Assembly (NCBI RefSeq): GCF_900176035.1
Contig: NZ_FWWT01000012.1
Coordinates: forward strand, 1-64,000
Direction of reading: 5' to 3'
Length of the DNA stretch: 64,000 nucleotides
Source: Desulfonispora thiosulfatigenes DSM 11270
GTDB taxonomy: Bacteria > Bacillota > Peptococcia > Peptococcales > Desulfonisporaceae
In this document: positions 1 to 64,000 of the stretch, piece by piece
How the letters are laid out: every line of letters begins with the position of its first letter
Numbering within the stretch: position 1 is the stretch's first letter
Translations under genes and position numbers: made by a program
Notes under the pieces: model-generated
The model's database searches: none
What the model was told of the DNA's origin: nothing
Seen by the model: the letters and a program-made list of their open reading frames with translations, nothing else

Positions 1-168
1 TTTCCCGGAGTTATCCCCCAACTTATGGGCAGGTTACCCACGCGTTACTCACCCGTCCGCCACTAACTTTTAGTATTTAGTAAACTAAATACTAAAAGTC
101 CGTTCGACTTGCATGTGTTAGGCATGCCGCCAGCGTTCGTCCTGAGCCAGGATCAAACTCTCCATTAA
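1..168 (-). rRNA. rrs: 16S ribosomal RNA, 5' end (partial)
   Basis: On the minus strand the sequence reads as the start of a bacterial 16S rRNA: AGAGTTTGATCCTGGCTCAG at 161-142, then the conserved GACGAACGCTGGCGGC block and the GTGAGTAACGCGTGGGTAACCT region. The gene runs off the left edge. The 5' end is placed about 7 nt before AGAGTTTGATC by analogy with E. coli. The variable helix near 67-101 is a long AT-rich hairpin built from an inverted TAGTATTTAG / CTAAATACTA repeat. Confidence 0.97.
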
Positions 169-248
169 TATCCTGCAAGCTCAAAACCAACATTTGGCTT
201 TGTTATTTATCCGTTTGTTACTTGTGGTCTGTTTCTTTATAACTGTTT

Positions 249-264
249 GATTTTCAAAGAACAA
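249..264 (-). promoter_or_regulatory. rRNA leader boxA-like antitermination site
   Basis: The minus-strand leader contains TTGTTCTTTGAAAATC about 85 nt before 16S. This matches the Firmicutes pre-16S boxA-like element (TGTTCTTTGAAAA) that loads Nus factors for rRNA antitermination. The assignment rests on motif and position. Confidence 0.6.
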
Positions 265-359
265 CTTGTTTAGAAGACTTGCGTTAAGTGCTTGTCTTGC
301 TTTGTAGCACTCTTCTAATATTTTCTTTTGTTTCACGCCCTGTTGTGGCGACAAAACTT

Positions 360-388
360 ATCTTATCATTTTAAATTGTTTGTGTCAA
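360..388 (-). promoter_or_regulatory. rRNA operon promoter (proximal)
   Basis: Minus-strand -35 TTGACA (388-383), a spacer of exactly 17 bp, and -10 TAAGAT (365-360). It is followed by a TTGTCGCC segment that is repeated after the distal promoter. The near-consensus -35, exact spacing and position upstream of 16S support a strong sigma-A rRNA promoter. Confidence 0.85.
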
Positions 389-440
389 CATTTATTTATG
401 TGTTTAAAATGTTTGGCATCCCCTCTTGGCGACAAGATTT

Positions 441-469
441 ATCTTACCATCATTTAAATATTTGGTCAA
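441..469 (-). promoter_or_regulatory. rRNA operon promoter (distal)
   Basis: Second tandem promoter: minus-strand TTGACC (469-464), 17-bp spacer, TAAGAT (446-441), again followed by CTTGTCGCC. It shares -10, spacing and initially transcribed sequence with the promoter about 80 bp downstream, so the pair looks like a duplicated P1/P2 module. An open frame spanning this area (328-513, plus strand) is not coding. Confidence 0.82.
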
Positions 470-596
470 CCTTATTTATTATTATTTTCGACATTTTCTT
501 AATACATTTTTAAACATACAATTAATCTTCCTTTATAGTGCTAATATTATCATCTTTAAAATAATCATCTTTTTATGATTAACATCTTTCTAAATA

Positions 597-623
597 AAAA
601 AAGCAGTACCTTTAAAGTACCGC
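597..623 (-). terminator. Terminator of the pflB-pflA operon
   Basis: The minus strand reads GCGGTAC-TTTAAAG-GTACTGC followed by a T-run. It starts at the last base of the pflA stop codon. It insulates pflBA from the rRNA promoters that follow on the same strand. Confidence 0.85.
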
Positions 624-1324
624 TAACTTACTAGTAGTTTTTCATATTCTTTTACTTTAGTTTTATCTAAAGGCTTTATGCCTGCTAGCTTATAATCTAT
701 TCCCAGCCCTGTATATTTATTTTCGCCCAAATTATGATAAGGTAGTAATTCAATCTTTTCAACATTCTTAAAAGTTTTAATTTCTTTTCTTAAACCTAAT
801 AAATGTTCTCTGGAACTTGTAACCCCTGGCACAACAACATGTCTTAACCATAGCTTTTTATTAGCCTTTAAAACTTCTTCTTTAAATTCTTTATACTCTT
901 CAATTCTTCCACCAGTTAAATCCTTATATCCCCTGGCATTAACATGCTTGATATCTAAAATTACTAAATCAGTATATTTTAAAATTTCTGCATAGTTACC
1001 TTGTCCAAAACCTGCCGTATCGATAGTTGTATGAATATTATTCTTTTTACATAACTTCAAAAACTCTAATAAAAACTCTGGTTGTAAGAGGGGGTCTCCT
1101 CCTGAACAAGTAACCCCTCCATTTGATTTCTCAAAATAAGGTTTAAATCTGATAGCCTTTTTTACTAATTCTTCTGCTGAGATTTCCGTTCCTCCATTAA
1201 CATTCCAAGTATCAGGATTATGACAATAACTACATCTTAATTTACATCCTTGAAAAAAAACAACATATCTTATACCCGGACCATCTAGTAAACCCATTGT
1301 TTCTATAGAATGTATTTTTCCCAT
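623..1324 (-). CDS. pflA: Pyruvate formate-lyase activating enzyme (radical SAM)
   Basis: Radical-SAM enzyme that installs the glycyl radical on PflB. The N-terminus carries the CKLRCSYC motif (CxxxCxxC) that binds the 4Fe-4S cluster, then CSGGDPLLQP, typical of PflA/NrdG activases. The open frame extends to a GTG at 1333, but AGGTG sits correctly before the ATG at 1322-1324, so that start is preferred (233 aa, close to the usual ~240). It lies immediately downstream of pflB, with the ribosome binding site overlapping the pflB stop, so the two are probably translationally coupled and share the riboswitch-controlled transcript. Confidence 0.95.
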   Translation of the reverse strand: MGKIHSIETMGLLDGPGIRYVVFFQGCKLRCSYCHNPDTWNVNGGTEISAEELVKKAIRFKPYFEKSNGGVTCSGGDPLLQPEFLLEFLKLCKKNNIHTTIDTAGFGQGNYAEILKYTDLVILDIKHVNARGYKDLTGGRIEEYKEFKEEVLKANKKLWLRHVVVPGVTSSREHLLGLRKEIKTFKNVEKIELLPYHNLGENKYTGLGIDYKLAGIKPLDKTKVKEYEKLLVS

Positions 1325-1333
1325 TATTATCAC

Positions 1334-3568
1334 CTACCCAGCCATATTTTCATGAAATGTTCTATTAACTACTTCTAGTTGCTGTGCTCTTGTTAATCTA
1401 TTAAAGTTTACAGCATAACCTGATACTCTTACGGTTAAGTTTGGATAATTTTCTGGATTTTCAATGGCAGCTAATAATGTTTCTCTGTTAATCACATTCA
1501 CATTTAAATGCTGAGCTCCTTGTGAAAAATACCCATCTAATATATTAACTAAATTACTAATTCTCATTTCTTCATCTTTACCTAAAGCTTCTGGTACAAT
1601 TGAAAATGTATTAGATACTCCATCTTGGCAAACACCACGATATGGTATCTTGGCTACAGAGTTTAAAGAAGCAAGTGCACCATTTATATCTCGTCCATGC
1701 ATTGGGTTAGCACCTGGAGCAAAGGCCTCACCACTTTTTCTACCATCAGGAGTACTGCCTGTTTTTTTGCCATAAACCACATTAGAGGTAATTGTTAAAA
1801 CAGATAAAGTATGTTCGGCTTCCCGATATGTTTCATGTTTTTTTAATTCGCTAATAAATTTGTGCACTATTTCTACCGCTATATCGTCAACATTATTATC
1901 GTCGTTTCCGTACTTTGGGAATTCTCCCGTTATTTCAAATGAAGTGGCGATTCCATTTTCTCTGATTGCCTTTACCTCTGCATATTTTAAAGCGCTTAAT
2001 GAATCAGCGGTTACAGATAAACCTGCTACTCCAAATGCCATAATTCTTTTTATTTCTGTATCATGAAGGGCCATTAACCCTGCTTCATATGCATATTTAT
2101 CATGCATATAGTGGATAATATTTAAGGTATTAACATAAAGTTCAGCTACATATTCTAAAACTTTAAAGTAGTTTGCTTTAACCTTTTCATAATCTAAAAT
2201 TTCACCTTCTATTTTTTCGATACCTGGAACCACTAAAGTTCCATTTTGTTCATCAATTCCGCCATTAATAGCATATAGAAGGGATTTTGCTAAATTACAT
2301 CTTGCTCCAAAAAATTGCATTTGCTTTCCAAGCTCCATCGCCGAAACACAGCATGCAATACCGTAATCATCACCATAAATGGGACGCATAATTTCGTCAT
2401 TTTCATATTGAATTGCGTCTGTTTTAATACTCATTTGTGCGCAATATTTTTTAAAGTTTTCTGGTAACTTATCTGACCATAGTACTGTAATATTCGGTTC
2501 TGGACTCTGACCTAAATTAATTAAAGTATGCATAAGTCTATATGAATTTTTAGTAACCAAAGCAGTTCCACCTATGCTCATGCCTCCAATAGACTCAGTA
2601 ACCCAATTAGGATCTCCTGCAAATAAGTCATTATATTCCGGAGTCCTTAAATGTCTAACCATTCTTAATTTAATAATAAATTGATCAATTATTTCTTGGG
2701 CTTCTTTTTCTGTTAAACTACCATTTTTTAAATCTCTTTCAATATAGATATCAATAAATGTGCTCACTCTACCAAGAGACATAGCCGCTCCATTATTTTC
2801 TTTAATTCCTGCTAGGTAGCCAAAATAAACAAATTGCACTGCTTCTAAAGCATTTTTAGCAGGACCAGAAATATCTACCCCATAAGAACTAGCCATGTTT
2901 TTCATTTTTCCAAGGGCTCTAATTTGTTCAGATATTTCTTCTCTTTGGCGAATTAAATGCTCGTTCATAGAACCTTTCGCATTTTTTAAATCTTTCTTTT
3001 TTTCTGCAATTAAATGATCTATTCCATATAATGCGATTCTTCTAAAGTCCCCAATAATTCTGCCTCTACCATACGCATCAGGTAAACCCGTTAATAGTCC
3101 CGCTGTTCTCGCTAGTCTTGCTTCTTCTGTATATGCATCAAAAACTCCTTGATTATGAGTTTTACGATAATTTGAAAATACTTCCTTTATCTCAGGATCT
3201 ATACTATAGCCATATTCCTTTAAAGCACTTTCCACCATTCTTACTCCGCCATAAGGATTAATCATTCTTTTTAAAGGTGCATCTGTTTGCAGTCCGACAA
3301 TTACTTCATTTTCTTTATCGAGAAAACCTGGCTCAAAATTATCAATACCCGAAACATTTTTCGTATCAACACCTAGTACACTTTTTTTAAGTTCCTCTAA
3401 AAGTAAGTAATTAAATTTAGTATTTAACTTTTCCGTTTTTATAGTAGCCGCTTCTAAAAAGCTTTCATCCCCATAATAAGGAGTATAATTTTTTTGAATA
3501 AAGTTTTGAATATCAATTTTTTCCGTCCAAATACCTTCTTTAAAACCATTCCACTCATTTCTAAACAT
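1334..3568 (-). CDS. pflB: Formate acetyltransferase (pyruvate formate-lyase)
   Basis: Converts pyruvate and CoA to acetyl-CoA and formate under anaerobic conditions (cytoplasm). The 744-aa length fits PflB. The active-site cysteine pair is Cys406-Cys407 ([13 protein letters not shown]), and the C-terminal glycyl-radical motif RVSGYAV places the radical on Gly717. Both are intact. pflA follows directly. The gene is preceded by a ZTP riboswitch with an overlapping terminator and a 17-bp-spaced promoter, so expression is expected to follow ZTP, a signal of 10-formyl-THF shortage; this makes sense because PFL makes formate for one-carbon metabolism. Confidence 0.97.
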
Positions 3569-3610
3569 AAAAATGACCCCCTTGACTAAAAATTATTCAG
3601 CCTTGGGGGT

Positions 3611-3657
3611 AAAAAACAGACCACCCAGGCTAGATTATATTCTTGGCCCAGGCGGTC
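3611..3657 (-). terminator. Riboswitch expression-platform terminator before pflB
   Basis: Minus-strand hairpin pairing GACCGCCTGGGC (3657-3646) with GCCTGGGTGGTC (3630-3619), using several G-U pairs, followed by TGTTTTTT. Its 5' arm contains the conserved CCGCCTGGGC segment of the ZTP aptamer, so aptamer folding and terminator folding exclude each other. That geometry predicts an ON switch. Confidence 0.85.
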
Positions 3658-3725
3658 GGCTTCAAGTAATCACACTTCACGTGGTTAATTCCACATTTTT
3701 CTCCGCCAGTCATGTGATTACGTCT
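3640..3725 (-). ncRNA. ZTP (pfl motif) riboswitch aptamer
   Basis: The minus-strand RNA has the two conserved halves of the pfl/ZTP motif. The first is a GTAATCAC...GTGATTAC helix enclosing GACTGGCGGA and a GTGGAATTAACCAC hairpin. The second is the downstream CCGCCTGGGCC. ZTP riboswitches sense AICAR triphosphate and were first noted upstream of pfl genes, as here. The 3' half overlaps the terminator arm. This is recognised by eye from consensus and pairing; a covariance search would confirm it. Confidence 0.88.
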
Positions 3726-3740
3726 TTAATTGTTGTCTTT

Positions 3741-3769
3741 ATAATAACAATAGGCGAACATTTTGTCAA
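3741..3769 (-). promoter_or_regulatory. pflBA promoter
   Basis: Minus-strand -35 TTGACA (3769-3764), 17-bp spacer, -10 TATTAT (3746-3741). Transcription would start around 3734, just before the ZTP aptamer, giving a leader of about 165 nt. Confidence 0.8.
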
Positions 3770-3840
3770 TACACATTGATTATGTATTTATTGTTGTGTC
3801 TTATCTTAACTATTATATTAATTTGAGATATAATGTTCGT

Positions 3841-5214
3841 TTATTTCGCTAACTCATACATAGCATGGGCATAAATCTTTGCACACTTAGTTAAAGTTTC
3901 TATTTTAATATATTCATCCTTTTGATGTGCTACTTCTTCTTCACCCATAAATAAAGCTCCAAAAGCTACCGCATTTTTTAATGCTCTTGCATATGTTCCT
4001 CCACCTATAACCAGTGGTTTACTTTCCATATCCCTAGTTTGCTCCCTATAAACAGCCATAAGTTTTTGCACTAATTCGTGATCTTCCGGTAGGTAAATCG
4101 GCAACTTTTCTTCTAAAGGAGTAATTTCAAGACCTGTACCTTTTAATTTTTCTTGTATACCAGTGTAGACCCTTTTACTATCATAACTAATCGGATATCT
4201 GATATTTACAGTAAGCTTAACTTTACTTTCATCTAGATCTATCATTCCTACATTAAAAACTAACTTTCCTGATACTTCATCTTGGAGGGCACATCCTATA
4301 TTCTCCCCATGATAGCCCATCCCTATTTTACCATTATATAAATCAACAAATTCCTTAGCTTCTCCTTCTAACGGTAATTCACCTAAAACCGTCATCATGA
4401 GCGAAATTGCATTAAGTCCTGCCTCTGGCGTACTACCATGAGCTGAAATACCCGTAGTTTTAATAATTAACTCATTTTCCTTAAATTCTATCTTGGCCTC
4501 TTTTACCTCTGATAGCCTTTTCTGATAAACTTCCTGATCACTTTTACTTAACTGAATGCTAGCCTCACAACTATCTGGCACCATATTAGGCGCATTACCA
4601 CCTTTTATTTTAAGCCTAGATCCTTCTTTTTGAGCTAACTTCTTCTCTAAATCAAAAATCAAAATCCCTTTTTCGCCTTGAATTACGGGAAAGTTAGCAT
4701 CAGGCACAAAAGCCATATCAGGCGCTTTTACCTTTTTGAGATAATAATCGATCCCTTTCCAATTAGTTTCTTCATTCGTTCCAAGAATTATGCGGATTTT
4801 TTTCTTAATAGAAAGACCAGAATCCTTTAACGCTTTCATCGCGTATAAACTAGCAATCGCTGGCCCTTTGTTATCGATCGCACCCCGCCCATATATTTTT
4901 CCATTTTCCACCACAGAACCATAAGGAGGGTAAGTCCATCCATCCCCCTCAGGCACAACGTCTAAATGCACTAAGACTCCTATTATTTCCTCACCTGCAC
5001 CATAATCAATGTGACCAGCATAATTATCAATATTTTCTACCTTAAAACCAAGCTCTTGACCTAAATTTAAAACGTACTTTAACGCCTGATCTACACCTTC
5101 ACCAAAAGGCATATTTTCTCTAGGACTTTCTTCCACACTTCTAATGTTAATTAATTCTTTCGTTGACTTAATCATTTCTTCTTGATATTTTTCCACAGTT
5201 TCAGTAAACTGCAT
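3841..5214 (-). CDS. pepV: M20 family dipeptidase (PepV/Sapep type)
   Basis: Cytoplasmic zinc dipeptidase. The VHLDVVPEGDGW stretch holds the first metal-binding His/Asp, DNKGPA the bridging Asp, and GTNEETNWKG the catalytic Glu pair; GGGTYAR near the C-terminus is typical of PepV. At 457 aa it is near the ~465-470 aa of the family. A GGGAG site precedes the ATG. It stands alone between the pfl promoter and an AT-rich gap (5215-5475), in which I see nothing except the zinc-ribbon gene's upstream region. Its physiological peptide substrate cannot be read from the sequence. Confidence 0.9.
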   Translation of the reverse strand: MQFTETVEKYQEEMIKSTKELINIRSVEESPRENMPFGEGVDQALKYVLNLGQELGFKVENIDNYAGHIDYGAGEEIIGVLVHLDVVPEGDGWTYPPYGSVVENGKIYGRGAIDNKGPAIASLYAMKALKDSGLSIKKKIRIILGTNEETNWKGIDYYLKKVKAPDMAFVPDANFPVIQGEKGILIFDLEKKLAQKEGSRLKIKGGNAPNMVPDSCEASIQLSKSDQEVYQKRLSEVKEAKIEFKENELIIKTTGISAHGSTPEAGLNAISLMMTVLGELPLEGEAKEFVDLYNGKIGMGYHGENIGCALQDEVSGKLVFNVGMIDLDESKVKLTVNIRYPISYDSKRVYTGIQEKLKGTGLEITPLEEKLPIYLPEDHELVQKLMAVYREQTRDMESKPLVIGGGTYARALKNAVAFGALFMGEEEVAHQKDEYIKIETLTKCAKIYAHAMYELAK

Positions 5215-5475
5215 AAAATCACTCCCTATATTTCCTTATACATATATTATCCTTAAAATTACTTACTTTAAACCCAAATAGTATTTTAAAAAACCTTTAA
5301 GTTTAGGTTATAATAAAAATAGGGTTATTTACCTACATTCTTGCTCATAAATATAATTATAAAGTAATTGAAATGCAGATTACATTAATTATATGTAGTC
5401 TATTCTATGTATAAATATCTATACAGCAAAGCACAAACTATCTTATACACTAGATAAAAAAAGGAGAGATAATAA

Positions 5476-5682
5476 ATGGCTACAAAAGGTTGTATCAAAT
5501 GCGGTAGTACAGATGCTGCTACCAAAGAAATTTCCACTACAGGTACTGGTCTTTCAAAACTATTTGACGTACAAAATAATAAATTCTTAGTGGTTTATTG
5601 TAAAAATTGTGGTTACTGTGAATTTTATAATAAAGAAGCTTCCCTAGCTTCTAATGTAATTGACTTTTTCTTTGGTGGTTAA
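5476..5682 (+). CDS. Small zinc-ribbon protein
   Basis: 68 aa with two CxxC knuckles, CIKCGS near the N-terminus and YCKNCGYCEFY about 40 residues later, the layout of a single zinc ribbon of the kind annotated as zinc-ribbon nucleic-acid-binding proteins. A good AGGAGAG site precedes the ATG. It is monocistronic, ends in a bidirectional terminator and faces the amidohydrolase gene. The fold is clear; the binding partner is unknown. Confidence 0.8.
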   Translation: MATKGCIKCGSTDAATKEISTTGTGLSKLFDVQNNKFLVVYCKNCGYCEFYNKEASLASNVIDFFFGG

Positions 5683-5691
5683 GATGCATTT

Positions 5692-5728
5692 AAAAAGGCT
5701 AACCATATTCACTATGGTTAGCCTTTTT
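5692..5728. terminator. Bidirectional terminator between convergent genes
   Basis: AAAAAGGCTAACCATA and its inverted copy TATGGTTAGCCTTTTT surround a short loop, with A/T runs on both sides, so it can terminate both the zinc-ribbon gene (+) and the amidohydrolase gene (-). Confidence 0.9.
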
Positions 5729-5730
5729 CT

Positions 5731-7092
5731 CTATATCATTTTAAACCGTTCAGGCAAGATAATACCTGCTCTTTTAATTACGTCTTTTGCTCTTTGTTCT
5801 GCTTCTTTTACAATATCCTCTTCATTTATGGTTAAAACCTTCCGCTCTTTCATGAGCCATTTACCATTACACATGGATGACTCTACATTGCTTGACTGCA
5901 TCGCATATACTATATTTGCCACAGGATCATGCATAGGTATGCTACCTATTGATTTTGGATTTAGAATAATTAAGTCCGCTTTTTTCCCTACTTCTAATGA
6001 GCCAATTTCATCTTCTAAAAGAACTGACTTTGCTCCATTTAAAGTTGCCATTTCTAATACTTGTTCTGCTGGAACTGCTTTTGGGTCTAATGTTCTTCCT
6101 TTATGAATTAAGGACGTTAGATACATTTCTCCCATCATATCCATTCTATTATTAGATGGTGCTCCATCTGTCCCGATCGAAACTGGGATGCCTTTAGCTA
6201 ACATTTCTGGAACTTTAGCAAATCCTAAAACAACCTTCATAGCTGCACCTGGATTATGCGAAACCTTAACATTATGCTGTTTAAATAAATCTACTTCTTG
6301 ATCTGATAGCCAGACGGTATGGACGGCTAAGAAGTTTTTATCTAAAACTCCAAGATTATTTAAATGCTGTACGGTTGTTGCACCTTTAGTTTCTTTCGCA
6401 AAAAGTACTTCTCCTTCGATTTCTGCTACGTGCATATGAATTCCTACGCCATATTTGTCCGCTAATTCCTTGGTTTTTATAATTAATTGATCCGTATTGT
6501 TAAAAATAGTGCGAAGTCCAAACCAAGACTTAATTCGACCGTCTGCTTTATTATGCCAGCGTTCATATAATTCTATTTGCTTTTCTAAGCATTCTTCTGT
6601 TGTTTCTTGCCACTTCTTAGGAATACCTTCACCACAGTCCATAGTGGAGCGAGTTAACATTGCTCTCAGTCCAGCTTCAGTTACCGCTCTTCCCATTCCG
6701 TCAACTTCTTGTCCCCCTGCTTCGGCAAAAGTAGTAACTCCGCTTTTAATTAATTCAACCGAGCATGCTAAAGACGATATATAGGAATCTTCTAAAGTTA
6801 AATTGCTTTCATATGGCCAAATTCTTTCGCGTAGCCAAGTTAGTAAATCCACATCATCTGCTATACCTCTACCTAATTGTTGAGATAAATGCACATGAGT
6901 ATTGATTAATCCTGGCATAATAATCTTACCTGTAGCATCTACTATTTCTGCATCAGCACCTACTATTTCTACATTTACTCTGCCTATTTCTTTAATTTTA
7001 TCATCTTCTATTAAAATATCACCGTTAGTAAAAACTTGCTTTTCTTGGTTCATGGAAATAATATAAGCATTTTTAATTAATATTTGATTCAT
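5731..7092 (-). CDS. Amidohydrolase, MTA/SAH/guanine deaminase-like (TrzA/MtaD group)
   Basis: 453 aa. Metal-dependent deaminase of the amidohydrolase superfamily: MPGLINTHVHLSQ holds the HxH metal ligands, HMHVAE the next His, and SIGTDGAPSNN the metal-binding Asp. The RGIADDVDLLTWLRERIWPYE segment resembles 5'-methylthioadenosine/S-adenosylhomocysteine deaminases. The next gene upstream on the same strand is a purine/uracil-type permease, which argues for a nucleobase-type substrate (for example guanine or an oxidised purine). Substrate choice within this family is unreliable from sequence alone. Confidence 0.85.
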   Translation of the reverse strand: MNQILIKNAYIISMNQEKQVFTNGDILIEDDKIKEIGRVNVEIVGADAEIVDATGKIIMPGLINTHVHLSQQLGRGIADDVDLLTWLRERIWPYESNLTLEDSYISSLACSVELIKSGVTTFAEAGGQEVDGMGRAVTEAGLRAMLTRSTMDCGEGIPKKWQETTEECLEKQIELYERWHNKADGRIKSWFGLRTIFNNTDQLIIKTKELADKYGVGIHMHVAEIEGEVLFAKETKGATTVQHLNNLGVLDKNFLAVHTVWLSDQEVDLFKQHNVKVSHNPGAAMKVVLGFAKVPEMLAKGIPVSIGTDGAPSNNRMDMMGEMYLTSLIHKGRTLDPKAVPAEQVLEMATLNGAKSVLLEDEIGSLEVGKKADLIILNPKSIGSIPMHDPVANIVYAMQSSNVESSMCNGKWLMKERKVLTINEEDIVKEAEQRAKDVIKRAGIILPERFKMI

Positions 7093-7115
7093 TTAATCCC
7101 CTCTTTTTTACGTTA

Positions 7116-8435
7116 TTATCTACTATCCAAGCTGCTTTTAACAGGAGGCAAAATTATGTTTAAAATTACAGTTGATAATGCTCCTACTGCCATACCTGAA
7201 GATAAAATATAATTTGCATAACTAGGAAGTGTGTATAATACATCTTTTGGAAATGCATTTGCTCCCAAAGTAAATAAAATAGGAATCCCGATTACCATCA
7301 TATTACGTTCATTTAATTCTATGTTTTGAATAGCTCTAAATCCATTCATCGCAATAATAACGCAAACTACTCCAAATATACCATTGATTACAACCCCTGG
7401 AATACAAGCAATAATATTCATTACTTTTGGGATAAATCCTAAAAGTATTAAAATAACTCCACCTGCCATGATTGCCATTCTACTTGCCACACCAGTTACC
7501 GCGATTATTCCAGCATTTGTAGAATAACCTGTCATCGGTGTTCCTCCAAATAATGCTCCAACCAAGCAACCAAGACCTTCTCCGACAGCTGCACTATTGA
7601 GTCTTTTTTCAGGAATCTCTGTACCTGTTACTGCTGATACCGCAAACCAGGTTCCTGTTGTTTCTACTAAAACTACCAAATAAATAAAGATCATCGTTAA
7701 AACTGACTTTAATTCAAATATAGGAGTCCCAAAAGGAAATAGCTTTGGTAACGAAAACCAAGCAGCCTTTTTTACAGCACTAAAATCAAGTATTCCAAAA
7801 GTTGAAGCAAAGAGAGTACCCCCTACTAATGCAATAATTACCGAAGCAATTCGTAATACTTTTCCTGCTCCAGTAAATCTTGTGCCAATTAACATACAAG
7901 TAATTAACAATGCTGCTGAAAATAAGCCAATTATAGCATTATTCCCTAAGTTACCAGGTGCTGTAAATATATTATTCATAGCTACCGGCATTAAAGAAAT
8001 TCCGACAATTATGATTACCGTTCCCCCTACAATAGGAGGAATAAATTTACTTATTATTTTCGCTAAAAAACGCAAAGGAAAACCTAATAAAATTAAAATA
8101 ATAGCGCCTGGAATTAAACTTCCAATCATTGTCCTAAGACCTAACTCACTTCCAATAGCAGCAAGAGCTGCAATCGGTATATACGAAGGTCCTTGCATAA
8201 TAGGGTAACGCATACAAAAACCAGTTTGTATTAAAGTAGCAATACCTGCTGCTAAAAAGCTCATTTGAATAAAAAAGGCCGTATTACTTTGATCTAAGGC
8301 TAACAAACTCGCTAAAATAATGGGTACTATATATAAGTCCATGGCTAATACATGCTGTAAGCCTAAAATAAAAGCTTCTTTATAACTTATTTTTTCATCT
8401 ACCCCTACTAAAATATTAGTTCCACCCTTGTCCAT
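7116..8435 (-). CDS. NCS2-family nucleobase (uracil/xanthine) permease
   Basis: 439-aa polytopic membrane protein with the NCS2 signatures MQGPSYIPIAALAAIG (TM3 region) and VETTGTWFAVSAVTG (TM8 region, Q/E-containing), the substrate-binding parts of UraA/XanQ-like transporters. It is 23 bp upstream of the deaminase gene and presumably co-transcribed: uptake followed by deamination. I looked for a purine riboswitch in the 147-bp upstream gap and found none; a TATAAT preceded by TGGT near 8478 on the minus strand may be the -10. Confidence 0.9.
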   Translation of the reverse strand: MDKGGTNILVGVDEKISYKEAFILGLQHVLAMDLYIVPIILASLLALDQSNTAFFIQMSFLAAGIATLIQTGFCMRYPIMQGPSYIPIAALAAIGSELGLRTMIGSLIPGAIILILLGFPLRFLAKIISKFIPPIVGGTVIIIVGISLMPVAMNNIFTAPGNLGNNAIIGLFSAALLITCMLIGTRFTGAGKVLRIASVIIALVGGTLFASTFGILDFSAVKKAAWFSLPKLFPFGTPIFELKSVLTMIFIYLVVLVETTGTWFAVSAVTGTEIPEKRLNSAAVGEGLGCLVGALFGGTPMTGYSTNAGIIAVTGVASRMAIMAGGVILILLGFIPKVMNIIACIPGVVINGIFGVVCVIIAMNGFRAIQNIELNERNMMVIGIPILFTLGANAFPKDVLYTLPSYANYILSSGMAVGALSTVILNIILPPVKSSLDSR

Positions 8436-8582
8436 TTAAACTCCCCCTCGTAAATATTGTCGAATATTGCATCTCCATTATAACCAGATATGTGGGAGTT
8501 TCCTAGTAAAATCGTATATTATTATAAAAGTCATTATAATAGTTCGTGTATGAAAAGCATTTCTTTATTTACGTCTTAAGTT

Positions 8583-9905
8583 TTAGGCATTTTTATACAT
8601 TTTCATTAAATATAGAGAAACAATCAAAGTCAAAATTTCTGAAAAAGGGGTAGCAAGCCAAACACCTTTTATATGGAAGAACTTAGTTAAGACCAGTAAA
8701 CCTAAAATAATAAAAATAAAACTTCTTAATAAAGAAATAATCGTAGATACCCTAGACTTTTCCATGGATTGAAAAAAGGAAGCAATTACTACGTTTATGC
8801 CCATAAATAAATAAGCACTAAAATAAATTTTTATTGCTGCTGAGGCTAAATTAATTAATTCCAAGTCTTCATTATTAAAGAGCATTGTAATATTTTTACC
8901 AAAGAATAAGCCAATCGTGTAAAAAAAGATTCCTAGAAAAATTGAAACCTTTATTCCGAGCCATAAAACTTTATTAACCCTTTTGAAATTATTAGCCCCA
9001 AAATTGTAACTAATTATCGGCTGAATAGCCTGAGAGATAGAAATAAAAACCATAATTACTAAGGCATGAATATAATTAATAATGCTATACACCGAAACTC
9101 CTAAATCACCACTTAAATCCATTAATACTAGGTTAAAGATAAGAGCTATAACGCCTGTAGCTATCTCCGTAATAAAAACTGGCGTACCATTACTGAAAAT
9201 CCGTGCTGTATCCTTCATTTTTAATTTAGCGAAGTTCAATCGCAAGGAACCCTTTTTAAAAATAAAATGTACTAATAATACTACAAAAACAGCAAGCTGA
9301 CCTAATCCCGTAGCAAAAGAAGCGCCTTCTAATCCCCATTTATATATAAATATAAAAAGATAATCTAAGATGATATTTATAATTGCGCCTGCACTCATAG
9401 CGTACATAACTAGATTAGGATTTCCATCATTCCTGATTAATGCATTTAAAGAATCTCCTAAAATAAAGGTAAAGCTGAAAAAAAATAAGATGCGTAAATA
9501 TCCTGTTACATAGTGTAATAGTTTTGCATCAGCACCTAAAAGATATGCTATTTTTTCCAAATATATATTTCCTAATATCGTTATTATTATCGTAATAATG
9601 ACCGCTAAAGTCATACATTGTCCAAAAATATTTTGTCCCTTTTGATATTCTTTTTGTCCAAAATATACTGATATTACAGTAGCCCCTCCGATCCCAATCC
9701 AAAGAGCAAGAGCAATTAAGAGCATAAAAATAGGAAAACAAATATTTACACTAGCTAGACCTTCTCTTCCTACAGCCCTCCCGACAAAAATACCATCAAT
9801 AACAATATTAATAGACATCATCAACATTCCAATTAAGGATGGAATAAAATATTTATAAAATAAACGTGCGATTGAATCATTTTCTAAGTCAATTTTCTTC
9901 GTCAT
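8583..9905 (-). CDS. MATE family efflux transporter
   Basis: 440 aa with about 12 hydrophobic segments and the MATE N-terminal pattern (FYKYFIPSLIGMLMMSINIVIDGIFVGRAVG), plus the duplicated half beginning near IFSNGTPVFITEIATG. It probably exports cationic compounds or drugs using Na+ or H+. It is the last gene of the men-lysE run, 29 bp after the LysE-type gene, so it may be co-transcribed with it. The substrate is unknown. Confidence 0.92.
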   Translation of the reverse strand: MTKKIDLENDSIARLFYKYFIPSLIGMLMMSINIVIDGIFVGRAVGREGLASVNICFPIFMLLIALALWIGIGGATVISVYFGQKEYQKGQNIFGQCMTLAVIITIIITILGNIYLEKIAYLLGADAKLLHYVTGYLRILFFFSFTFILGDSLNALIRNDGNPNLVMYAMSAGAIINIILDYLFIFIYKWGLEGASFATGLGQLAVFVVLLVHFIFKKGSLRLNFAKLKMKDTARIFSNGTPVFITEIATGVIALIFNLVLMDLSGDLGVSVYSIINYIHALVIMVFISISQAIQPIISYNFGANNFKRVNKVLWLGIKVSIFLGIFFYTIGLFFGKNITMLFNNEDLELINLASAAIKIYFSAYLFMGINVVIASFFQSMEKSRVSTIISLLRSFIFIILGLLVLTKFFHIKGVWLATPFSEILTLIVSLYLMKMYKNA

Positions 9906-9934
9906 TAAACCTTCTCCCTACTAATTATCCTATC

Positions 9935-10552
9935 TTAAAGTAAAATCATTTGAATAAAATTATACGCTAATTTCAAACCATAAATAATCACTATAACTCC
10001 ACATATTCTATTTAGCGCTTTTAAAATATTAGTAGTAAAACTTTTCTTTGTCCATTGTATTACCGTTGTAAGACCCATAAACCAAAAAAACGAGGCTAAG
10101 CAAACTCCTAAAATAAATAATTTAACACCTTCCATAGGAAGAGATGCTCGATATCCTCCTAATAATAATGATCCATCTATAATAGCTTGAGGATTGGCCC
10201 AGGTAACTAGAAAACAGGCTAAAAGAATTTGTTTAAAAGGTTTATCTATTTCTAGCTTTATTTCAAAAGTAGGGGTGCTTTTAATAAGTCCGTAACCAAT
10301 AAAAATAATCGCTATACTACCAACTAAGAGGATTACTGCTTTTAGCATAAGTGATTTTTCAATTATAATTCCCATTCCATAAAAACAAGCAAGAGCAAGC
10401 GTTATATCAAAGAAGATTACAGCTAAGGCTACTTGATAAGATGTAAGCCAATTTTTTCGTAAAGAAAAATTAATTATGTAGAGATTTTGCATACCAATTG
10501 GAACTAAATAAGCTAACCCTAATAAAAATCCTTGAACAATATATGTGAACAT
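9935..10552 (-). CDS. LysE/ArgO family amino-acid exporter
   Basis: 205 aa with about six transmembrane segments. The N-terminal FLLGLAYLVPIGMQNLYIIN and the internal ACFLVTWANPQAIIDGSLLLGG are hallmarks of the LysE/ArgO exporter family (basic amino acids in characterised members). It begins 11 bp after menC ends, so it is in the men transcript, although no metabolic link to menaquinone is obvious. Confidence 0.9.
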   Translation of the reverse strand: MFTYIVQGFLLGLAYLVPIGMQNLYIINFSLRKNWLTSYQVALAVIFFDITLALACFYGMGIIIEKSLMLKAVILLVGSIAIIFIGYGLIKSTPTFEIKLEIDKPFKQILLACFLVTWANPQAIIDGSLLLGGYRASLPMEGVKLFILGVCLASFFWFMGLTTVIQWTKKSFTTNILKALNRICGVIVIIYGLKLAYNFIQMILL

Positions 10553-10562
10553 TTGCTACTCC

Positions 10563-11672
10563 TTAATTATAAAATATTTCTTTATGTACTAATACCTTTT
10601 TTAAAATATCCTGATTTAACTTATAACCAATGCCTATATTTTCTGAAACCTTAATTATACCATTATTCATCTTTATTTCTGGAAGTATAATATCATTTTC
10701 CCAGTATTTATTAGACCCTGCTGTATCAGCAGGCAGGCTAAAATGCGGCAATGAATAAAGAGCCAGAGCCTGTGCCCTTGCAATCCCTGCTTCTAACATA
10801 CCCCCACCCCAAAGAGCAATATTATGTTCCTTGCATAAATCATGAATACTTTTAGCTGCACTAATTCCTCCAACTCGGCTTGGTTTAAGATTGACCACTT
10901 TACAACTTCTCATTTCTAACGCGACTTTTAAATCATGTACTGAAGTTATGCTTTCATCTAAACAAATAGGAGTAGTGATCTTTTCTTGTAATTTGGCATG
11001 ATAAAACAGATCATCACAGGCTAAGGGTTGTTCAATCATCATGAGATCGTACCTATCTAAAGATTTTAATATCTCAAAATCTTTTACTGTATAAGCAGAA
11101 TTTGCATCCACCATTAAAGGTAAATGAGGAAATGAGTTACGAATGGCTTCTAATATTTCATGTTCTATTCCGGGTTTTATTTTAATCTTTACTCGTTTAT
11201 ATCCTTGTGCTAAGGATTTTTCGATTTGGGCTAACATTTCCGGAACCTTTTTAAGTCCAATAGCAATGCCTATTTCTATTTCTTTTTTTGTTCCTCCAAT
11301 TGCATTAGCCAGGGATAACCTTTCTCTTTTAGCATATAAATCCCAAACTGCTCCCTCTAAAGCTGCCTTAGACATATTATTTCGCCGAATAGGAATAAAT
11401 CTTGCCCCTACTTCATCTGGATGCTTAATCCTCTCTTTAAATAATAGAGGAATTAGAAATTCTTTCATAATATGTAGGCAAGTGTGTAAGGTTTCTTCGG
11501 TATAAAAAGGATCACTAAAGGCTACACATTCCCCAAGCCCGATAAATCCATCCTTATCTTCTATTTCAATAACGATACTAGGGCGCTTAGTTACTTTGCC
11601 ATAACTTGTGACAAAGGGATTTTTTAATTCCAAGGCAATCTGGTATAAGGTAATCTTTTTAATTTTCATCAT
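10563..11672 (-). CDS. menC: o-Succinylbenzoate synthase
   Basis: Enolase-superfamily enzyme that dehydrates SHCHC to o-succinylbenzoate. Catalytic lysine pair in RVKIKIKPG, metal ligands in LMVDANSAY, the following Glu in MMIEQPL and Asp in CLDESITS, and the second-side Lys in VVNLKPSRVGG. The frame opens at a GTG (11678), but GAGGTG before tandem ATGs favours a start at 11672 or 11669 (about 369 aa). Some relatives also act as N-acylamino-acid racemases, but location in a men cluster supports MenC. Confidence 0.93.
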   Translation of the reverse strand: MMKIKKITLYQIALELKNPFVTSYGKVTKRPSIVIEIEDKDGFIGLGECVAFSDPFYTEETLHTCLHIMKEFLIPLLFKERIKHPDEVGARFIPIRRNNMSKAALEGAVWDLYAKRERLSLANAIGGTKKEIEIGIAIGLKKVPEMLAQIEKSLAQGYKRVKIKIKPGIEHEILEAIRNSFPHLPLMVDANSAYTVKDFEILKSLDRYDLMMIEQPLACDDLFYHAKLQEKITTPICLDESITSVHDLKVALEMRSCKVVNLKPSRVGGISAAKSIHDLCKEHNIALWGGGMLEAGIARAQALALYSLPHFSLPADTAGSNKYWENDIILPEIKMNNGIIKVSENIGIGYKLNQDILKKVLVHKEIFYN

Positions 11673-11746
11673 AATCACCTCGTTTAGTTTGTATATAATC
11701 CTTATATAATTGTCTAAGTATATTTTTCATTGTTAATTGAGTTATC

Positions 11747-13315
11747 CTAATTTAAGTATTCTAAAAGTTTGCGTCGTAATAATTTATTACTAGCATTACG
11801 TGGCAAACTTTCCACAAAGATAATCCGGGTTGGAACTTTATATTTAGCAAGTCTCTCACCACAATAATGCTGTAACTGGTGGGCTAAAAGCTTTGTATCT
11901 TTAAAATATTTAATATCTTCATTATTTTTATTATCTATAATAGCTTGATTATTTTTACGATTTTTACTTTCTTTAACCTTAATAAAGGCAATGGGAACCT
12001 TGCCCCACTTTTCATCATCCATACCCGTAACCCCTACTTCCTCGACATCAGGATGAGTTAATAACACAGTTTCTATTTCAGCAGGATAAATGTTTTCCCC
12101 TCCTGAAATAATTAAATCACTACGCCTGTCTACAATATATAAAAATCCTTCTTCATCTACATAACCTAAATCTCCAGTGTAGATCCATCCTTCTTTAAAA
12201 GCTTCTTTTGTCGCCTTTTCATTATGATAATATCCTTTAGTCACACTTGGTCCTTTAACTACTATTTCGCCTACTTCGTTAATTATTTCTTGATCCTTAC
12301 TCATGATTTTTAACTGCGCTGGAAATAAAGGCTTGCCTGCTGAGCCCAGTTTAGATGTTAAATATTCCGGACTAAGGGTAACTATTTGCGAGGCTGTTTC
12401 AGTCATACCATAAGTTTGAAAAACAGGGATTTTTCTTTTTTGACTCTCTTCTAGTAAACTTCGAGGTACAAATCCTCCACCGAGTAACACGCACCGAAGA
12501 GAACTGGGATAAGAATCTTGTTTTAAATTATCCAGCATTTTTTGTAGCTGAATACTAACCACAGATATAAGAGTAACTCCATGATTTAAAAGAGACTGAT
12601 TAACTTTTTGCGCCTCAAAATTCTCATGTACTACTATCCTAATTCCATAAATTACACTACGCATTAAAATTGATAATCCACTTACATGAAATATCGGCAG
12701 GGCTAATAACCAAGTATCATTATTATCTAGACCTAAATTAAGGCAAGATCCTACTGCACTCCAAAAATGGTTGCCATAAGATAACGTAACTCCTTTAGGC
12801 GTACCTGTAGTTCCAGAAGTATAAATAATGGAATGGATTTTAGCTAAATTTATTTCTGTTTGTAAAGGAATTTCCATTTCCTTTAACGTAGAAAGTTGTT
12901 TTATACTAATTGTTTCTAATTTAAATTTAAGATTAACTTTTTCTTGCTGGCATGCTAGATTTATTTTCACCACAAGTTCCTCATAATTATCAGCATAAAT
13001 TAATCTTTTTACCCCTGCATCTTGTACTTGAAAGGCTAATTCTTTAGGCGATAATCTCGTGTTTAAAAAGACTAAAGTAACATCTAAATAGGCTAGGGCA
13101 TGAATTAAAATAATCGCCGGGAAATCATTTTTTAGTAATAGTGCTATATTTTCCTCATCTTCAATGTCTAAACTTGCTACTTGCCTAGCCATTATCTTTG
13201 CCTGTTCATTTAGCTCCTTGAAGGTCATTTTTTCCTCTTCATTTTCAATTGCAATTCGCTTCGGAGTCAAATCAGCTCTTTTAGCTAACCAATTAGGCAT
13301 TGTTTCACTACTCAT
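11747..13315 (-). CDS. menE: o-Succinylbenzoate-CoA ligase
   Basis: 522-aa ANL-superfamily ligase that activates OSB with ATP and CoA. Visible motifs: P-loop YTSGTTGTPKGVTLSYGNH, QTYGMTETASQ, TGDLGYVDEEGFLYIVDRRSDLIISGGENIYPAEIE, and the C-terminal catalytic Lys in PRNASNKLLRRKL. An insertion rich in Lys, Asn and Asp (around residues 455-480) lies in the C-terminal domain, making the protein slightly longer than usual. AAAAGGAG precedes the ATG; 56 bp after menB. Confidence 0.95.
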   Translation of the reverse strand: MSSETMPNWLAKRADLTPKRIAIENEEEKMTFKELNEQAKIMARQVASLDIEDEENIALLLKNDFPAIILIHALAYLDVTLVFLNTRLSPKELAFQVQDAGVKRLIYADNYEELVVKINLACQQEKVNLKFKLETISIKQLSTLKEMEIPLQTEINLAKIHSIIYTSGTTGTPKGVTLSYGNHFWSAVGSCLNLGLDNNDTWLLALPIFHVSGLSILMRSVIYGIRIVVHENFEAQKVNQSLLNHGVTLISVVSIQLQKMLDNLKQDSYPSSLRCVLLGGGFVPRSLLEESQKRKIPVFQTYGMTETASQIVTLSPEYLTSKLGSAGKPLFPAQLKIMSKDQEIINEVGEIVVKGPSVTKGYYHNEKATKEAFKEGWIYTGDLGYVDEEGFLYIVDRRSDLIISGGENIYPAEIETVLLTHPDVEEVGVTGMDDEKWGKVPIAFIKVKESKNRKNNQAIIDNKNNEDIKYFKDTKLLAHQLQHYCGERLAKYKVPTRIIFVESLPRNASNKLLRRKLLEYLN

Positions 13316-13371
13316 GTTTTTCTCCTTTTAAATAATATAAAATCAGCTTGAATAATCAAGCTGAATTTTGT

Positions 13372-14190
13372 TTACGGAAAACGTGGGAATTTTTTAAAAT
13401 CTGGTTGTCTTTTTTCTTTAAAGGCATCTCTACCTTCTTTGGCTTCATCAGTAGTATAATATAATAAAGTAGCATCCCCGCCAAATTGTTGCAGCCCTGC
13501 AAGACCATCAGTATCTGCATTAAAAGATGCTTTTAAAAAGCGTAAAGCTGTAGGAGATTTATCTAACATTTCCTCACACCATTTTACAGTTTCTTCTTCC
13601 AATTGTTCTAAAGGAACAACTGTATTTACAAGTCCCATATCTAAAGCTTCCTGGGCATTATATTGACGACATAAATACCAAATTTCACGGGCCTTTTTAT
13701 GTCCAACAATACGAGCTAAATAACCTGCACCATATCCTGCGTCAAAGCTTCCTACCTTTGGTCCAGTTTGTCCAAAAATTGCATTATCAGCTGCAATAGT
13801 TAAATCACAAACAATATGTAAAACATGTCCTCCCCCAATAGCATATCCAGCTACCATTGCTACCACAGGCTTTGGCGTAAATCTAATTAAACGCTGAAGA
13901 TCTAATACATTTAAACGAGGAATTTTATCCTCTCCTATGTAACCGCCATGACCTCGTACCTTTTGGTCACCACCTGAACAAAAAGCCTTTCCCCCTGCAC
14001 CAGCTAAGATAATTACACCAATGTTTTCATCATCTCTAGCATAAGCAAAAGCATCTATCATTTCACTTACTGTTTTAGGACGAAAAGCATTATGTACCTC
14101 AGGACGATTAATTGTAATTTTAGCGATTCCCTCGTGCGTATGATATAAAATGTCTTCATATTCACGTTCTTGTATCCATTTAATTGTCAT
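13372..14190 (-). CDS. menB: 1,4-Dihydroxy-2-naphthoyl-CoA synthase
   Basis: 272-aa crotonase-fold enzyme that cyclises OSB-CoA to DHNA-CoA. Oxyanion-hole residues sit in [12 protein letters not shown] and [16 protein letters not shown], and [15 protein letters not shown] is a MenB hallmark with the active-site Asp. The C-terminal [15 protein letters not shown] tail is also MenB-like. The start overlaps the menH stop by 11 bp, implying translational coupling. Confidence 0.97.
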
Positions 14191-14995
14191 TTTTATACCT
14201 CCCCTGTAAAAATTCCAAAATTAAATTACTAAATATGTGTGGCTTTTCTAAATGCACTATATGACTTGCTTCTTGAACTACTTCTTTCTGGGCATTTGGC
14301 AAACGCTTAGCCATCTCAGCTGCTATTTTGCAATACTTTTTATCCTTTTCACCTACAATGAGTAAAACCGGAACTTTTATCTCTTGCAAGGCGTGCCATA
14401 AAGGTTTTTGCCTTCCCGTTCCCATACCACGCAAACTATTAGCTAATCCTTTAGTATCATTATTTAAACGTTCTTGATGTAAGGCATTTTTCTTTTCTTT
14501 TGCTATCTCTTTTAAATTAAATAAAGGTAAGCTATCCCAGTAGGAGACAAACTCCGCTATGCCTTTTTCTTCGATAAATGTGGCTAATTCGTAATCCTGT
14601 TCTCGCCTTAGCTCACGTTCTTCCTCATTTTCTAACCCTGGTGAGCTACTTTCTAAAATTAAAGAAGCGATCATCTGTGGATATTTAAACACAAAGTTGA
14701 GAGCCAGCCTTCCTCCCATGGAATAGCCAAAGAGATGAGTTTTAGCAATGTTTAAATTTTTTAAGATTACCTTTAAATCTTCAGCTACCTTGTCCATTTC
14801 ATAGCGCCTATAATCTGCAGGTTTAGCTGAGTTTCCATGTCCTAGGATATCAACTAAAATTACTTGATAATCTTGGGACCATAAATCACTAAATTTACTA
14901 AAGCTCTTACTAGATCCACTAAAACCATGTAATACTAAGACAGGTTCTCCCGCTCCTTGTACCTCAACATGATAATCCAGGTGATTAACTTTCAT
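14180..14995 (-). CDS. menH: SHCHC synthase, alpha/beta hydrolase
   Basis: 271 aa. Eliminates pyruvate from SEPHCHC. The alpha/beta-hydrolase fold shows oxyanion loop [12 protein letters not shown], nucleophile elbow GYSMGGRL (Ser) and C-terminal [10 protein letters not shown] (His), matching MenH. It overlaps menD by 11 bp upstream and menB by 11 bp downstream, a tightly coupled block. Confidence 0.92.
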
Positions 14996-16739
14996 TTTTT
15001 TTAAGCTCTTGATCTATTTTTGGCATCAAAGAACTCCAAATTTCACAATGAGCCTTTTCATTAGTCTCTCGATTTGAAGGCACTTCAATAACCGATAGCC
15101 CTTTGCTTGTAAATCCTTTAGAGACACCTTCCCTAAATTCTTCCCAAGAGTTTATTTTAGTAAAAGACCCTTGATACATTTTTACTAAATTTTCATAATC
15201 TAAACCCATAGGTGTACCAAATAATTCTTCAAAATGTTTACCATATTTTGCTTGTGGTAAAAAGGAAAAAATTCCGCCACCATCATTATTAACTAGAATA
15301 ATAGTTATATCAAGATTATATAGTTTAGTTAAAAATAAAGCATTAGAATCATGGAAAAAAGATAAATCTCCAATTACAAGCACTAAAGGATTATGAACAG
15401 TACTTGCTCCTAGGGCACTTGAAATTACCCCATCTATCCCATTTGTTCCCCTATTAGCTAAAAATTTCACTTCTTTATCGGTACAAGTAAAAAAATAATC
15501 AGCATCTCTTATAGGCATACTATTACCTAAAAACAAGATAGACTTTTCAGGTAAGATTTTTTGCAGTTCAATCATCACTCCACCTTCAAATAATTCTGCT
15601 TTTGTTCCTTCACTTACCATATGCTCAGCTGCTAAAGTATTAATTTTTTGCCAAAACTCACCCCATTTAGTGGGAATCTTCTCAGGTAACATTTCTCCTA
15701 AACTCCTGCAAAATTCTGCTTCGTCAGTATAAATCATCTGTGCAGCTTTTAGCGTGGGTTCTCGCCAGCTAGTATTTTCATCAATAATTATTTGCTCACA
15801 TTCGCTAGATCCTTCTAAATATAATAATACTGCTTTGGAAACGGGCATTGCGCCAAACCTTAATACTAGCTCTGGTTTTACTAGCTTTTTAAAATTATCA
15901 TTACGTAAAAAGGCATCATAACTATCAATTATCCACTCTTTTGAATGAACACCACAGCGTAAATTGGCTAAAGGATCGGCTAAAATCGGGTATTTTAAGA
16001 TTTTAGCAAGCTTAATTATTTCATTAATCAGTTCAGCTTTAATATCGGGTCCACAAATAATTACACCCTTATCTTTGGTTCTTAGTTTGTCAGCTACTAA
16101 GTTAAGCTCTAGTTTATCTATTTTTCTCGAACCAGCTAAAACCTGAGTATAGGCATCTCCCCCCCTGCCACCATCCCATAAATTTTCTAATTCTAAATTA
16201 GGGATTAAAGGGTCCCGAAAAGGAAAGTTTAAATGTACTATCCCACTACAATCAAATTTTGCTATTCCCACTGCTCGATTTGCAACCATGCGCACATAAT
16301 TAAGCATTCTTTCACTGTCTTCTGCTAAAGGCATTTCCACAAACCACTTAGCATATTTACCAAAAATATTAATTTGATCAATAGATTGTGGGGCTCCTAC
16401 TTCTCGTAATTCATGAGGGCGATCTGCTGTAAGCACGATAAGTGGTACTCTTTGATAATGAGCCTCTACAATACTTGGCAGGTAATTTGCCACCGCAGTT
16501 CCTGAAGTACACACAAGCGCCACTGGTTTCTTCTTGGCCTTTGCTATTCCTAAAGCAAAATATCCAGCTGAGCGTTCATCTATTTGAATCCACGTCTTTA
16601 TTTTAGGATGCTCCATCATTAACATAGAGATGGGAGTAGACCTAGATCCTGGACTAATTACAATATCCTCGACCCCAGATTTTGCTAATTCATCTACAAA
16701 ACTTGCTATATATTTCGTCATAGCATCACGGGTATTCAT
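14985..16739 (-). CDS. menD: SEPHCHC synthase (thiamine-diphosphate enzyme)
   Basis: 584 aa, full length for MenD. Condenses isochorismate with 2-oxoglutarate. The N-terminal VISPGSRSTPISMLM and ERSAGYFALGIAKA are MenD signatures (catalytic Glu of the ThDP site in the DERSAGYFALG stretch). The C-terminal GDLSFFHDSNALFL and NNDGGGIFSFLPQ form the Mg-ThDP motif. It starts 4 bp after menF with a GGGGATGAGAAG site. Confidence 0.97.
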   Translation of the reverse strand: MNTRDAMTKYIASFVDELAKSGVEDIVISPGSRSTPISMLMMEHPKIKTWIQIDERSAGYFALGIAKAKKKPVALVCTSGTAVANYLPSIVEAHYQRVPLIVLTADRPHELREVGAPQSIDQINIFGKYAKWFVEMPLAEDSERMLNYVRMVANRAVGIAKFDCSGIVHLNFPFRDPLIPNLELENLWDGGRGGDAYTQVLAGSRKIDKLELNLVADKLRTKDKGVIICGPDIKAELINEIIKLAKILKYPILADPLANLRCGVHSKEWIIDSYDAFLRNDNFKKLVKPELVLRFGAMPVSKAVLLYLEGSSECEQIIIDENTSWREPTLKAAQMIYTDEAEFCRSLGEMLPEKIPTKWGEFWQKINTLAAEHMVSEGTKAELFEGGVMIELQKILPEKSILFLGNSMPIRDADYFFTCTDKEVKFLANRGTNGIDGVISSALGASTVHNPLVLVIGDLSFFHDSNALFLTKLYNLDITIILVNNDGGGIFSFLPQAKYGKHFEELFGTPMGLDYENLVKMYQGSFTKINSWEEFREGVSKGFTSKGLSVIEVPSNRETNEKAHCEIWSSLMPKIDQELKKNES

Positions 16740-16743
16740 CTTC

Positions 16744-18138
16744 TCATCCCCTTAAAGCTGATAACATAGGCTTAAATTTCATTTCTGTTTCTTGATATTC
16801 TTGTGCCGGATTTGACCTTTCAACAATTCCACCACCGGCAAATAAAGATACTATATTTCCTTTTATTAAACTAGAACGAATGGCCACAGCAAATTCGCCA
16901 TCACATTTACTATCTAGCCAGCCAATAGGGCCTGCATACCATCCTCGATCTAAAACCTCTTTTTTTCTAATAATATTCATACTTATTTCCTTGGGATATC
17001 CCCCTAAAGCTGGAGTAGGATGTAATCTTTCTACCATATCTAATATAGTAACCCCTTCTTTAGCCAATCCTTTTACTGGTGTATGTAAATGCTTAACATT
17101 TTTTAAATCATATAAACTAGGTGATTTGGCTATTTCTACTTCCTCGCATCCTTTTTCCATTGCATTTTTTATCATCTCTACCACTAAAGCATGCTCGTAT
17201 AAGTTTTTATGATCATTTAATAATTCATTTCCAAGTTTTTCATCTTCGGCAGGAGTTTTGCCCCTTCCAATCGTCCCAGCTAAACACATTGACTTAAACT
17301 CATTTTTTTCCTTTTTAACTAATAGTTCAGGCGATGCTCCTATAAAGCAATCCTCTTCACATTCTAAAGCAAAGATATAGCTTTTAGGTTGCTCATCTAA
17401 GAGTCTTTCTAAAACCGTGGCTACTTCTATCTTTTCCCGCATTTGCAGTCTTAATTCTCTTGCCAATACCACTTTATTTACATATCCTTGTTTAATCTCA
17501 CTTACTACACCTGCTACAGAATTTAACCAGGATTCGACATTTATATTTTCTTTATTTATAACTATATTTTCGTTATTGTCCTGTATTGTTTTCCTTTGAA
17601 AAATGATTTTTTCTTTTTCCTTCATATCCTTAATAACTTCTTCTAATCTATCATTGGCATGAATAAGGACATTAAAAGTTAAAAAAGTCTTTCCTTTATT
17701 AATAGTAAGCATATAACTTGGTACTACCATTTTTGCCTCTTGATAGTTTTTCCATAAATCCGTTTTATCTTTATCAGGGTCAAATGAAAACCCACCAAAG
17801 AGAATAGGACCTATACCCGAACTTGGCTTTAGTTCTATATTACTTATTTGATTATCCACTAATCTTTGCCATTCATATTGCACAGCCCAAAACCTTTGCT
17901 GGGAAAAGTCATTGCTAATTGTATAAGCATGTCCTAATCCTACTAAATACTGATTTCTCGAAGGTTCAGACCAAAGAAACCGGGTTCCTTTAAATAAACT
18001 TCCTAGGGTAAAAAAGGTTAAGGGATTAATTTCATCGATTTCTTGTACATAACTAAGTAAGATATTAGTCTTTCTATCTTTAGCGCGATTTATTGCCATT
18101 TGTATCAAATCGTATAATTCTTTATTTTCAGCTTTCAC
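16744..18138 (-). CDS. menF: Isochorismate synthase
   Basis: 464 aa; chorismate to isochorismate, first committed menaquinone step. The C-terminal chorismate-binding domain shows VVLARELRLQM, FIGASPELLVKK, SMCLAGTIGRGKTPAED, HTPVKGL, HPTPALGGYPKE, AGPIGWLDSKCDGEFAVAIRS. It uses a GTG start preceded by GGAGGT eight bases away. It is the first gene of the six-gene men run and divergent from the thioesterase gene at 18261; the 122-bp gap between them must hold both promoters. Confidence 0.95.
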   Translation of the reverse strand: MKAENKELYDLIQMAINRAKDRKTNILLSYVQEIDEINPLTFFTLGSLFKGTRFLWSEPSRNQYLVGLGHAYTISNDFSQQRFWAVQYEWQRLVDNQISNIELKPSSGIGPILFGGFSFDPDKDKTDLWKNYQEAKMVVPSYMLTINKGKTFLTFNVLIHANDRLEEVIKDMKEKEKIIFQRKTIQDNNENIVINKENINVESWLNSVAGVVSEIKQGYVNKVVLARELRLQMREKIEVATVLERLLDEQPKSYIFALECEEDCFIGASPELLVKKEKNEFKSMCLAGTIGRGKTPAEDEKLGNELLNDHKNLYEHALVVEMIKNAMEKGCEEVEIAKSPSLYDLKNVKHLHTPVKGLAKEGVTILDMVERLHPTPALGGYPKEISMNIIRKKEVLDRGWYAGPIGWLDSKCDGEFAVAIRSSLIKGNIVSLFAGGGIVERSNPAQEYQETEMKFKPMLSALRG

Positions 18139-18260
18139 TTGAAAATACCTCCACGTCTTTTCATCAATCGTGCATTTTAATCTTTAAAATATTATACTAA
18201 GGTTAATTATATCTAATATACTCACAAATTAAAAGAAACTGAAAAATCAGGAGGGGTAAA

Positions 18261-18653
18261 ATGAATTTTAAAAATACTATCCATGAATCTTTAGAAATTA
18301 AAACTGTAGAGTTAACCAAAGAAAAGGTAATCTTAAGTATGCCCGTAGGACCAAAAACTCATCAACCGATGGGTTACCTTCATGGAGGGGCATCAGTAGT
18401 TTTAGCTGAATCAGCAGCGAGTATGGGGACATTATTATATCTTGATTTAGAAAAGGAAACGGCTGTTGGCATTGAAATAAATGCCAATCATCTAAAAAGT
18501 AAAAAAGATGGACTTGTAAGAGCAGTGGCTACCCCCATTCATAAAGGAAGGACTATCATGGTCTGGAATATTGAAATACTGGATGAACAAGATGAAAAAA
18601 TCTGTATTTGCCGCTGCACAATTGGCATAGTAACAAAAAAAAGGGGCACCTAG
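18261..18653 (+). CDS. Hotdog thioesterase, probable DHNA-CoA thioesterase (MenI/YdiI-like)
   Basis: 130-aa PaaI/YdiI-type hotdog protein. PMGYLHGGASVVLAESAAS contains the characteristic HGG and the catalytic acidic residue (Glu in LAES), as in MenI/YdiI enzymes. It is divergent from menF, the place expected for the enzyme that releases DHNA from DHNA-CoA, the one step not covered by menFDHBEC. Function is inferred from family plus context; such thioesterases can be promiscuous. Its TAG stop lies inside the terminator hairpin at 18635-18659. Confidence 0.8.
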   Translation: MNFKNTIHESLEIKTVELTKEKVILSMPVGPKTHQPMGYLHGGASVVLAESAASMGTLLYLDLEKETAVGIEINANHLKSKKDGLVRAVATPIHKGRTIMVWNIEILDEQDEKICICRCTIGIVTKKRGT

Positions 18654-18659
18654 CCCCTT
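18635..18659 (-). terminator. Terminator of the phosphodiester glycosidase gene, overlapping the thioesterase stop
   Basis: AAGGGGCACCTAGCCCCTT hairpin followed, on the minus strand, by eight T. The loop contains the stop codon of the plus-strand thioesterase gene, so the 3' ends of the two convergent genes interlock. Confidence 0.85.
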
Positions 18660-18661
18660 AA

Positions 18662-20761
18662 TTAATATAATTTTATTGTTTGATTCTTTTCATCCCACTC
18701 AACTTTTAAATTAAGACTTTCAGATACAGCTCTTAATGGGAGCATTGTTCTTCCTTCAATTATCTTTGGTGCGACATCAAGACTATTTGTTTTTCCGTTT
18801 ACTACCATGAAATTATTCTCTGGCCAAAGGTCAATCCAGTTTTTTTCTTTTACAATAGTTACGTTGTTAGCTTCAGCCTCCCAGTTAACCTTTGCGCCAA
18901 GGGCTTCAGAGATAAATCTTACAGGCACTAATGTACGTCCACCAATGATTACTGGCGCTACATCCATTTCAAGGTTAGCTCCACCAGCTTGTAATGTCTT
19001 TTTGCCAATTGTTAATTCTAATGTTTTATGTTCTCCCGCTCCAGGTACTGTCCCTTGTTCATTACCACTAAATTGTAAGATAAAAGGTGCACTAAAGCCC
19101 TCGTATCTAGCTACTACAAAGCCTACAGCGTTACCCATAGTATCATTAATTGTTAAAGTTCCATCTGGTGAAACTTGTCCATAAAAGTTAAAGAATTCCC
19201 AATCTACTGAATAAGCAGGCACCTTTTTTGTTTCTCCATATTTAGTCTTCATAGTAATACTTAACTCTTTAGTATCTCCTGCAGCATTAGCTCCTGGTGT
19301 TCCTGTAACCTCCATTTGGTCAATATCATCTCTTCCTATTATTTTTATAGGAAATTTAATACTTTGATTATCAATACTTGCACTTATTTCTGTCTTTCCA
19401 GATTTAGCAGGAATAAATTTATTTTCTACAACGTTCCCTAGGTTTCCAACTTCTTGCCAAATTATAGGGAAGTTATTTGCATCTATTGGGTTATAATATT
19501 CATCATAAGCCTTTAGAGAAAATCTTGCTTCTTCATTTATTAAAAACATTTGTTCTTTTTCAGGTGCTTTTAAGCCCTGAATTTTAGTACCTGTAGGTGC
19601 ATCAGAATAAACGCCTATTCCACTAATTACCATCCGTTCAGTTTTTTGTTCTGTAGCAAAAACCTTCTGGGTTTCGCTATCTCCTAAGGGTCTAGATACC
19701 ATGGTAGTTGATCCACCACCATCAAGATTTAAAGCTTTCCATACTCCAATATGTTCAAAAAATGATGCTAAATCTTTAAGACTAATTCCAACACTATTTG
19801 TAGTACGTCCTTCTACACCAACCAAATAAAGAATATTACCATCCTGAGAAATCCCTGCAGCAGTTCTAGCACGAATACCACCTAAAGATGATAAATCCTT
19901 TGTATAAGGAACCGCTTTGCCATTATCAGCTAATAGGGCATGTCCCCCTACAACCATGGACCAGTTTTTATCTGGACTGATTGAATAATCAAGATCCACT
20001 GGGTCTCCTACTTTAAAGTTATCTAAAATAAACTTAGCAGAATCACCATGACCACGTAAAATGTACATTCCTTCTGGTACAGCGAAATCAAAGTACTTAT
20101 CTTGTGATATTGCTTGAACTACACCGTTCTTTATAAGCATTTCAGTTGGAATTGTGTGTTCATCATTACCTCTAGTTGTTCCTCCCCATAAATCATTATA
20201 AAGATGTAATTTATTGGCGTGGCTATGGATTCCTCCTGGCTCCTCCCAATAAATGGTCTTATTAAGTCCAGATAATTTAAATACCGCTCCTGTAGGTGCA
20301 GCTACCTTTCCATCAAAAGAAAAAGCATCTATACTTGCTTTTCTATCTTTAGTAATCCCTAAGGCATACCAACCTTGTAAGTGTGAAGAAGAAGTAACAA
20401 GTCTATCTCCCATAACCATAGGTCCAATAGGAGATCCTTCTGCTTTAGTATTGTAAAAATCTCCATTAATAGCTGCTATAGCTCCTGTATATTTTGCCAT
20501 TGCAGATACATTTAAGCGCTGAGTTAGTTTTCCAGATCCTGATATTGAATTAATCTGCACATAAGGATTTCGTAAATCTATCTCCATAACATGAATTTTC
20601 GCTAACCCTGGTTTTGTCTGCCAATCATATTTTTTTAACACAGCACCTGCTGTAATTGGTGTTTGTTCAGTTAGTTGTGGAACTCCGTTCTGTGCCGCCT
20701 CTGACACATTTGGTATCATCATTACTAATGTCATTAATAATATTGTTAAAAATCTAAACAT
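18662..20761 (-). CDS. Secreted phosphodiester glycosidase-family protein with stalk domain
   Basis: 699 aa. An N-terminal signal peptide (hydrophobic MFRFLTILLMTLVMMIPNVS, cut near SEAAQ) is followed by a NAGPA-type phosphodiester glycosidase domain (AINGDFYNTKAEGSPIGPM, GIRARTAAGIS, NLDGGGSTTMV), an Ig-like middle part, and a C-terminal copper-amine-oxidase-N 'stalk' domain (IIGGRTLVPVRFISEALGAKVNWE and a second IIEGRTMLPLRAVSESLNLKVEWD). Probably exported and acting on cell-surface glycopolymers or exopolysaccharide. It shares the stalk domain type with the amidase at 43258-44772. Confidence 0.88.
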   Translation of the reverse strand: MFRFLTILLMTLVMMIPNVSEAAQNGVPQLTEQTPITAGAVLKKYDWQTKPGLAKIHVMEIDLRNPYVQINSISGSGKLTQRLNVSAMAKYTGAIAAINGDFYNTKAEGSPIGPMVMGDRLVTSSSHLQGWYALGITKDRKASIDAFSFDGKVAAPTGAVFKLSGLNKTIYWEEPGGIHSHANKLHLYNDLWGGTTRGNDEHTIPTEMLIKNGVVQAISQDKYFDFAVPEGMYILRGHGDSAKFILDNFKVGDPVDLDYSISPDKNWSMVVGGHALLADNGKAVPYTKDLSSLGGIRARTAAGISQDGNILYLVGVEGRTTNSVGISLKDLASFFEHIGVWKALNLDGGGSTTMVSRPLGDSETQKVFATEQKTERMVISGIGVYSDAPTGTKIQGLKAPEKEQMFLINEEARFSLKAYDEYYNPIDANNFPIIWQEVGNLGNVVENKFIPAKSGKTEISASIDNQSIKFPIKIIGRDDIDQMEVTGTPGANAAGDTKELSITMKTKYGETKKVPAYSVDWEFFNFYGQVSPDGTLTINDTMGNAVGFVVARYEGFSAPFILQFSGNEQGTVPGAGEHKTLELTIGKKTLQAGGANLEMDVAPVIIGGRTLVPVRFISEALGAKVNWEAEANNVTIVKEKNWIDLWPENNFMVVNGKTNSLDVAPKIIEGRTMLPLRAVSESLNLKVEWDEKNQTIKLY

Positions 20762-20983
20762 TAAGATCCTCCTTCTACATTATCCTTTAACTAATTTTCT
20801 GTTTAATTTAATGATTTAGTTTTTTATCATCTCCCCTTTTTTCATCTTATTTAAAGGTCTCCTTTTTAATTAAAGACGTTTCTAATTTTTTTAAGTTTCA
20901 TATTTATATTATATACCTTTTAAACTCTCTTGGAGTTTAAAAATATCCTTCATGAATTCTTATGCTTTAGAAGTAAAATGAAC

Positions 20984-21008
20984 TAAAAAAAGGGGCCCTT
21001 AGCCCCTA
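20984..21008 (-). terminator. Terminator of the chemoreceptor gene
   Basis: The minus strand has AGGGGC-TAAG-GCCCCT followed by seven T; it begins at the stop codon of the methyl-accepting chemotaxis protein. Confidence 0.88.
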
Positions 21009-23057
21009 AACTTTAAATCTTCCAATTAAATTAGTTAATCTTTCTGTTAGTTCAACTTGCTTTTGGGTAATGGTGACAATACCTTCAATGGCTCTAGTTT
21101 CTTCATTCATATTTGTGGCAATTTCTTGAGTTCCAGCATTAGTTTCTTCTATTGTAGAAGAAATTGTTTCCATACCTGCACTTGATTCTTTGGTACTTTC
21201 TTCTATATCTTGAGACCTGCTAGCAAATTCATCCATTAAATTATAGATTAAACTTGAATCCTTTTGATATTGTACTCCGATATCGACCATCTCTTGATAA
21301 TCTGCTTTAACCTGATTATCAATAAATCCCAAAACACCATTTGCATTATCTGATAGATTTTGAAAGGCTTCTTGGACTTGTCTAATTACCACATCAATTT
21401 TACCTACTGTGCTACTAGATTGTTCTGCTAATTTGCGTACTTCATCAGCTACTACAGTAAATCCTCGGCCTTGTTCTCCCGCTCTTGCCGCTTCAATAGC
21501 AGCATTTAAGGCTAATAGATTTGTTTGTTCTGCTATATCAGAAATAACCTGGGCCATATTTACGATATCATCTACAACTTGTCCTTCTTTAATAGCCTTT
21601 AAGATATTTGCTTGTTTTTCGGTATATAATTCATTGGCAACCTTTTGCGAATTAGTAGCATTTTCTTTGATTTCTTCTGCCCTTTTTTCAATTTGATTTA
21701 CTATCTTTTGCCCTTCTTCTGCTTTTTTAGTTAAATTAGTTACGATAGAAAATGTTTCCTGAGAAGAAGCTGAAACCTGTTCAGTTATCGCACTTGTCTC
21801 TTCCATACCAGCGGCTATTTCTTGCGTACTTGCATTAATTCCTTCTACTTGAGCTGTAATTTCTTCAGTATTTGCTGAAAGTTCTTCACTAGAAGCAGAT
21901 AATTCCTCAGAACTTACTCTTATTTCTTGAATTAAATCCTTTAAATTAGTAATCATTTCTCTAAAATTACCAGCTAATTTTCCAATTTCATCTTCACCAT
22001 TAACATCTATATCTACTATTAAATTACCACTAGCAACCTCACTTGTAATTTGGGAAAGATTCTTTAACGGTATTAATATCCGTCTTAATAAGTATAAAAC
22101 TATCACGACTAATAAAATAATTATTGCTATTCCCATAGTTATACTTGAGCGAGCTTGTTTAATTACGGGATCATCAAGTACTTGTTCAGGAATAATTACT
22201 CCTAACGCAAATCCTGTCGATTTGATGGGTTGGTAAAAGGTATATTGCATCTCACCCTTAAAATCAGCTAAACCCCAACCTTCCTTTCCAGCAACCATTT
22301 CCTGTCCAATTTTACCTGCTTCATCTTCAAGATCTGTTATATTAGTTGACAAGATTAATGACTCATCTTTATGAGCTGTAAAAATTCCGCCTCTATCTAC
22401 TAAAAAAGCATAACTACCTTCATACGGATCTAAGGCATTAACTATGTTATTTACCACTTCTGTAGAAAGGTCTATAGTCATAAGTCCTAAGAAATGATTT
22501 CCATCATAAACAGGGGTTGATAAGGTTACAACTGGTTTTCCTGTAAGTTTATCTATATACGGATTAGTATAATATGTCTTATTTTCTTGCTTTCCTTCCA
22601 CATACCAATCCCTTTGACTTAAGATATAGTCATCACCATGATATGCTTCGCTGACATCATAAATATTTTGGGTACTTTCAGAAGCAAAGTAAATATTAAA
22701 AATATTCTTATCCCTTTCCACCACAGCTTTTATAGTAGATATGTAAGAATTATATTCTGCTTGTCCCATGTAAGTGGACGGATTACGATCTCTAGCCAAC
22801 TCTACTTTTTTCGCAAAATCAATAATATCATTTGTGTCTGCTAAGGTTTCTAATATACCCATGTATCTTGTAAAATAGGAATCTATTTCCGCTGCTGCTC
22901 CCTTTGCAGCTTGTACCCCAGTATTATGTGCTCCTTCCCAGCCTACATTTTTAATGCCTTTAATATTTGTGCTGATGATGAAAACTAGGCCAATAGTTAT
23001 TACAAGAATTACTGGAACAATAATTTTTGCCGCTAAAGACTTATTACTCCATTTCAT
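21006..23057 (-). CDS. Methyl-accepting chemotaxis protein with Cache sensor domain
   Basis: 683 aa. One N-terminal TM, an extracytoplasmic dCache-like sensor (about residues 35-290; [32 protein letters not shown]), a second TM near 305-325 ([18 protein letters not shown]), HAMP, then a long coiled-coil signalling domain with the conserved hairpin tip [20 protein letters not shown]. Transmits ligand binding to CheA/CheW. The leader carries a c-di-GMP-I riboswitch and terminator, so its synthesis is tied to the motile/sessile switch. The ligand of the sensor is unknown. Confidence 0.95.
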
Positions 23058-23136
23058 TGGCTACACCCCTTTATATAATATTCCATAATTTCACCTTTCT
23101 TCTTTAATTTCATATTTTTTTTCTTTTGTGGACTTT

Positions 23137-23160
23137 AAAAAACAGCCCATAAATGGCTGT
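23137..23160 (-). terminator. Riboswitch-associated terminator upstream of the chemoreceptor gene
   Basis: Minus-strand ACAGCCATTTATGGGCTGT followed by T6, between the c-di-GMP aptamer and the start codon (about 80 bp away). It is the likely expression platform of the riboswitch. Confidence 0.85.
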
Positions 23161-23175
23161 CAAAAGACAAAACAT

Positions 23176-23250
23176 TTAACGGTAACCTGGCTATCATAGC
23201 TTGCGCCTTAGATCCATGGCTTTGCGTCCTACTTTTTCAAATAGTTTGCC
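23176..23250 (-). ncRNA. Cyclic di-GMP-I (GEMM-I) riboswitch aptamer
   Basis: The minus strand reads GGCAAAC..., a GAAA-containing hairpin, GGACGCAAAGCC, GATCTAAGG, a GCTATGATAGC-like helix and GGTTACCG, in the order of the GEMM-I consensus. By alignment with the Vibrio Vc2 aptamer the base equivalent to G20 is G, which favours c-di-GMP over cGAMP-type (A20) variants. It lies upstream of a chemoreceptor gene, a classic target. Identified by motif reading, without covariance scoring. Confidence 0.92.
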
Positions 23251-23393
23251 TTTTTCAATAAATTGTATATAGTAATTATTTGGTATATTTATTATATTTT
23301 GTCGAATTTTCCCTGCATATAGCATTTTAGCATACTTTAAATAAAAATATAATCATCTTTTTTAATTTTACTCTTTACAATTTATAACAAAAA

Positions 23394-23428
23394 ACCCTCG
23401 GTCAATATTTCTATTGTACCAAGGATTT
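23394..23428 (-). terminator. Terminator of the LuxR-type regulator gene
   Basis: Minus-strand hairpin CCTTGGTACAATA / TATTGACCGAGG followed by GTTTTTTG, just past the stop codon at 23442. Confidence 0.8.
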
Positions 23429-23441
23429 TTTCTACTATATT

Positions 23442-24104
23442 TTATTGTGTTGGAGTTAGATTTATTAAACCTTTTGTCCAGGCAAATGAAGCGATTTTTA
23501 CTCTATTATCCACATCAAGCTTCTCCATTATATTACATAAATGATTTTTTACCGTGTTTTCAGAGATATATAAAGAGTTTGCTATTTCTTTGTTCGTAAC
23601 ACCCTCAGCGACCAATCTAATTATTTCATATTCCCTTTCTGTGATATTATGGGTCTTATAATTTGGTTCTATAGTATGAATTTCCAGTAATTCTTTGAAT
23701 ATTTGTTTACCGATAGATTTATCCAAGGCTACTTCTCCGTTTAAAATTTCCTTAGTTTCTAAAATTAACTCAGTTACTTCTATATCCTTATTAAGTAAGC
23801 CGTGTACACCACAAGTTATATACTCAATTAAATTATTTTCATTTTTATAATCATTTAAAACCACTAATTTACTCTCTGGAAAAAGGCCCTTAATTCTTTG
23901 AATAATCTTAATTTCATCTACCTCTATGTCTTCTATATCTAAAAAAATAACATCCGGCCTTAATGAGTTACTATTTTCTAACTTATCTAAATCAAGTCTA
24001 ATTTCATCTATTATTTGAAAGCCTTTAATTGTGGTTAGCACCTTTTTTAATTTTTGTCGAAACAAATCATGATTATAAATAAGTAGGGTTTTTACTTCAA
24101 CCAA
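23442..24104 (-). CDS. LuxR/NarL-type response regulator with an atypical receiver
   Basis: 220 aa. A receiver-like N-terminal domain (1-120) retains the phosphoacceptor position Asp56 (DVIFLDIED) and the C-terminal Lys (GLLNKD), but the acidic pair that binds Mg2+ is replaced by Tyr10-Asn11 (LLIYNHDLFR, where ADDHxLFR is usual). The C-terminal LuxR HTH (TEREYEIIRLVAEGVTNKEIANSLYISENTVKNHL) is intact. No kinase gene is adjacent. It probably works without conventional phosphorylation. It is divergent from the YeiH-type transporter, which may be its target. Confidence 0.88.
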   Translation of the reverse strand: MVEVKTLLIYNHDLFRQKLKKVLTTIKGFQIIDEIRLDLDKLENSNSLRPDVIFLDIEDIEVDEIKIIQRIKGLFPESKLVVLNDYKNENNLIEYITCGVHGLLNKDIEVTELILETKEILNGEVALDKSIGKQIFKELLEIHTIEPNYKTHNITEREYEIIRLVAEGVTNKEIANSLYISENTVKNHLCNIMEKLDVDNRVKIASFAWTKGLINLTPTQ

Positions 24105-24311
24105 ACTACATCACTCCTTATCTTTATTAATTTTAAGAATTACATACATCGCAACTAAATTTGTATAACCACTTTCTATTATAAGTTTTTATTATGCTAT
24201 ATATAAAAATAGCCTATAAGTACCATATCAAAATACTCCCACCTTTTATATACTGTTATTAAGATATAAGATTTTTATCACAAGCATAAAAAATAAAAGG
24301 AGGTTTTTATC

Positions 24312-25658
24312 ATGTCTGATGATACGGTTGTTGCTAGTAAGTTCACATGGTCTGATTTACTGAAAAAGGAAGATTGGTGGGCAATCTGGGCTGCTTTTAT
24401 AATTATAAGCCTAGCATTTATCAGTAACTTTACGGAATTATTTAATTTAAAGGCTGTAAAACCACAAAAATGGGGTTCAGCAGAAGCTCCATCTATCCTC
24501 AGTTCATTTGACGGTATAATGCCTAACTTACTATTTCTCTTAATTGGTCTAGTGATCCTTTTTGGTTTAGGTATAAAAATAATGGAAGGTAAATCCACTA
24601 AATTCTCAATCGGTTTTGTTGGAATATTCATTCTAGCTACATTTGCATATTTCTTTGCTAATCATTATTTAATTGGAACCTATTTAGGGTATGCCTTTTG
24701 GGCATTAGGTTTAGGTTTACTAATTTGTAATACAGTTAAAACACCCGAATGGTTAAAACCAGCAATTAAAACAGAGTTTTATATTAAAACTGGATTAGTT
24801 TTATTAGGAGCTGAAATTTTATTCTCTAATATTGTCAGCTTTGGAATGTATGGTTTAGGTATTGCTTGGTTTGTAACTCCAGTAGTAGTAATATTTATGT
24901 GGCTCTTTGGTACAAAAGTTCTAAAAATGGTTAGTAAGCCTATGGTTATGGTAATCGCAGCTGCAACTTCTGTTTGTGGGGTTTCAGCAGCGATAGCCGC
25001 AGCCGCAGCCTCTAAAGCAAAAAAAGAAGACTTAACATTCGCAATTGGCTTAACTTTAATCTTTACAGTTCTAATGATGGTATTTATGCCTCTTGGTCTA
25101 AAAGCAATTGGTATGGATCCAATAATCGGTGGAGCTTGGATGGGTGGAACAATTGATGCTACAGGTGCAGTTGTTCTAGCTGGTGAAGCCTTAGGTCCAG
25201 AAGCAGGTCAAGTAGCAGCTATGGTTAAAATGATTCAAAACGTACTCATTGGAGTCATCGCCTTTGCTATCGCTATATTCTGGGTAACTAGAGTTGAAAG
25301 AGATCCTAATGGTCCTAGTGTTGGAATAAGTGAAATCTGGCACAGATTCCCTAAGTTTATCCTAGGATTTATCTTTGCTTCACTTTTCTTCTCTTTCATA
25401 ATCGAACCTGGCCTTGGAACTGAAACAACTAATAGTGTTTTAAAAATGACTAAAGGTTTTAGAGGATGGTTCTTCTGTTTAGCATTTATTAGTATCGGTT
25501 TAGAATCTAACTTTAAAGAGATGGCTGAATCAGTGCAAGGTGGTAAACCTCTAACTTTATACCTTGTGGGTCAAACATTTAACTTAGTTTTAACTTTACT
25601 AGTTGCATGGTTATTATTAAGTGGTATTATTTTCCCAGTACCAACCCTAGTATTTTAA
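24312..25658 (+). CDS. YeiH-family putative sulfate exporter
   Basis: 448-aa polytopic membrane protein with the YeiH/UPF0324 signatures: KTGLVLLGAEILF, ITAAATSVCGVSAAIAAAAA-like block (AATSVCGVSAAIAAAAASKA), GAWMGGTIDATGAVVLAGEALG and GLESNFKE. Longer than E. coli YeiH (about 350 aa) because of an extra N-terminal region of some 100 residues with two or three TM segments. The family is annotated as putative sulfate exporter, but substrate evidence is thin. AAAGGAGG precedes the ATG. Monocistronic, terminated at 25671-25701. Confidence 0.85.
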   Translation: MSDDTVVASKFTWSDLLKKEDWWAIWAAFIIISLAFISNFTELFNLKAVKPQKWGSAEAPSILSSFDGIMPNLLFLLIGLVILFGLGIKIMEGKSTKFSIGFVGIFILATFAYFFANHYLIGTYLGYAFWALGLGLLICNTVKTPEWLKPAIKTEFYIKTGLVLLGAEILFSNIVSFGMYGLGIAWFVTPVVVIFMWLFGTKVLKMVSKPMVMVIAAATSVCGVSAAIAAAAASKAKKEDLTFAIGLTLIFTVLMMVFMPLGLKAIGMDPIIGGAWMGGTIDATGAVVLAGEALGPEAGQVAAMVKMIQNVLIGVIAFAIAIFWVTRVERDPNGPSVGISEIWHRFPKFILGFIFASLFFSFIIEPGLGTETTNSVLKMTKGFRGWFFCLAFISIGLESNFKEMAESVQGGKPLTLYLVGQTFNLVLTLLVAWLLLSGIIFPVPTLVF

Positions 25659-25670
25659 TATTAAATACTG

Positions 25671-25701
25671 AGCAACACCATTTAAATGGTGTTGCTTTTT
25701 T
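25671..25701 (+). terminator. Terminator of the YeiH-type gene
   Basis: AGCAACACCATTTAAATGGTGTTGCT hairpin (given by its perfect 12-bp arms around TTTAAA) followed by T5 on the plus strand, between two convergent genes. Confidence 0.9.
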
Positions 25702-26017
25702 AAAACCTTTTATCAAAATATTTAAGAATACGCCAACAAATAAGGCCCCATCCTAAAAATAAACTAAAAAATATAATTGGATGATTAGTCCCAAGATTCA
25801 TAGTATAAAAAATCTTTTCAAATCCTTCTAAATCAGTATAATAATAATCTCCTGCTCCATAATCTCCATCACTCATATTACCTGGATCCATAAAAATTGT
25901 TGTAACTGCAGCAATTAAAACGAGAACTAATATAATAATATTAACTGTAACAAAAATACTCCGTTTCTTCTTAACTTTCTTTATATTATTATCCTTTTGC
26001 GAATCGATTTTTTTCAC
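25700..26017 (-). CDS. Hypothetical two-TM membrane protein
   Basis: 105 aa. A Lys-rich N-terminus, one TM (about 22-42), an acidic Tyr/Gly/Asp-rich loop (GNMSDGDYGAGDYYYTDLEG) and a second TM (FFSLFLGWGLICW) with a basic tail. The start is uncertain: the GTG at 26017 overlaps its own GGGGG ribosome binding site. No family recognised. Confidence 0.6.
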   Translation of the reverse strand: MKKIDSQKDNNIKKVKKKRSIFVTVNIIILVLVLIAAVTTIFMDPGNMSDGDYGAGDYYYTDLEGFEKIFYTMNLGTNHPIIFFSLFLGWGLICWRILKYFDKRF

Positions 26018-26288
26018 CCCCTATATAACTTATGCTTATTGAACATATACATGAACATCTTATGTATTCTATTTCATTTTTAAATCTCTAATTCCTTTTT
26101 AATATTAAGAATATTTATCCCTTGCGTAAAGGTTCTGATGTTTATCATCTAAATCAACTTTTTATATAGTAAGTAAAATTTCTTCGTGCAATAAAAAATA
26201 TCTAATATTATAATAATACTTGATTGGCATAAATAAATTTATGATTTATAAGTATTTAATAAAGAATTAACACAATAGGAGTATTGAA

Positions 26289-27227
26289 ATGAAAAAATCA
26301 TTATTATTCGGAATATTTGCATCATTTTTCTTTGCCTTTACCTTTATTTTAAATCGTCAAATGAATCTTGCTGGAGGTAGCTGGGTTTGGAGTGCATCTT
26401 TAAGATATCTTTTTATGTTTCCAATTTTATTTGGCATTGTCAGATATAAAAACGAGCTAAGAGAAGTCTATTTAAATATAAAAGAAAACCCTGTCCCATG
26501 GTTTGTCTGGAGTACAGTCGGATTTGGGTTTTTCTACGCCCCCCTTTGCCTAGGTTCTACTTACGGAGCTTCATGGATGGTGGCAGGTACATGGCAAATT
26601 ACTATTATAGCTGGAGCATTATTAACGCCCTTATTTTATACACATATTCAGACACGAGAGGGAATCATAAAAAAAAGAAATGAGCTCCCTAAAAAAGGCT
26701 TAATAATGTCAATAATTATTTTAGCCGGAATTTTCTTAATTCAGTTTCAACAAGCTCAGGCTATTTCTTTATCTAATACTTTAATAGGAATTATACCTGT
26801 TGTTATTGCTGCATTTTCTTATCCTCTAGGAAATAGAAAGATGATGGAAGTGTGTGGTAATAGGCTTAACACCTTTCAAAGAGTTTATGGGATGACCCTT
26901 TGTTCGCTGCCTTTTTGGCTAATCTTATCGAGCTACGGAATTTACACCGTAGGATTACCAAGCCACAATCAAGTAGTACAATCACTTATAGTGGCTATTT
27001 TTTCTGGGGTTATTGCTACTATTTTATTTTTTAAAGCAACTGAAATGGTACGAACTAATCCTCCTAAATTAGCTGCTATCGAAGCAACCCAATCAGCAGA
27101 AATTATCTTTGCCCTATTAGGTGAAGTTATCCTCTTAGGTGGTAATTTGCCTAACTCATATGCTTTATTTGGAATGTTCTTAGTAATTTTAGGGATGATT
27201 TTAAATAGTTTAACTTCAAATTCATAA
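26289..27227 (+). CDS. DMT-superfamily multidrug-type exporter (EmrE-like, 10 TM)
   Basis: 312 aa with about ten hydrophobic segments in two EamA-like halves; the start FGIFASFFFAFTFILNRQMN and WVWSASLRYLFMFPILF fit the multidrug-resistance efflux transporter group of the DMT superfamily. TAGGAG precedes the ATG. It is preceded by a gap of about 270 bp (26018-26288), AT-rich with nothing recognisable, and faces the NatAB-like operon, sharing a bidirectional terminator. Substrate unknown. Confidence 0.82.
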   Translation: MKKSLLFGIFASFFFAFTFILNRQMNLAGGSWVWSASLRYLFMFPILFGIVRYKNELREVYLNIKENPVPWFVWSTVGFGFFYAPLCLGSTYGASWMVAGTWQITIIAGALLTPLFYTHIQTREGIIKKRNELPKKGLIMSIIILAGIFLIQFQQAQAISLSNTLIGIIPVVIAAFSYPLGNRKMMEVCGNRLNTFQRVYGMTLCSLPFWLILSSYGIYTVGLPSHNQVVQSLIVAIFSGVIATILFFKATEMVRTNPPKLAAIEATQSAEIIFALLGEVILLGGNLPNSYALFGMFLVILGMILNSLTSNS

Positions 27228-27228
27228 C

Positions 27229-27261
27229 AAAAAGATAGTAAATTTAATTACTATCTTTTTA
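27229..27261. terminator. Bidirectional terminator
   Basis: AAAAAGATAGTAAATTTAATTACTATCTTTTT, given by its arms AAAAGATAGTAA and TTACTATCTTTT, sits between the convergent DMT exporter and ABC permease genes. Confidence 0.88.
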
Positions 27262-27275
27262 AATTTAAACAATCC

Positions 27276-28526
27276 TTATGCACTTTTTAAAATCTTAATA
27301 ATATCCTTAAATTTAACCTTATTCCCATACATTAAAGTGCCCATACGATAAATCTTAGCTGCTAACCATCCTATTAACCCTGTTGTTAAAATTAAAATGC
27401 TTAAAGAAATTATGATTTCTAAATTTGAAACAGTTCCCATAGATATTCTCACAAACATAGCCATAAAGGAACTAAATGGGATAAAGGACGCAACCTTTAA
27501 TAATGACCCTTCCGTATTTTGCATACCTACAATCGCAATAAAGAACACTACGACGAATAAAATAGTTATCGGGGCTGAACTTGAGCTTATATCCTCAGTT
27601 CTTGATACTAAAGCTCCTAAGGCTCCATAGATAAAGGCATAAATAAGATAACCCAAAGTTCCAAAAACAAAAAATGTTAGTAAAATATTTTCTGGCATTT
27701 CAAAAATAAAATCCAAACTATTGTTCCAGGCACCTTTATTTAAATGATAAGCTATAATCCCCGTTAAAATGATTAAGGCGAATTGAATGATTCCTGCTAA
27801 AGCTCCTCCAATTACCTTACCAAACATTAAATTACTACTCTTTGTACTCGTAATTAAAACTTCCATAGTTCGGTTACTTTTTTCACTAGCCACAGACGTC
27901 GCTATCAGTTGGCCATAAAGAATAATCATAAAATAAAGACCAAAGATCAAAATATAAGTATATACAAAATTTTTCTCACTATCTTTTCCTAAAACCTTAG
28001 TATCAGCCTCTATTTGAGGATAAATTATCCCTTCGATTTCTGTATATTCTATACCCCTCTTTTCTAGTTCAGCTGTGCGATAAACTTCTGTTAAGGCATC
28101 TTCAAAATTAATCTGGTCTAAATCCATCATTTGATTATTTTTAATTACATACTCATAGTTGGTGGGACTTTTAATAATATATCCTGCTGTAAATTCCTCA
28201 GAGGTAACCTTTTCTTCTAATTCTTTACTAGTATTTGCTTTAACCAAAGTACCCGCTAGAAAGCTATCCTGTAGCTTTGTTATATTAGAAATTTGCTCTT
28301 TTTCATCAACATAGCCATAAAGTCGATCCCCCGTGTCTTCGCTTACATTATCTGTATCCCCATTAATTCCATCGCTAGAATCAGAGCTAAAAAAGGCATC
28401 CTGGATCGTTGGCACAGAAAGTCCAATAGCTAGAAGCAAACAAAGAATTATAGTTGGAATTATAAAAGACTTGTTTTTCATAAATCCCATTAATTCAAAT
28501 TTTAAAACAATCCAAAAATCTCTCAT
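27276..28526 (-). CDS. ABC-2 type transporter permease (NatB-like)
   Basis: 416 aa. A first TM at about 17-35, a long extracytoplasmic domain (40-180) and five or six C-terminal TMs, the ABC2_membrane_3 layout of NatB-type Na+ or peptide exporters. ATASVASEKSNRTMEVLITS-type motif is present (QLIATSVASEKSNRTMEVLI). Its ATG overlaps the ATPase stop codon (TAATG), so the two are translationally coupled. The substrate cannot be told. Confidence 0.88.
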   Translation of the reverse strand: MRDFWIVLKFELMGFMKNKSFIIPTIILCLLLAIGLSVPTIQDAFFSSDSSDGINGDTDNVSEDTGDRLYGYVDEKEQISNITKLQDSFLAGTLVKANTSKELEEKVTSEEFTAGYIIKSPTNYEYVIKNNQMMDLDQINFEDALTEVYRTAELEKRGIEYTEIEGIIYPQIEADTKVLGKDSEKNFVYTYILIFGLYFMIILYGQLIATSVASEKSNRTMEVLITSTKSSNLMFGKVIGGALAGIIQFALIILTGIIAYHLNKGAWNNSLDFIFEMPENILLTFFVFGTLGYLIYAFIYGALGALVSRTEDISSSSAPITILFVVVFFIAIVGMQNTEGSLLKVASFIPFSSFMAMFVRISMGTVSNLEIIISLSILILTTGLIGWLAAKIYRMGTLMYGNKVKFKDIIKILKSA

Positions 28527-29440
28527 TAGTTAGCACCTACCTTTTGGACAAATATATCCTCTAGCCTAGGTTCATACACAGAAAATTGTTCAATATCTAT
28601 ATCAATTTCACCAAGTGCCTGTAAAAAATCATTTTTCGTATGTGACCCTAATAACTCTATAACTAAATATTCTTTTCTCTTTTCGATTACCTTTACAATT
28701 TTGTTTAACTTACTTTCTAGTGTGTCTTTTAATTGTTCTGAGCTTAAATTAACGGCACTAATCGTTAATCTATTTTGACCATATTCTAATTTTATTTCTT
28801 TTAAATTGCCGGTTAAAACGATATTCCCCTGATCTATTAAAGCAATTTCTTCACAAAACTCTTCTACATAATTCATTTGATGGCTTGAAAATATTAATAA
28901 CTTATTTTCTATAATTAACTCTGTGATAATGTCCTTTAAAATCTGAGAATTTACAGGGTCTAAGCCACTAAAAGGCTCATCTAAAATAATGATATCTGGA
29001 TTACTTAAAAAGGTTTCGGCTAATTGCACCTTTTGTTGATTTCCCTTAGATAAGGTTTCTAACTTTTTATCCTTATATTCTTCTACACCTAATCTTTCTA
29101 ACCAATATAATGCATTAGTTTTAGCTTCCTTACTACTTAACCCTTTCAGCTTGCCTAAATACTGCAATTGGTCTAAAACCTTTTTCTTCGGATATAATCC
29201 TCTTTCCTCGGGTAAATATCCTATCTTTTGGTTACGTGCATTAAATTTTTCTCCATTTAAAATAATTTCACCCTGATTTGCTTCAAATAAATTCATAATA
29301 ATTCGTATAGTAGTAGTTTTTCCTGCTCCATTTCTACCTAAAAGACCTAAAGCCTTACCACTTGTGACCGAAAAGGAAATACCATGTATAACCTCTTTCC
29401 CTGAAAAGCTTTTGGTCAAACTTTTTATTTCTAATTTCAT
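28526..29440 (-). CDS. ABC transporter ATP-binding protein (NatA-like)
   Basis: 304 aa from the ATG at 29440; the frame also opens at a TTG (29452), which is unlikely. Walker A GRNGAGKTT, signature LSKGNQQKVQLAETF, Walker B DIIILDEPFSGLDP and switch His in FSSHQMNYVEEF are intact. A C-terminal domain of about 80 residues follows, as in NatA-type exporters (DUF4162-like). Partner of the permease at 27276-28526. Confidence 0.92.
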   Translation of the reverse strand: MKLEIKSLTKSFSGKEVIHGISFSVTSGKALGLLGRNGAGKTTTIRIIMNLFEANQGEIILNGEKFNARNQKIGYLPEERGLYPKKKVLDQLQYLGKLKGLSSKEAKTNALYWLERLGVEEYKDKKLETLSKGNQQKVQLAETFLSNPDIIILDEPFSGLDPVNSQILKDIITELIIENKLLIFSSHQMNYVEEFCEEIALIDQGNIVLTGNLKEIKLEYGQNRLTISAVNLSSEQLKDTLESKLNKIVKVIEKRKEYLVIELLGSHTKNDFLQALGEIDIDIEQFSVYEPRLEDIFVQKVGAN

Positions 29441-29501
29441 ATGACCCCCCAATATGTCTTGTGTCTTTTAATAGTATAATTAATTTTTATTTATAAATTC
29501 A

Positions 29502-29768
29502 TTAAAGGAAGTAAAAATAATAAATAATCAACATTTGTACGATAATTATTATCGGTACCCCTAGCGTAAAAGATTTATGCTTTGTCTTATGTCGAAAATA
29601 ATATATAGACACGATAAGGCCCACCGAACCCCCTATTAGAGCTAGGTAAAAAAGAGTCTTTTCTCGCACCCTTCTTTTATGTTGTATCGCTGCCTTTTTA
29701 TCAAGTCCAGATACTATAAAAGCAAGAATATTGATGCAAATTAAATAATAGGAAATGTATTTATGCAT
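29502..29768 (-). CDS. DUF1294 family small membrane protein
   Basis: 88 aa with three TM segments. The pattern YYLICINILAFIVSGLDKKAAIQHKRRVREKTLFYLALIGGSVG with DKxxA and RVxExxL is characteristic of DUF1294. Function unknown. It follows the helicase gene's 3' neighbour region and has its own GGAGGC site. Confidence 0.82.
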   Translation of the reverse strand: MHKYISYYLICINILAFIVSGLDKKAAIQHKRRVREKTLFYLALIGGSVGLIVSIYYFRHKTKHKSFTLGVPIIIIVQMLIIYYFYFL

Positions 29769-29800
29769 TGTGCCTCCTTGATAATATGTCTTATGAACTT

Positions 29801-32800
29801 TTATCCCACTACTAACTTATTTGTTCTTTTTAAGAATTTAGCTGGTATTGGGTTGTCTAGTTTCCAAGTAATATTCATTGGTCTACTTCCTTCATGTTTC
29901 ACATAGTTTGCGGTGCCTAAAAAAGTAAATGGAGCAGTCCCAGCTAAATCAGTATTAAATTCACGAACGAATAAAAGCACCTTAAAACCTTGTTTACGGT
30001 GATTAATATAGCGTTTTCCTGTTATCGATTCCTCGGACGTTGTACTTTGACTCTGCCAATGGAATAACCACTCATTAATAGAGTAATCATTATACATAGT
30101 AGTTGGAGAATAATCTTTCAGAGCCTTGTTTAGCGTGATAATAAAGACATCCAAATTCTTTTCAGGTAGCCATTTTACGCCTTGACGTATGACACTAGGT
30201 TTTAGATAATCAAGTGCCACAAAGATTTGATCTCTTGTATATTTACAATGGACATCAAGAGGACAATCAAAACCTAAATCAATTGATATATCTATAAAAT
30301 TGATATGATCAAATTTATATTTAAGGATCTCTATTAATTCACTATATAAAACTAAATTTTTCTGGATCTCCACCAAACCATCTTTAAGACTAGAAAATCC
30401 GCATTCTTCGTAGGATTTCTGCCATACAGTAAATTGAAACATTTGAAGCATTCTTATTTGCCCTTTACTTAGTTTGTTAAGGTCTAAACTTCCTACCTCC
30501 GGCAAAACTTCAATCAAAAATGACAACCACCTTCTTGAATCAATAGCACAAATTTTCGCAAATGCTTTTGTTAAAATATTTTCTAATTTTTCATCGAAAT
30601 TCTCCCTTACCCCCGCCTCAACACAAAGCCGTGAGAAACTATTCCTTGTATATATAGTGCGAATGTCTAACTGATAATGATTAATAAAATTTTCTAAGGT
30701 TAACTTTTTATCTGTATCTTCTTCAAAATTTGCAATACGTGAAATGATACCCACCTTTGTTCCAAAGGATGAACGAATATTGTCTAATATATATTTTTTT
30801 GCTTTACGTTCTAGCTGAATATAGCATCCTTTAGGAACAGAAATAAAACCATCTTTAATTTCCCTATCTATTCCTTTTGTAGAATTTGCTAATAGTGCAG
30901 CAAACTTATTTTCAAAATTATACTTCTTGTTTGCTTGACCAATAAAATCAAGAACAGTGAGACAATCCTTATTTTCAGCTAAACGCAGCCCACGTCCTAG
31001 CTGCTGTAAAAATACGGTCAATGACTCTGTTGGACGTAAAAATAGAACAGTGTTTACTTCAGGAATGTCTATACCTTCGTTATATATATCAACCACAAAA
31101 ATAAACTTAATTTCACCATACACAAGTTTTTGCTGTGCTGAATCTCTTTCTTTTTGTGGTGAATTCCCTGATAAACAGATAGATGGAATATTATGTTCAT
31201 TAAATAATTTCGCCATAAACTCTGCATGTTCAATCGAAACACAAAATCCTAATCCTCTTACTTCATTTAAATCTGTAACGTACTTTAAAATAGCCTCAAT
31301 TATCATATTAGCACGCTTTTTAGCAATCATACCCGAAAAAGTATATATTTTTGAAAGTTCTGCCTTATCATATCCCCCACGTACCCATTTCAGACTATCA
31401 AGGTTAACGGTATCTGTTACACCAAAATATTGAAATGGACATAATAGTTTACGATTAATAGCTTCTGGTAAACGGATTTCTGCGGCTATACGATTATTAA
31501 AATACTCTAAGATATTTTTACCATCCATACGTTCAGGGGTCGCAGTAAGACCTAATAATATTTTTGGCTTATAATAAAATAATAATTTTTGGTATGTTGG
31601 TGCCGCTGCATGATGAAATTCATCTATTATAATAAAGTCATAAAAGTCTGGGGTAGTTTTACTAGTTAGGTCTTTGGAATTAAAAGTCTGAACAGAAATG
31701 AACAAATGGTCGATATTTTCTGGCTTATGACCTCCAACAAATAAATCACCAAAATTGGCATCTTTTAAAACACCTTTAAAGCAAGCTCTAGCCTGCTTTA
31801 ATATTTCTTCACGATGAGCTACAAACAAAATTCTAACCAGCCTATTTCCATACGTTTTACAAAAATTTTTATAATCAAATGCTGAAATAACAGTCTTTCC
31901 AGTACCTGTTGCTGCAACAATTAAGTTTCTATAATTACCACGAACTTCACGTTCAGCTTTCAATTGATCTAAAATTTCTTGCTGATAAGGGTAAGGATTT
32001 ATATCAAAAGCATAAGGAATGTCGATATTATTTTCAAAATATTTTTCCCCTTTTAAAGCAAGTTCTAAACGTTTTCTTTGATCCTTAGAATATTCCTCAA
32101 ATTCAGTGGAATTCCAATAACTTTCAAAAGTAGCGTTAATCTTTTTAATTGTATCTGGTAGATCTTTTTGAGTTGCTTTTACATTCCATTCAAGTCCACT
32201 AGAAATAGCAGCATTCGAAAGATTTGATGAGCCAATATATGCAGTAGTAAAGCCTGTGCCACGATAAAATACGTATGTTTTTGCATGAAGTCGTGTGCGT
32301 TTTGTGTCATAACTAACCTTTATTTCTGTATTCTGTAATTTTCTTAATTCTTCTATAGCTTTTACATCCGTAGCACCCATGTAAGATGTAGTTATAATAC
32401 GAAGTTTTCCTCCATCATTTGTAAATTCTCTGAGTTCATCTATAATTAAACGTAATCCACTCCACTTAATAAAAGATACTAACATATCAATTTTATTACA
32501 TGAAATTATTTCCTTTTTAAGTTCAGTAAACATCTGGGGTTCATGCACAGCACCAGTAAAAAGAGAACTTTGTGCTATAGAAGTTTCAGGTCTAATAATT
32601 TCAGCTTTTTTATTAATTGCATATATATTATTTTTAATATCCAAAAGTGCAAGAAGTTGTTCAGCACGTTCATCCACAGACAATAAATCAAAGATAGCTT
32701 CTTTAGTTTCTTCTTTTATAGTAGTCACAATCTTATTTGCAAGTACAATTTGAGCCAGCATATCTCCCCCATTATCCTTGACATTATCTAGGCCTTTTTC

Positions 32801-32947
32801 AATAATTTCAGATATGTACTTTGCTAAAATTTTGGAGGATTCTGCATTATCAATAGGCGCAGTCTGAATTAACTTGTCCTTATTTTTATCAAGTTCTTGT
32901 CCCAACTCTTTATTGATGACTAGTTCATATAATCCTGGTTTTAGCAT
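29801..32947 (-). CDS. PLD-domain / SF2 helicase / DUF3427 protein
   Basis: 1048 aa. Residues about 130-290 form a phospholipase-D-like domain (His221-x-Lys223 in RLHAKTYVFYRG, then GSSNLSNAAISSGLEWN). An SF2 helicase core follows: GTGKT at 348-352, DEFH at 442-445, LTATPERMDG, and QQLGRGLR. The last ~350 residues match the DUF3427-type C-terminal domain (KGCYIQLERKAKKYILDNI, SEESITGKRYINHRKQG). Such proteins are annotated as helicases of unknown role and occur in variable regions, so DNA repair or defence is possible. AAGGAGGA precedes the ATG. It lies 145 bp downstream of topB, same strand. Confidence 0.9.
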   Translation of the reverse strand: MLKPGLYELVINKELGQELDKNKDKLIQTAPIDNAESSKILAKYISEIIEKGLDNVKDNGGDMLAQIVLANKIVTTIKEETKEAIFDLLSVDERAEQLLALLDIKNNIYAINKKAEIIRPETSIAQSSLFTGAVHEPQMFTELKKEIISCNKIDMLVSFIKWSGLRLIIDELREFTNDGGKLRIITTSYMGATDVKAIEELRKLQNTEIKVSYDTKRTRLHAKTYVFYRGTGFTTAYIGSSNLSNAAISSGLEWNVKATQKDLPDTIKKINATFESYWNSTEFEEYSKDQRKRLELALKGEKYFENNIDIPYAFDINPYPYQQEILDQLKAEREVRGNYRNLIVAATGTGKTVISAFDYKNFCKTYGNRLVRILFVAHREEILKQARACFKGVLKDANFGDLFVGGHKPENIDHLFISVQTFNSKDLTSKTTPDFYDFIIIDEFHHAAAPTYQKLLFYYKPKILLGLTATPERMDGKNILEYFNNRIAAEIRLPEAINRKLLCPFQYFGVTDTVNLDSLKWVRGGYDKAELSKIYTFSGMIAKKRANMIIEAILKYVTDLNEVRGLGFCVSIEHAEFMAKLFNEHNIPSICLSGNSPQKERDSAQQKLVYGEIKFIFVVDIYNEGIDIPEVNTVLFLRPTESLTVFLQQLGRGLRLAENKDCLTVLDFIGQANKKYNFENKFAALLANSTKGIDREIKDGFISVPKGCYIQLERKAKKYILDNIRSSFGTKVGIISRIANFEEDTDKKLTLENFINHYQLDIRTIYTRNSFSRLCVEAGVRENFDEKLENILTKAFAKICAIDSRRWLSFLIEVLPEVGSLDLNKLSKGQIRMLQMFQFTVWQKSYEECGFSSLKDGLVEIQKNLVLYSELIEILKYKFDHINFIDISIDLGFDCPLDVHCKYTRDQIFVALDYLKPSVIRQGVKWLPEKNLDVFIITLNKALKDYSPTTMYNDYSINEWLFHWQSQSTTSEESITGKRYINHRKQGFKVLLFVREFNTDLAGTAPFTFLGTANYVKHEGSRPMNITWKLDNPIPAKFLKRTNKLVVG

Positions 32948-33092
32948 TTTTAATCCTCCTTAATAATAGAAAACAATCTCCTTAACCTAATCTTTATACT
33001 CTCTATATGTATTCACAGTTTAGATTAACATGTAATGCCCATCAAATTCCATTATATAATAAGCCCTAAAGCTATGCTATTTCATTGTTTCT

Positions 33093-35264
33093 TTAATTAT
33101 CAAGCTTCATTTTCCAACTGAAAATTTCGTTTTCTTCATTTTTTTCATAACTCATAACAGCATCAAACTTATTACCATCTTTGCTTGTTAGTCCTTTGAC
33201 TGTTACTTCTCCATTCTTCAAAAACATTTTCACCATCGTTTTTGTTAGTTTCTTTTTCACAGAAGCTAAAAACTCATCATTTTTCCAAATAACAAATTTA
33301 CAACCGTTTCTCCAGTTGCTACAACCGTATCCTTTAGTTCCTTCAATTATTCCTTGACCACACAGGGGACATTTTCCCAGTACTTCATACTCTTTTTCGA
33401 TTTGTTGACCTTTAGTTGATTGGACTTCATTAATAATTACCTTTTGTTCGCTTTTTATTTTCTTAACAGCAGTAGTAGTAAATTCATAAATCAATTCAAG
33501 GAATGCTTCTTTAGTAAACTTTTGTTTTTCAATATCAGATAAGGTTTTCTCTAATCTACCCGTAAACTCTAAATCAAATAATTCTTTTATTGGAAAAGCT
33601 GTTACAATTTTTTTCCCCAGTTCTGTGCAGGTTAAGTTTTTATTTTGTCCCACAATATAACCGACATCTTTTAATTTTTTTATTGTCCCTGCTCTTGTAG
33701 CTGGCGTACCTATACTATAACCACTTAAAATTGCAGCCATCATTTCTTCGCTATCATCATCCTCATAGCCTTTCCCACATGTCTCCATCACTCTTAGTAA
33801 AGTTTTTTCAGTATGATACTTAGGTGGCTTTGTAGTGTGCGATGATAATTTATTATTTTCAATACTTACGCTATCATTTATCTTCACTAATGGTAAAATT
33901 GTATCTTTTGATTCAATCTTCTCAACTTTTTTCCAACCTTCGACCAATTGGACCCGTCCTTTAGATATAAACCGTCCCTTTATTTCACTATTATTAACCT
34001 TTGTAATTATCTTTGTCTCTTCATGTTCCGCGACGGGCATGAATTGCATAATAAAACGGTTTTTTATAGCTGTATACACCATTTGTTCATCAATTGTTAA
34101 ACTTTTAGGAATTAAATATGTTGGTATAATTGCGCTATGACTCTCGACCTTTGAATTGTCAAAAACACGTTTTAATTTAGCAAATTTAATTTCATTCTCA
34201 TATGGCAATCCTATTTTTAAAGTGTCTAGTACTTTTGCAGACTTGCCTACTAGACTTTCCTCTAATACCACGCTTGCAGTCCTTGGGTAAGTAATATACT
34301 TCTTTTCATAAAGCGACTGGGCTATCTTTAAAACTTTTTCAGATGTCCAACCTTTGTATTTGCTGGTAATATAGCCTTGTAAATTTGAAAGATTAAATAA
34401 GTAAGGGGGATACTCCCTTTTTTTCTCAACTTGTTTATCGTCGATGGATGCCATTTGATTTGCAAGAGCTTGTTTAATCAGTTCAAGTACTTCCTTTGAT
34501 TCGAACTTTTCTATTTCATTTTCAAGATATGTTCCTTTGTATTCTTTTTCATCTCTAGTTTTAAAAGTAGCTTCAAGTTTATAGAACTTCTTTGGAACAA
34601 AATTCTCAATTTCCTTATCTCGGTCATAAATAACCTTTAAGGTCGGCATTAATACTCTTCCAATATTCAATACCTTTCTGGAGCCTTTTTGATACTGAAG
34701 TGTTGCTACTGAAGTTAAGTTGATTCCGATAACCCAGTCAGCCCACTGGCGACCAATACCAGCATCTTGAAGTGGTTTCATTTCAATATTAGGCTTAATG
34801 TTTTGAAGTCCTTTCAGCACTTCATCTGGGGTCCATTCATTTTGCAGAAGCCTGTATACTTTTTTCTGGGTCTTAAAATTGTAAATAATCGTATCTCCTA
34901 TAATTTGGCCTTCTCTATCAAAATCGCACGCTGAAATAATCATCTCTACGTCATTTCTTTTCATTAAACTATAAATTATTTTCAACTGCTTTTTAGCTCC
35001 TAGATCTTCTTTTCCACGATTTCGGGGATCACTTTTGACCTTGTACCGGAAATTTGATGGAATAAAAGGGAAGTTTGCTAGACTCCATCTTGCCATCTTT
35101 TCATCATAGTCCTTTGCATCATAAAGTTCTAGTAAATGTCCAAATGCCCATGTAATAATATAGCCATTACCTTCAAAATAACCGTCACTCTTATGTTTAA
35201 TTTTTAAAGCGTCTGCAATATTTTTGGCAACAGAAGGCTTTTCTGTGATAATTAATTTAAGTAT
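33093..35264 (-). CDS. topB: DNA topoisomerase III, apparently with an ATA start codon
   Basis: Type IA topoisomerase. Reading upstream of the first in-frame ATG (35096), the frame encodes the missing N-terminus: KLIITEKPSVAKNIADALK (with the catalytic TOPRIM Glu) through ITWAFGHLLELYDAKDYDEKMARW. GGAGGTG is placed just before an ATA codon at 35264-35262, and no ATG/GTG/TTG lies between it and the upstream in-frame stop. From ATA the protein is 723 aa, close to B. subtilis TopB. Other motifs: DFDREGQ, active-site TYPRT, and a C-terminal zinc ribbon CPLCGQGI...GCSNWRNGCKF. Either AUA initiates, or ATG has mutated or been misread. Confidence 0.88.
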   Translation of the reverse strand: MLKLIITEKPSVAKNIADALKIKHKSDGYFEGNGYIITWAFGHLLELYDAKDYDEKMARWSLANFPFIPSNFRYKVKSDPRNRGKEDLGAKKQLKIIYSLMKRNDVEMIISACDFDREGQIIGDTIIYNFKTQKKVYRLLQNEWTPDEVLKGLQNIKPNIEMKPLQDAGIGRQWADWVIGINLTSVATLQYQKGSRKVLNIGRVLMPTLKVIYDRDKEIENFVPKKFYKLEATFKTRDEKEYKGTYLENEIEKFESKEVLELIKQALANQMASIDDKQVEKKREYPPYLFNLSNLQGYITSKYKGWTSEKVLKIAQSLYEKKYITYPRTASVVLEESLVGKSAKVLDTLKIGLPYENEIKFAKLKRVFDNSKVESHSAIIPTYLIPKSLTIDEQMVYTAIKNRFIMQFMPVAEHEETKIITKVNNSEIKGRFISKGRVQLVEGWKKVEKIESKDTILPLVKINDSVSIENNKLSSHTTKPPKYHTEKTLLRVMETCGKGYEDDDSEEMMAAILSGYSIGTPATRAGTIKKLKDVGYIVGQNKNLTCTELGKKIVTAFPIKELFDLEFTGRLEKTLSDIEKQKFTKEAFLELIYEFTTTAVKKIKSEQKVIINEVQSTKGQQIEKEYEVLGKCPLCGQGIIEGTKGYGCSNWRNGCKFVIWKNDEFLASVKKKLTKTMVKMFLKNGEVTVKGLTSKDGNKFDAVMSYEKNEENEIFSWKMKLDN

Positions 35265-35362
35265 ATTCCCACCTCCATAAGTAATTTAGTTAAAAGAACA
35301 GCTTTTTTATTTATAAGTTAAATATTTGATAAAATGGCATAATAAAATATTTTATACTAAAC

Positions 35363-35398
35363 AAAAAAGAATGGCTAGCATCAGCTCTCCATTCTTTT
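35363..35398 (-). terminator. Terminator of the cupin pair
   Basis: Minus-strand GTAAAAGAATGGAGAGC ... GCTAGCCATTCTTTTTT hairpin, downstream of the cupin genes and upstream of topB. Confidence 0.8.
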
Positions 35399-35479
35399 AC
35401 AATCTATATTACTTTATTTAAAAAATCAATAGTGTGAGTATTTATTAATTTAAGCTAATACTTAAATCTTAAACTAACC

Positions 35480-35812
35480 TTATTTTACAACAGTCAATAA
35501 CATTTTAAAATTAGTAATTGATTTTACTGCATGCGGTATATTAGCTGGCAATACAATTGTCTGTCCTGTTTTAGCTACTTGTGACTTTCCATCAATAGTA
35601 ACTTCTGCTTCTCCGTCTAAAATAATAACCATTGCATCTCCAGGAGCTGCATGAGTACTTACGCCTTCTCCTTGCGCAAAAGCAAAAAGCGTAATTCCTA
35701 CTCCAGGCTTTTGTGCAAGAGTTAGACTTGCAACTCTTCCTGGTTCATATTCTACCAAATCGGTAAGTGTATATGCTGTGCTATGTTCAATATTTTTAAT
35801 CATTTCATCCAT
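35480..35812 (-). CDS. Small cupin-domain protein (second of pair)
   Basis: 110 aa from the ATG at 35812, which has AAGGAGGA in front; an in-frame ATG at 35836 is less likely. Single cupin barrel: HAAPGDAMVIILDGEAEVTIDG (motif 1, with only one clear His) and GQTIVLPANIPHAVKS (motif 2). No catalytic role can be assigned. A paralogue lies directly upstream. Confidence 0.82.
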   Translation of the reverse strand: MDEMIKNIEHSTAYTLTDLVEYEPGRVASLTLAQKPGVGITLFAFAQGEGVSTHAAPGDAMVIILDGEAEVTIDGKSQVAKTGQTIVLPANIPHAVKSITNFKMLLTVVK

Positions 35813-35828
35813 AATATAATCCTCCTTT

Positions 35829-36161
35829 TTATTCATTTACTGTGATTTGCAAAACCTTAAAGGCACCTTTAGCAGCGATTTCATGTAAAACATGTGCTGG
35901 TACCATAAATACATCTCCTGCCTTTAAGTGATGTACATTTTCTCCTTGGGTAATTATTGCTTCACCTTCAACAATGTAATACATCGTATCACCAAAATAT
36001 TCTTCTTCACTCACGTTCTCATTATCTGCAAAGGTAAGCAACGTAATTTGTAAATGCTCACTTTGGGCAAGAGCCATACTAATTATTTGGTTTTTCTTTG
36101 GACTTATTAACTCTGCTAATAATTTAGGCATATCCTGTGGTAAATTTCTTAAAGTAGCCAT
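35829..36161 (-). CDS. Small cupin-domain protein (first of pair)
   Basis: 110 aa, same architecture as its downstream neighbour (VEGEAIITQGENVHHLKAGDVFMVPAHVLHEIAAKG). Motif 1 has EEEYFGD where metal-binding cupins have HxH, so the metal site appears altered. The pair is separated by 16 bp and probably forms a two-gene operon from a duplication. Function unknown. Confidence 0.82.
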   Translation of the reverse strand: MATLRNLPQDMPKLLAELISPKKNQIISMALAQSEHLQITLLTFADNENVSEEEYFGDTMYYIVEGEAIITQGENVHHLKAGDVFMVPAHVLHEIAAKGAFKVLQITVNE

Positions 36162-36256
36162 TAATATTTCACCCCTTTAAGCATCATAATAGATATTATC
36201 TCTAGTCTTATATCATTTAATTCAATAATTAATGCTTTCTTCCTTCTTGTTAAATA

Positions 36257-36323
36257 GAAAAACACTCGGCTTAATAATTTTGCCTTAAAGTAGACAGGCA
36301 ATTCATAGCAGAGTGTTTTTTTA
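36257..36323 (-). terminator. Long terminator hairpin of the first GntR-ABC operon
   Basis: Minus-strand AAACACTCTGC ... GC-GAGTGTTTTT outer stem closing an inner ATTGCCTGTCTACTTTAAGGCAA hairpin, ending in T5. It lies past the permease stop at 36329. Confidence 0.75.
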
Positions 36324-36328
36324 ATGTA

Positions 36329-38344
36329 TTATTTTAAAGCATCCTTTATTTCTCTCGGTACCTTTTCTTCACTAATATAACCTAAAATCTTATTGCCATT
36401 ATTAAGGTATACACCCATATAATATGAATTACCCAAATATGATTCTCCTTCTTGATTAGTTAAAAGATACTCAATCTTTTCCTTATCCTTAATTTTTACC
36501 GTTTGATCTTTAGCTAACTTTTCTAACTCAAATGCAGAATATACTCTATCCATCTCTTTTTCTACTTTTCCTACTACTATAGAGTTAATATCCTCAGGCA
36601 TAACCCTTACCTTTTCATAATAACCTTTGTCTTTTAACCATTTAGCTGTCATGCTATAAGATTTTTTCCAAGTTACATCAATATGACTATATTTCGATTC
36701 CTTTTCGTCATTTGTTTCCATTTCAACACTGGCCTTAGTCCTTACATTTATACTAGCCCAGGGAATAATATTACTATAATGTTCTTCATAAGATTCATCT
36801 AAAAGATCCATTTTTAATGCCTGAGTTAATTCTTTTATTTCATCTTTATTGATAATTTTTATACTTTTATTAACTTGGTAAATATAATCTGGGTTGATCT
36901 CAATATAGTCTATCGCCTCAGTATCTACTTTAAAGATATTGTGATACTTCCTCTTATACTCCATAGTTTCAAATATCTTCTTAATAGTAGGATTTTTCTG
37001 TACAAATTCATCTGGTGCTTCATAATCTCTATATATCTTCTTACCATTTTCTAACTCATAAGCTATACTCACTGTATTATAAGCACGTTTTTTTGCCATA
37101 TTCATAAACTCTTTTTTATTTTCTATCATTTCCTGGTGAAGTTCTCTTATTAATTCAATATTTTCTAATTTTTTTAACCCTTCTTGTTCTCCATACCTAT
37201 ACTGGTGGGATGAACCATTCCCATAGTAGGCATTTTGCACTCGACCTACCTCAGGTATCCTTTTTTCATATCCCGTAAAATCAAGCTTTATGCCTACAAA
37301 GACAATCATGATTATTAAAGAGTAAATTACAAAACCTTTTATATTTTTAAATACCCAAATAGTTTTTTTAAGAAGCATCTCCGCAATTAAATATCCTAGA
37401 AATCCTCCTATTGCGTATCCTAGATAAAGCCATGCATCTACTCTTATTACGGAGTAAAAATATGCACCACCTAATACCATTGAACAAAATGTAACACCAT
37501 ATTTAAAAATTGGCTTTAAACCTTCTAAAGTAATAGGATCTGTTGCTCTTTCTAAACTCCTTATTTTGTAAAACTGTAAGGCTATTATGTATAAAATTAA
37601 ACCTAATATTAAATACCATAATATTTGACTTATGTCTATTTTTTCAATAGTCCAAATACCGGTTACTGGTATAATCTTAAGTAGAAAACTTTCAACATCA
37701 CTATGAATTCCTGCAAATCCATAAACCAATTGATCTAAATTTACTAGTATCAGACTACCTAATCCTATAGGTAAAAAGATAAAGATAAGTGATAAAACTC
37801 CTTGAACAATACTAGTTCCTGTTACCATTGCTACTAAGCTAGAGATTAAATATACGATAATATTTCCTAATAATGTCTTACCCGTCCAAGCCATTATAGC
37901 ATTAGTGGTAAATACTTCTTGATAAAATATACTACCATCATTACTTGCTACCATTAATCCTAGTAAAAATAGCATATTGATAAGTACAGGAATAATGATA
38001 AGTATAAAACCTGCTACACTATGACTGTGAAACAATTGCTTTCTAGTAATTGGAAAGGAGTGAATAACCGTTGTTGAGTTAATAGTATGAAGATATCTAT
38101 ATATTAACAAAGATAGTAAAATTGCAAACACAATAGAATAAAACCCTTGAATTTCAAAGCCCCTAGGCTTTAAGAAACTTTCAACTATGTATGTTATACT
38201 TCTGTCTTTATCTCCCATTCTGAGCATTATTGGTAGAGGCCCTGTAAAAAAAAGCGAAATAAAATAGAGAGCTGATAGTCCCCATAACCTTTTAAAATCT
38301 TCTAAAATCATTGGCATATTAAAATATGAGGTTTTGTATTTCAT
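36329..38344 (-). CDS. ABC transporter permease, YtrC/YtrD-like, with C-terminal soluble domain
   Basis: 671 aa from the ATG at 38344 (GGAGGT seven bases upstream; an in-frame GTG is at 38353). About ten TM segments in the first ~390 residues, then a Lys/Glu-rich extracytoplasmic or cytoplasmic domain of about 280 residues resembling DUF6449 of YtrABC-type permeases. It overlaps the ATPase gene by 26 bp. Expected to be an exporter or sensor of envelope stress; substrate not known. Confidence 0.82.
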   Translation of the reverse strand: MKYKTSYFNMPMILEDFKRLWGLSALYFISLFFTGPLPIMLRMGDKDRSITYIVESFLKPRGFEIQGFYSIVFAILLSLLIYRYLHTINSTTVIHSFPITRKQLFHSHSVAGFILIIIPVLINMLFLLGLMVASNDGSIFYQEVFTTNAIMAWTGKTLLGNIIVYLISSLVAMVTGTSIVQGVLSLIFIFLPIGLGSLILVNLDQLVYGFAGIHSDVESFLLKIIPVTGIWTIEKIDISQILWYLILGLILYIIALQFYKIRSLERATDPITLEGLKPIFKYGVTFCSMVLGGAYFYSVIRVDAWLYLGYAIGGFLGYLIAEMLLKKTIWVFKNIKGFVIYSLIIMIVFVGIKLDFTGYEKRIPEVGRVQNAYYGNGSSHQYRYGEQEGLKKLENIELIRELHQEMIENKKEFMNMAKKRAYNTVSIAYELENGKKIYRDYEAPDEFVQKNPTIKKIFETMEYKRKYHNIFKVDTEAIDYIEINPDYIYQVNKSIKIINKDEIKELTQALKMDLLDESYEEHYSNIIPWASINVRTKASVEMETNDEKESKYSHIDVTWKKSYSMTAKWLKDKGYYEKVRVMPEDINSIVVGKVEKEMDRVYSAFELEKLAKDQTVKIKDKEKIEYLLTNQEGESYLGNSYYMGVYLNNGNKILGYISEEKVPREIKDALK

Positions 38345-39218
38345 ATCCTGCACCTCCTAATTCATAAATAAATATTTCTTCTAAAGTAAGGGGTAAAATA
38401 TCCATAATAATAGGATTGTATTTATTGAATATTTTTATTACCTCTTCTTTCTCACCTTTAACTATTAATAAACTTACACTTCCACGTTTTTCTTCATGTA
38501 AAATTTCTACTTGCTCTCTTAAATCCTTTAAATTATCTGTTTTAAAGGAAACTTGAATCTTATGAATATCGCTTTTCATTTCATCTAAGTCCCTTTCTAA
38601 AAGAATCGTTCCCTTATTCATAATTCCTACATGATCACAGATGTCTTCTAGTTCTTTGAGGTTATGAGATGAAATAAGAACACTTATCTCTCTTTCAGCC
38701 ACGTCTTCGACAATAAGTTTCCAGACCCTTTTTCTCATTAAAGGATCTAAACCATCAATTGGTTCATCTAAAATCATAATGTCTGGCATAATAGAAAGAG
38801 TTAAAATAAAGGCTACCTGTTTTTGCATACCTTTAGACAATCTACTGATACGTCTTTTTGCATCTAATTCAAATATTTCTAATAAACTTTTATATCTATC
38901 TTCATTCCAGTTAGGATATAATTTTTTATAAAAGTGAGCCATATCCTTGATACTATACATTGGAAAATGGTATAAATCATCAGCTATGTATCCCAGAGTA
39001 CTTTTTACTTCATTATTTTCATAAATATCTTTTCCATTTATAATAACTTCGCCTTCATCTTGCTTGTAAACACCCACGAGGTGTTTTATTAAAGTAGTTT
39101 TACCAGAGCCATTAGCTCCAATTAACCCATAAATTGATCCTTTCTTTACCTTAAGATTGACATCCTTTAGTGCTTTAAAGGCTTCAAAGGATTTACTTAA
39201 GTTTTTTACTTCAATCAT
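38319..39218 (-). CDS. ABC transporter ATP-binding protein (YtrB-like)
   Basis: 299 aa. Walker A GANGSGKTT, signature LSKGMQKQVAFILTLS, Walker B DIMILDEPIDGLDP, and SSHNLKELEDICDH. Overlaps the GntR regulator stop by 8 bp and the permease start by 26 bp, so all three are translationally coupled. Confidence 0.93.
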   Translation of the reverse strand: MIEVKNLSKSFEAFKALKDVNLKVKKGSIYGLIGANGSGKTTLIKHLVGVYKQDEGEVIINGKDIYENNEVKSTLGYIADDLYHFPMYSIKDMAHFYKKLYPNWNEDRYKSLLEIFELDAKRRISRLSKGMQKQVAFILTLSIMPDIMILDEPIDGLDPLMRKRVWKLIVEDVAEREISVLISSHNLKELEDICDHVGIMNKGTILLERDLDEMKSDIHKIQVSFKTDNLKDLREQVEILHEEKRGSVSLLIVKGEKEEVIKIFNKYNPIIMDILPLTLEEIFIYELGGAGYEIQNLIF

Positions 39219-39600
39219 CGTTACTTCCTCCTTTCAGCTCCGTAAATGTTTTTTCAACTAGCTCTATTAATTCTTGCTTTTTTACACCTAAATAAATAAG
39301 CTCCGATAAGTTTTTATGAATTTCTTGTTTTAATTGATTCATACTAGCATCATCAACCTTTTCTATCATTGGCGAAACAAAATTGCCCCGACCCTTTACA
39401 GTATAAATATAACCCTGCCGCTCAAGCTCTCGATATGCCTTTTGAATTGTATTGGGGTTAATTGTTAATTCTTTTGCTAAATCCCTTACTGAAGGCATTT
39501 GTTCATCAGGCTTTAAAACATCTTTAATTATAATTTGTTTGAATTTATCTATTATTTGCTCATATAAGGCTTTTCTACTTTTAAAATCTAACTGAAACAT
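39211..39600 (-). CDS. GntR-family repressor, YtrA subfamily
   Basis: 129 aa. Short GntR regulator: an N-terminal winged helix (SRKALYEQIIDKFKQIII, VRDLAKELTINPNTIQKAYRELERQGYIYTVKGRGNFV) and only a ~50-residue helical tail, the YtrA layout. First gene of the three-gene ABC operon and probably its autorepressor, acting at the palindrome at 39660-39680. Confidence 0.92.
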   Translation of the reverse strand: MFQLDFKSRKALYEQIIDKFKQIIIKDVLKPDEQMPSVRDLAKELTINPNTIQKAYRELERQGYIYTVKGRGNFVSPMIEKVDDASMNQLKQEIHKNLSELIYLGVKKQELIELVEKTFTELKGGSNDD

Positions 39601-39659
39601 ATTTCACCCCCCTATCCCTTTTGTGTATTTCGTGTGTTATGCGTGTTATGTGTGTTATC

Positions 39660-39680
39660 TGTATTATCATATGTAGTACA
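39660..39680 (-). promoter_or_regulatory. Probable operator of the YtrA-like repressor
   Basis: Interrupted palindrome TGTATTA-N7-TAGTACA (one mismatch between arms), about 60 bp before the regulator start. YtrA-type repressors bind similar TGTA/TACA palindromes. Between it and the gene lie four imperfect direct repeats of ATAACAC (minus strand), possibly accessory sites. Confidence 0.55.
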
Positions 39681-39921
39681 CATTTAATTTATTCCATAGA
39701 CTTCCTTTTGTCAAGGTTTAATTCTAAAAGGATCTTACCTTTTGAACCATAATAAAACCCCTGCTACTATCGAGGTGATAGAAATTGATAAAATCATCCC
39801 TACTGTATTACAAGTATAAAAGTAATGGTTATCTACACAATAATAATGATAAATCCATGCTATTGTATTTACATTATCTACATAAGTGAATATACTAATA
39901 TCAAAAGGAGGCGTTTATTTT

Positions 39922-40194
39922 ATGTCAATGAAAAACTTAAATGTACGTGTAGACGCAGAATTAAAGGCAAAAGCTGAGAAGGTTTTTTCTGAACTTGGAA
40001 TGAATATGTCAACAGCATTGACTATCTTCTTAAAAACATCTGTACGTTATGGCGGCATTCCTTTCGAGCTACGTCTTGATGAGCCCAACAGAGAAACCCT
40101 CCAAGCAATAGATGATGTTAACAATAATAGAGGCATGAGTAGGACATTTAATAGTGTTGAAGAACTGATGGTGGACTTAAATGCTGAAAATTAG
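39922..40194 (+). CDS. dinJ: DinJ/RelB-family antitoxin
   Basis: 90 aa from the ATG at 39922, ten bases after AAGGAGG; the frame also opens at a GTG (39886), which is unlikely. N-terminal ribbon-helix-helix (NLNVRVDAELKAKAEKVFSELGMNMSTALTIFLKTSV) as in DinJ/RelB, then GIPFELR and a C-terminal toxin-neutralising tail. It overlaps the toxin gene by 14 bp. It should repress its own promoter together with the toxin. Confidence 0.93.
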   Translation: MSMKNLNVRVDAELKAKAEKVFSELGMNMSTALTIFLKTSVRYGGIPFELRLDEPNRETLQAIDDVNNNRGMSRTFNSVEELMVDLNAEN

Positions 40195-40453
40195 ATATTC
40201 TAACAAGTTTAAGAAGGATTATAAAACATTAGTAAAACGAGGGTATAATATAAAATTATTAGAAGAAGTATTAGAAATGCTTTGTACTGAAAAACCATTA
40301 CCTCCAAAATATAAAGATCACGTATTGGTTGGTCGTTATGCTGGACATAGAGAATGTCATATCTTACCCGATTGGTTACTTATTTATAAAATTGAAGATG
40401 ATATGCTGACACTCTCCTTAACACGAGCAGGTTCACATAGTGATTTATTTTAA
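40181..40453 (+). CDS. yafQ: YafQ-family mRNA interferase toxin
   Basis: 90 aa RelE/YafQ-fold ribosome-dependent endoribonuclease. The YafQ catalytic residues are visible: GHRECHILPDWLLIYKI (His, His, Asp, Trp) and the C-terminal TRAGSHSDLF His. Full length and apparently active. It is co-transcribed with dinJ and is the only plus-strand operon between two minus-strand GntR-ABC operons. Confidence 0.93.
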   Translation: MLKIRYSNKFKKDYKTLVKRGYNIKLLEEVLEMLCTEKPLPPKYKDHVLVGRYAGHRECHILPDWLLIYKIEDDMLTLSLTRAGSHSDLF

Positions 40454-40512
40454 ATAAATGAACATAAAATATTTGAAATTTATAGATTAACTTTTAAATT
40501 ATTCTAAAAAAG

Positions 40513-40552
40513 GTGTCCTGATAAAATATTATAATATTATATCAGGACACTT
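40513..40552. terminator. Bidirectional terminator
   Basis: GTGTCCTGATA ... TATCAGGACAC, perfect 11-bp arms around an AT-rich loop, flanked by A and T runs, between the toxin gene and the convergent permease gene. Confidence 0.88.
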
Positions 40553-40561
40553 TCTTCCTCA

Positions 40562-41215
40562 TTAAAACTCTTTATTTTTATAAATTGTAAGAGAAACTGT
40601 AAATGAAAAAACATAAAGTGCTATCGCAAGTGCAAATAATATAATACTTACGATTGTAAAATCTAATGATAATAAATACTTAACAAAATCCGTCTCAAAA
40701 ATATCATCTCTATAGCGATTAAAAATATTCGGAATTAGAATTAAGCACATGTAAAATATTCCATTAAATATTTGCACCTTTCCAATACTATAATATTGAA
40801 AGGGTAAAGAAAAAACTAAAAACATTAAGGAAAGGCTTATAGCCACCAAAATAGTAGAAAAGTTAGGAAAATTAACTGGCCCCATAAAAATATCCGTAAA
40901 AAAACCAACTACATAAATATAACCACTGATAATTATGCTATAAAAAAACAAGGATAGATACCTAGCTTTGACTATTTCACCTTTTTTAACAGGTAGAGAG
41001 TTTAAAATAATATCTCCCTGGATTTTTGCTTCCCTAACTGAGATAAACATCGCAGACATGTATGTTAATAAAAAAACAAGAAAAACAAACACTATTTGTG
41101 ATAAAAATGGTTCTTTCATGGTTACCCCAACAAAGGCAAAAATACCTCCTACTATTACATGGGAAATATTTAAATATTTTAATAAACGAAAATCTTTGAT
41201 AATTAAAGCCTTCAC
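40562..41215 (-). CDS. ABC-2 type permease (second of pair)
   Basis: 217 aa, six predicted TM segments, with a VREAKIQGDIILNSLPVKKGEIVKARYLS block shared with bacitracin/lantibiotic-type ABC-2 permeases. Last gene of the four-gene GntR-ATPase-permease-permease operon; 11 bp after its paralogue. Confidence 0.85.
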   Translation of the reverse strand: MKALIIKDFRLLKYLNISHVIVGGIFAFVGVTMKEPFLSQIVFVFLVFLLTYMSAMFISVREAKIQGDIILNSLPVKKGEIVKARYLSLFFYSIIISGYIYVVGFFTDIFMGPVNFPNFSTILVAISLSLMFLVFSLPFQYYSIGKVQIFNGIFYMCLILIPNIFNRYRDDIFETDFVKYLLSLDFTIVSIILFALAIALYVFSFTVSLTIYKNKEF

Positions 41216-41226
41216 TTTTACACCTC

Positions 41227-41835
41227 CTAACGTAGATCCCTGTGCTTATAAATAAAAGTAGAGATAAGTCCAGAAACTAAATAAATACCTGTAATAAAAA
41301 ATGGTCCTTGCACTAATTCTACTATTGTAGTTGCATCACCTAGCACAAATATATTAGTGATTATTACATAGATAAAAATATAAATAATACGAGCAATTTT
41401 AGCAGGTAGTAGATATATTAAAGGTACTGCTATCGATAACGAAAATAAAGAAATAAAAAAAGTATGCTTTATCATTGAAAGAGAAAAATTATATCCGATA
41501 TTTAATCCTAAAATTTCTAAAGCTCCAAAGAATAAGTAAATATAAACAACAGAAAATCCATAGTTAATTAAAATAGAAATATATTTACTAAAGACAACCT
41601 CCCACTTCTTTATGGGTAAAGAATCAAAAAATAGACGGTTACGATAACTCCATTCATAGGCAAAAGGCATCATTGATATAAAGTACGTAGAAGCCACAAT
41701 GCTTAATGATACTAGTGTTTCAGGATTATCCATACTCATAATCACTAACATCATTAGCGGAAAGATAAGCATTAAAAAGTATGTTTGCCTATTCCCATAA
41801 CTTAAAATAAAATCTCTTTTTAATAATGCAAGCAT
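41227..41835 (-). CDS. ABC-2 type permease (first of pair)
   Basis: 202 aa, six TM segments, and an FDSLPIKKWEVVFSKYISI block equivalent to the SLPVKKGEIVKARY block of the next gene, so the two are paralogues that probably form a heterodimer. It starts one base after the ATPase gene. Confidence 0.85.
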   Translation of the reverse strand: MLALLKRDFILSYGNRQTYFLMLIFPLMMLVIMSMDNPETLVSLSIVASTYFISMMPFAYEWSYRNRLFFDSLPIKKWEVVFSKYISILINYGFSVVYIYLFFGALEILGLNIGYNFSLSMIKHTFFISLFSLSIAVPLIYLLPAKIARIIYIFIYVIITNIFVLGDATTIVELVQGPFFITGIYLVSGLISTFIYKHRDLR

Positions 41836-41836
41836 T

Positions 41837-42685
41837 TTACTTCCTCCCCGCAGTATAAACCATAATATCTTCCAGACTTGGCTTTTCTATTAATACTTTA
41901 TCATGTGTTAAGGATTTCACCTTTGTTATATTTTCTGTTAAACCTTCAAAACCTACTTTTGTTTCCCTGATATAAATAAAGTTCTTACGCATATCATCAT
42001 CTAAAAGATCTGGGCTACCTTTTACAATGCTAAAGGACTCTAAGATATCATCTTTAGCTTTAGAAAACTCAATATTACCTTTATTAATAAAAGTAATATA
42101 ATCTGCAATTTTTTCTAAGTCTGTGGTAATATGAGTAGAAAAGAAGATAGATTTGTTTTCATCTTGAATAATGTCATATAAAACATCTAAAATTTCTCTC
42201 CTGAAGACAGGATCAAGACCAGAAGTTGGTTCATCCATTATTATTAAATCTGCCTCGTGCGAAAGAGCAATAGCAAGAGAGAACTTCATTTTCATTCCTT
42301 TAGAAAGTTTTTTAATTTTTTGCTTAGGGTCTAATTCAAATCTTTTTACATACATCTCAAAGGTATTATCACTCCACTTACTATAAAAAGGGGCGATAAT
42401 ATTTTTCATTTGCTTTATAGAAAGGTCTTCATAAAAATAGGAAGAATCATAAACAAACCCAATTCTATCTTTAATCTCTTTTTCATGTTTTACATTATCT
42501 TTACCAAAAATTTTTATACTACCTGAATCCTTTTTTAAAAGGTTCATAATAAGCTTAATGGTCGTACTCTTTCCTGCGCCATTAGGGCCAATAAAGCCCA
42601 TGATATATCCTGGCTCTAAATTAAAAGATACATTATCTAATTTGAAATTCTTAAAACCTTTGCTAAGATCATCTATTTTTAACAT
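41837..42685 (-). CDS. ABC transporter ATP-binding protein
   Basis: 282 aa. Walker A GPNGAGKSTTIK, signature LSKGMKMKFSLAIALS, Walker B DLIIMDEPTSGLDP, switch FFSTHITTDLEK. Two bases separate it from the GntR gene. Belongs to the same subfamily as the ATPase at 38319-39218. Confidence 0.93.
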   Translation of the reverse strand: MLKIDDLSKGFKNFKLDNVSFNLEPGYIMGFIGPNGAGKSTTIKLIMNLLKKDSGSIKIFGKDNVKHEKEIKDRIGFVYDSSYFYEDLSIKQMKNIIAPFYSKWSDNTFEMYVKRFELDPKQKIKKLSKGMKMKFSLAIALSHEADLIIMDEPTSGLDPVFRREILDVLYDIIQDENKSIFFSTHITTDLEKIADYITFINKGNIEFSKAKDDILESFSIVKGSPDLLDDDMRKNFIYIRETKVGFEGLTENITKVKSLTHDKVLIEKPSLEDIMVYTAGRK

Positions 42686-42687
42686 CT

Positions 42688-43062
42688 TTATACCTCCTGA
42701 AATAAAATTTGGAGCATTTCTTCTATTTCCTTGTAATCAATTCCTAATAATTTACTTTCCTTAACCACATCTAATAGTTTTTCTTCAATTATTTTTAATT
42801 TTTTTTCCTTTAATAGCTCATTGTTTTGCTGTGCAACAAAGGAACCTTTGCCCTGCATAGTTACTATAAAACCTTCCTTTTCTAATTCTTCATATGCCCT
42901 TTTAGTAGTGATAACAGATATCTGCAAATCTCTAGCAAGCGCCCGAATAGAAGGTAACCCCTCCCCTTCTTGAAGCTCTCCCTTTATTATCATGCCTTTT
43001 ATCTGATTAGTTATCTGTTCATAAATAGGTTCATTAGAAGAATTAGAGATAATAATACTCAT
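42688..43062 (-). CDS. GntR-family repressor, YtrA subfamily
   Basis: 124 aa, the same short winged-helix-plus-tail layout as the regulator at 39211 (NEPIYEQITNQIKGMII, IRALARDLQISVITTKRAYEELEKEGFIVTMQGKGSFV). First gene of the second ABC operon; probably autoregulates through the palindrome at 43097-43130. Confidence 0.92.
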   Translation of the reverse strand: MSIIISNSSNEPIYEQITNQIKGMIIKGELQEGEGLPSIRALARDLQISVITTKRAYEELEKEGFIVTMQGKGSFVAQQNNELLKEKKLKIIEEKLLDVVKESKLLGIDYKEIEEMLQILFQEV

Positions 43063-43096
43063 AGTATCTCTCCTTCTGTACTCTTTGTTTATTCGG

Positions 43097-43130
43097 TATA
43101 TACTGTTTATAAATTATATATACAGTATAT
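43097..43130 (-). promoter_or_regulatory. Probable operator of the second GntR repressor
   Basis: Inverted repeat TATATACTGT-N15-ACAGTATATG, nine of ten positions matched, 35-70 bp before the regulator start and overlapping the likely promoter region. A further GTACAGTTAACAGT follows. The arm sequence differs from the first operon's operator, suggesting separate specificity. Confidence 0.6.
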
Positions 43131-43206
43131 GTACAGTTAACAGTGATGTCAACAAATTTCTGTTTTAAAAGTATTTATATGGTAAATTAAAGGTTAACTT
43201 ACCCAT

Positions 43207-43251
43207 AAAAAAAGCAGAAGCCCTCTTATATCAAAGAATTGGCTCTGCTTT
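43207..43251 (-). terminator. Terminator of the amidase gene
   Basis: Minus-strand AAAGCAGAGCC ... GGGCTTCTGCTTTTTTT hairpin immediately after the amidase stop codon at 43258. Confidence 0.85.
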
Positions 43252-43257
43252 ATACAT

Positions 43258-44772
43258 TCAATATATTTCTCTAAAGTATTTATCTATACCCCTAATTATG
43301 GCCCCAACTACCTTATTCTGGTATTCTTCCTGTTGAAGTTTTTCTGCTTCTTCTGCATTACTTAAAAAACCAACTTCAATTAATACGGATGCACTTTCTG
43401 TAGGTTTTAACACAATCAATCCATTTCCTACCTTAGGCCCCCTGTTATTAGCCTCTGTTGCTTTTGAAATTTCTTCAGATAATGTTTTTGCTAAATATTT
43501 AGAATCATCTCCACTACTATATTTCTTATCCTTAGAATTATACCAGACTTCCACTCCTGAAGCTGCTGGGTTAGCCGAATTTGCATGTATACTTACGAAT
43601 AAATCTGCTACATTTTTATTAGCTATCCCTGATCTATCTTTAAAGTCCACATCAAAATCATCATCTCTAGTCATAATCGAAGTATAATTATTAGAAACCA
43701 GAGCTTTATCTAATTTCTTTGAAATCTCTAAAACTAAATCTTTTTCATAGATACCATTTTGAAAACAACCTGGTTTATTTCCCCCATGACCAGGATCTAT
43801 TACTATTACCTTCTTACCTGGATTTGGTGGTCTTGGTATAATTATTTGTTTGTCTTCTGATGGTTTCTCCTCTTCTGAGGAATTCTTGTCTTCTGAAGGA
43901 TTTGTATTTTCCAAAGGTTTTTTATCTTCAGAAGGCTTTGCAATTACTGGTGGTTTTACCTCAACCTTTCCTCCAGATTTAAGAAATAAACTCATTTTAT
44001 CCTTTTCTGATTTTATTTCTACATTTGAATCTATGTAATCTTCATCTAGGTCCAGAACTAAGCGCACAACTTTTCTATCTTTACCATATATATCTGATTC
44101 AAATTGTGACACTCTTATCTTTTTTAATTCATTAATATTAGAATTATATTCTGCATAATTTTTATCCACGCTTGTATCTAATAAATCTAGTACAATTCTT
44201 TTAGGATTTTCTAACTTAGTCTTTTTAAATTCTATTTCGCCAGATTTATCTATATGAATATATCCACTTTTTTCTACTATATTATGTACTTTCGATTCCT
44301 CAATCTTAAATGTTTCTATAATTGGCATTCTCAGTTTATCATCATAATCTACCTTATATCCAAAAGTTTCGCTCAAAAATCTAAGTGGAACCATCGTGCT
44401 ATTCCTCACTAGTTTAGGGGTAATTCCTTTCTCCAATGTCTTTTTAGTACCGTTTATATAGACAACTCTACTATCTATATTCATTATAATTGTATTTTTC
44501 CCCTGCACTACAGTAACCTTTTTAGTCTTTTCTTCCCACTCAACCTTTGCGTTTAAGGATTCCGTTATAAACCTCACTGGAACTAATGTATAGCTATCCT
44601 TTGGGTCTATAAACGACATCGGATTTGTATATAATGCTTGTCCATCTAGTAAAATGGGTATCCCCTTTACCTGCTCCGTGTTATTATCCATATTATTACT
44701 AGCTGCAACCGCAGGTGTAGACATAATTAATAATATAATTAATAACAAGAATATTTTATGAATATTTTTCAT
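43258..44772 (-). CDS. N-acetylmuramoyl-L-alanine amidase with stalk and AMIN-like domains
   Basis: 504 aa, exported (hydrophobic IFLLLIILLIMSTPAVAAS signal). Domains in order: copper-amine-oxidase-N stalk (LVPVRFITESLNAKVEWEE, STMVPLRFLSETFGYKVDYD), an AMIN-like beta domain (RIVLDLLDTSVD, VVRLVLDLDEDY), a linker of repeated Pro-Ser-Glu-Asp-Lys units (about 280-315), and a C-terminal Amidase_3 domain (VIDPGHGGNKPG, SIHANSA, LIEVGFLSNAEEA) with zinc His and catalytic Glu. Cleaves the stem peptide from peptidoglycan; cell separation or remodelling. Confidence 0.93.
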   Translation of the reverse strand: MKNIHKIFLLLIILLIMSTPAVAASNNMDNNTEQVKGIPILLDGQALYTNPMSFIDPKDSYTLVPVRFITESLNAKVEWEEKTKKVTVVQGKNTIIMNIDSRVVYINGTKKTLEKGITPKLVRNSTMVPLRFLSETFGYKVDYDDKLRMPIIETFKIEESKVHNIVEKSGYIHIDKSGEIEFKKTKLENPKRIVLDLLDTSVDKNYAEYNSNINELKKIRVSQFESDIYGKDRKVVRLVLDLDEDYIDSNVEIKSEKDKMSLFLKSGGKVEVKPPVIAKPSEDKKPLENTNPSEDKNSSEEEKPSEDKQIIIPRPPNPGKKVIVIDPGHGGNKPGCFQNGIYEKDLVLEISKKLDKALVSNNYTSIMTRDDDFDVDFKDRSGIANKNVADLFVSIHANSANPAASGVEVWYNSKDKKYSSGDDSKYLAKTLSEEISKATEANNRGPKVGNGLIVLKPTESASVLIEVGFLSNAEEAEKLQQEEYQNKVVGAIIRGIDKYFREIY

Positions 44773-44960
44773 ATTATCCCTCCCATATTGAAATACACAT
44801 ATTTTATCATAAAAGAAAAAACATATGTAAAATCTGCTATTAAAATTTAGTAATATTTAATTCTTAGTAGAATGCACATATTATTAAGACGTTTTAACAT
44901 TACTCATAGTTCCCTGTAAAGGCAATATTATATATATTTTAACATGCTTTTCATGTGTAT

Positions 44961-44988
44961 AAAAAAAGAAGCTAATCATTTAGCTTCT
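44961..44988 (-). terminator. Terminator of the AI-2E-family gene
   Basis: Minus-strand AGAAGCTAAATGATTAGCTTCT hairpin (arms GAAGCTAA/TTAGCTTC) followed by T7. Confidence 0.88.
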
Positions 44989-45007
44989 GCAAATAATCTA
45001 TAAATCT

Positions 45008-46057
45008 TTACTTTTCCCCTCTTTTTTTAATTAAATTAAACAAGGTTTTAAATATAATCACCAACACTAAAAATAAAGGGATTCCTATGAATGCACCCAG
45101 TAATCCAAGTAATTTCATACTTACAATTATTATAATAATGACGGCTAAGGGGTGTAAATTTAATTTATTTCCCATAATTTTAGGTGTAATTATATTTCCT
45201 TCTAACTGTTGTACTATTATAGCAGTTATTGCTATTTTTATTACCAGTCCAAAGTCTATAGTAAGCGCTACAAGTATAGCAGGCAGTATCCCTAAAAAGG
45301 CACCTAATATGGGTATAACTGCGGTTATAAGAGAAAAGGATCCCATGAGTAAAGCATTTGGCATACCAATAATTAAGTAGCCAATAAACATTAAGCTTCC
45401 AATTATTGCAGCTACTAAAAGCTGTCCATTTATATATGTGGATAATACATCATCCGATTTTTTAAACATGTCTTTTATTTCAGGCTTGTATTTTCCAGGA
45501 ACCTTTAAAAATATCTTTTCTTTAAAATACTTATCATCTTTTAAAAGATAGAATAACATAAAGGGAATCAATACTAATTGAGTGGTGAAATCCCCCACGC
45601 CAGAAAATATACCCGTTGCGTTTGAGGCAATACTAGTTACTAAAGTTTTAATGTTATTATTTATTTTTTCAAGGATATTTAAATCTGGGAGAACTTCATG
45701 AAGTTTCCCATTTAAATACTCTTTATAATTTAATAGCTTATCTTGGTTTTTTATAAAGGCATCTTCAAATTGATCCTTTATTACCTCTCCACCAGATATA
45801 GTAATAACCATTATAATGATTAAAACAATTAATATAGTAATTAAGGATGCAATTCCATCCTTTTTTATGAATCTAAGTAATAACTTTTTTAAGGGTCTCA
45901 AAGCATAATAAAAGAAACCACCTATAATTATAGGTATAATAATTATCCCTATAATTTCAAGTATAGGATGTATAATTGGTTGGATTTTCATAAATAACAT
46001 TATTATAGTTATAGTTATTAATATTTGAACCAATGTTTTTGTTATTTTATCATTCAA
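45008..46057 (-). CDS. AI-2E family transporter (UPF0118)
   Basis: About 349 aa, with paired N-terminal TMs, an amphipathic soluble region (about 95-150) and five C-terminal TMs; VALT, GSFSLITAVIPILGAFLGILPAIL and QQLEGNIITPKIMG are the family's conserved block. Members are linked to AI-2 or Na+/H+ transport, but the substrate here is open. The start is uncertain: a TTG at 46057 fits the AAGGGG site better than the GTG at 46066. Confidence 0.88.
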   Translation of the reverse strand: MNDKITKTLVQILITITIIMLFMKIQPIIHPILEIIGIIIIPIIIGGFFYYALRPLKKLLLRFIKKDGIASLITILIVLIIIMVITISGGEVIKDQFEDAFIKNQDKLLNYKEYLNGKLHEVLPDLNILEKINNNIKTLVTSIASNATGIFSGVGDFTTQLVLIPFMLFYLLKDDKYFKEKIFLKVPGKYKPEIKDMFKKSDDVLSTYINGQLLVAAIIGSLMFIGYLIIGMPNALLMGSFSLITAVIPILGAFLGILPAILVALTIDFGLVIKIAITAIIVQQLEGNIITPKIMGNKLNLHPLAVIIIIIVSMKLLGLLGAFIGIPLFLVLVIIFKTLFNLIKKRGEK

Positions 46058-46080
46058 AACACGCACCCCTTAGGCCTAAT

Positions 46081-47028
46081 TCAATTCTTAAAAGGTATAC
46101 TAATACCCTCAACGGTAATTTTATCTTTGCCTCTACTCTTAGAAAGATAGAGATTGGTATCTACTTCAGCAATAATGTCATCAACATTCATTTCAGCCAT
46201 TTTCTCAGAAGAAAATTGTGCTATCCCCACGCTAAAGGTTGGGTTGATATTAAGTTTTTTATTGCATTCTTCTTGGAATAGTTGGTAAATTCTTCGCAAT
46301 GCTTTTATGAGTAAACCAGTAGAGGACCCGGTAGATACTAGCATGAATTCTTCACCACCAAATCTACCCAAAATATCTTTTTTCCTAGTATTGGCTGAGG
46401 CTGCAACACAAAAAATATCAATAACCTTATCACCTACTACATGTCCATAAGTATCATTTATAACTTTAAAATCATCAAAGTCTATCATAGCGATTGTTAA
46501 ATTTTCCTTACCAGCTGTCAATAACTTCAAAGTACTTAAAAGGGAATATTTATTTGTTGTACCTGTAGCCATATCAAGTGATAATTGATTATTTAGAAGA
46601 TCTTCATATTCCTTCTGCGTAGTAATATCTACAAATGATACTATAGCAAAAATATCTCCTTCCGAGACGATTTGTGATGCACTGATTTTAAACCATTTTT
46701 TCTGTTCTAAATCTTTAATCGTAAAGTTATGATCCATAACGGTATCAGGTATAGTTATTCCTTCATTAAGAACCGCCTGCACACCTGCTCTCATACCACA
46801 ATGATTGCATATTTCTATATCTCCACAAATTTCATCTTGACCACTAACGATCGAACAATTGAATACATTTCCAAACCTTTGACCTTCAATAGCTTTTGGG
46901 GAGAGTTTAAACATATTAAACATATAATTATTCACACTACGCAAAGTAGTATCCTTATTAATAATAACAAGTCCAACCGGTGAGTTCTCAAAAACTGCCT
47001 GAAACATTTTCTTTGATTGTTCTGGCAT
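46081..47028 (-). CDS. PAS-GGDEF diguanylate cyclase
   Basis: 315 aa, cytoplasmic. N-terminal PAS domain (about 8-130) containing a cysteine cluster (one Cys in FNCSIV, then ICGDIEICNHCGMR) that could bind a metal or haem-like cofactor. C-terminal GGDEF domain with an intact GGEEF active site (RFGGEEFML) and an RKKD inhibitory I-site exactly five residues before it, so it should make c-di-GMP with product feedback. No EAL domain. It supplies the ligand class of the riboswitch at 23.2 kb. Confidence 0.93.
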   Translation of the reverse strand: MPEQSKKMFQAVFENSPVGLVIINKDTTLRSVNNYMFNMFKLSPKAIEGQRFGNVFNCSIVSGQDEICGDIEICNHCGMRAGVQAVLNEGITIPDTVMDHNFTIKDLEQKKWFKISASQIVSEGDIFAIVSFVDITTQKEYEDLLNNQLSLDMATGTTNKYSLLSTLKLLTAGKENLTIAMIDFDDFKVINDTYGHVVGDKVIDIFCVAASANTRKKDILGRFGGEEFMLVSTGSSTGLLIKALRRIYQLFQEECNKKLNINPTFSVGIAQFSSEKMAEMNVDDIIAEVDTNLYLSKSRGKDKITVEGISIPFKN

Positions 47029-47168
47029 GATATCCCTCCCTAAAAAATGCCTTCAATAATACATATCCTATCTTTTATCTCCTAATAACTTATAATTAAT
47101 TATATTTAGACCATACTATTATTAAGATAATCTTTCAAGAGGTAATTATTAATATATTTGGGTATAAT

Positions 47169-47212
47169 AAAACCGTAGAAAAACTTGTAATTTAAGTCTT
47201 TCTACGGTTTTC
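47169..47212 (-). terminator. Terminator of the TRAP operon
   Basis: AAAACCGTAGAAA and TTTCTACGGTTTT arms around an AT-rich loop, just after the DctQ gene stop at 47226. Confidence 0.88.
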
Positions 47213-47225
47213 TCTACTCTATCAC

Positions 47226-47774
47226 CTAAACTTGAGAGTCAAAAAGCTTTGAACCAGATGGAGTGTCTTCTTTTCTTACACCGGTTACAGTTAATATATC
47301 TTGAACAAGTTTCTTCGTTGCTACTAATAGTACGGCGAAGGCTCCAAATGGGATTACAGCTTTTAGATGATAAAGTGGAATAGGAACAGCATTTGTTGTC
47401 ACTTGCTTTGTAAAAAATGATGCTTGAGCCGCATCTATTCCTTTTGTAATTAATACGTACAAATAAAGGAATGTAAGCGCATAAGTAGCAATATCACAAA
47501 TTGCTTTAACCTTTGGAGAAAAGCTAGCATAAAAAACATCTAGCTTAACAAAAGCATCATTATTGAGAGCGTAGGCCCCAGATACGCAAGCCAACAAAAC
47601 CATAGCGTACTGAATTGTTGTACCTATCCATAAGGAAGGTTTATTAAATGCGTATCTCATGATAACGTCAAATAATCCAAGGGACATACAGTATATAACT
47701 AGCACCCATCCAATTCTACCTAAGTATTCTGCCATAAGGTCTATTCCTTGCTCAACTTTACTCCAAAATTTCAT
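47226..47774 (-). CDS. TRAP transporter small permease (DctQ family)
   Basis: 182 aa with four TM segments. GWVLVIYCMSLGLFDVIMRYAFNKPSLW is the DctQ signature region. Third gene of the DctM-DctP-DctQ operon, an unusual order since the small permease commonly precedes the large one. Works with the large permease in Na+-driven uptake. Confidence 0.9.
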   Translation of the reverse strand: MKFWSKVEQGIDLMAEYLGRIGWVLVIYCMSLGLFDVIMRYAFNKPSLWIGTTIQYAMVLLACVSGAYALNNDAFVKLDVFYASFSPKVKAICDIATYALTFLYLYVLITKGIDAAQASFFTKQVTTNAVPIPLYHLKAVIPFGAFAVLLVATKKLVQDILTVTGVRKEDTPSGSKLFDSQV

Positions 47775-47819
47775 TTTGCCTAATACACCTCCTTTTTAAT
47801 ACCTTTAATATTTTTACCG

Positions 47820-48911
47820 TTATATTTTGCCTTTATCTTTAAGGAATTGTGTCCAGATTTCTACTCCCTTAGCTGCCGCTTCTGATTTTTCAGCTGTTTT
47901 AGGCCATACTTTTTCTATACATCTAGCGCGCATTCTAGCTACTTCTTCATCAGATAAAGTAATTATCTCGCCACCACTTTCAACAAGAGTATCTAAAGAT
48001 TTTTGTACACCCTCTGCGTGCATTTGACTAGTTTCAAAATAAGTTGACTTAAATACTCCCTCTATTTGTTCTCTTTGCCAGTCAGTAAGAGCATTCCATT
48101 TATCTAAGTTGATAAATGTTTCCTGATGCTGTTGTGGACACCAACCTGGAAGAATAGCATAGTCTACTACTTCATGGTATTTCATATCACTAGCACCACT
48201 TACATCCCATAAAGTACCTTCAATAGTACCTAATCTAATAGACATGTATATTTCAGAACCTGGTAGCGCAACTGGTACACCATCCATTGCTTCATAGAAT
48301 ATAGCTTGAGGGCCACCAGCTCTCATCTTATGTCCTTTATAATCTTCCCATTTCTGTACAGGGAATTTAGTGAAAGCAGCATTTGGCCCTTGACTAGTCC
48401 AGCCTCCCCAATGGACATTTCTTTCGTGAGCAGCCTTTTGGACAATATCTCCAATGCGATATTTGTCACCCCACATAGCTTCCCAAGCTTCTTCAGGAGT
48501 ATCAGCACCCATTGCCATTCCATAAGCTAACATTCCTTCGGGCATTTCCCCACCATATACTGTTGCCCAACCTGCATATACATCTATCATTCCAGCTGCA
48601 GTAGCACTAAAAGCTTCATCACTACTAGTTATTGAACCTCCAGGAAGTAGCTCGATTTTAACTGAGCCTTGAGTTGCTTCTTCTACAGCTTTAACCCAAG
48701 GTACAACACCCGATCCCCAGCCAGCATCTGATGAATCAAAGCAAGGTTGCATTACCCATTTAGTTACTTCAGCAGGTGGGCCATCTTTAGGGTTTTTATC
48801 CCCATCCGCCTTTCCTTGTTCTGCAGTTTTCGGACTTTGTGAACAACCAGCAAATAAAACTAAACTAAAAACTAAAAGTAAAGCAAGTATTAATTTAGAA
48901 TATTTTTTCAT
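47820..48911 (-). CDS. TRAP transporter solute-binding lipoprotein (DctP family)
   Basis: 363 aa. Lipobox LFAGC with the lipidated Cys at residue 23, so anchored outside the membrane. DctP fold: LLPGGSITSSDEAFSATAAG, and KMRAGG with the conserved Arg that binds carboxylate or other anionic groups; LGTIEGTLWDVSG. The ligand is probably a small organic acid or sulfonate, which cannot be decided from sequence. A hairpin in the 200-bp gap before it may raise its level over that of the large permease. Confidence 0.9.
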   Translation of the reverse strand: MKKYSKLILALLLVFSLVLFAGCSQSPKTAEQGKADGDKNPKDGPPAEVTKWVMQPCFDSSDAGWGSGVVPWVKAVEEATQGSVKIELLPGGSITSSDEAFSATAAGMIDVYAGWATVYGGEMPEGMLAYGMAMGADTPEEAWEAMWGDKYRIGDIVQKAAHERNVHWGGWTSQGPNAAFTKFPVQKWEDYKGHKMRAGGPQAIFYEAMDGVPVALPGSEIYMSIRLGTIEGTLWDVSGASDMKYHEVVDYAILPGWCPQQHQETFINLDKWNALTDWQREQIEGVFKSTYFETSQMHAEGVQKSLDTLVESGGEIITLSDEEVARMRARCIEKVWPKTAEKSEAAAKGVEIWTQFLKDKGKI

Positions 48912-49009
48912 TTTTTAATATACCTCCCTTTATATTTTTGTCTTACTAGGATAAAGTAAATGGCAATTCTCTAATATCTTTGAAAATCACCTCCTCGTAA
49001 CATCCTTGG

Positions 49010-49042
49010 TAATTGTTGAAATCAAAGTCTGGCAATTACCAG
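49010..49042 (-). promoter_or_regulatory. Intercistronic hairpin between TRAP large permease and binding protein
   Basis: Minus-strand CCTGGTAATTG ... CAATTACCAAGG hairpin without a T-run, 100-130 nt before the lipoprotein start. It fits an mRNA-stabilising or processing stem that lets the binding protein be made in excess. Inference from structure and position. Confidence 0.45.
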
Positions 49043-49115
49043 GGTAATTTTAAAGTATAAAAAGGAATTGTTTGAGTTTTTAAAATGAATATTCTACTTA
49101 TTTCAAAGTAATCTT

Positions 49116-50426
49116 TTAATTAAAAACATAATTCGGTAACCATGTAGCTATTTGAGGAAAGATTATAATTAATATTAAAGCTACTATTTGTAGAGCTATA
49201 AAAGGAAGAACAGAACGATAGACTTCTCCCATATGGACATCTTTGGGCAAGATACTCTTAATCCAGAATAAAACAAAGCCAAAAGGTGGGGACAGATAAG
49301 CAATTTGGATATTAACAACAAATAATACACCAAACCAGAGTGGATCAAAACCTAATTGAGTAATTATTGGAATAAATAAAGGTGTGCATAACATGATAAT
49401 AGCCCAGTCATCCATCATCATTCCCAATACCATGATAATGAGCATCATTGCAATTAAAACGCCAAATCTTCCTCCTGGCATCGCCAAGGCCGCGCTGGTA
49501 ATTACCTCTTGACAACCTAAGGCACTAAATACATTAGTAAATAGATTAGCACCTATTAATATCCATAAACCCATTGCTGTTAGCTGAACCGTAGATACTA
49601 GAGAGGATTTCATGATATCCCAGGTTAATCGACGATATATAATATTAATAATTAAAGCACCACCAGCACCGAAAGCGGCAGCTTCTTGAGGTGTTGCTAC
49701 GCCTAGCCAAATAACACCGAGAACGAGGAAAATAAGTATTATAAACGGCCAAATACTAAGTACTGCAGCAATCTTTTCCTTTTTAGAGAATGTTTCATCA
49801 GGTGGTGTAGGAGGGCCCATATGTGGCTGTAATTTACATCTCACACCTATATAAACTACATAAAAGGTAGCCAGCATAGCTCCTGGTATGATTCCACCTA
49901 AAAATAGAGAACCTATTGATACTTTGGCTAAAAGACCATAGAAAATAAAGGGAACACTCGGTGGAATAAGAGCACCTAAGGCTCCACCTGCACCAATTGC
50001 ACCAATAGCTATTCCATTATGATATTTATACTTCATCATAGATGGATAAGCAATTTGCCCCATTGTAATAGTAGCAGGAGGTGTTGTTCCAGTGATAGCA
50101 GCAAAAAGAGTACAGATAATAACTGTTCCCATGGCTAATCCGCCATTTATATGACCGATTAATTTATATGCTGCTTCATAAGCAGCGTCAGCAATACCAG
50201 AATACCGAATTAAATTACCCATAAACAGGAAAAGGGGTATCGTGACTAGGACATATTGCCAAGGAGTATAAAAGAAGGCACTGGGAGCAGCTAATAAAGT
50301 ATGTGGACTTAAAATAACTGCAAATAAAATTGCGGTACCTCCTAAACCAAGAGCAACAGGTAATCCTAAAAACAAGCTAATAAAAAGAATAATAAACATC
50401 AAAAAGGTTATCAACTCAACGCTCAT
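49116..50426 (-). CDS. TRAP transporter large permease (DctM family)
   Basis: 436 aa with about twelve TM segments. ITGTTPPATITMGQIAYPSMMKYKY, GAGGALGALIPPSVPFIFYG and LSPPFGFVLFW match the conserved DctM regions. First gene of the operon, preceded by an AT-rich leader of about 270 nt bounded by the hairpin at 50696-50722. Confidence 0.93.
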   Translation of the reverse strand: MSVELITFLMFIILFISLFLGLPVALGLGGTAILFAVILSPHTLLAAPSAFFYTPWQYVLVTIPLFLFMGNLIRYSGIADAAYEAAYKLIGHINGGLAMGTVIICTLFAAITGTTPPATITMGQIAYPSMMKYKYHNGIAIGAIGAGGALGALIPPSVPFIFYGLLAKVSIGSLFLGGIIPGAMLATFYVVYIGVRCKLQPHMGPPTPPDETFSKKEKIAAVLSIWPFIILIFLVLGVIWLGVATPQEAAAFGAGGALIINIIYRRLTWDIMKSSLVSTVQLTAMGLWILIGANLFTNVFSALGCQEVITSAALAMPGGRFGVLIAMMLIIMVLGMMMDDWAIIMLCTPLFIPIITQLGFDPLWFGVLFVVNIQIAYLSPPFGFVLFWIKSILPKDVHMGEVYRSVLPFIALQIVALILIIIFPQIATWLPNYVFN

Positions 50427-50695
50427 TGTACTTTCTCCTTCCTAAATAATATTATGACTTGATTTGAGCTAATGAAATATTACAATTAAAAATGTTATAA
50501 TAACTGTGAAATTTAATATTTTTTTATGTTATATCACCTCCTAAATATACTGATATGATTTCTTTAAAATCATATATCCTTTATTTAATTAATTTGTATT
50601 TCATTATATGTGGTATTTAAATAATGATGACAGTTATATAAAATATTTTAATCCATTGCATTAGTATCTTTGTCCTTCTGCTGTTTTTGAGCACT

Positions 50696-50722
50696 AAAAA
50701 ACCGCCCCTTAAGGACGGTTTG
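50696..50722 (-). terminator. Terminator-like hairpin upstream of the TRAP operon
   Basis: Minus-strand AACCGTCCTTAAGGGGCGGTT followed by T6. It may end transcription coming from the 51.1-51.3 kb region, or act as a leader attenuator for the TRAP genes. The rest of 50427-50757 is AT-rich and shows no gene. Confidence 0.7.
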
Positions 50723-50757
50723 CTATATTCATTAATAGTAAATGAGTGGATTCCATG

Positions 50758-50940
50758 ATGTAATGTATTAACATTTTTAGAATATATTGAGCCCTATTTA
50801 GTTATTATCAGCAAAAAGAAGAGAGCATGACTTATTTTAAATGAATATAAAAAGTTAACTTCAAGCAATGGAGGATACTCAAAAGAAGCTTTAAATAAAA
50901 AAGAACTCTTCTACAAAAGATTCATGGATTTAAATCAAAA
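50758..50940 (+). pseudogene. Decayed 3' fragment of a LAGLIDADG homing endonuclease gene
   Basis: This stretch aligns closely with the last ~60 codons of the intact endonuclease gene at 57197-57373: shared TAATGTATTAACATT, AGAATATATTGAGCC, ATTTTAAATGAATATAAAA. It has frame-breaking changes, its stop codon is changed to CAA, and no 5' part with the LAGLIDADG motif is present. It is therefore a remnant of a second, related endonuclease gene. Like the intact copy it is followed by a hairpin. Confidence 0.85.
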
Positions 50941-50941
50941 A

Positions 50942-51018
50942 GCACCCAACTTAGTGTACCGACCTCCAATTGTTAGATTTTTGGTCTAACTTTTGGGGGT
51001 CGGTACATAGTTGGGTGC
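50942..51018. repeat. Long imperfect inverted repeat (hairpin element)
   Basis: GCACCCAACTTAGTGTACCGACC pairs with GGTCGGTACATAGTTGGGTGC (arms of about 21-23 bp, one small bulge), with an inner TTAGA/TCTAA stem. A T6 run follows on the plus strand. It could be the terminator of the decayed endonuclease gene, grown unusually long, or a small MITE-like element. Confidence 0.75.
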
Positions 51019-51094
51019 ATTTTTTATCAGCATTCATATACTCTTACATACTTAATTAAGGGGTGGATTCCAACCTGTTCGTGGCACTAAATAT
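51011..51094 (+). repeat. Direct repeat, left copy (about 85 bp)
   Basis: Closely matches 54157-54243 in the same orientation: shared GTGC, T-run, ATTCATATA, ATATACTT/ACATACTT, ATTAAGGGGTGGATT, CAACCTGTT, ACTAAATA. The two copies flank a 3.1-kb segment that contains the two-component system. Confidence 0.8.
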
Positions 51095-51128
51095 AAATGA
51101 CGCGATATTTGCCCACCTAAGATAAGAC

Positions 51129-51317
51129 TCATTTTGTAGTGTGCATCATTTCTGTAATTATCTCTTTTAACCTTAACAAAGCATTTGTATCATCAAAATT
51201 ATCATCCACTTTTATCTGGGAGAGAATATTTATTATTTCAGGAAGATTAGCTTTCACTATTTGAGGGTATACCGCCTGACGATGTTTCTTCATAACCTTC
51301 AAATCTGTCGATTGCAA
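51129..51317 (-). CDS. Hypothetical short ORF (doubtful)
   Basis: 62 aa from a TTG start with a weak AGTAGG site; an ATG lies eight codons in. The sequence is helical, Lys/Ile-rich and not recognised. It lies in the accessory patch between a repeat and the two-component genes and may be a remnant of a larger gene. Confidence 0.3.
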   Translation of the reverse strand: MQSTDLKVMKKHRQAVYPQIVKANLPEIINILSQIKVDDNFDDTNALLRLKEIITEMMHTTK

Positions 51318-51411
51318 AACCTACTTCTCTTATAAAACCTTATATTGCTAAAATTCAAATGGATACAAGAAAGACATATCTAAATGTTAATCTATAGATG
51401 GGGGTGAAAAA

Positions 51412-52092
51412 ATGGCTTATAAAATTTTACTCGTTGAAGATGATCCAGAATTAGTAGAAATCATCACAGATTATTTTGTGGAGAAAAGCGAAAAAGCCTT
51501 CAAGATAGATTATATCCAAAATGGTGCTGAGGTTTTGCCTAAATGTTATGAAAAGGAATATGATTTAGTGCTTTTAGATGTAATGCTCCCTAATGTCGAT
51601 GGATTTACAATTTGCAAGGAGCTAAGGAAAAATAGCGATATTCCTATTATCTTTATAACTGCCAGGCATAACGAGAGTGATAGGTTGTATGGTTACAATT
51701 TAGGTTGTGATGATTATATTTCCAAACCCTTTTCCTTAGCAGAGCTTTTTGCCAAAGCTACGGCTTTAATAAAACGCTCCAAAGGTATGGTTAGAAGTGA
51801 TGAAATAATGTCAGTTGGCAGAATAAAGTTAAATCCATATCGTCACACAGTTTTTGTAGATGATGAAGAGGTTATACTAGCACCAATGGAATTTACAGTT
51901 TTAAAAATGTTAATGGAGAATCAAGGTAAAGTTGTGACACGAGAAAGGCTTTTAATCCAAGTTTGGGGCTACGATTTTGAAGGTAATGAAAGAGTAGTAG
52001 ATAATCATGTGAAAAAGCTTCGTAAATCACTCGGTAGTGCTGCCCAACAAATCAAAACTGTATTTAAACAAGGTTATAAACTGGAGGGATAA
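51412..52092 (+). CDS. OmpR-family response regulator
   Basis: 226 aa. Receiver domain with acidic Glu9-Asp10-Asp11, phosphoacceptor Asp56 (LVLLDVMLPN) and Lys in DDYISKPFS; C-terminal winged helix (VILAPMEFTVLKMLMENQGKVVTRERLLIQVWGYDFEGNERVVDNHVKKLRKSL). Two bases before the kinase gene. No target operon is adjacent on the same strand. Confidence 0.95.
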   Translation: MAYKILLVEDDPELVEIITDYFVEKSEKAFKIDYIQNGAEVLPKCYEKEYDLVLLDVMLPNVDGFTICKELRKNSDIPIIFITARHNESDRLYGYNLGCDDYISKPFSLAELFAKATALIKRSKGMVRSDEIMSVGRIKLNPYRHTVFVDDEEVILAPMEFTVLKMLMENQGKVVTRERLLIQVWGYDFEGNERVVDNHVKKLRKSLGSAAQQIKTVFKQGYKLEG

Positions 52093-52094
52093 AT

Positions 52095-53801
52095 ATGCAA
52101 GAAAACCAGATGAAAAAAACTATCTACATAAGAACCTTTTCTGCCTTACTAGTCACATATTTAATTCTTATGGTAGTCTTTAGCACATTCCAGATATTAC
52201 GGGAAAAACAAGTTGTAGAATTGGAAATGGGGACATATGCTTCTCAAATAAGTAATACTATTACAAACCTACTAAAGGATCATATTGGTAGCAATCTTCA
52301 AATTACCGATATATCTAAGGTAAAAAGTGAACTAATTGATCTAACTTCTTACTTCACGCATTCAGATACACAAATGGCTTTATTCACTGGTGATTATAAT
52401 TTAATTTACCACACCAAAGATGATTGGCAGTGCGGTTATTCAGTAGATAAGGGAAATAACGAATTCTCCACTGTTGATGCTTATTTAAACCCCAAAGACT
52501 GGTTTAGTGAACAAGAGATAAAAGAAATTGAAGGCTATCTATATGCTAACCCCAAAGCTAAAAAGAAAGGTGACATTGCTGGATATTATGTTGATATAGA
52601 AGGTTTTTGGCTTGATGAAGAAATGATCATTCCTGATAAAGTAATTATATATCCAATGCTAGCTGATAGCTTTAATGAAAATGGAGATGTCGTTTCAGGT
52701 AGTGGAACTCCCACAGATGATATTTCATACTCTTCAGGATATGAAGACACTAGAGATTTGCCATATTTTAAACATGGCCATATACGTCCCGTTTATAATG
52801 ATTACGGTAAGGGGGAAAAACAGACCGAATTACGTAATATGGTAAAGGATAAGGAAAAGCTTAAAACACATATTGAGCAGTTACCAGCAGTTACTTCTAC
52901 TGAAATTGTAAAAATAGATTTATTAACATACCGCTATTACTTACCTATTCCTTATCAACATACGGTTACTATGATAGATAATAACAAACAATATAGCGAG
53001 TTTTGGACAGTTATTGCCCGTGATGTTAATTTATTAGAAAGAAGTGCTCCTACTTTAGCCTTTCTATGGCTTAGCTGTCTTATAGCATTTTTAACAGTGG
53101 CTTTTATACTTTCTAATCAAACTTATAAACTCTATAAAAGGCGGGAGGAACTTGAAAATAACCGTAAGGAAATGACCAAAGCATTAGCCCATGATCTAAA
53201 AACTCCCTTAAGTATTATTTCCGGATATGCACAAAATCTTATCGAAAATGTGCAAACAGATAAAAGAGAGCAGTATGCGAGTAATATTAAGACAAATGTA
53301 GATCGCATGGACAAGATTATCCTAGAAATGCTTGATTTATCTAAACTAGAAGCAGATTCGTTTTCGACCAAGCTAGAAAATGTATCACTGAATGAAGTGT
53401 CAAGCAAGATAATTAATCGTTATAGTCAAAATTGTACTGAAAAGCATATTACAACTCATCTTGAAGGTGATGGGGTTATTAAAGCTGACGCAGTATTAAT
53501 TGAAAGAGTAATTGATAATTTCTTTGTAAATGCACTTGAGCATACCCCTAATGGCGGGATAATACGTATAAAAATATTAAGTGATAGACTTGAGTTTTAT
53601 AATAGTGGTAGCCACATTCCAGAACAAAAGATAAACGAAATCTGGGATGCCTATAAAAAAGTTGATATATCACGAAGCCATACAAAAGGTACAGGTCTTG
53701 GCCTTTCTATTGCCCGAACAATTCTAGAAAAATATAAATTTCCTTATGGTGCTAAAAATAATGATGATGGTGTGGTTTTTTGGTTTAAGTTTAATCAGTA
53801 G
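52095..53801 (+). CDS. Sensor histidine kinase
   Basis: 568 aa. TM1 at about 13-33, a large extracytoplasmic sensor region (35-310), TM2 at about 318-340, then HisKA directly with no clear HAMP domain: phosphorylated His366 in ALAHDLKTPLSIISGYAQNL. HATPase_c shows NFFVNALEHTPNGG (N box), and GTGLGLSIA (G box). Cognate to the upstream regulator. The sensor region is unlike common Cache or PAS domains; its signal is unknown. Both genes are on the strand opposite to their neighbours. Confidence 0.95.
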   Translation: MQENQMKKTIYIRTFSALLVTYLILMVVFSTFQILREKQVVELEMGTYASQISNTITNLLKDHIGSNLQITDISKVKSELIDLTSYFTHSDTQMALFTGDYNLIYHTKDDWQCGYSVDKGNNEFSTVDAYLNPKDWFSEQEIKEIEGYLYANPKAKKKGDIAGYYVDIEGFWLDEEMIIPDKVIIYPMLADSFNENGDVVSGSGTPTDDISYSSGYEDTRDLPYFKHGHIRPVYNDYGKGEKQTELRNMVKDKEKLKTHIEQLPAVTSTEIVKIDLLTYRYYLPIPYQHTVTMIDNNKQYSEFWTVIARDVNLLERSAPTLAFLWLSCLIAFLTVAFILSNQTYKLYKRREELENNRKEMTKALAHDLKTPLSIISGYAQNLIENVQTDKREQYASNIKTNVDRMDKIILEMLDLSKLEADSFSTKLENVSLNEVSSKIINRYSQNCTEKHITTHLEGDGVIKADAVLIERVIDNFFVNALEHTPNGGIIRIKILSDRLEFYNSGSHIPEQKINEIWDAYKKVDISRSHTKGTGLGLSIARTILEKYKFPYGAKNNDDGVVFWFKFNQ

Positions 53802-53990
53802 TGAAAGCACTGGGGACAGTTCTTTTTGCTTTTTAAGTATTTATTAGTCTTTTCTATTAAATTTATCTTATGAACAGTATTGCTATTAATATCTAATAGT
53901 TTAGCTATTTGTCTATGGCTTAACGTACTTTTTGATAAAGTATTCTAACTTTTTTTTCTAAACCTTCTAGATTTTTACGAATTTGTTTTA
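53800..53990 (-). pseudogene. Remnant of a REP-associated (Y1-type) transposase C-terminus
   Basis: On the minus strand a degenerate frame reads KQIRKNLEGLEKKV, then after a frame change SHRQIAKLLDINSNTVHKIN and ends near KKNCPQC. The helix-turn-helix and the adjoining CTGGGGACAGTTCTTTTTG on the plus strand resemble the 3' end of IS200-like/RAYT genes common in clostridia. Only the tail remains. The rest of 53802-54255 holds the palindrome, short repeats and the right direct repeat, and no gene. Confidence 0.5.
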
Positions 53991-53991
53991 T

Positions 53992-54030
53992 AATTAATTA
54001 AACAGACCTAATAGGTCTGTTTAATTAATT
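53992..54030. repeat. Perfect 18-bp-arm palindrome
   Basis: AATTAATTAAACAGACCT, a 3-nt spacer, and its exact reverse complement AGGTCTGTTTAATTAATT. A T-rich stretch follows on the plus strand (ATCTTTTTTG), so it may terminate transcription from the kinase gene about 190 bp upstream. Confidence 0.85.
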
Positions 54031-54156
54031 ATCTTTTTTGTCTATAGTAAGCCAGATTGATACAATTTAACTATTATTCAGAATATGCACCTTGGGGGTG
54101 TGCACTTTTGTTTTAGTGGGTGCAAAATCGAAAAAGGATGTGCATTTTGCTTTTGC

Positions 54157-54243
54157 TGTGTGCGTTTTTGGCTAATATTCATATATTCCTATATACTTGA
54201 TTAAGGGGTGGATTTCAACCTGTTTATGGCAACACTAAATACT
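54157..54243 (+). repeat. Direct repeat, right copy (about 85 bp)
   Basis: Partner of 51011-51094. Immediately upstream (54085-54160) are four imperfect GTGC(A/G)-T-run units (GTGTGCACTTTTG, GGGTGCAAAAT, GATGTGCATTTTG, GTGTGCGTTTTTG), a short degenerate tandem array. Confidence 0.8.
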
Positions 54244-54255
54244 AATGTTGTCCAT

Positions 54256-54525
54256 TTATTCTTTTTCATTTAATGATTCTACATACTCTTTAGCTTCAAG
54301 CAATCCTGTTCCAGAAGCAATTCTATATTTTTTAATCGCCTCAACTTTTTTTCCTTCAGAAAGAAGCTGTTTTAAATCATCTGTTATCGTATCAGATTCC
54401 CCTAATTGTTTAGCAATCCAATTTATCTTTTTATTTATACGTGTAATATCACTTTGCATTTTACCGATATAACCTATTAAAACTGCAAAAGCTCCTATTA
54501 ATAACCAAATAATATTATCGTTCAT
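54256..54525 (-). CDS. Small membrane protein with ribosomal L7/L12-like C-terminal domain
   Basis: 89 aa. A single N-terminal TM (IIWLLIGAFAVLIGYIG), a coiled-coil-like linker (QSDITRINKKINWIAKQLG) and a C-terminal LSEGKKVEAIKKYRIASGTGLLEAKEYVESL segment that matches the pattern of the L7/L12 C-terminal domain (KVEAIKxYRxxTGxGLxEAKxYVE). Membrane-tethered L7/L12-like proteins are known as unassigned genes. GGGAGGA precedes the ATG. It could touch ribosomes or translation factors, but that is speculation. Confidence 0.8.
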   Translation of the reverse strand: MNDNIIWLLIGAFAVLIGYIGKMQSDITRINKKINWIAKQLGESDTITDDLKQLLSEGKKVEAIKKYRIASGTGLLEAKEYVESLNEKE

Positions 54526-54568
54526 AATTTAAATCCTCCCTAATTCCTTCTTTTAAACCCCGACAAAA

Positions 54569-54829
54569 CTATTTATAAATAATGTGACTTTCATTTTTCT
54601 TTTTTAGAAATATAACATCGACAAAAGAAATACCAAAAGATAAACCAAGAGCATTAGAAAATGCTCTAAATAAATCTATATTTGAAGGTCTAAAAACATA
54701 ATCAAAAACATAGTTAACAACTCCAAACATAGCAAACAAGGCAATAAACTTTAATAGTCTTTTCCGTATTTCAATCCATTTTAACCTTCTTGAATTTAAA
54801 ATAGTAACGAAAGGAACATATAATATCAT
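54569..54829 (-). CDS. Hypothetical membrane protein, probably the 3' part of a broken gene
   Basis: 86 aa with two or three TM segments and basic loops (SRRLKWIEIRKRLLKF). No convincing ribosome binding site precedes its ATG. An ORF of 40 aa with a good site (54856-54978) ends 27 bp upstream in another frame, and joined they would make one ~130-aa membrane protein. No family recognised. Confidence 0.55.
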   Translation of the reverse strand: MILYVPFVTILNSRRLKWIEIRKRLLKFIALFAMFGVVNYVFDYVFRPSNIDLFRAFSNALGLSFGISFVDVIFLKKKNESHIIYK

Positions 54830-54855
54830 GAAGAAGGTTAAAAGTAAATATCATA

Positions 54856-54978
54856 TCATGTATTTAAAAGCAAGGCACTATCTATATCTTTATAAACAAT
54901 AAAAAGTGAAATTATAGTTCCAGTTATAAATAAGGTGTAAAAAGTTCTTGTTAAAACTAAGAATATATTCTTTTTCAT
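54856..54978 (-). CDS. Short membrane ORF, probable 5' part of the broken gene
   Basis: 40 aa, one TM (FYTLFITGTIISLFIVYKD), with GAGAGGAT before the ATG. It stops at TGA in ATACATGATATGATATT; a single frame change there would join it to the 86-aa frame downstream. Either a true microprotein or a decayed gene. Confidence 0.5.
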   Translation of the reverse strand: MKKNIFLVLTRTFYTLFITGTIISLFIVYKDIDSALLLNT

Positions 54979-55125
54979 TTTTTATCCTCTCTATACTTAA
55001 ATTATCGTAAGTATTCTAGTTATAATTACAGTTATCGTGTTTCTACGGTTACTTTACACTTATCTACTTATATGAAAATAAGTATTTCTCCAAATAATTC
55101 CTATAACAGAGGTGAGTGATATAAT

Positions 55126-55446
55126 TTAATCATTGCCTTTTCTGTTATTTATAAGGACTATATATCCACAAGTAATATAATAAATTAATATAGTAACTCC
55201 TATTGGCATTTCATTGATAATTTGCCCTGTTTCTTGTGTTCCCATATATATTAAATTAATCGCGGGTAATGCTCCCAATAAACCGCCCCAATATACATTC
55301 CTACTTAGAATAAAGCCACTAATAAAAAACAAAGATAGCCAAATAACAACAATGGGTGAAACAGCTCCAATACTCCAAGCAGTTACCGCAAAACCATAAA
55401 AAATTGTAAAGATAATAGCAGGTAGATAAAATATTGTTTTCTTCAT
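55126..55446 (-). CDS. Hypothetical membrane protein (about four TM)
   Basis: 106 aa, four hydrophobic segments; FYLPAIIFTIFYGFAVTAWS and IVVIWLSLFFISGFIL. GGAGGG precedes the ATG and overlaps the end of a 28-aa ORF. No family recognised. It heads a run of three or four small minus-strand membrane genes ending at 54256. Confidence 0.65.
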   Translation of the reverse strand: MKKTIFYLPAIIFTIFYGFAVTAWSIGAVSPIVVIWLSLFFISGFILSRNVYWGGLLGALPAINLIYMGTQETGQIINEMPIGVTILIYYITCGYIVLINNRKGND

Positions 55447-55447
55447 T

Positions 55448-55534
55448 TCAACCCTCCATTACAATGCAAATACCTCCACCACCAAAAATCATAACCATAA
55501 TAAAAAATGCCATGATTCCTAATACCTTTTTCAT
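55448..55534 (-). CDS. Candidate 28-aa membrane microprotein
   Basis: An ATG-started frame of 28 codons giving a single hydrophobic helix with a GGGG stretch, ending in a TGA that overlaps the ribosome binding site of the 106-aa gene, so coupling is possible. Its own ribosome binding site is weak, and the IS3-type element ends only 14 bp upstream, which may have removed its natural promoter. Confidence 0.4.
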   Translation of the reverse strand: MKKVLGIMAFFIMVMIFGGGGICIVMEG

Positions 55535-55579
55535 ATTATGGACTTGAGTCAATATTTTAAACACAAAAAATAAGATATT

Positions 55580-56454
55580 TCATGCAACTGATTTTTCAAA
55601 TTCATCAGGAGTCATAAATCCTATACTTCCATGAATTCGATTTCTGTTATACCAGCCTTCTATATATTCAAATAAAGCTAATTTTGCTTGTTCAAAGCTT
55701 AAATATGTTTTTTGGTAAACTTCTTCCTTTTTTAAAATTGAGTGAAAAGATTCTATCACTGCATTATCATAGGGGTTTCCTTTTGCGCTGTAAGAACGTC
55801 TGACATTATATTTATCAGTAGTTTCTAGATAGCTTGAACTAAGGTACTGACTGCCGCGGTCTGTGTGTATTATTACATCCCTTGGAGTTCCTTGACTGAG
55901 CATAGCATTATGTAGTGCATCGGTAACAATTTTCGAGTCCATGGAGCGACTAAATTCATAACCAATAATTTTATGTGAAGCTAAATCCATTATAGAAGCT
56001 AGATAGCACCAGCCATCACTTAAAGTATGAATATAAGTAATATCAGCTACCCATTTCTGATTAATTGTCTGTGCTTTAAAATCTTGTTTTAATAGGTTAG
56101 GTAAATTTTTTTCTTCAGGTTTTGAACTTTGAGGACGAAACTTCTTAAAAACCACAGCAAATAAACCTAAGTTTTTCATAAAACGCCCGATTCGCTTTAA
56201 ACTAGGAGTTAAGTTTAATAAATTTTCTTTTTCATAATTTCTCGTATTTTGGGAGCACCATAACGTCCTTTAGATTGGTCAAACATCCTTTGGATATGCT
56301 CTTTAATTACTTTACTTTCTAATGAACGTTTTGAAGGTTTAACCTGTTTTAAGGCATAAAAAGAACTTCTTGAAAGACCTAAATCCTTACATATACTTTT
56401 AACGGGAAATATTTCTCCTAATTTATTTGCAGTCTCGAATAAGTTAGATCTACT
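55580..56454 (-). pseudogene. IS3-family transposase orfB (DDE integrase), frameshifted
   Basis: The last 199 codons (55580-56179) are intact and encode the rve/DDE core: WVADITYIHT (first Asp), HTDRGSQYLS (second Asp) and NAVIESFHSILKKE (Glu), ending in GSIGFMTPDEFEKSVA. Upstream the frame reads ...GRYGAPKIREIMKK and then shifts at about 56232 into ENLLNLTPSLKRIGRFMKNLG, so the protein is broken. An HTH_21-type N-terminal part is readable up to about 56460. Confidence 0.88.
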
Positions 56455-56732
56455 TACTTTTTGGCTAATATGGCCATAGCCTTTTTTAATATTTCGTTCT
56501 CTTCTCGAAGTTTTGCCATTTCCTTTTGAAATGCTTTTATTTCCTGAGGAGTTACGGATTCATCAGTATCAACTTGTATAGGTGTAAGTTGCTTTACCCA
56601 TCTTTGGATTGTTGCAGCTGGGACGCCATATTCGCCTTCAAGACTTGCATAACTACGTTCCGCCTAATTGTAGATATCAACAATCATCTGCTTAAACTCT
56701 TGATTATATCTACTACTTTTACTTTTTTTCAT
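56454..56732 (-). pseudogene. IS3-family transposase orfA with a premature stop
   Basis: ATG at 56732 after a GGACGTG site. The frame reads MKKSKSSRYNQEFKQMIVDIYN, then TAG where a Gln codon is expected, then AERSYASLEGEYGVPAATIQRWV and a leucine-zipper-like QKEMAKLREENEILKKAMAILAKK to the TAA at 56454. A normal IS3 HTH protein but for the nonsense codon. Confidence 0.85.
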
Positions 56733-56953
56733 AATAGACACGTCCTTTCAAATATTTATATTATATCTCACTTTTCGTGTCTATGTTTTTATACTAACAC
56801 TAAAAGGCTTCTTGTCACTAGTATAGACGAATGTCCAGAACATATTAATGATCGTATTTAGTTTACTCACTGGGAAATAATTTTTTATATGTAATATTAA
56901 AATATATATAGTTAATACTAATATTAAGACATTTATTTTTCGAGGTACTTATC

Positions 56954-57373
56954 ATGAATATTCTCTCCCCAATTGAAATAGCTTATATTGCTGGCATCAT
57001 TGATGGTGAAGGAACTATAACCTTAACTACGCATAAAAAGGGCTGTTATCCTTCTCCAACTATTACCGTTGCATCTTCAGATTATGAATTAATTTCTTGG
57101 TTGAAAAAAACTATAAATGCTGGTCAAATTATTAAAAAGAAAAATTATAATCCTGATAAACACAAGGATTCTTGGTCATATGTCCTTAAATATAATAATG
57201 TATTAACATTGTTAGAATATATTGAGCCATATTTAGTTATTGTAAACAAAAAGAAAAGAGCAGAACTTATTTTAAATGAATATAAAAAGTTAACACCTAG
57301 AAATGGAAGATATTCAGAAGAAACTTTAAATCAAAAAGGACTTTTTTATAAAAAATTTATGGAATTAAATTAA
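56954..57373 (+). CDS. LAGLIDADG homing endonuclease (single-motif)
   Basis: 139 aa, intact. The N-terminal IAYIAGIIDGEGTITL is a LAGLIDADG helix with the catalytic acidic residue in DGEG; with only one motif it should act as a homodimer. SWLKKTINAGQIIKKKN and SWSYVLKYNNVLTLLEYIEPYLVIVNKKKRAEL follow the family pattern. GAGGT precedes the ATG. It lies outside, downstream of and convergent with the intron-containing ssrA gene, sharing the terminator at 57372-57404. A decayed relative is at 50758-50940. Its target is probably, but not provably, the ssrA intron site. Confidence 0.9.
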   Translation: MNILSPIEIAYIAGIIDGEGTITLTTHKKGCYPSPTITVASSDYELISWLKKTINAGQIIKKKNYNPDKHKDSWSYVLKYNNVLTLLEYIEPYLVIVNKKKRAELILNEYKKLTPRNGRYSEETLNQKGLFYKKFMELN

Positions 57374-57404
57374 AAAGTACTTAGCCAATGCTAAGTACTT
57401 TTTT
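57372..57404. terminator. Bidirectional terminator shared by ssrA and the endonuclease gene
   Basis: AAAAAGTACTTAGC-CAAT-GCTAAGTACTTTTTT. It starts at the endonuclease stop codon and ends two bases from the CCA end of tmRNA. Confidence 0.9.
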
Positions 57405-57406
57405 AA

Positions 57407-58032
57407 TGGTGGAGGTGAGGGGACGTATTAATCCTATATTTCTATAGGTACTGACTATATCTTTAGCTCTTTGAGCTATCTGGCGTATTATGAAAGCTAT
57501 ATTCTTTTAACCTTTTAACCTTTTAACTTTCATCCTAGTACTCCATGTTCTTATGAATTTAGGAGCCTATAAGTCGATACAGAGCTGTAAGCTTTCGCCT
57601 CATACTCCTCGGTATTGCCATATCCATATAGGACTTAGGTTTCACCGATCAAGCCAAATTTTCCACTATCTGTCACCAGATAGGGCGACTCTATTTGAAT
57701 CGAACCCCTGTCCGAAGGACCAGCCACTTGAGCATCTACGAGTGTAGTTTGTGTTTTAGATTTCGCCTTTTATACTCCCACAAACAGGATTATAAAAGAC
57801 TAGCTATGTTAGTTTCCCCATTAAGCTACACAGCACTCACTTAAGGGTAGCCCGCTAAATTGGCCCCCTATCCTACACCGCAGGCGCAGTAGGTAGGAGG
57901 TTAACTGCTACTAGGCAGCTAAAGCGTAATCGTTTTTAGCATTTATAACTTGTGCACCGTTTAACGAGTAAATGCAATCTCGACTCGCTTCTCAAGCCAC
58001 CGAACATCCCCCGTCGAAGCCATTACACCCCC
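57407..58032 (-). ncRNA. ssrA: tmRNA (ssrA) interrupted by a group I intron
   Basis: Minus strand. The 5' end GGGGGTG (58032-58026) pairs with CACCTCC before the encoded ACCA (57417-57407) to form the acceptor stem. The tag frame runs from a GCA resume codon and ends in KNDYALAA-stop (likely tag AQVINAKNDYALAA). The T-arm is split: the 5' exon ends at AGGGGTTCGAT (57699), and the 3' exon TCCCCT starts at 57423; joined they give a perfect 5-bp T-stem with a TTCGATT loop. It follows smpB on the same strand. Without splicing the tRNA-like domain could not form. Confidence 0.95.
57424..57698 (-). other. Group I intron in the tmRNA T-loop
   Basis: 275 nt, no internal ORF. P1 is readable: exon CGAU plus intron UC pairs with the guide GAGUCG (57691-57686), placing a U-G wobble exactly at the 5' splice site. 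The last intron base (57424) is G, as required. AAAGATATAGTC (57464-57453) is the conserved P7/J8-7-type block, and GGCAATACCGAGG is P4-like. Group I introns at this tmRNA site have been reported from some Firmicutes; subgroup and activity need modelling. Confidence 0.92.
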
Positions 58033-58042
58033 ATGTTGGATG

Positions 58043-58513
58043 CTAAAAACTCGAAAGTCTTCTATCCTTCATGGCTTTGTCAATATCTCTTTGGGCAGAT
58101 TTCTTAGCGGCATCTTCTCGCTTGTCATATAGTTTTTTACCTTTTGCTAAGGCTATTTTCACTTTAGCTATACCTCGAGTAAAATAAACTTGTAAGGGCA
58201 CTAAAGTTAGACCTTCTTGCTTAGTTTGACCTAAGAGCCTCATTATTTCTTTTTTATGCATTAATAGTTTTCGTCTGCGTAAAGGTTCTACATTATAACG
58301 ATTACCTTGTTCATAAGGACTAATATGCATATTAGAAATAAACATCTCACCATCAATAACTTCGGCATAACTATCTTTTAAGTTTGCTTTACCTTGTCTT
58401 AAAGACTTAACCTCGGTTCCTTTTAGCTCCATACCAGCTTCAAAGGTTTCTAAAATATGATAGTCATGTCTTGCTTTTCTATTGTCTATAACAACTTTGC
58501 CATTACTCATCAT
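58043..58513 (-). CDS. smpB: SsrA-binding protein
   Basis: About 156 aa from the ATG at 58513, preceded by AAAGGT; the open frame extends 16 codons further to 58561, making an atypical N-terminus. SmpB motifs: [69 protein letters not shown], and a basic C-terminal tail ([22 protein letters not shown]) that enters the ribosomal A site. Binds tmRNA, encoded 11 bp downstream. Confidence 0.96.
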
Positions 58514-58651
58514 TATCACAACCTTTGAGCCTAAGGATAAAACAAACCCTGTACTAGCCAAAATCAGAGCTGTCAGGGTTTATAATTTTAACATAATATA
58601 TTGTGCTAAACAAGATGCTATACTTGAATTATACCAAATTTCTTACAAATG

Positions 58652-60784
58652 TCAATTGCTTTGCTCAATTAATTCAAAATCAATCTTTCGATCTTCCATA
58701 TTTACACGAGTTAATAATACCTCTACCTCTTGGCCAATGCGATATGTTTTTTTCGTATGCTCCCCTAATAAAGAAAGATCTCTATCATTAAAAATATAAA
58801 AATCATCTGTTAATGTTGAAACATGGACAAGTCCTTCAACAGAATTTTCAAGTTCTACAAATAATCCGAAAGAAGTTACACTACTAATATTTCCTTTAAA
58901 CTCTTGTCCTTCAAATTGTTTCATATATTCTACCTTTTTAAGGTCTACGCTTTCTCTTTCTGCATCTTCAGCGATACGCTCACGAAGTGAAGATTGATCA
59001 GCATAATAATTTACCTTTTTCTTTAGTTTAGCTAATCTACTTTTGTCTAATTTATTTTCTTTCTTTATCATTTCTTTTATGATTCGATGAATTGCAAGGT
59101 CTGGGTAACGCCTAATAGGAGACGTAAAATGGCTATAATATTTTGAAGCTAATCCAAAGTGCCCTAGAGCATCAGCAGCATAACGCGCGTGTTGCATAGA
59201 GCGTAATACCACCGTATTTATAACCCTTTTCTCTGGCTTGTCTTCTACGAGATCGATAATTTCTTGAAAAGCTTTAGGATGTATTTCATTATTTACACCT
59301 TTTAAATTATAGCCAAATACATTTAAAATTCCATTAAGCTCAGCTATATCTTCAAAATTAGGTTCTTCATGGATTCTATATAAGAATGGTACTTCTAACC
59401 AGAAATAACGTTCAGCTACTGTTTCATTGGCACAAATCATGAATTCTTCAATAATTTGTTCAGCAATAGTACTTCTTCTTAAAATAATTTCAATTGGTTT
59501 GCCATCTTCATCAAGTTTCACTTTACTTTCTGGGAAATCAAAATTAATTGATCCTCTTCTGGTTCTTTTTTCTTGGAGAATACGGCAAAGTTTTTCCATT
59601 TCCTTAAATGTTGCTACATAATCTTGATATCTAGTAATTAGCTCTTGATCATCCTCTACTAAAATCTTATAAACATCTCCATAGGTCAATCTTTCTTTGA
59701 CATTAATTATTGATTCACAAATTTCATGTGATACTACATTTCCTTTATCATCAATGTCCATAAAACAAGTCATAGCTAATCTATCTTCATTTGCATTTAA
59801 GCTACATATTCCATTAGATAATCGTACAGGTAACATAGGTATTACTCGGTCGACTAAATAGACACTTGTAGCCCTAGCTATTGCTTCTTTATCTATTACA
59901 GAATCCTCAGGTACATAGTGACCAACATCGGCAATATGTACGCCTAAACGTCTTAAACCATTAGCTAATATTTCTAAAGACACGGCATCATCTAAATCCT
60001 TAGCATCTGCTCCATCAATGGTTACCAATGGAAGATCTCTTAAATCCCTTCTACCTTCTTTATCTATATCAGGTATATTTAAAGAAATTTTTTCGGCCTT
60101 TTCCATAACCTCTGGTGGAAACCTTTCTGGTAATTGATGTTTTTTAATAATAGAAAGGATGTCCACTCCTGGGCTACCTTTATATCCTAAAATAGAAACT
60201 ACTCTACCTTCAGGATTTCTTCTTTTTTCTGGCCATTTAATTACCTCAATTACAACTTTCATTCCGTCTTTAGCACCAGCAAAGTCTTCTTTACTGATAA
60301 AAAAGTCATAACCTAAACGATTATCATCTGGTACCACAAAACCAAAATGCTTATTGTTTTCAAAGGTCCCTACGACTTGTTTATTTGCTCTTTCTGTTAT
60401 TCTGATTACTTCGCCTTCTGGTTTTTTTCCAGGTCCTCTACTTTTATGCATTCTTACAATTACTCTATCATTATGCATAGCACCATCTAAGTCTTGGCTT
60501 TTTACATATACATCACCTTGGTCAGGATCATCTGGAATTAAAAAAGCAAATCCTTTAGAATGACCTTGCAATCTTCCTGTAACTAAATTCATTAACTTTG
60601 GTAAAGCATATCGATCCTTTCTAGTAACAATTATTTCACCTTGTGCTTCCATATCATCTAAGTTTTTAATAAATTCATCTAAGTCCTTTTTTTCTACTCC
60701 AAAATGTGAAACTAATTCTTCTCTAGTTAAAGGATGATATACAGCGGTTGCCATAAAATCTAGTATTTCTTCTCGTTTTGTCAT
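58652..60784 (-). CDS. rnr: Ribonuclease R
   Basis: 710 aa from the ATG at 60784 (GGAGGT upstream; the frame opens at 60796). Order: N-terminal winged-helix (TREELVSHFGVEKKDLDEF), two cold-shock domains (GRLQGHSKGFAFLIPDD, GTFENNKHFGFVVPDD), RNB catalytic domain (DGADAKDLDDAVSLE with the metal-binding Asp residues; HIADVGHYVPEDS), and C-terminal S1 domain (GNISSVTSFGLFVELENSVEGLVHVSTL). It degrades structured RNA and non-stop mRNAs; adjacency to smpB-ssrA fits the ribosome-rescue pathway. Confidence 0.97.
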   Translation of the reverse strand: MTKREEILDFMATAVYHPLTREELVSHFGVEKKDLDEFIKNLDDMEAQGEIIVTRKDRYALPKLMNLVTGRLQGHSKGFAFLIPDDPDQGDVYVKSQDLDGAMHNDRVIVRMHKSRGPGKKPEGEVIRITERANKQVVGTFENNKHFGFVVPDDNRLGYDFFISKEDFAGAKDGMKVVIEVIKWPEKRRNPEGRVVSILGYKGSPGVDILSIIKKHQLPERFPPEVMEKAEKISLNIPDIDKEGRRDLRDLPLVTIDGADAKDLDDAVSLEILANGLRRLGVHIADVGHYVPEDSVIDKEAIARATSVYLVDRVIPMLPVRLSNGICSLNANEDRLAMTCFMDIDDKGNVVSHEICESIINVKERLTYGDVYKILVEDDQELITRYQDYVATFKEMEKLCRILQEKRTRRGSINFDFPESKVKLDEDGKPIEIILRRSTIAEQIIEEFMICANETVAERYFWLEVPFLYRIHEEPNFEDIAELNGILNVFGYNLKGVNNEIHPKAFQEIIDLVEDKPEKRVINTVVLRSMQHARYAADALGHFGLASKYYSHFTSPIRRYPDLAIHRIIKEMIKKENKLDKSRLAKLKKKVNYYADQSSLRERIAEDAERESVDLKKVEYMKQFEGQEFKGNISSVTSFGLFVELENSVEGLVHVSTLTDDFYIFNDRDLSLLGEHTKKTYRIGQEVEVLLTRVNMEDRKIDFELIEQSN

Positions 60785-60842
60785 ACTAACCTCCATATAT
60801 GGATATTTTACAGTAGTATTTATATCTTACCCGTAAATATTA

Positions 60843-61394
60843 CTATAATCCCAAATCTTGATGAATTTCTTGCATAGATTTTAAACCTATGGTAATAAAT
60901 TCATCTAAGGATAGATTTATTTCTCGGCAAGCTGCTATTTGAATTCTACTTGCCCCTTTAGCAAAGCCTTTTTCATCAAATCTTCTTTTTAAAAAATCTA
61001 AGTCAATAGCATTTAAACCTTTCTCCTTTTTAATTAAAGCACCTGCAACTATTAATCCCGTTAAAGGATCCGTACAGTAAAGTGCCTTATCTAATTGATT
61101 TTTTCTTTCTACGCCTGTCATTTCATTATGTGCTTCAATTGCGTGAATTATTTCAGAATCGACATCTTTTTCTTTCAACATCTTAGCCCCAAGTAGTCCA
61201 TGTTCAAATGGATCTGTCATGGTTAAATTATAATCAATATCATGTAATAATCCTGCAAGACCCCACTTTTCTTCATCTTCACTAAAGTGTCTAGCTAAAC
61301 CTTTCATTACAGCCTCGCATGCGAGCATATGGTTAATTAAGTTTTTATTATTAACATTTAACTTTACTAATTCTAACGCTTCTTGTCTTTGCAT
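60843..61394 (-). CDS. HD-domain (HDIG-type) hydrolase
   Basis: 183 aa. Metal-binding motif LAGLLHDIDYNLT (HD) with an upstream His in NHMLACEAVMKG and downstream EHGLLGA / HAIEAHNE His residues, as in HDIG proteins that cleave phosphate esters or nucleotides. 59 bp upstream of rnr, same strand. Substrate unknown. Confidence 0.88.
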   Translation of the reverse strand: MQRQEALELVKLNVNNKNLINHMLACEAVMKGLARHFSEDEEKWGLAGLLHDIDYNLTMTDPFEHGLLGAKMLKEKDVDSEIIHAIEAHNEMTGVERKNQLDKALYCTDPLTGLIVAGALIKKEKGLNAIDLDFLKRRFDEKGFAKGASRIQIAACREINLSLDEFITIGLKSMQEIHQDLGL

Positions 61395-61409
61395 TTTAAT
61401 CTTTCCTTT

Positions 61410-61826
61410 CTAGCAATTTTCAAAATCTTTTAAATCTCCCATAATCATAAACCTTGCCATTGTTTCAGCTGCAATCTTTCCATTTGGCAAAATAGCCTTA
61501 CCCTCAAGATCGACAACCTTTTTTCTCTCATTTATTATTTTAGATTCATATCTTATCTTTTCACCAATAGGAACCTGTTCTCTAAAACGTATTTCCATAC
61601 GTGCTGTCACACCAAAAAAACCTAATGAGTTTACACTTCTAGACATTAATTCATCTAAAATAGTTGTTATTAAACCTCCATGCATTATCCCGGGATACCC
61701 TTGATGTTCTTCACTTGCTATGAATTCTGTAATTATTTTATTTCCTTCTTTAAAGAATTTTAACTTTAATCCTTTTACATTTCCTTCTCCACAGGCAAAA
61801 CACATATGATCATAATTAAAATCCAT
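61410..61826 (-). CDS. PaaI-family hotdog thioesterase
   Basis: 138 aa. MCFACGEGNVKGLKLKF at the N-terminus and YPGIMHGGLITTILDELMSRS (HGG with the acidic catalytic residue) place it in the PaaI/4HBT group with the CFxCGxxNPxGL-like prefix. 15 bp before the HD-domain gene, so probably co-transcribed. The acyl-CoA substrate is unknown. Confidence 0.88.
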   Translation of the reverse strand: MDFNYDHMCFACGEGNVKGLKLKFFKEGNKIITEFIASEEHQGYPGIMHGGLITTILDELMSRSVNSLGFFGVTARMEIRFREQVPIGEKIRYESKIINERKKVVDLEGKAILPNGKIAAETMARFMIMGDLKDFENC

Positions 61827-61964
61827 GATTTCCTCCTAGAACTTTATTTAGGTTAAGGTTCAATAAATACTTTATTTTTCCTTTAAATTATTCTACTTTT
61901 ACCCATAATCTTTATATGTAATCTAGCTCACTTTAGCTCTATTTATAATCTATCTTAAATTAAC

Positions 61965-62001
61965 AAAAAAAAGAGATAGAAAATTAAATTTCTATCTCTT
62001 T
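61965..62001. terminator. Terminator of the APC permease gene
   Basis: AAAGAGATAGAAA and TTTCTATCTCTTT arms with A/T runs, just after the permease stop (62025) on the minus strand. Confidence 0.88.
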
Positions 62002-62024
62002 ATGATTATTATTTTTCAGTATAT

Positions 62025-63461
62025 TTATTCACTTACAGGTTTTTCTCTTCCTAAAATCAAGTAATCTAATTCAGCTGTACTTAATTTATTGTACTCTTTA
62101 GTCTTAGCTAGATAGAATATAATTCCTAATGCTACCCAACCCACTAAAGCAATCCATGATGGTGTTGCCATAAATCCTGGGCTTCCTGGTACACATAATA
62201 ATAGTAGAAATGCGAATGAGAATAAACCACCTACTATACCCCACGCCTTAACACTACCTTTTTCTTTAGCTGTGATAGAAGTAGATGCTTTGCCAAACAC
62301 ATATGCACCAAAACAAGTATACATATATCCAAAGGTAGTTCCAAGTGCTGCCATGTCTACTACCCATACTATTGCCTGACGACCAAACCATGGTGCCAGT
62401 AATGCCATTATTCCCACAAACATAATTGCATTTGAAGGGGTTTTATGTTCAGGGTGAACGTAAACAAACCATTTTGGTAATATCTTTGCTCTAGCCATTC
62501 CAAATACTAGACGACTTGTTGCCATGAAGAATCCATTGATTCCTGTAAAGATACCCATACAAACTGCAGTTACTAAGAAAAATACGCCTGCTTTTCCAAG
62601 GATAGTTTCCATGGCTGTTCCTGTTGCCCATATATGATTTGCAGCTACTAATTCAGTCCAAGGATATACAACTGCCGTTGAAAGTAATACGATTACATAC
62701 ATTAAAGCTCCAAAGAAGATCGCCCAAAATATTAACGAGAAACTTTTCTCTGGAGGGAAATCATATTCCTCTGCTGCTTGTGGAATTGTATCAAACCCTA
62801 CGTACATCCACGGTGAGATAGCTACGATAGCTAAAATACTTGCTACCATGCCTTTATCTAATGCAAAAGCGGGGAACATATTAGCTACTGCAGTTTTAGA
62901 ACTAATAGCTGTTCCTCCACCGATTAAAAGTACAGATCCTACTAATAATCCTACCATTATTAGCTGTACCTTCCCCACATCTTTAACACCTTTAAAGTTA
63001 AAGAAACCAAATATTAAAATTGCAGCTGATGCTAACATGATTTCACCCATATACACATCATAGCCTGCCATCGTATATAAAAATCCTTGTTCAAAAAGAC
63101 CTGGTGCGATAAATTTTGCAAGGATTGCAAGTGCTGTTGCATTTAATGGTACGATACTTAAATAACCTAAGGTTAAAAACCAACCACATAAATATGCATG
63201 ATTACGGCCAAATGCTGTATAAGCATAAGCAAATTCTCCACCAGCTACTGGTAACTCTTTTACCATAAAACCATAACTTTTTGCAATCACTAACATGATT
63301 AGTCCACCTACAACAATCCCTATTGCTGCCCCAATAGGTCCAGACTTTGCCATTAAATCACTTGGTAAAATAAAACATCCAAAACCAATTATTGTCCCCA
63401 GGGCTATAGCCCATATATTAGCTGGTGATAGCGTTTTTTCCAGTTCGACTCTTTCACTCAT
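62025..63461 (-). CDS. APC-superfamily amino-acid/polyamine permease
   Basis: 478 aa with 12 TM segments. The N-terminal NIWAIALGTIIGFGCFILPSD carries the GxG substrate-binding turn of TM1 in APC transporters; VAGGEFAYAYTAFGRNHAYLCGW (TM3) and ISPWMYVGFDTIPQAAEEYDFPPEK (TM6 region) fit the same family. A close paralogue lies upstream on the same strand (63832 onward). Substrate not determinable. Confidence 0.92.
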   Translation of the reverse strand: MSERVELEKTLSPANIWAIALGTIIGFGCFILPSDLMAKSGPIGAAIGIVVGGLIMLVIAKSYGFMVKELPVAGGEFAYAYTAFGRNHAYLCGWFLTLGYLSIVPLNATALAILAKFIAPGLFEQGFLYTMAGYDVYMGEIMLASAAILIFGFFNFKGVKDVGKVQLIMVGLLVGSVLLIGGGTAISSKTAVANMFPAFALDKGMVASILAIVAISPWMYVGFDTIPQAAEEYDFPPEKSFSLIFWAIFFGALMYVIVLLSTAVVYPWTELVAANHIWATGTAMETILGKAGVFFLVTAVCMGIFTGINGFFMATSRLVFGMARAKILPKWFVYVHPEHKTPSNAIMFVGIMALLAPWFGRQAIVWVVDMAALGTTFGYMYTCFGAYVFGKASTSITAKEKGSVKAWGIVGGLFSFAFLLLLCVPGSPGFMATPSWIALVGWVALGIIFYLAKTKEYNKLSTAELDYLILGREKPVSE

Positions 63462-63743
63462 GATGTAACCTCCCTTTTAATATTTTATTTTCCAATAAAA
63501 AATGACTAAAATAATTTCAGATAAGGTTAAATATTCAAGTTACTGGTCTTTACTTGGTCATACCACCTCCCAGTTTTAAATACTACCTCCTTTCTTTGAT
63601 TAATTTTAAAAACAAACAATATTTTCAATTACCATAAGTAGTACAAGTAATATTTATCAAATTAATTGGTTTTTGGTTATATTTTATATAATATTAATTT
63701 ATCTCATAATTATGATAAATGTTTTTCTCTTAAAAATGTATGT
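63462..63743 (-). other. Leader region between tandem permease genes
   Basis: AT-rich gap. The minus strand shows AAGGAGGTAGTATT and GGGAGGTGGTATGACC about 115-150 nt before the gene, ribosome-binding-site-like boxes that are not followed by a credible gene (the second precedes only ATG ACC AAG TAA). No riboswitch was recognised. Confidence 0.4.
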
Positions 63744-63801
63744 AAAAAAGAGGCTACTCAAAATTGAAGTATTCTTCAATTTTGAGATAGTCTCTTTTTT
63801 T
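63744..63801. terminator. Terminator between tandem permease genes
   Basis: AAAAGAGGCTACTCAAAATTG pairs with CAATTTTGAGATAGTCTCTTTT (long, nearly perfect), followed by T-runs on both strands. It ends transcription of the upstream paralogue. Confidence 0.88.
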
Positions 63802-63831
63802 AGTTTTTAAGCCCTAGTTTCCGTGTGTTAG

Positions 63832-64000
63832 TTATTGAGATACTGGTTTTTCTGTACCTAGAATTAAATAATCAAGTTCAGCTTTAGTTAATTTATTATA
63901 TTCTTTAGTTTGTGACAAGTAGAATACTATTCCTAAAGCTACCCAACCAACTAATGCGATCCAAGATTGAGTTGCCATAAATCCAGGGCTTCCTGGTACA
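63832..64000 (-). CDS. APC-superfamily permease paralogue (C-terminal part, runs off the window)
   Basis: The last 55 codons are visible: VPGSPGFMAT, WIALVGWVALGIVFYL, and AELDYLILGTEKPVSQ before the stop at 63834-63832. They match the C-terminus of the permease at 62025-63461 almost residue for residue, so the two are tandem duplicates. Confidence 0.93.
   Translation of the reverse strand, partial: VPGSPGFMATQSWIALVGWVALGIVFYLSQTKEYNKLTKAELDYLILGTEKPVSQ

Follow-up and report, generated by a model that had tools for sequence, protein, structure and literature searches.

The 64,000-nucleotide stretch of the Desulfonispora thiosulfatigenes DSM 11270 genome analyzed here (the window) carries a group I intron in the T-loop of ssrA, the tmRNA gene, and a free-standing LAGLIDADG endonuclease gene just beyond the end of ssrA. 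We consider it likely that the two form a collaborative homing pair, with cleavage, the exact cleavage site, and co-transfer all being inferred. What the sequences establish is the linkage of gene and intron, the near-exclusive pairing of intact endonuclease genes with intron-bearing ssrA, selection on the protein, and a conserved catalytic residue in a fold predicted by model; they also establish that decayed copies of the gene exist in related lineages and that relatives of it reside inside ssrA introns.

An intact endonuclease gene outside the ssrA intron

The endonuclease gene (56954..57373, plus strand) is an intact ORF of 139 codons which starts at an ATG with GAGGT upstream. Its product scored 29.7 bits against Pfam LAGLIDADG_1 (PF00961; cut-off 23.1) and 24.0 bits against LAGLIDADG_3 (PF14528; cut-off 22.5), and its sequence matches include I-MsoI and I-AniI; an NCBIfam profile search of the window returned nothing. 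The AlphaFold2 model of the protein (pLDDT 94.4) has a predicted alpha-beta-beta-alpha-beta-beta-alpha core whose nearest structures are I-CreI, I-MsoI, and I-CvuI, with I-CreI the best solved-structure match (E 3e-8, TM about 0.77). The single motif reads IAGIIDGEG, and the catalytic acid at its end, E19, does not vary among the 47 intact relatives. Over 29 pairs of homologues, limited to those with dS < 2, the median dN/dS was 0.10, indicating purifying selection. By motif, profiles, fold, and catalytic residue, we identify the protein as a LAGLIDADG homing endonuclease; the sequence features are observed directly, the fold is a model's prediction, and site-specific DNA cleavage is inferred.

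The neighboring ssrA, including its intron, spans 57407..58032 on the minus strand (RF00023, 170.9 bits), with its ends read from the acceptor stem GGGGGUG/CACCUCC and the terminal CCA, and smpB, encoding the tmRNA partner protein, lies upstream of it at 58043..58534, also on the minus strand (Pfam SmpB, 212 bits). Because of the intron, ARAGORN called no tmRNA in the window; Rfam did detect ssrA.

The intron (57424..57698, minus strand) is 275 nt long, has no ORF of its own, and sits in the T-loop at what is position 7 in a published scheme (PMC11915505). We identified it by RF00028, by splice-site reading, and by an alignment of 19 intron sequences. Its RF00028 score (45.4 bits, E 5.7e-10) is slightly below the curated cut-off of 50, but the group I core is kept across the 19 introns, with compensatory changes in 39 of the 54 predicted pairs. 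Splice sites were read by the U.G and terminal-G rule, which places the end of the 5' exon at TTCGAT and the start of the 3' exon at TCCCCT; the 5' splice site then has its U.G pair, and the last nucleotide of the intron is G. With core, U.G pair, and terminal G all present, this is a tmRNA T-loop group I intron, whose self-splicing is inferred. The presumed cleavage site would have its left half in the 5' exon T-arm GACAGGGGTTCGAT (57699..57712, minus strand) and its right half, together with the acceptor end, in the 3' exon TCCCCTCACCTCCACCA (57407..57423, minus strand). Exons similar to this T-arm flank the intron in relatives, and without the intron the T-arm would read GGACAGGGGTTCGATTCCCCTCACC.

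The stop of the endonuclease gene (57373) and the CCA end of ssrA (57407) are 33 bp apart, and this space contains one 14-bp hairpin with T-runs on either side (57372..57405; RNA fold z of −4.3 on the plus strand and −6.8 on the minus strand), a terminator common to both genes and directed toward both strands. A sequence-only reading of the window had claimed that a complete single-motif LAGLIDADG gene lies 33 bp past the tmRNA CCA end on the opposite strand, that it is outside the ssrA intron, and that one hairpin terminator serves both genes. Each of these claims held, the first by ORF, Pfam, Rfam, and coordinates, the second by the positions of gene and intron, and the third by the stem, the T-runs, and the fold z. 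Being outside the intron and on the strand opposite to ssrA, the gene does not meet the classical criterion for an intron-encoded endonuclease; it does show one feature expected of a collaborative homing system, a free-standing gene near an ORF-less intron.

Two findings go beyond the sequence-only reading: the same arrangement recurs in dozens of other genomes, and the window holds a second, decayed copy of the endonuclease gene 6 kb away (50759-50935, plus strand). This fragment retains the C-terminal 59 codons (residues 81-139) at 76% identity, with one TGA, and is followed by a hairpin with a T-run. No ssrA piece was recognized at the fragment, which could be an older copy displaced from ssrA by inserted DNA, as in Clostridium relatives. 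The window also contains an IS3-type insertion sequence immediately upstream of the intact gene (55580-56750; rve integrase domain, ORFs apparently split) and, on the minus strand, a c-di-GMP-I riboswitch (23178-23260) and a ZTP riboswitch (3639-3723).

Intact cellular homologues are found almost exclusively with intron-bearing ssrA

We searched for homologues of the endonuclease gene without reference to ssrA, and then sought ssrA and its T-loop around the cellular and the best viral loci. The search covered the window's own genome, 46 genomes of its class, 399 genomes of its phylum, phage and plasmid records, about 85,000 species genomes (which gave 74 loci), and viral contigs (from which we took the best 80 of at least 478 relatives); the plasmid records searched held no relative. 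We tabulated 79 loci, 62 of them with an intact gene. These include a few near-identical genomes, so our counts are of genomes and not of independent events.

Intron-bearing ssrA accompanied 57 of the 62 intact cellular homologues (92%), in 51 cases at the same locus and in 6 elsewhere in the same genome. The window and 48 other loci combine an intact gene outside the intron with an intron-bearing ssrA in the same locus. Introns occur in only 883 of 97,179 catalogued ssrA genes (PMC11915505). We rejected chance as the cause of the linkage.

The six loci whose intron-bearing ssrA is elsewhere (L047, L049, L053, L055, L056, and L061) were considered as counterexamples, there being no ssrA at the locus, and were rejected as such when genome searches gave an intron-bearing ssrA in each, for some of them apparently 9-15 kb off on the same contig. 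In several of the six, the endonuclease gene still adjoins an ssrA 3' end that has been displaced, which likely reflects genomic islands inserted between ssrA and the gene, an inference from sequence. More broadly, probable islands at the ssrA 3' end part ssrA from the endonuclease gene in L047, L048, L051, L053, L055, and L061, and in these loci the displaced ssrA 3' terminus and terminator still adjoin the gene.

One of the 62 intact copies (L073) lies at a contig border, leaving its intron state undetermined, and four are found with an intronless ssrA, whose T-arm is altered in every case. Two of these are Clostridium manihotivorum (L048) and C. folliculivorans (L051), both with the T-loop TTCGACA; they probably represent one event, in which an island seems to have put CGGGTTCGACACCCG in place of the T-arm. 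The other two have the loops GTGCAAC (L104) and TTCAATC (L105). In none of the 61 determinable cellular cases did an intact gene adjoin a TTCGAT loop that was uninterrupted. Broken copies are found both with the intron (e.g., L005, L077, L092, L100, and L110) and without it (L039, L040, L044, L095, and L111), and the copies beside uninterrupted TTCGAT loops (L040, L044, and L111) are all broken. At L109 (911-1499), a complete intronless ssrA adjoins a broken endonuclease gene and the displaced 3' fragment of an intron-bearing ssrA.

The state of the T-loop site therefore co-varies with the state of the endonuclease gene, which is indirect evidence on the target. The altered T-arms of the four intronless carriers may reflect resistance to cleavage, but this is a weak point on its own. 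We rejected avoidance of TTCGAT in intronless carriers as proof of the target because it rests on only three independent cellular events against a background near 50%; in the class sample, 7 of 15 parsed intronless ssrA genes (about half) have a loop other than TTCGAT.

The association holds in samples drawn without regard to the endonuclease

Among the 46 genomes of the window's class, traces of the endonuclease gene were present in 4 of about 7 with an ssrA intron versus 0 of about 30 without one (p = 0.0005), the four comprising two intact and two broken copies. In this sample, Rfam detected ssrA in most genomes and the intron was called by match span; an eighth candidate was cut by a contig end. 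In the phylum sample (399 genomes), an intron was recognized by pattern in about 15, and all three intact endonuclease genes adjoin an intron-bearing ssrA. The hits of the loose intron pattern used over these genomes were mostly due to chance or to tRNAs and were read by eye, and a stricter pattern still matched some intronless ssrA genes. A further 400 genomes from the class of G426 (Bacilli) yielded 9 intron-bearing ssrA genes, two with an intact convergent endonuclease gene and one with a fragment.

Within one Bacillaceae family (18 genomes), the gene was present in 8 of 11 genomes with intron-bearing ssrA versus 0 of 7 with intronless ssrA (p = 0.004), the seven being scored as lacking it by profile. 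The family displays a range of states that we read as stages of a homing cycle: four genomes have the intron with an intact gene, four the intron with a decaying gene, three the intron alone, and seven neither. The Bacillaceae locus L288 is intronless with a canonical loop, and only the first codons of the endonuclease gene are left, with a nonsense change (MKD*EAA). This remnant is bounded as the gene is in L278, by a terminator of that kind and by the same following gene, and the endonuclease gene was therefore once present there and then died. The intron could have been lost after the death of the gene or could never have arrived; the order is unresolved. Over the unbiased samples, roughly one in four intron-bearing ssrA genes has an intact endonuclease gene, and most have none.

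The gene occupies several positions and remains tied to ssrA

In Clostridia and Bacilli loci, including the window, the endonuclease gene is convergent with and downstream of ssrA, mostly 40-60 bp from the exon. It is downstream and codirectional in four proteobacterial MAGs (L087, L091, L101, and L102) and in L097. In two further MAGs (L106 and L107) it lies inside the ssrA intron, in sense orientation, past the 5' strand of P7 (the P7.1 region). In the tree, L106 and L107 fall with L104 and L097 in the starred clade which also holds the window, L045, and L037, and the outside and inside forms have therefore interchanged.

Phage relatives add further positions. Three viral contigs (L198, L199, and L202) carry a phage-borne ssrA with a T-loop intron and a member of the endonuclease family inside that intron, in antisense. 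We had considered them as free-standing phage pairs and rejected this reading when the 3' half of the intron was found beyond the gene. In L200 and L201, ssrA is permuted (two-piece) and the relative lies in its spacer; L201 is a distant copy (36% identity) with an uninterrupted TTCGATT loop. A relative adjoins an intronless phage ssrA in L203, L205, and phage Lacusarx, and some other phage relatives lie among tRNA genes or elsewhere. In phage Lacusarx (L195, 74324-75212), the relative is a LAGLIDADG gene which overlaps the phage ssrA and is recorded as an "HNH endonuclease," a label that looks wrong. Orientation and position thus vary among convergent, codirectional, and in-intron forms, and the tie to ssrA stays.

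We weighed two explanations against these data which do not invoke homing by the present-day gene. One is that the gene is a relic, an intron-encoded endonuclease which was ejected into the flank, or ended up there, and is now neutral or repurposed; in its favor are the in-intron relatives (L106, L107, and viral L198, L199, and L202) and the many decaying copies. Against this stand the dN/dS of about 0.1, the invariant active site, and the long-term recurrence of the gene outside the intron in Clostridia and Bacilli, and we regard a relic as very unlikely. If the protein were instead a maturase which helps the tmRNA intron splice in trans, this would explain its retention with the intron and fit both the co-occurrence and the purifying selection; LAGLIDADG maturases do exist, and I-AniI is among the sequence matches. 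However, most ssrA introns have no such gene adjoining, the catalytic acid never varies in the 47 relatives, four intact cellular copies persist with intronless ssrA, and phage copies are found at intronless ssrA. A maturase role is, in our judgment, also very improbable.

Endonuclease and intron co-diverge

Across 37 loci, distances between endonuclease genes and distances between introns were correlated (r 0.87), and with distance in SmpB, our host-gene reference, held constant, a correlation remained (partial Mantel r 0.49, permutation p 0.0005). This co-divergence is compatible with joint movement, yet much or most of it reflects shared vertical descent. Together with the occupied and empty relatives in the Bacillaceae family, it leaves co-transfer a possibility that we infer.

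The closest rival to collaborative homing is plain "intronless" homing, in which the endonuclease gene spreads itself via ssrA. The intron would then be an independent element which by coincidence blocks the same conserved site and is for that reason the commonest resistant state, and joint movement is not needed. The two differ mainly on whether intron and gene travel together. In favor of the rival are the relatives whose ssrA has no intron but an altered T-arm (L048, L051, L104, and L105) and those at intronless phage ssrA (L203, L205, and L200), where a changed sequence would give resistance. Against it, 92% of intact cellular copies are with an intron, gene and intron co-diverge beyond the host gene, and in the convergent loci the gene is mostly so close to the exon that a repair tract spanning the site would usually include gene and intron alike. 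We therefore consider plain intronless homing unlikely.

Discussion

Collaborative homing remains the explanation we favor, and the simplest. Under this model, the endonuclease would act as a homodimer and cut the T-arm DNA of uninterrupted ssrA where the intron inserts or close beside it. That site would be split by the intron, so that a cell with both intron and gene would be immune. On encountering an intronless ssrA allele through DNA transfer or phage, intron and gene would be copied together by repair from the donor, less than 0.1 kb separating the gene from the exon. The T-arm sequence forms an inverted repeat on the two sides of the 7-nt loop in which the intron inserts, which could suit a homodimeric enzyme, though this is inference and no more than a possibility.

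The sequence-only reading had proposed collaborative homing, and the proposal is supported, although indirectly, by co-occurrence in relatives, with cleavage inferred. It had asked whether presence of the gene tracks the intron in relatives, and it does, in the class sample, among the 62 intact homologues, and in the Bacillaceae family. It had named as refuting an intact gene beside an intronless, uncut ssrA. The four cellular intronless cases all have a changed T-arm, so carriers meet the expectation of resistance in the cellular cases; the one distant phage copy beside an uninterrupted TTCGATT (L201) is an exception, and the cognate site itself is inferred. The relatives found within ssrA introns (two MAGs, three viral contigs) also lend support to its alternative, the capture of an endonuclease that had yet to invade the intron.

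Several observations count against collaborative homing: the four intact intronless cellular carriers, L201, and the majority of intron-bearing ssrA genes that lack an intact endonuclease gene. The L048/L051 pair is a particular difficulty, since its dN/dS of 0.046 indicates purifying selection despite an intronless ssrA and some other reason for retention of the gene is needed.

A bolder reading, which we hold no more firmly than its contrary, is that ssrA is home to widespread dedicated homing endonucleases whose main form is free-standing beside an ORF-less chromosomal intron, and which, moving among outside, in-intron, and phage-borne positions, drive the mobility of many tmRNA introns unseen. 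If so, the stages of mobile-intron birth would be observable in living relatives. How introns acquire endonucleases is an open question, and collaborative homing, the proposed intermediate, was known from a few phages. With the arrangement present on chromosomes in about 50 genomes, in inside and outside forms and in states from intact to decayed, the model becomes testable in cultivable bacteria. An apparent addiction is also suggested, as a cell with an active enzyme would pay a price for losing the intron from ssrA.

Comparison with known systems

T-loop ssrA introns, LAGLIDADG genes inside them, and collaborative homing in phages are all known; the free-standing chromosomal partner of an ssrA intron is apparently new, a likely conclusion within the open-access literature searched. 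We found no report there of such a partner, subscription papers (including an original phage report and the first ssrA intron report) being outside our scope.

As proteins, I-CreI and I-MsoI, which are homodimeric intron-encoded LAGLIDADG endonucleases, have the single motif and the predicted fold in common with the window protein, at about 20% identity. Their genes are located within rRNA introns of algal chloroplasts. PHROG 5046 is homologous to the window protein (E 3e-19); it and its phage relatives are recorded as "HNH endonuclease," a label that misfits, as the sequence matches LAGLIDADG. Several of these phage relatives are at phage-borne ssrA, and several are with intronless or permuted ssrA or in tRNA clusters.

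As an arrangement, the nearest precedent is collaborative (trans) homing in phages, known from the cyanophage psbA intron with its free-standing endonuclease and from T3/T7-like cases (PMC3984707), with ICP1 phage as a further example (PMC10448857). Unlike these, the window pair is chromosomal, concerns an RNA gene (ssrA), uses a LAGLIDADG enzyme, and recurs across many genera; in the phage systems a matching target site is established, whereas here the target is inferred. The other precedent is the tmRNA T-loop intron with an internal LAGLIDADG gene, found in 36 of 883 intron forms (PMC11915505). It shares the position 7 site and the enzyme superfamily with the window, and L106 and L107, members of the window's endonuclease family, fit this form. 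In the window and most of its relatives, by contrast, the gene is outside ssrA and usually on the other strand, where counts of genes inside introns would miss it, and a gene which is often next door may be why so few ssrA introns (about 4%) carry an endonuclease.
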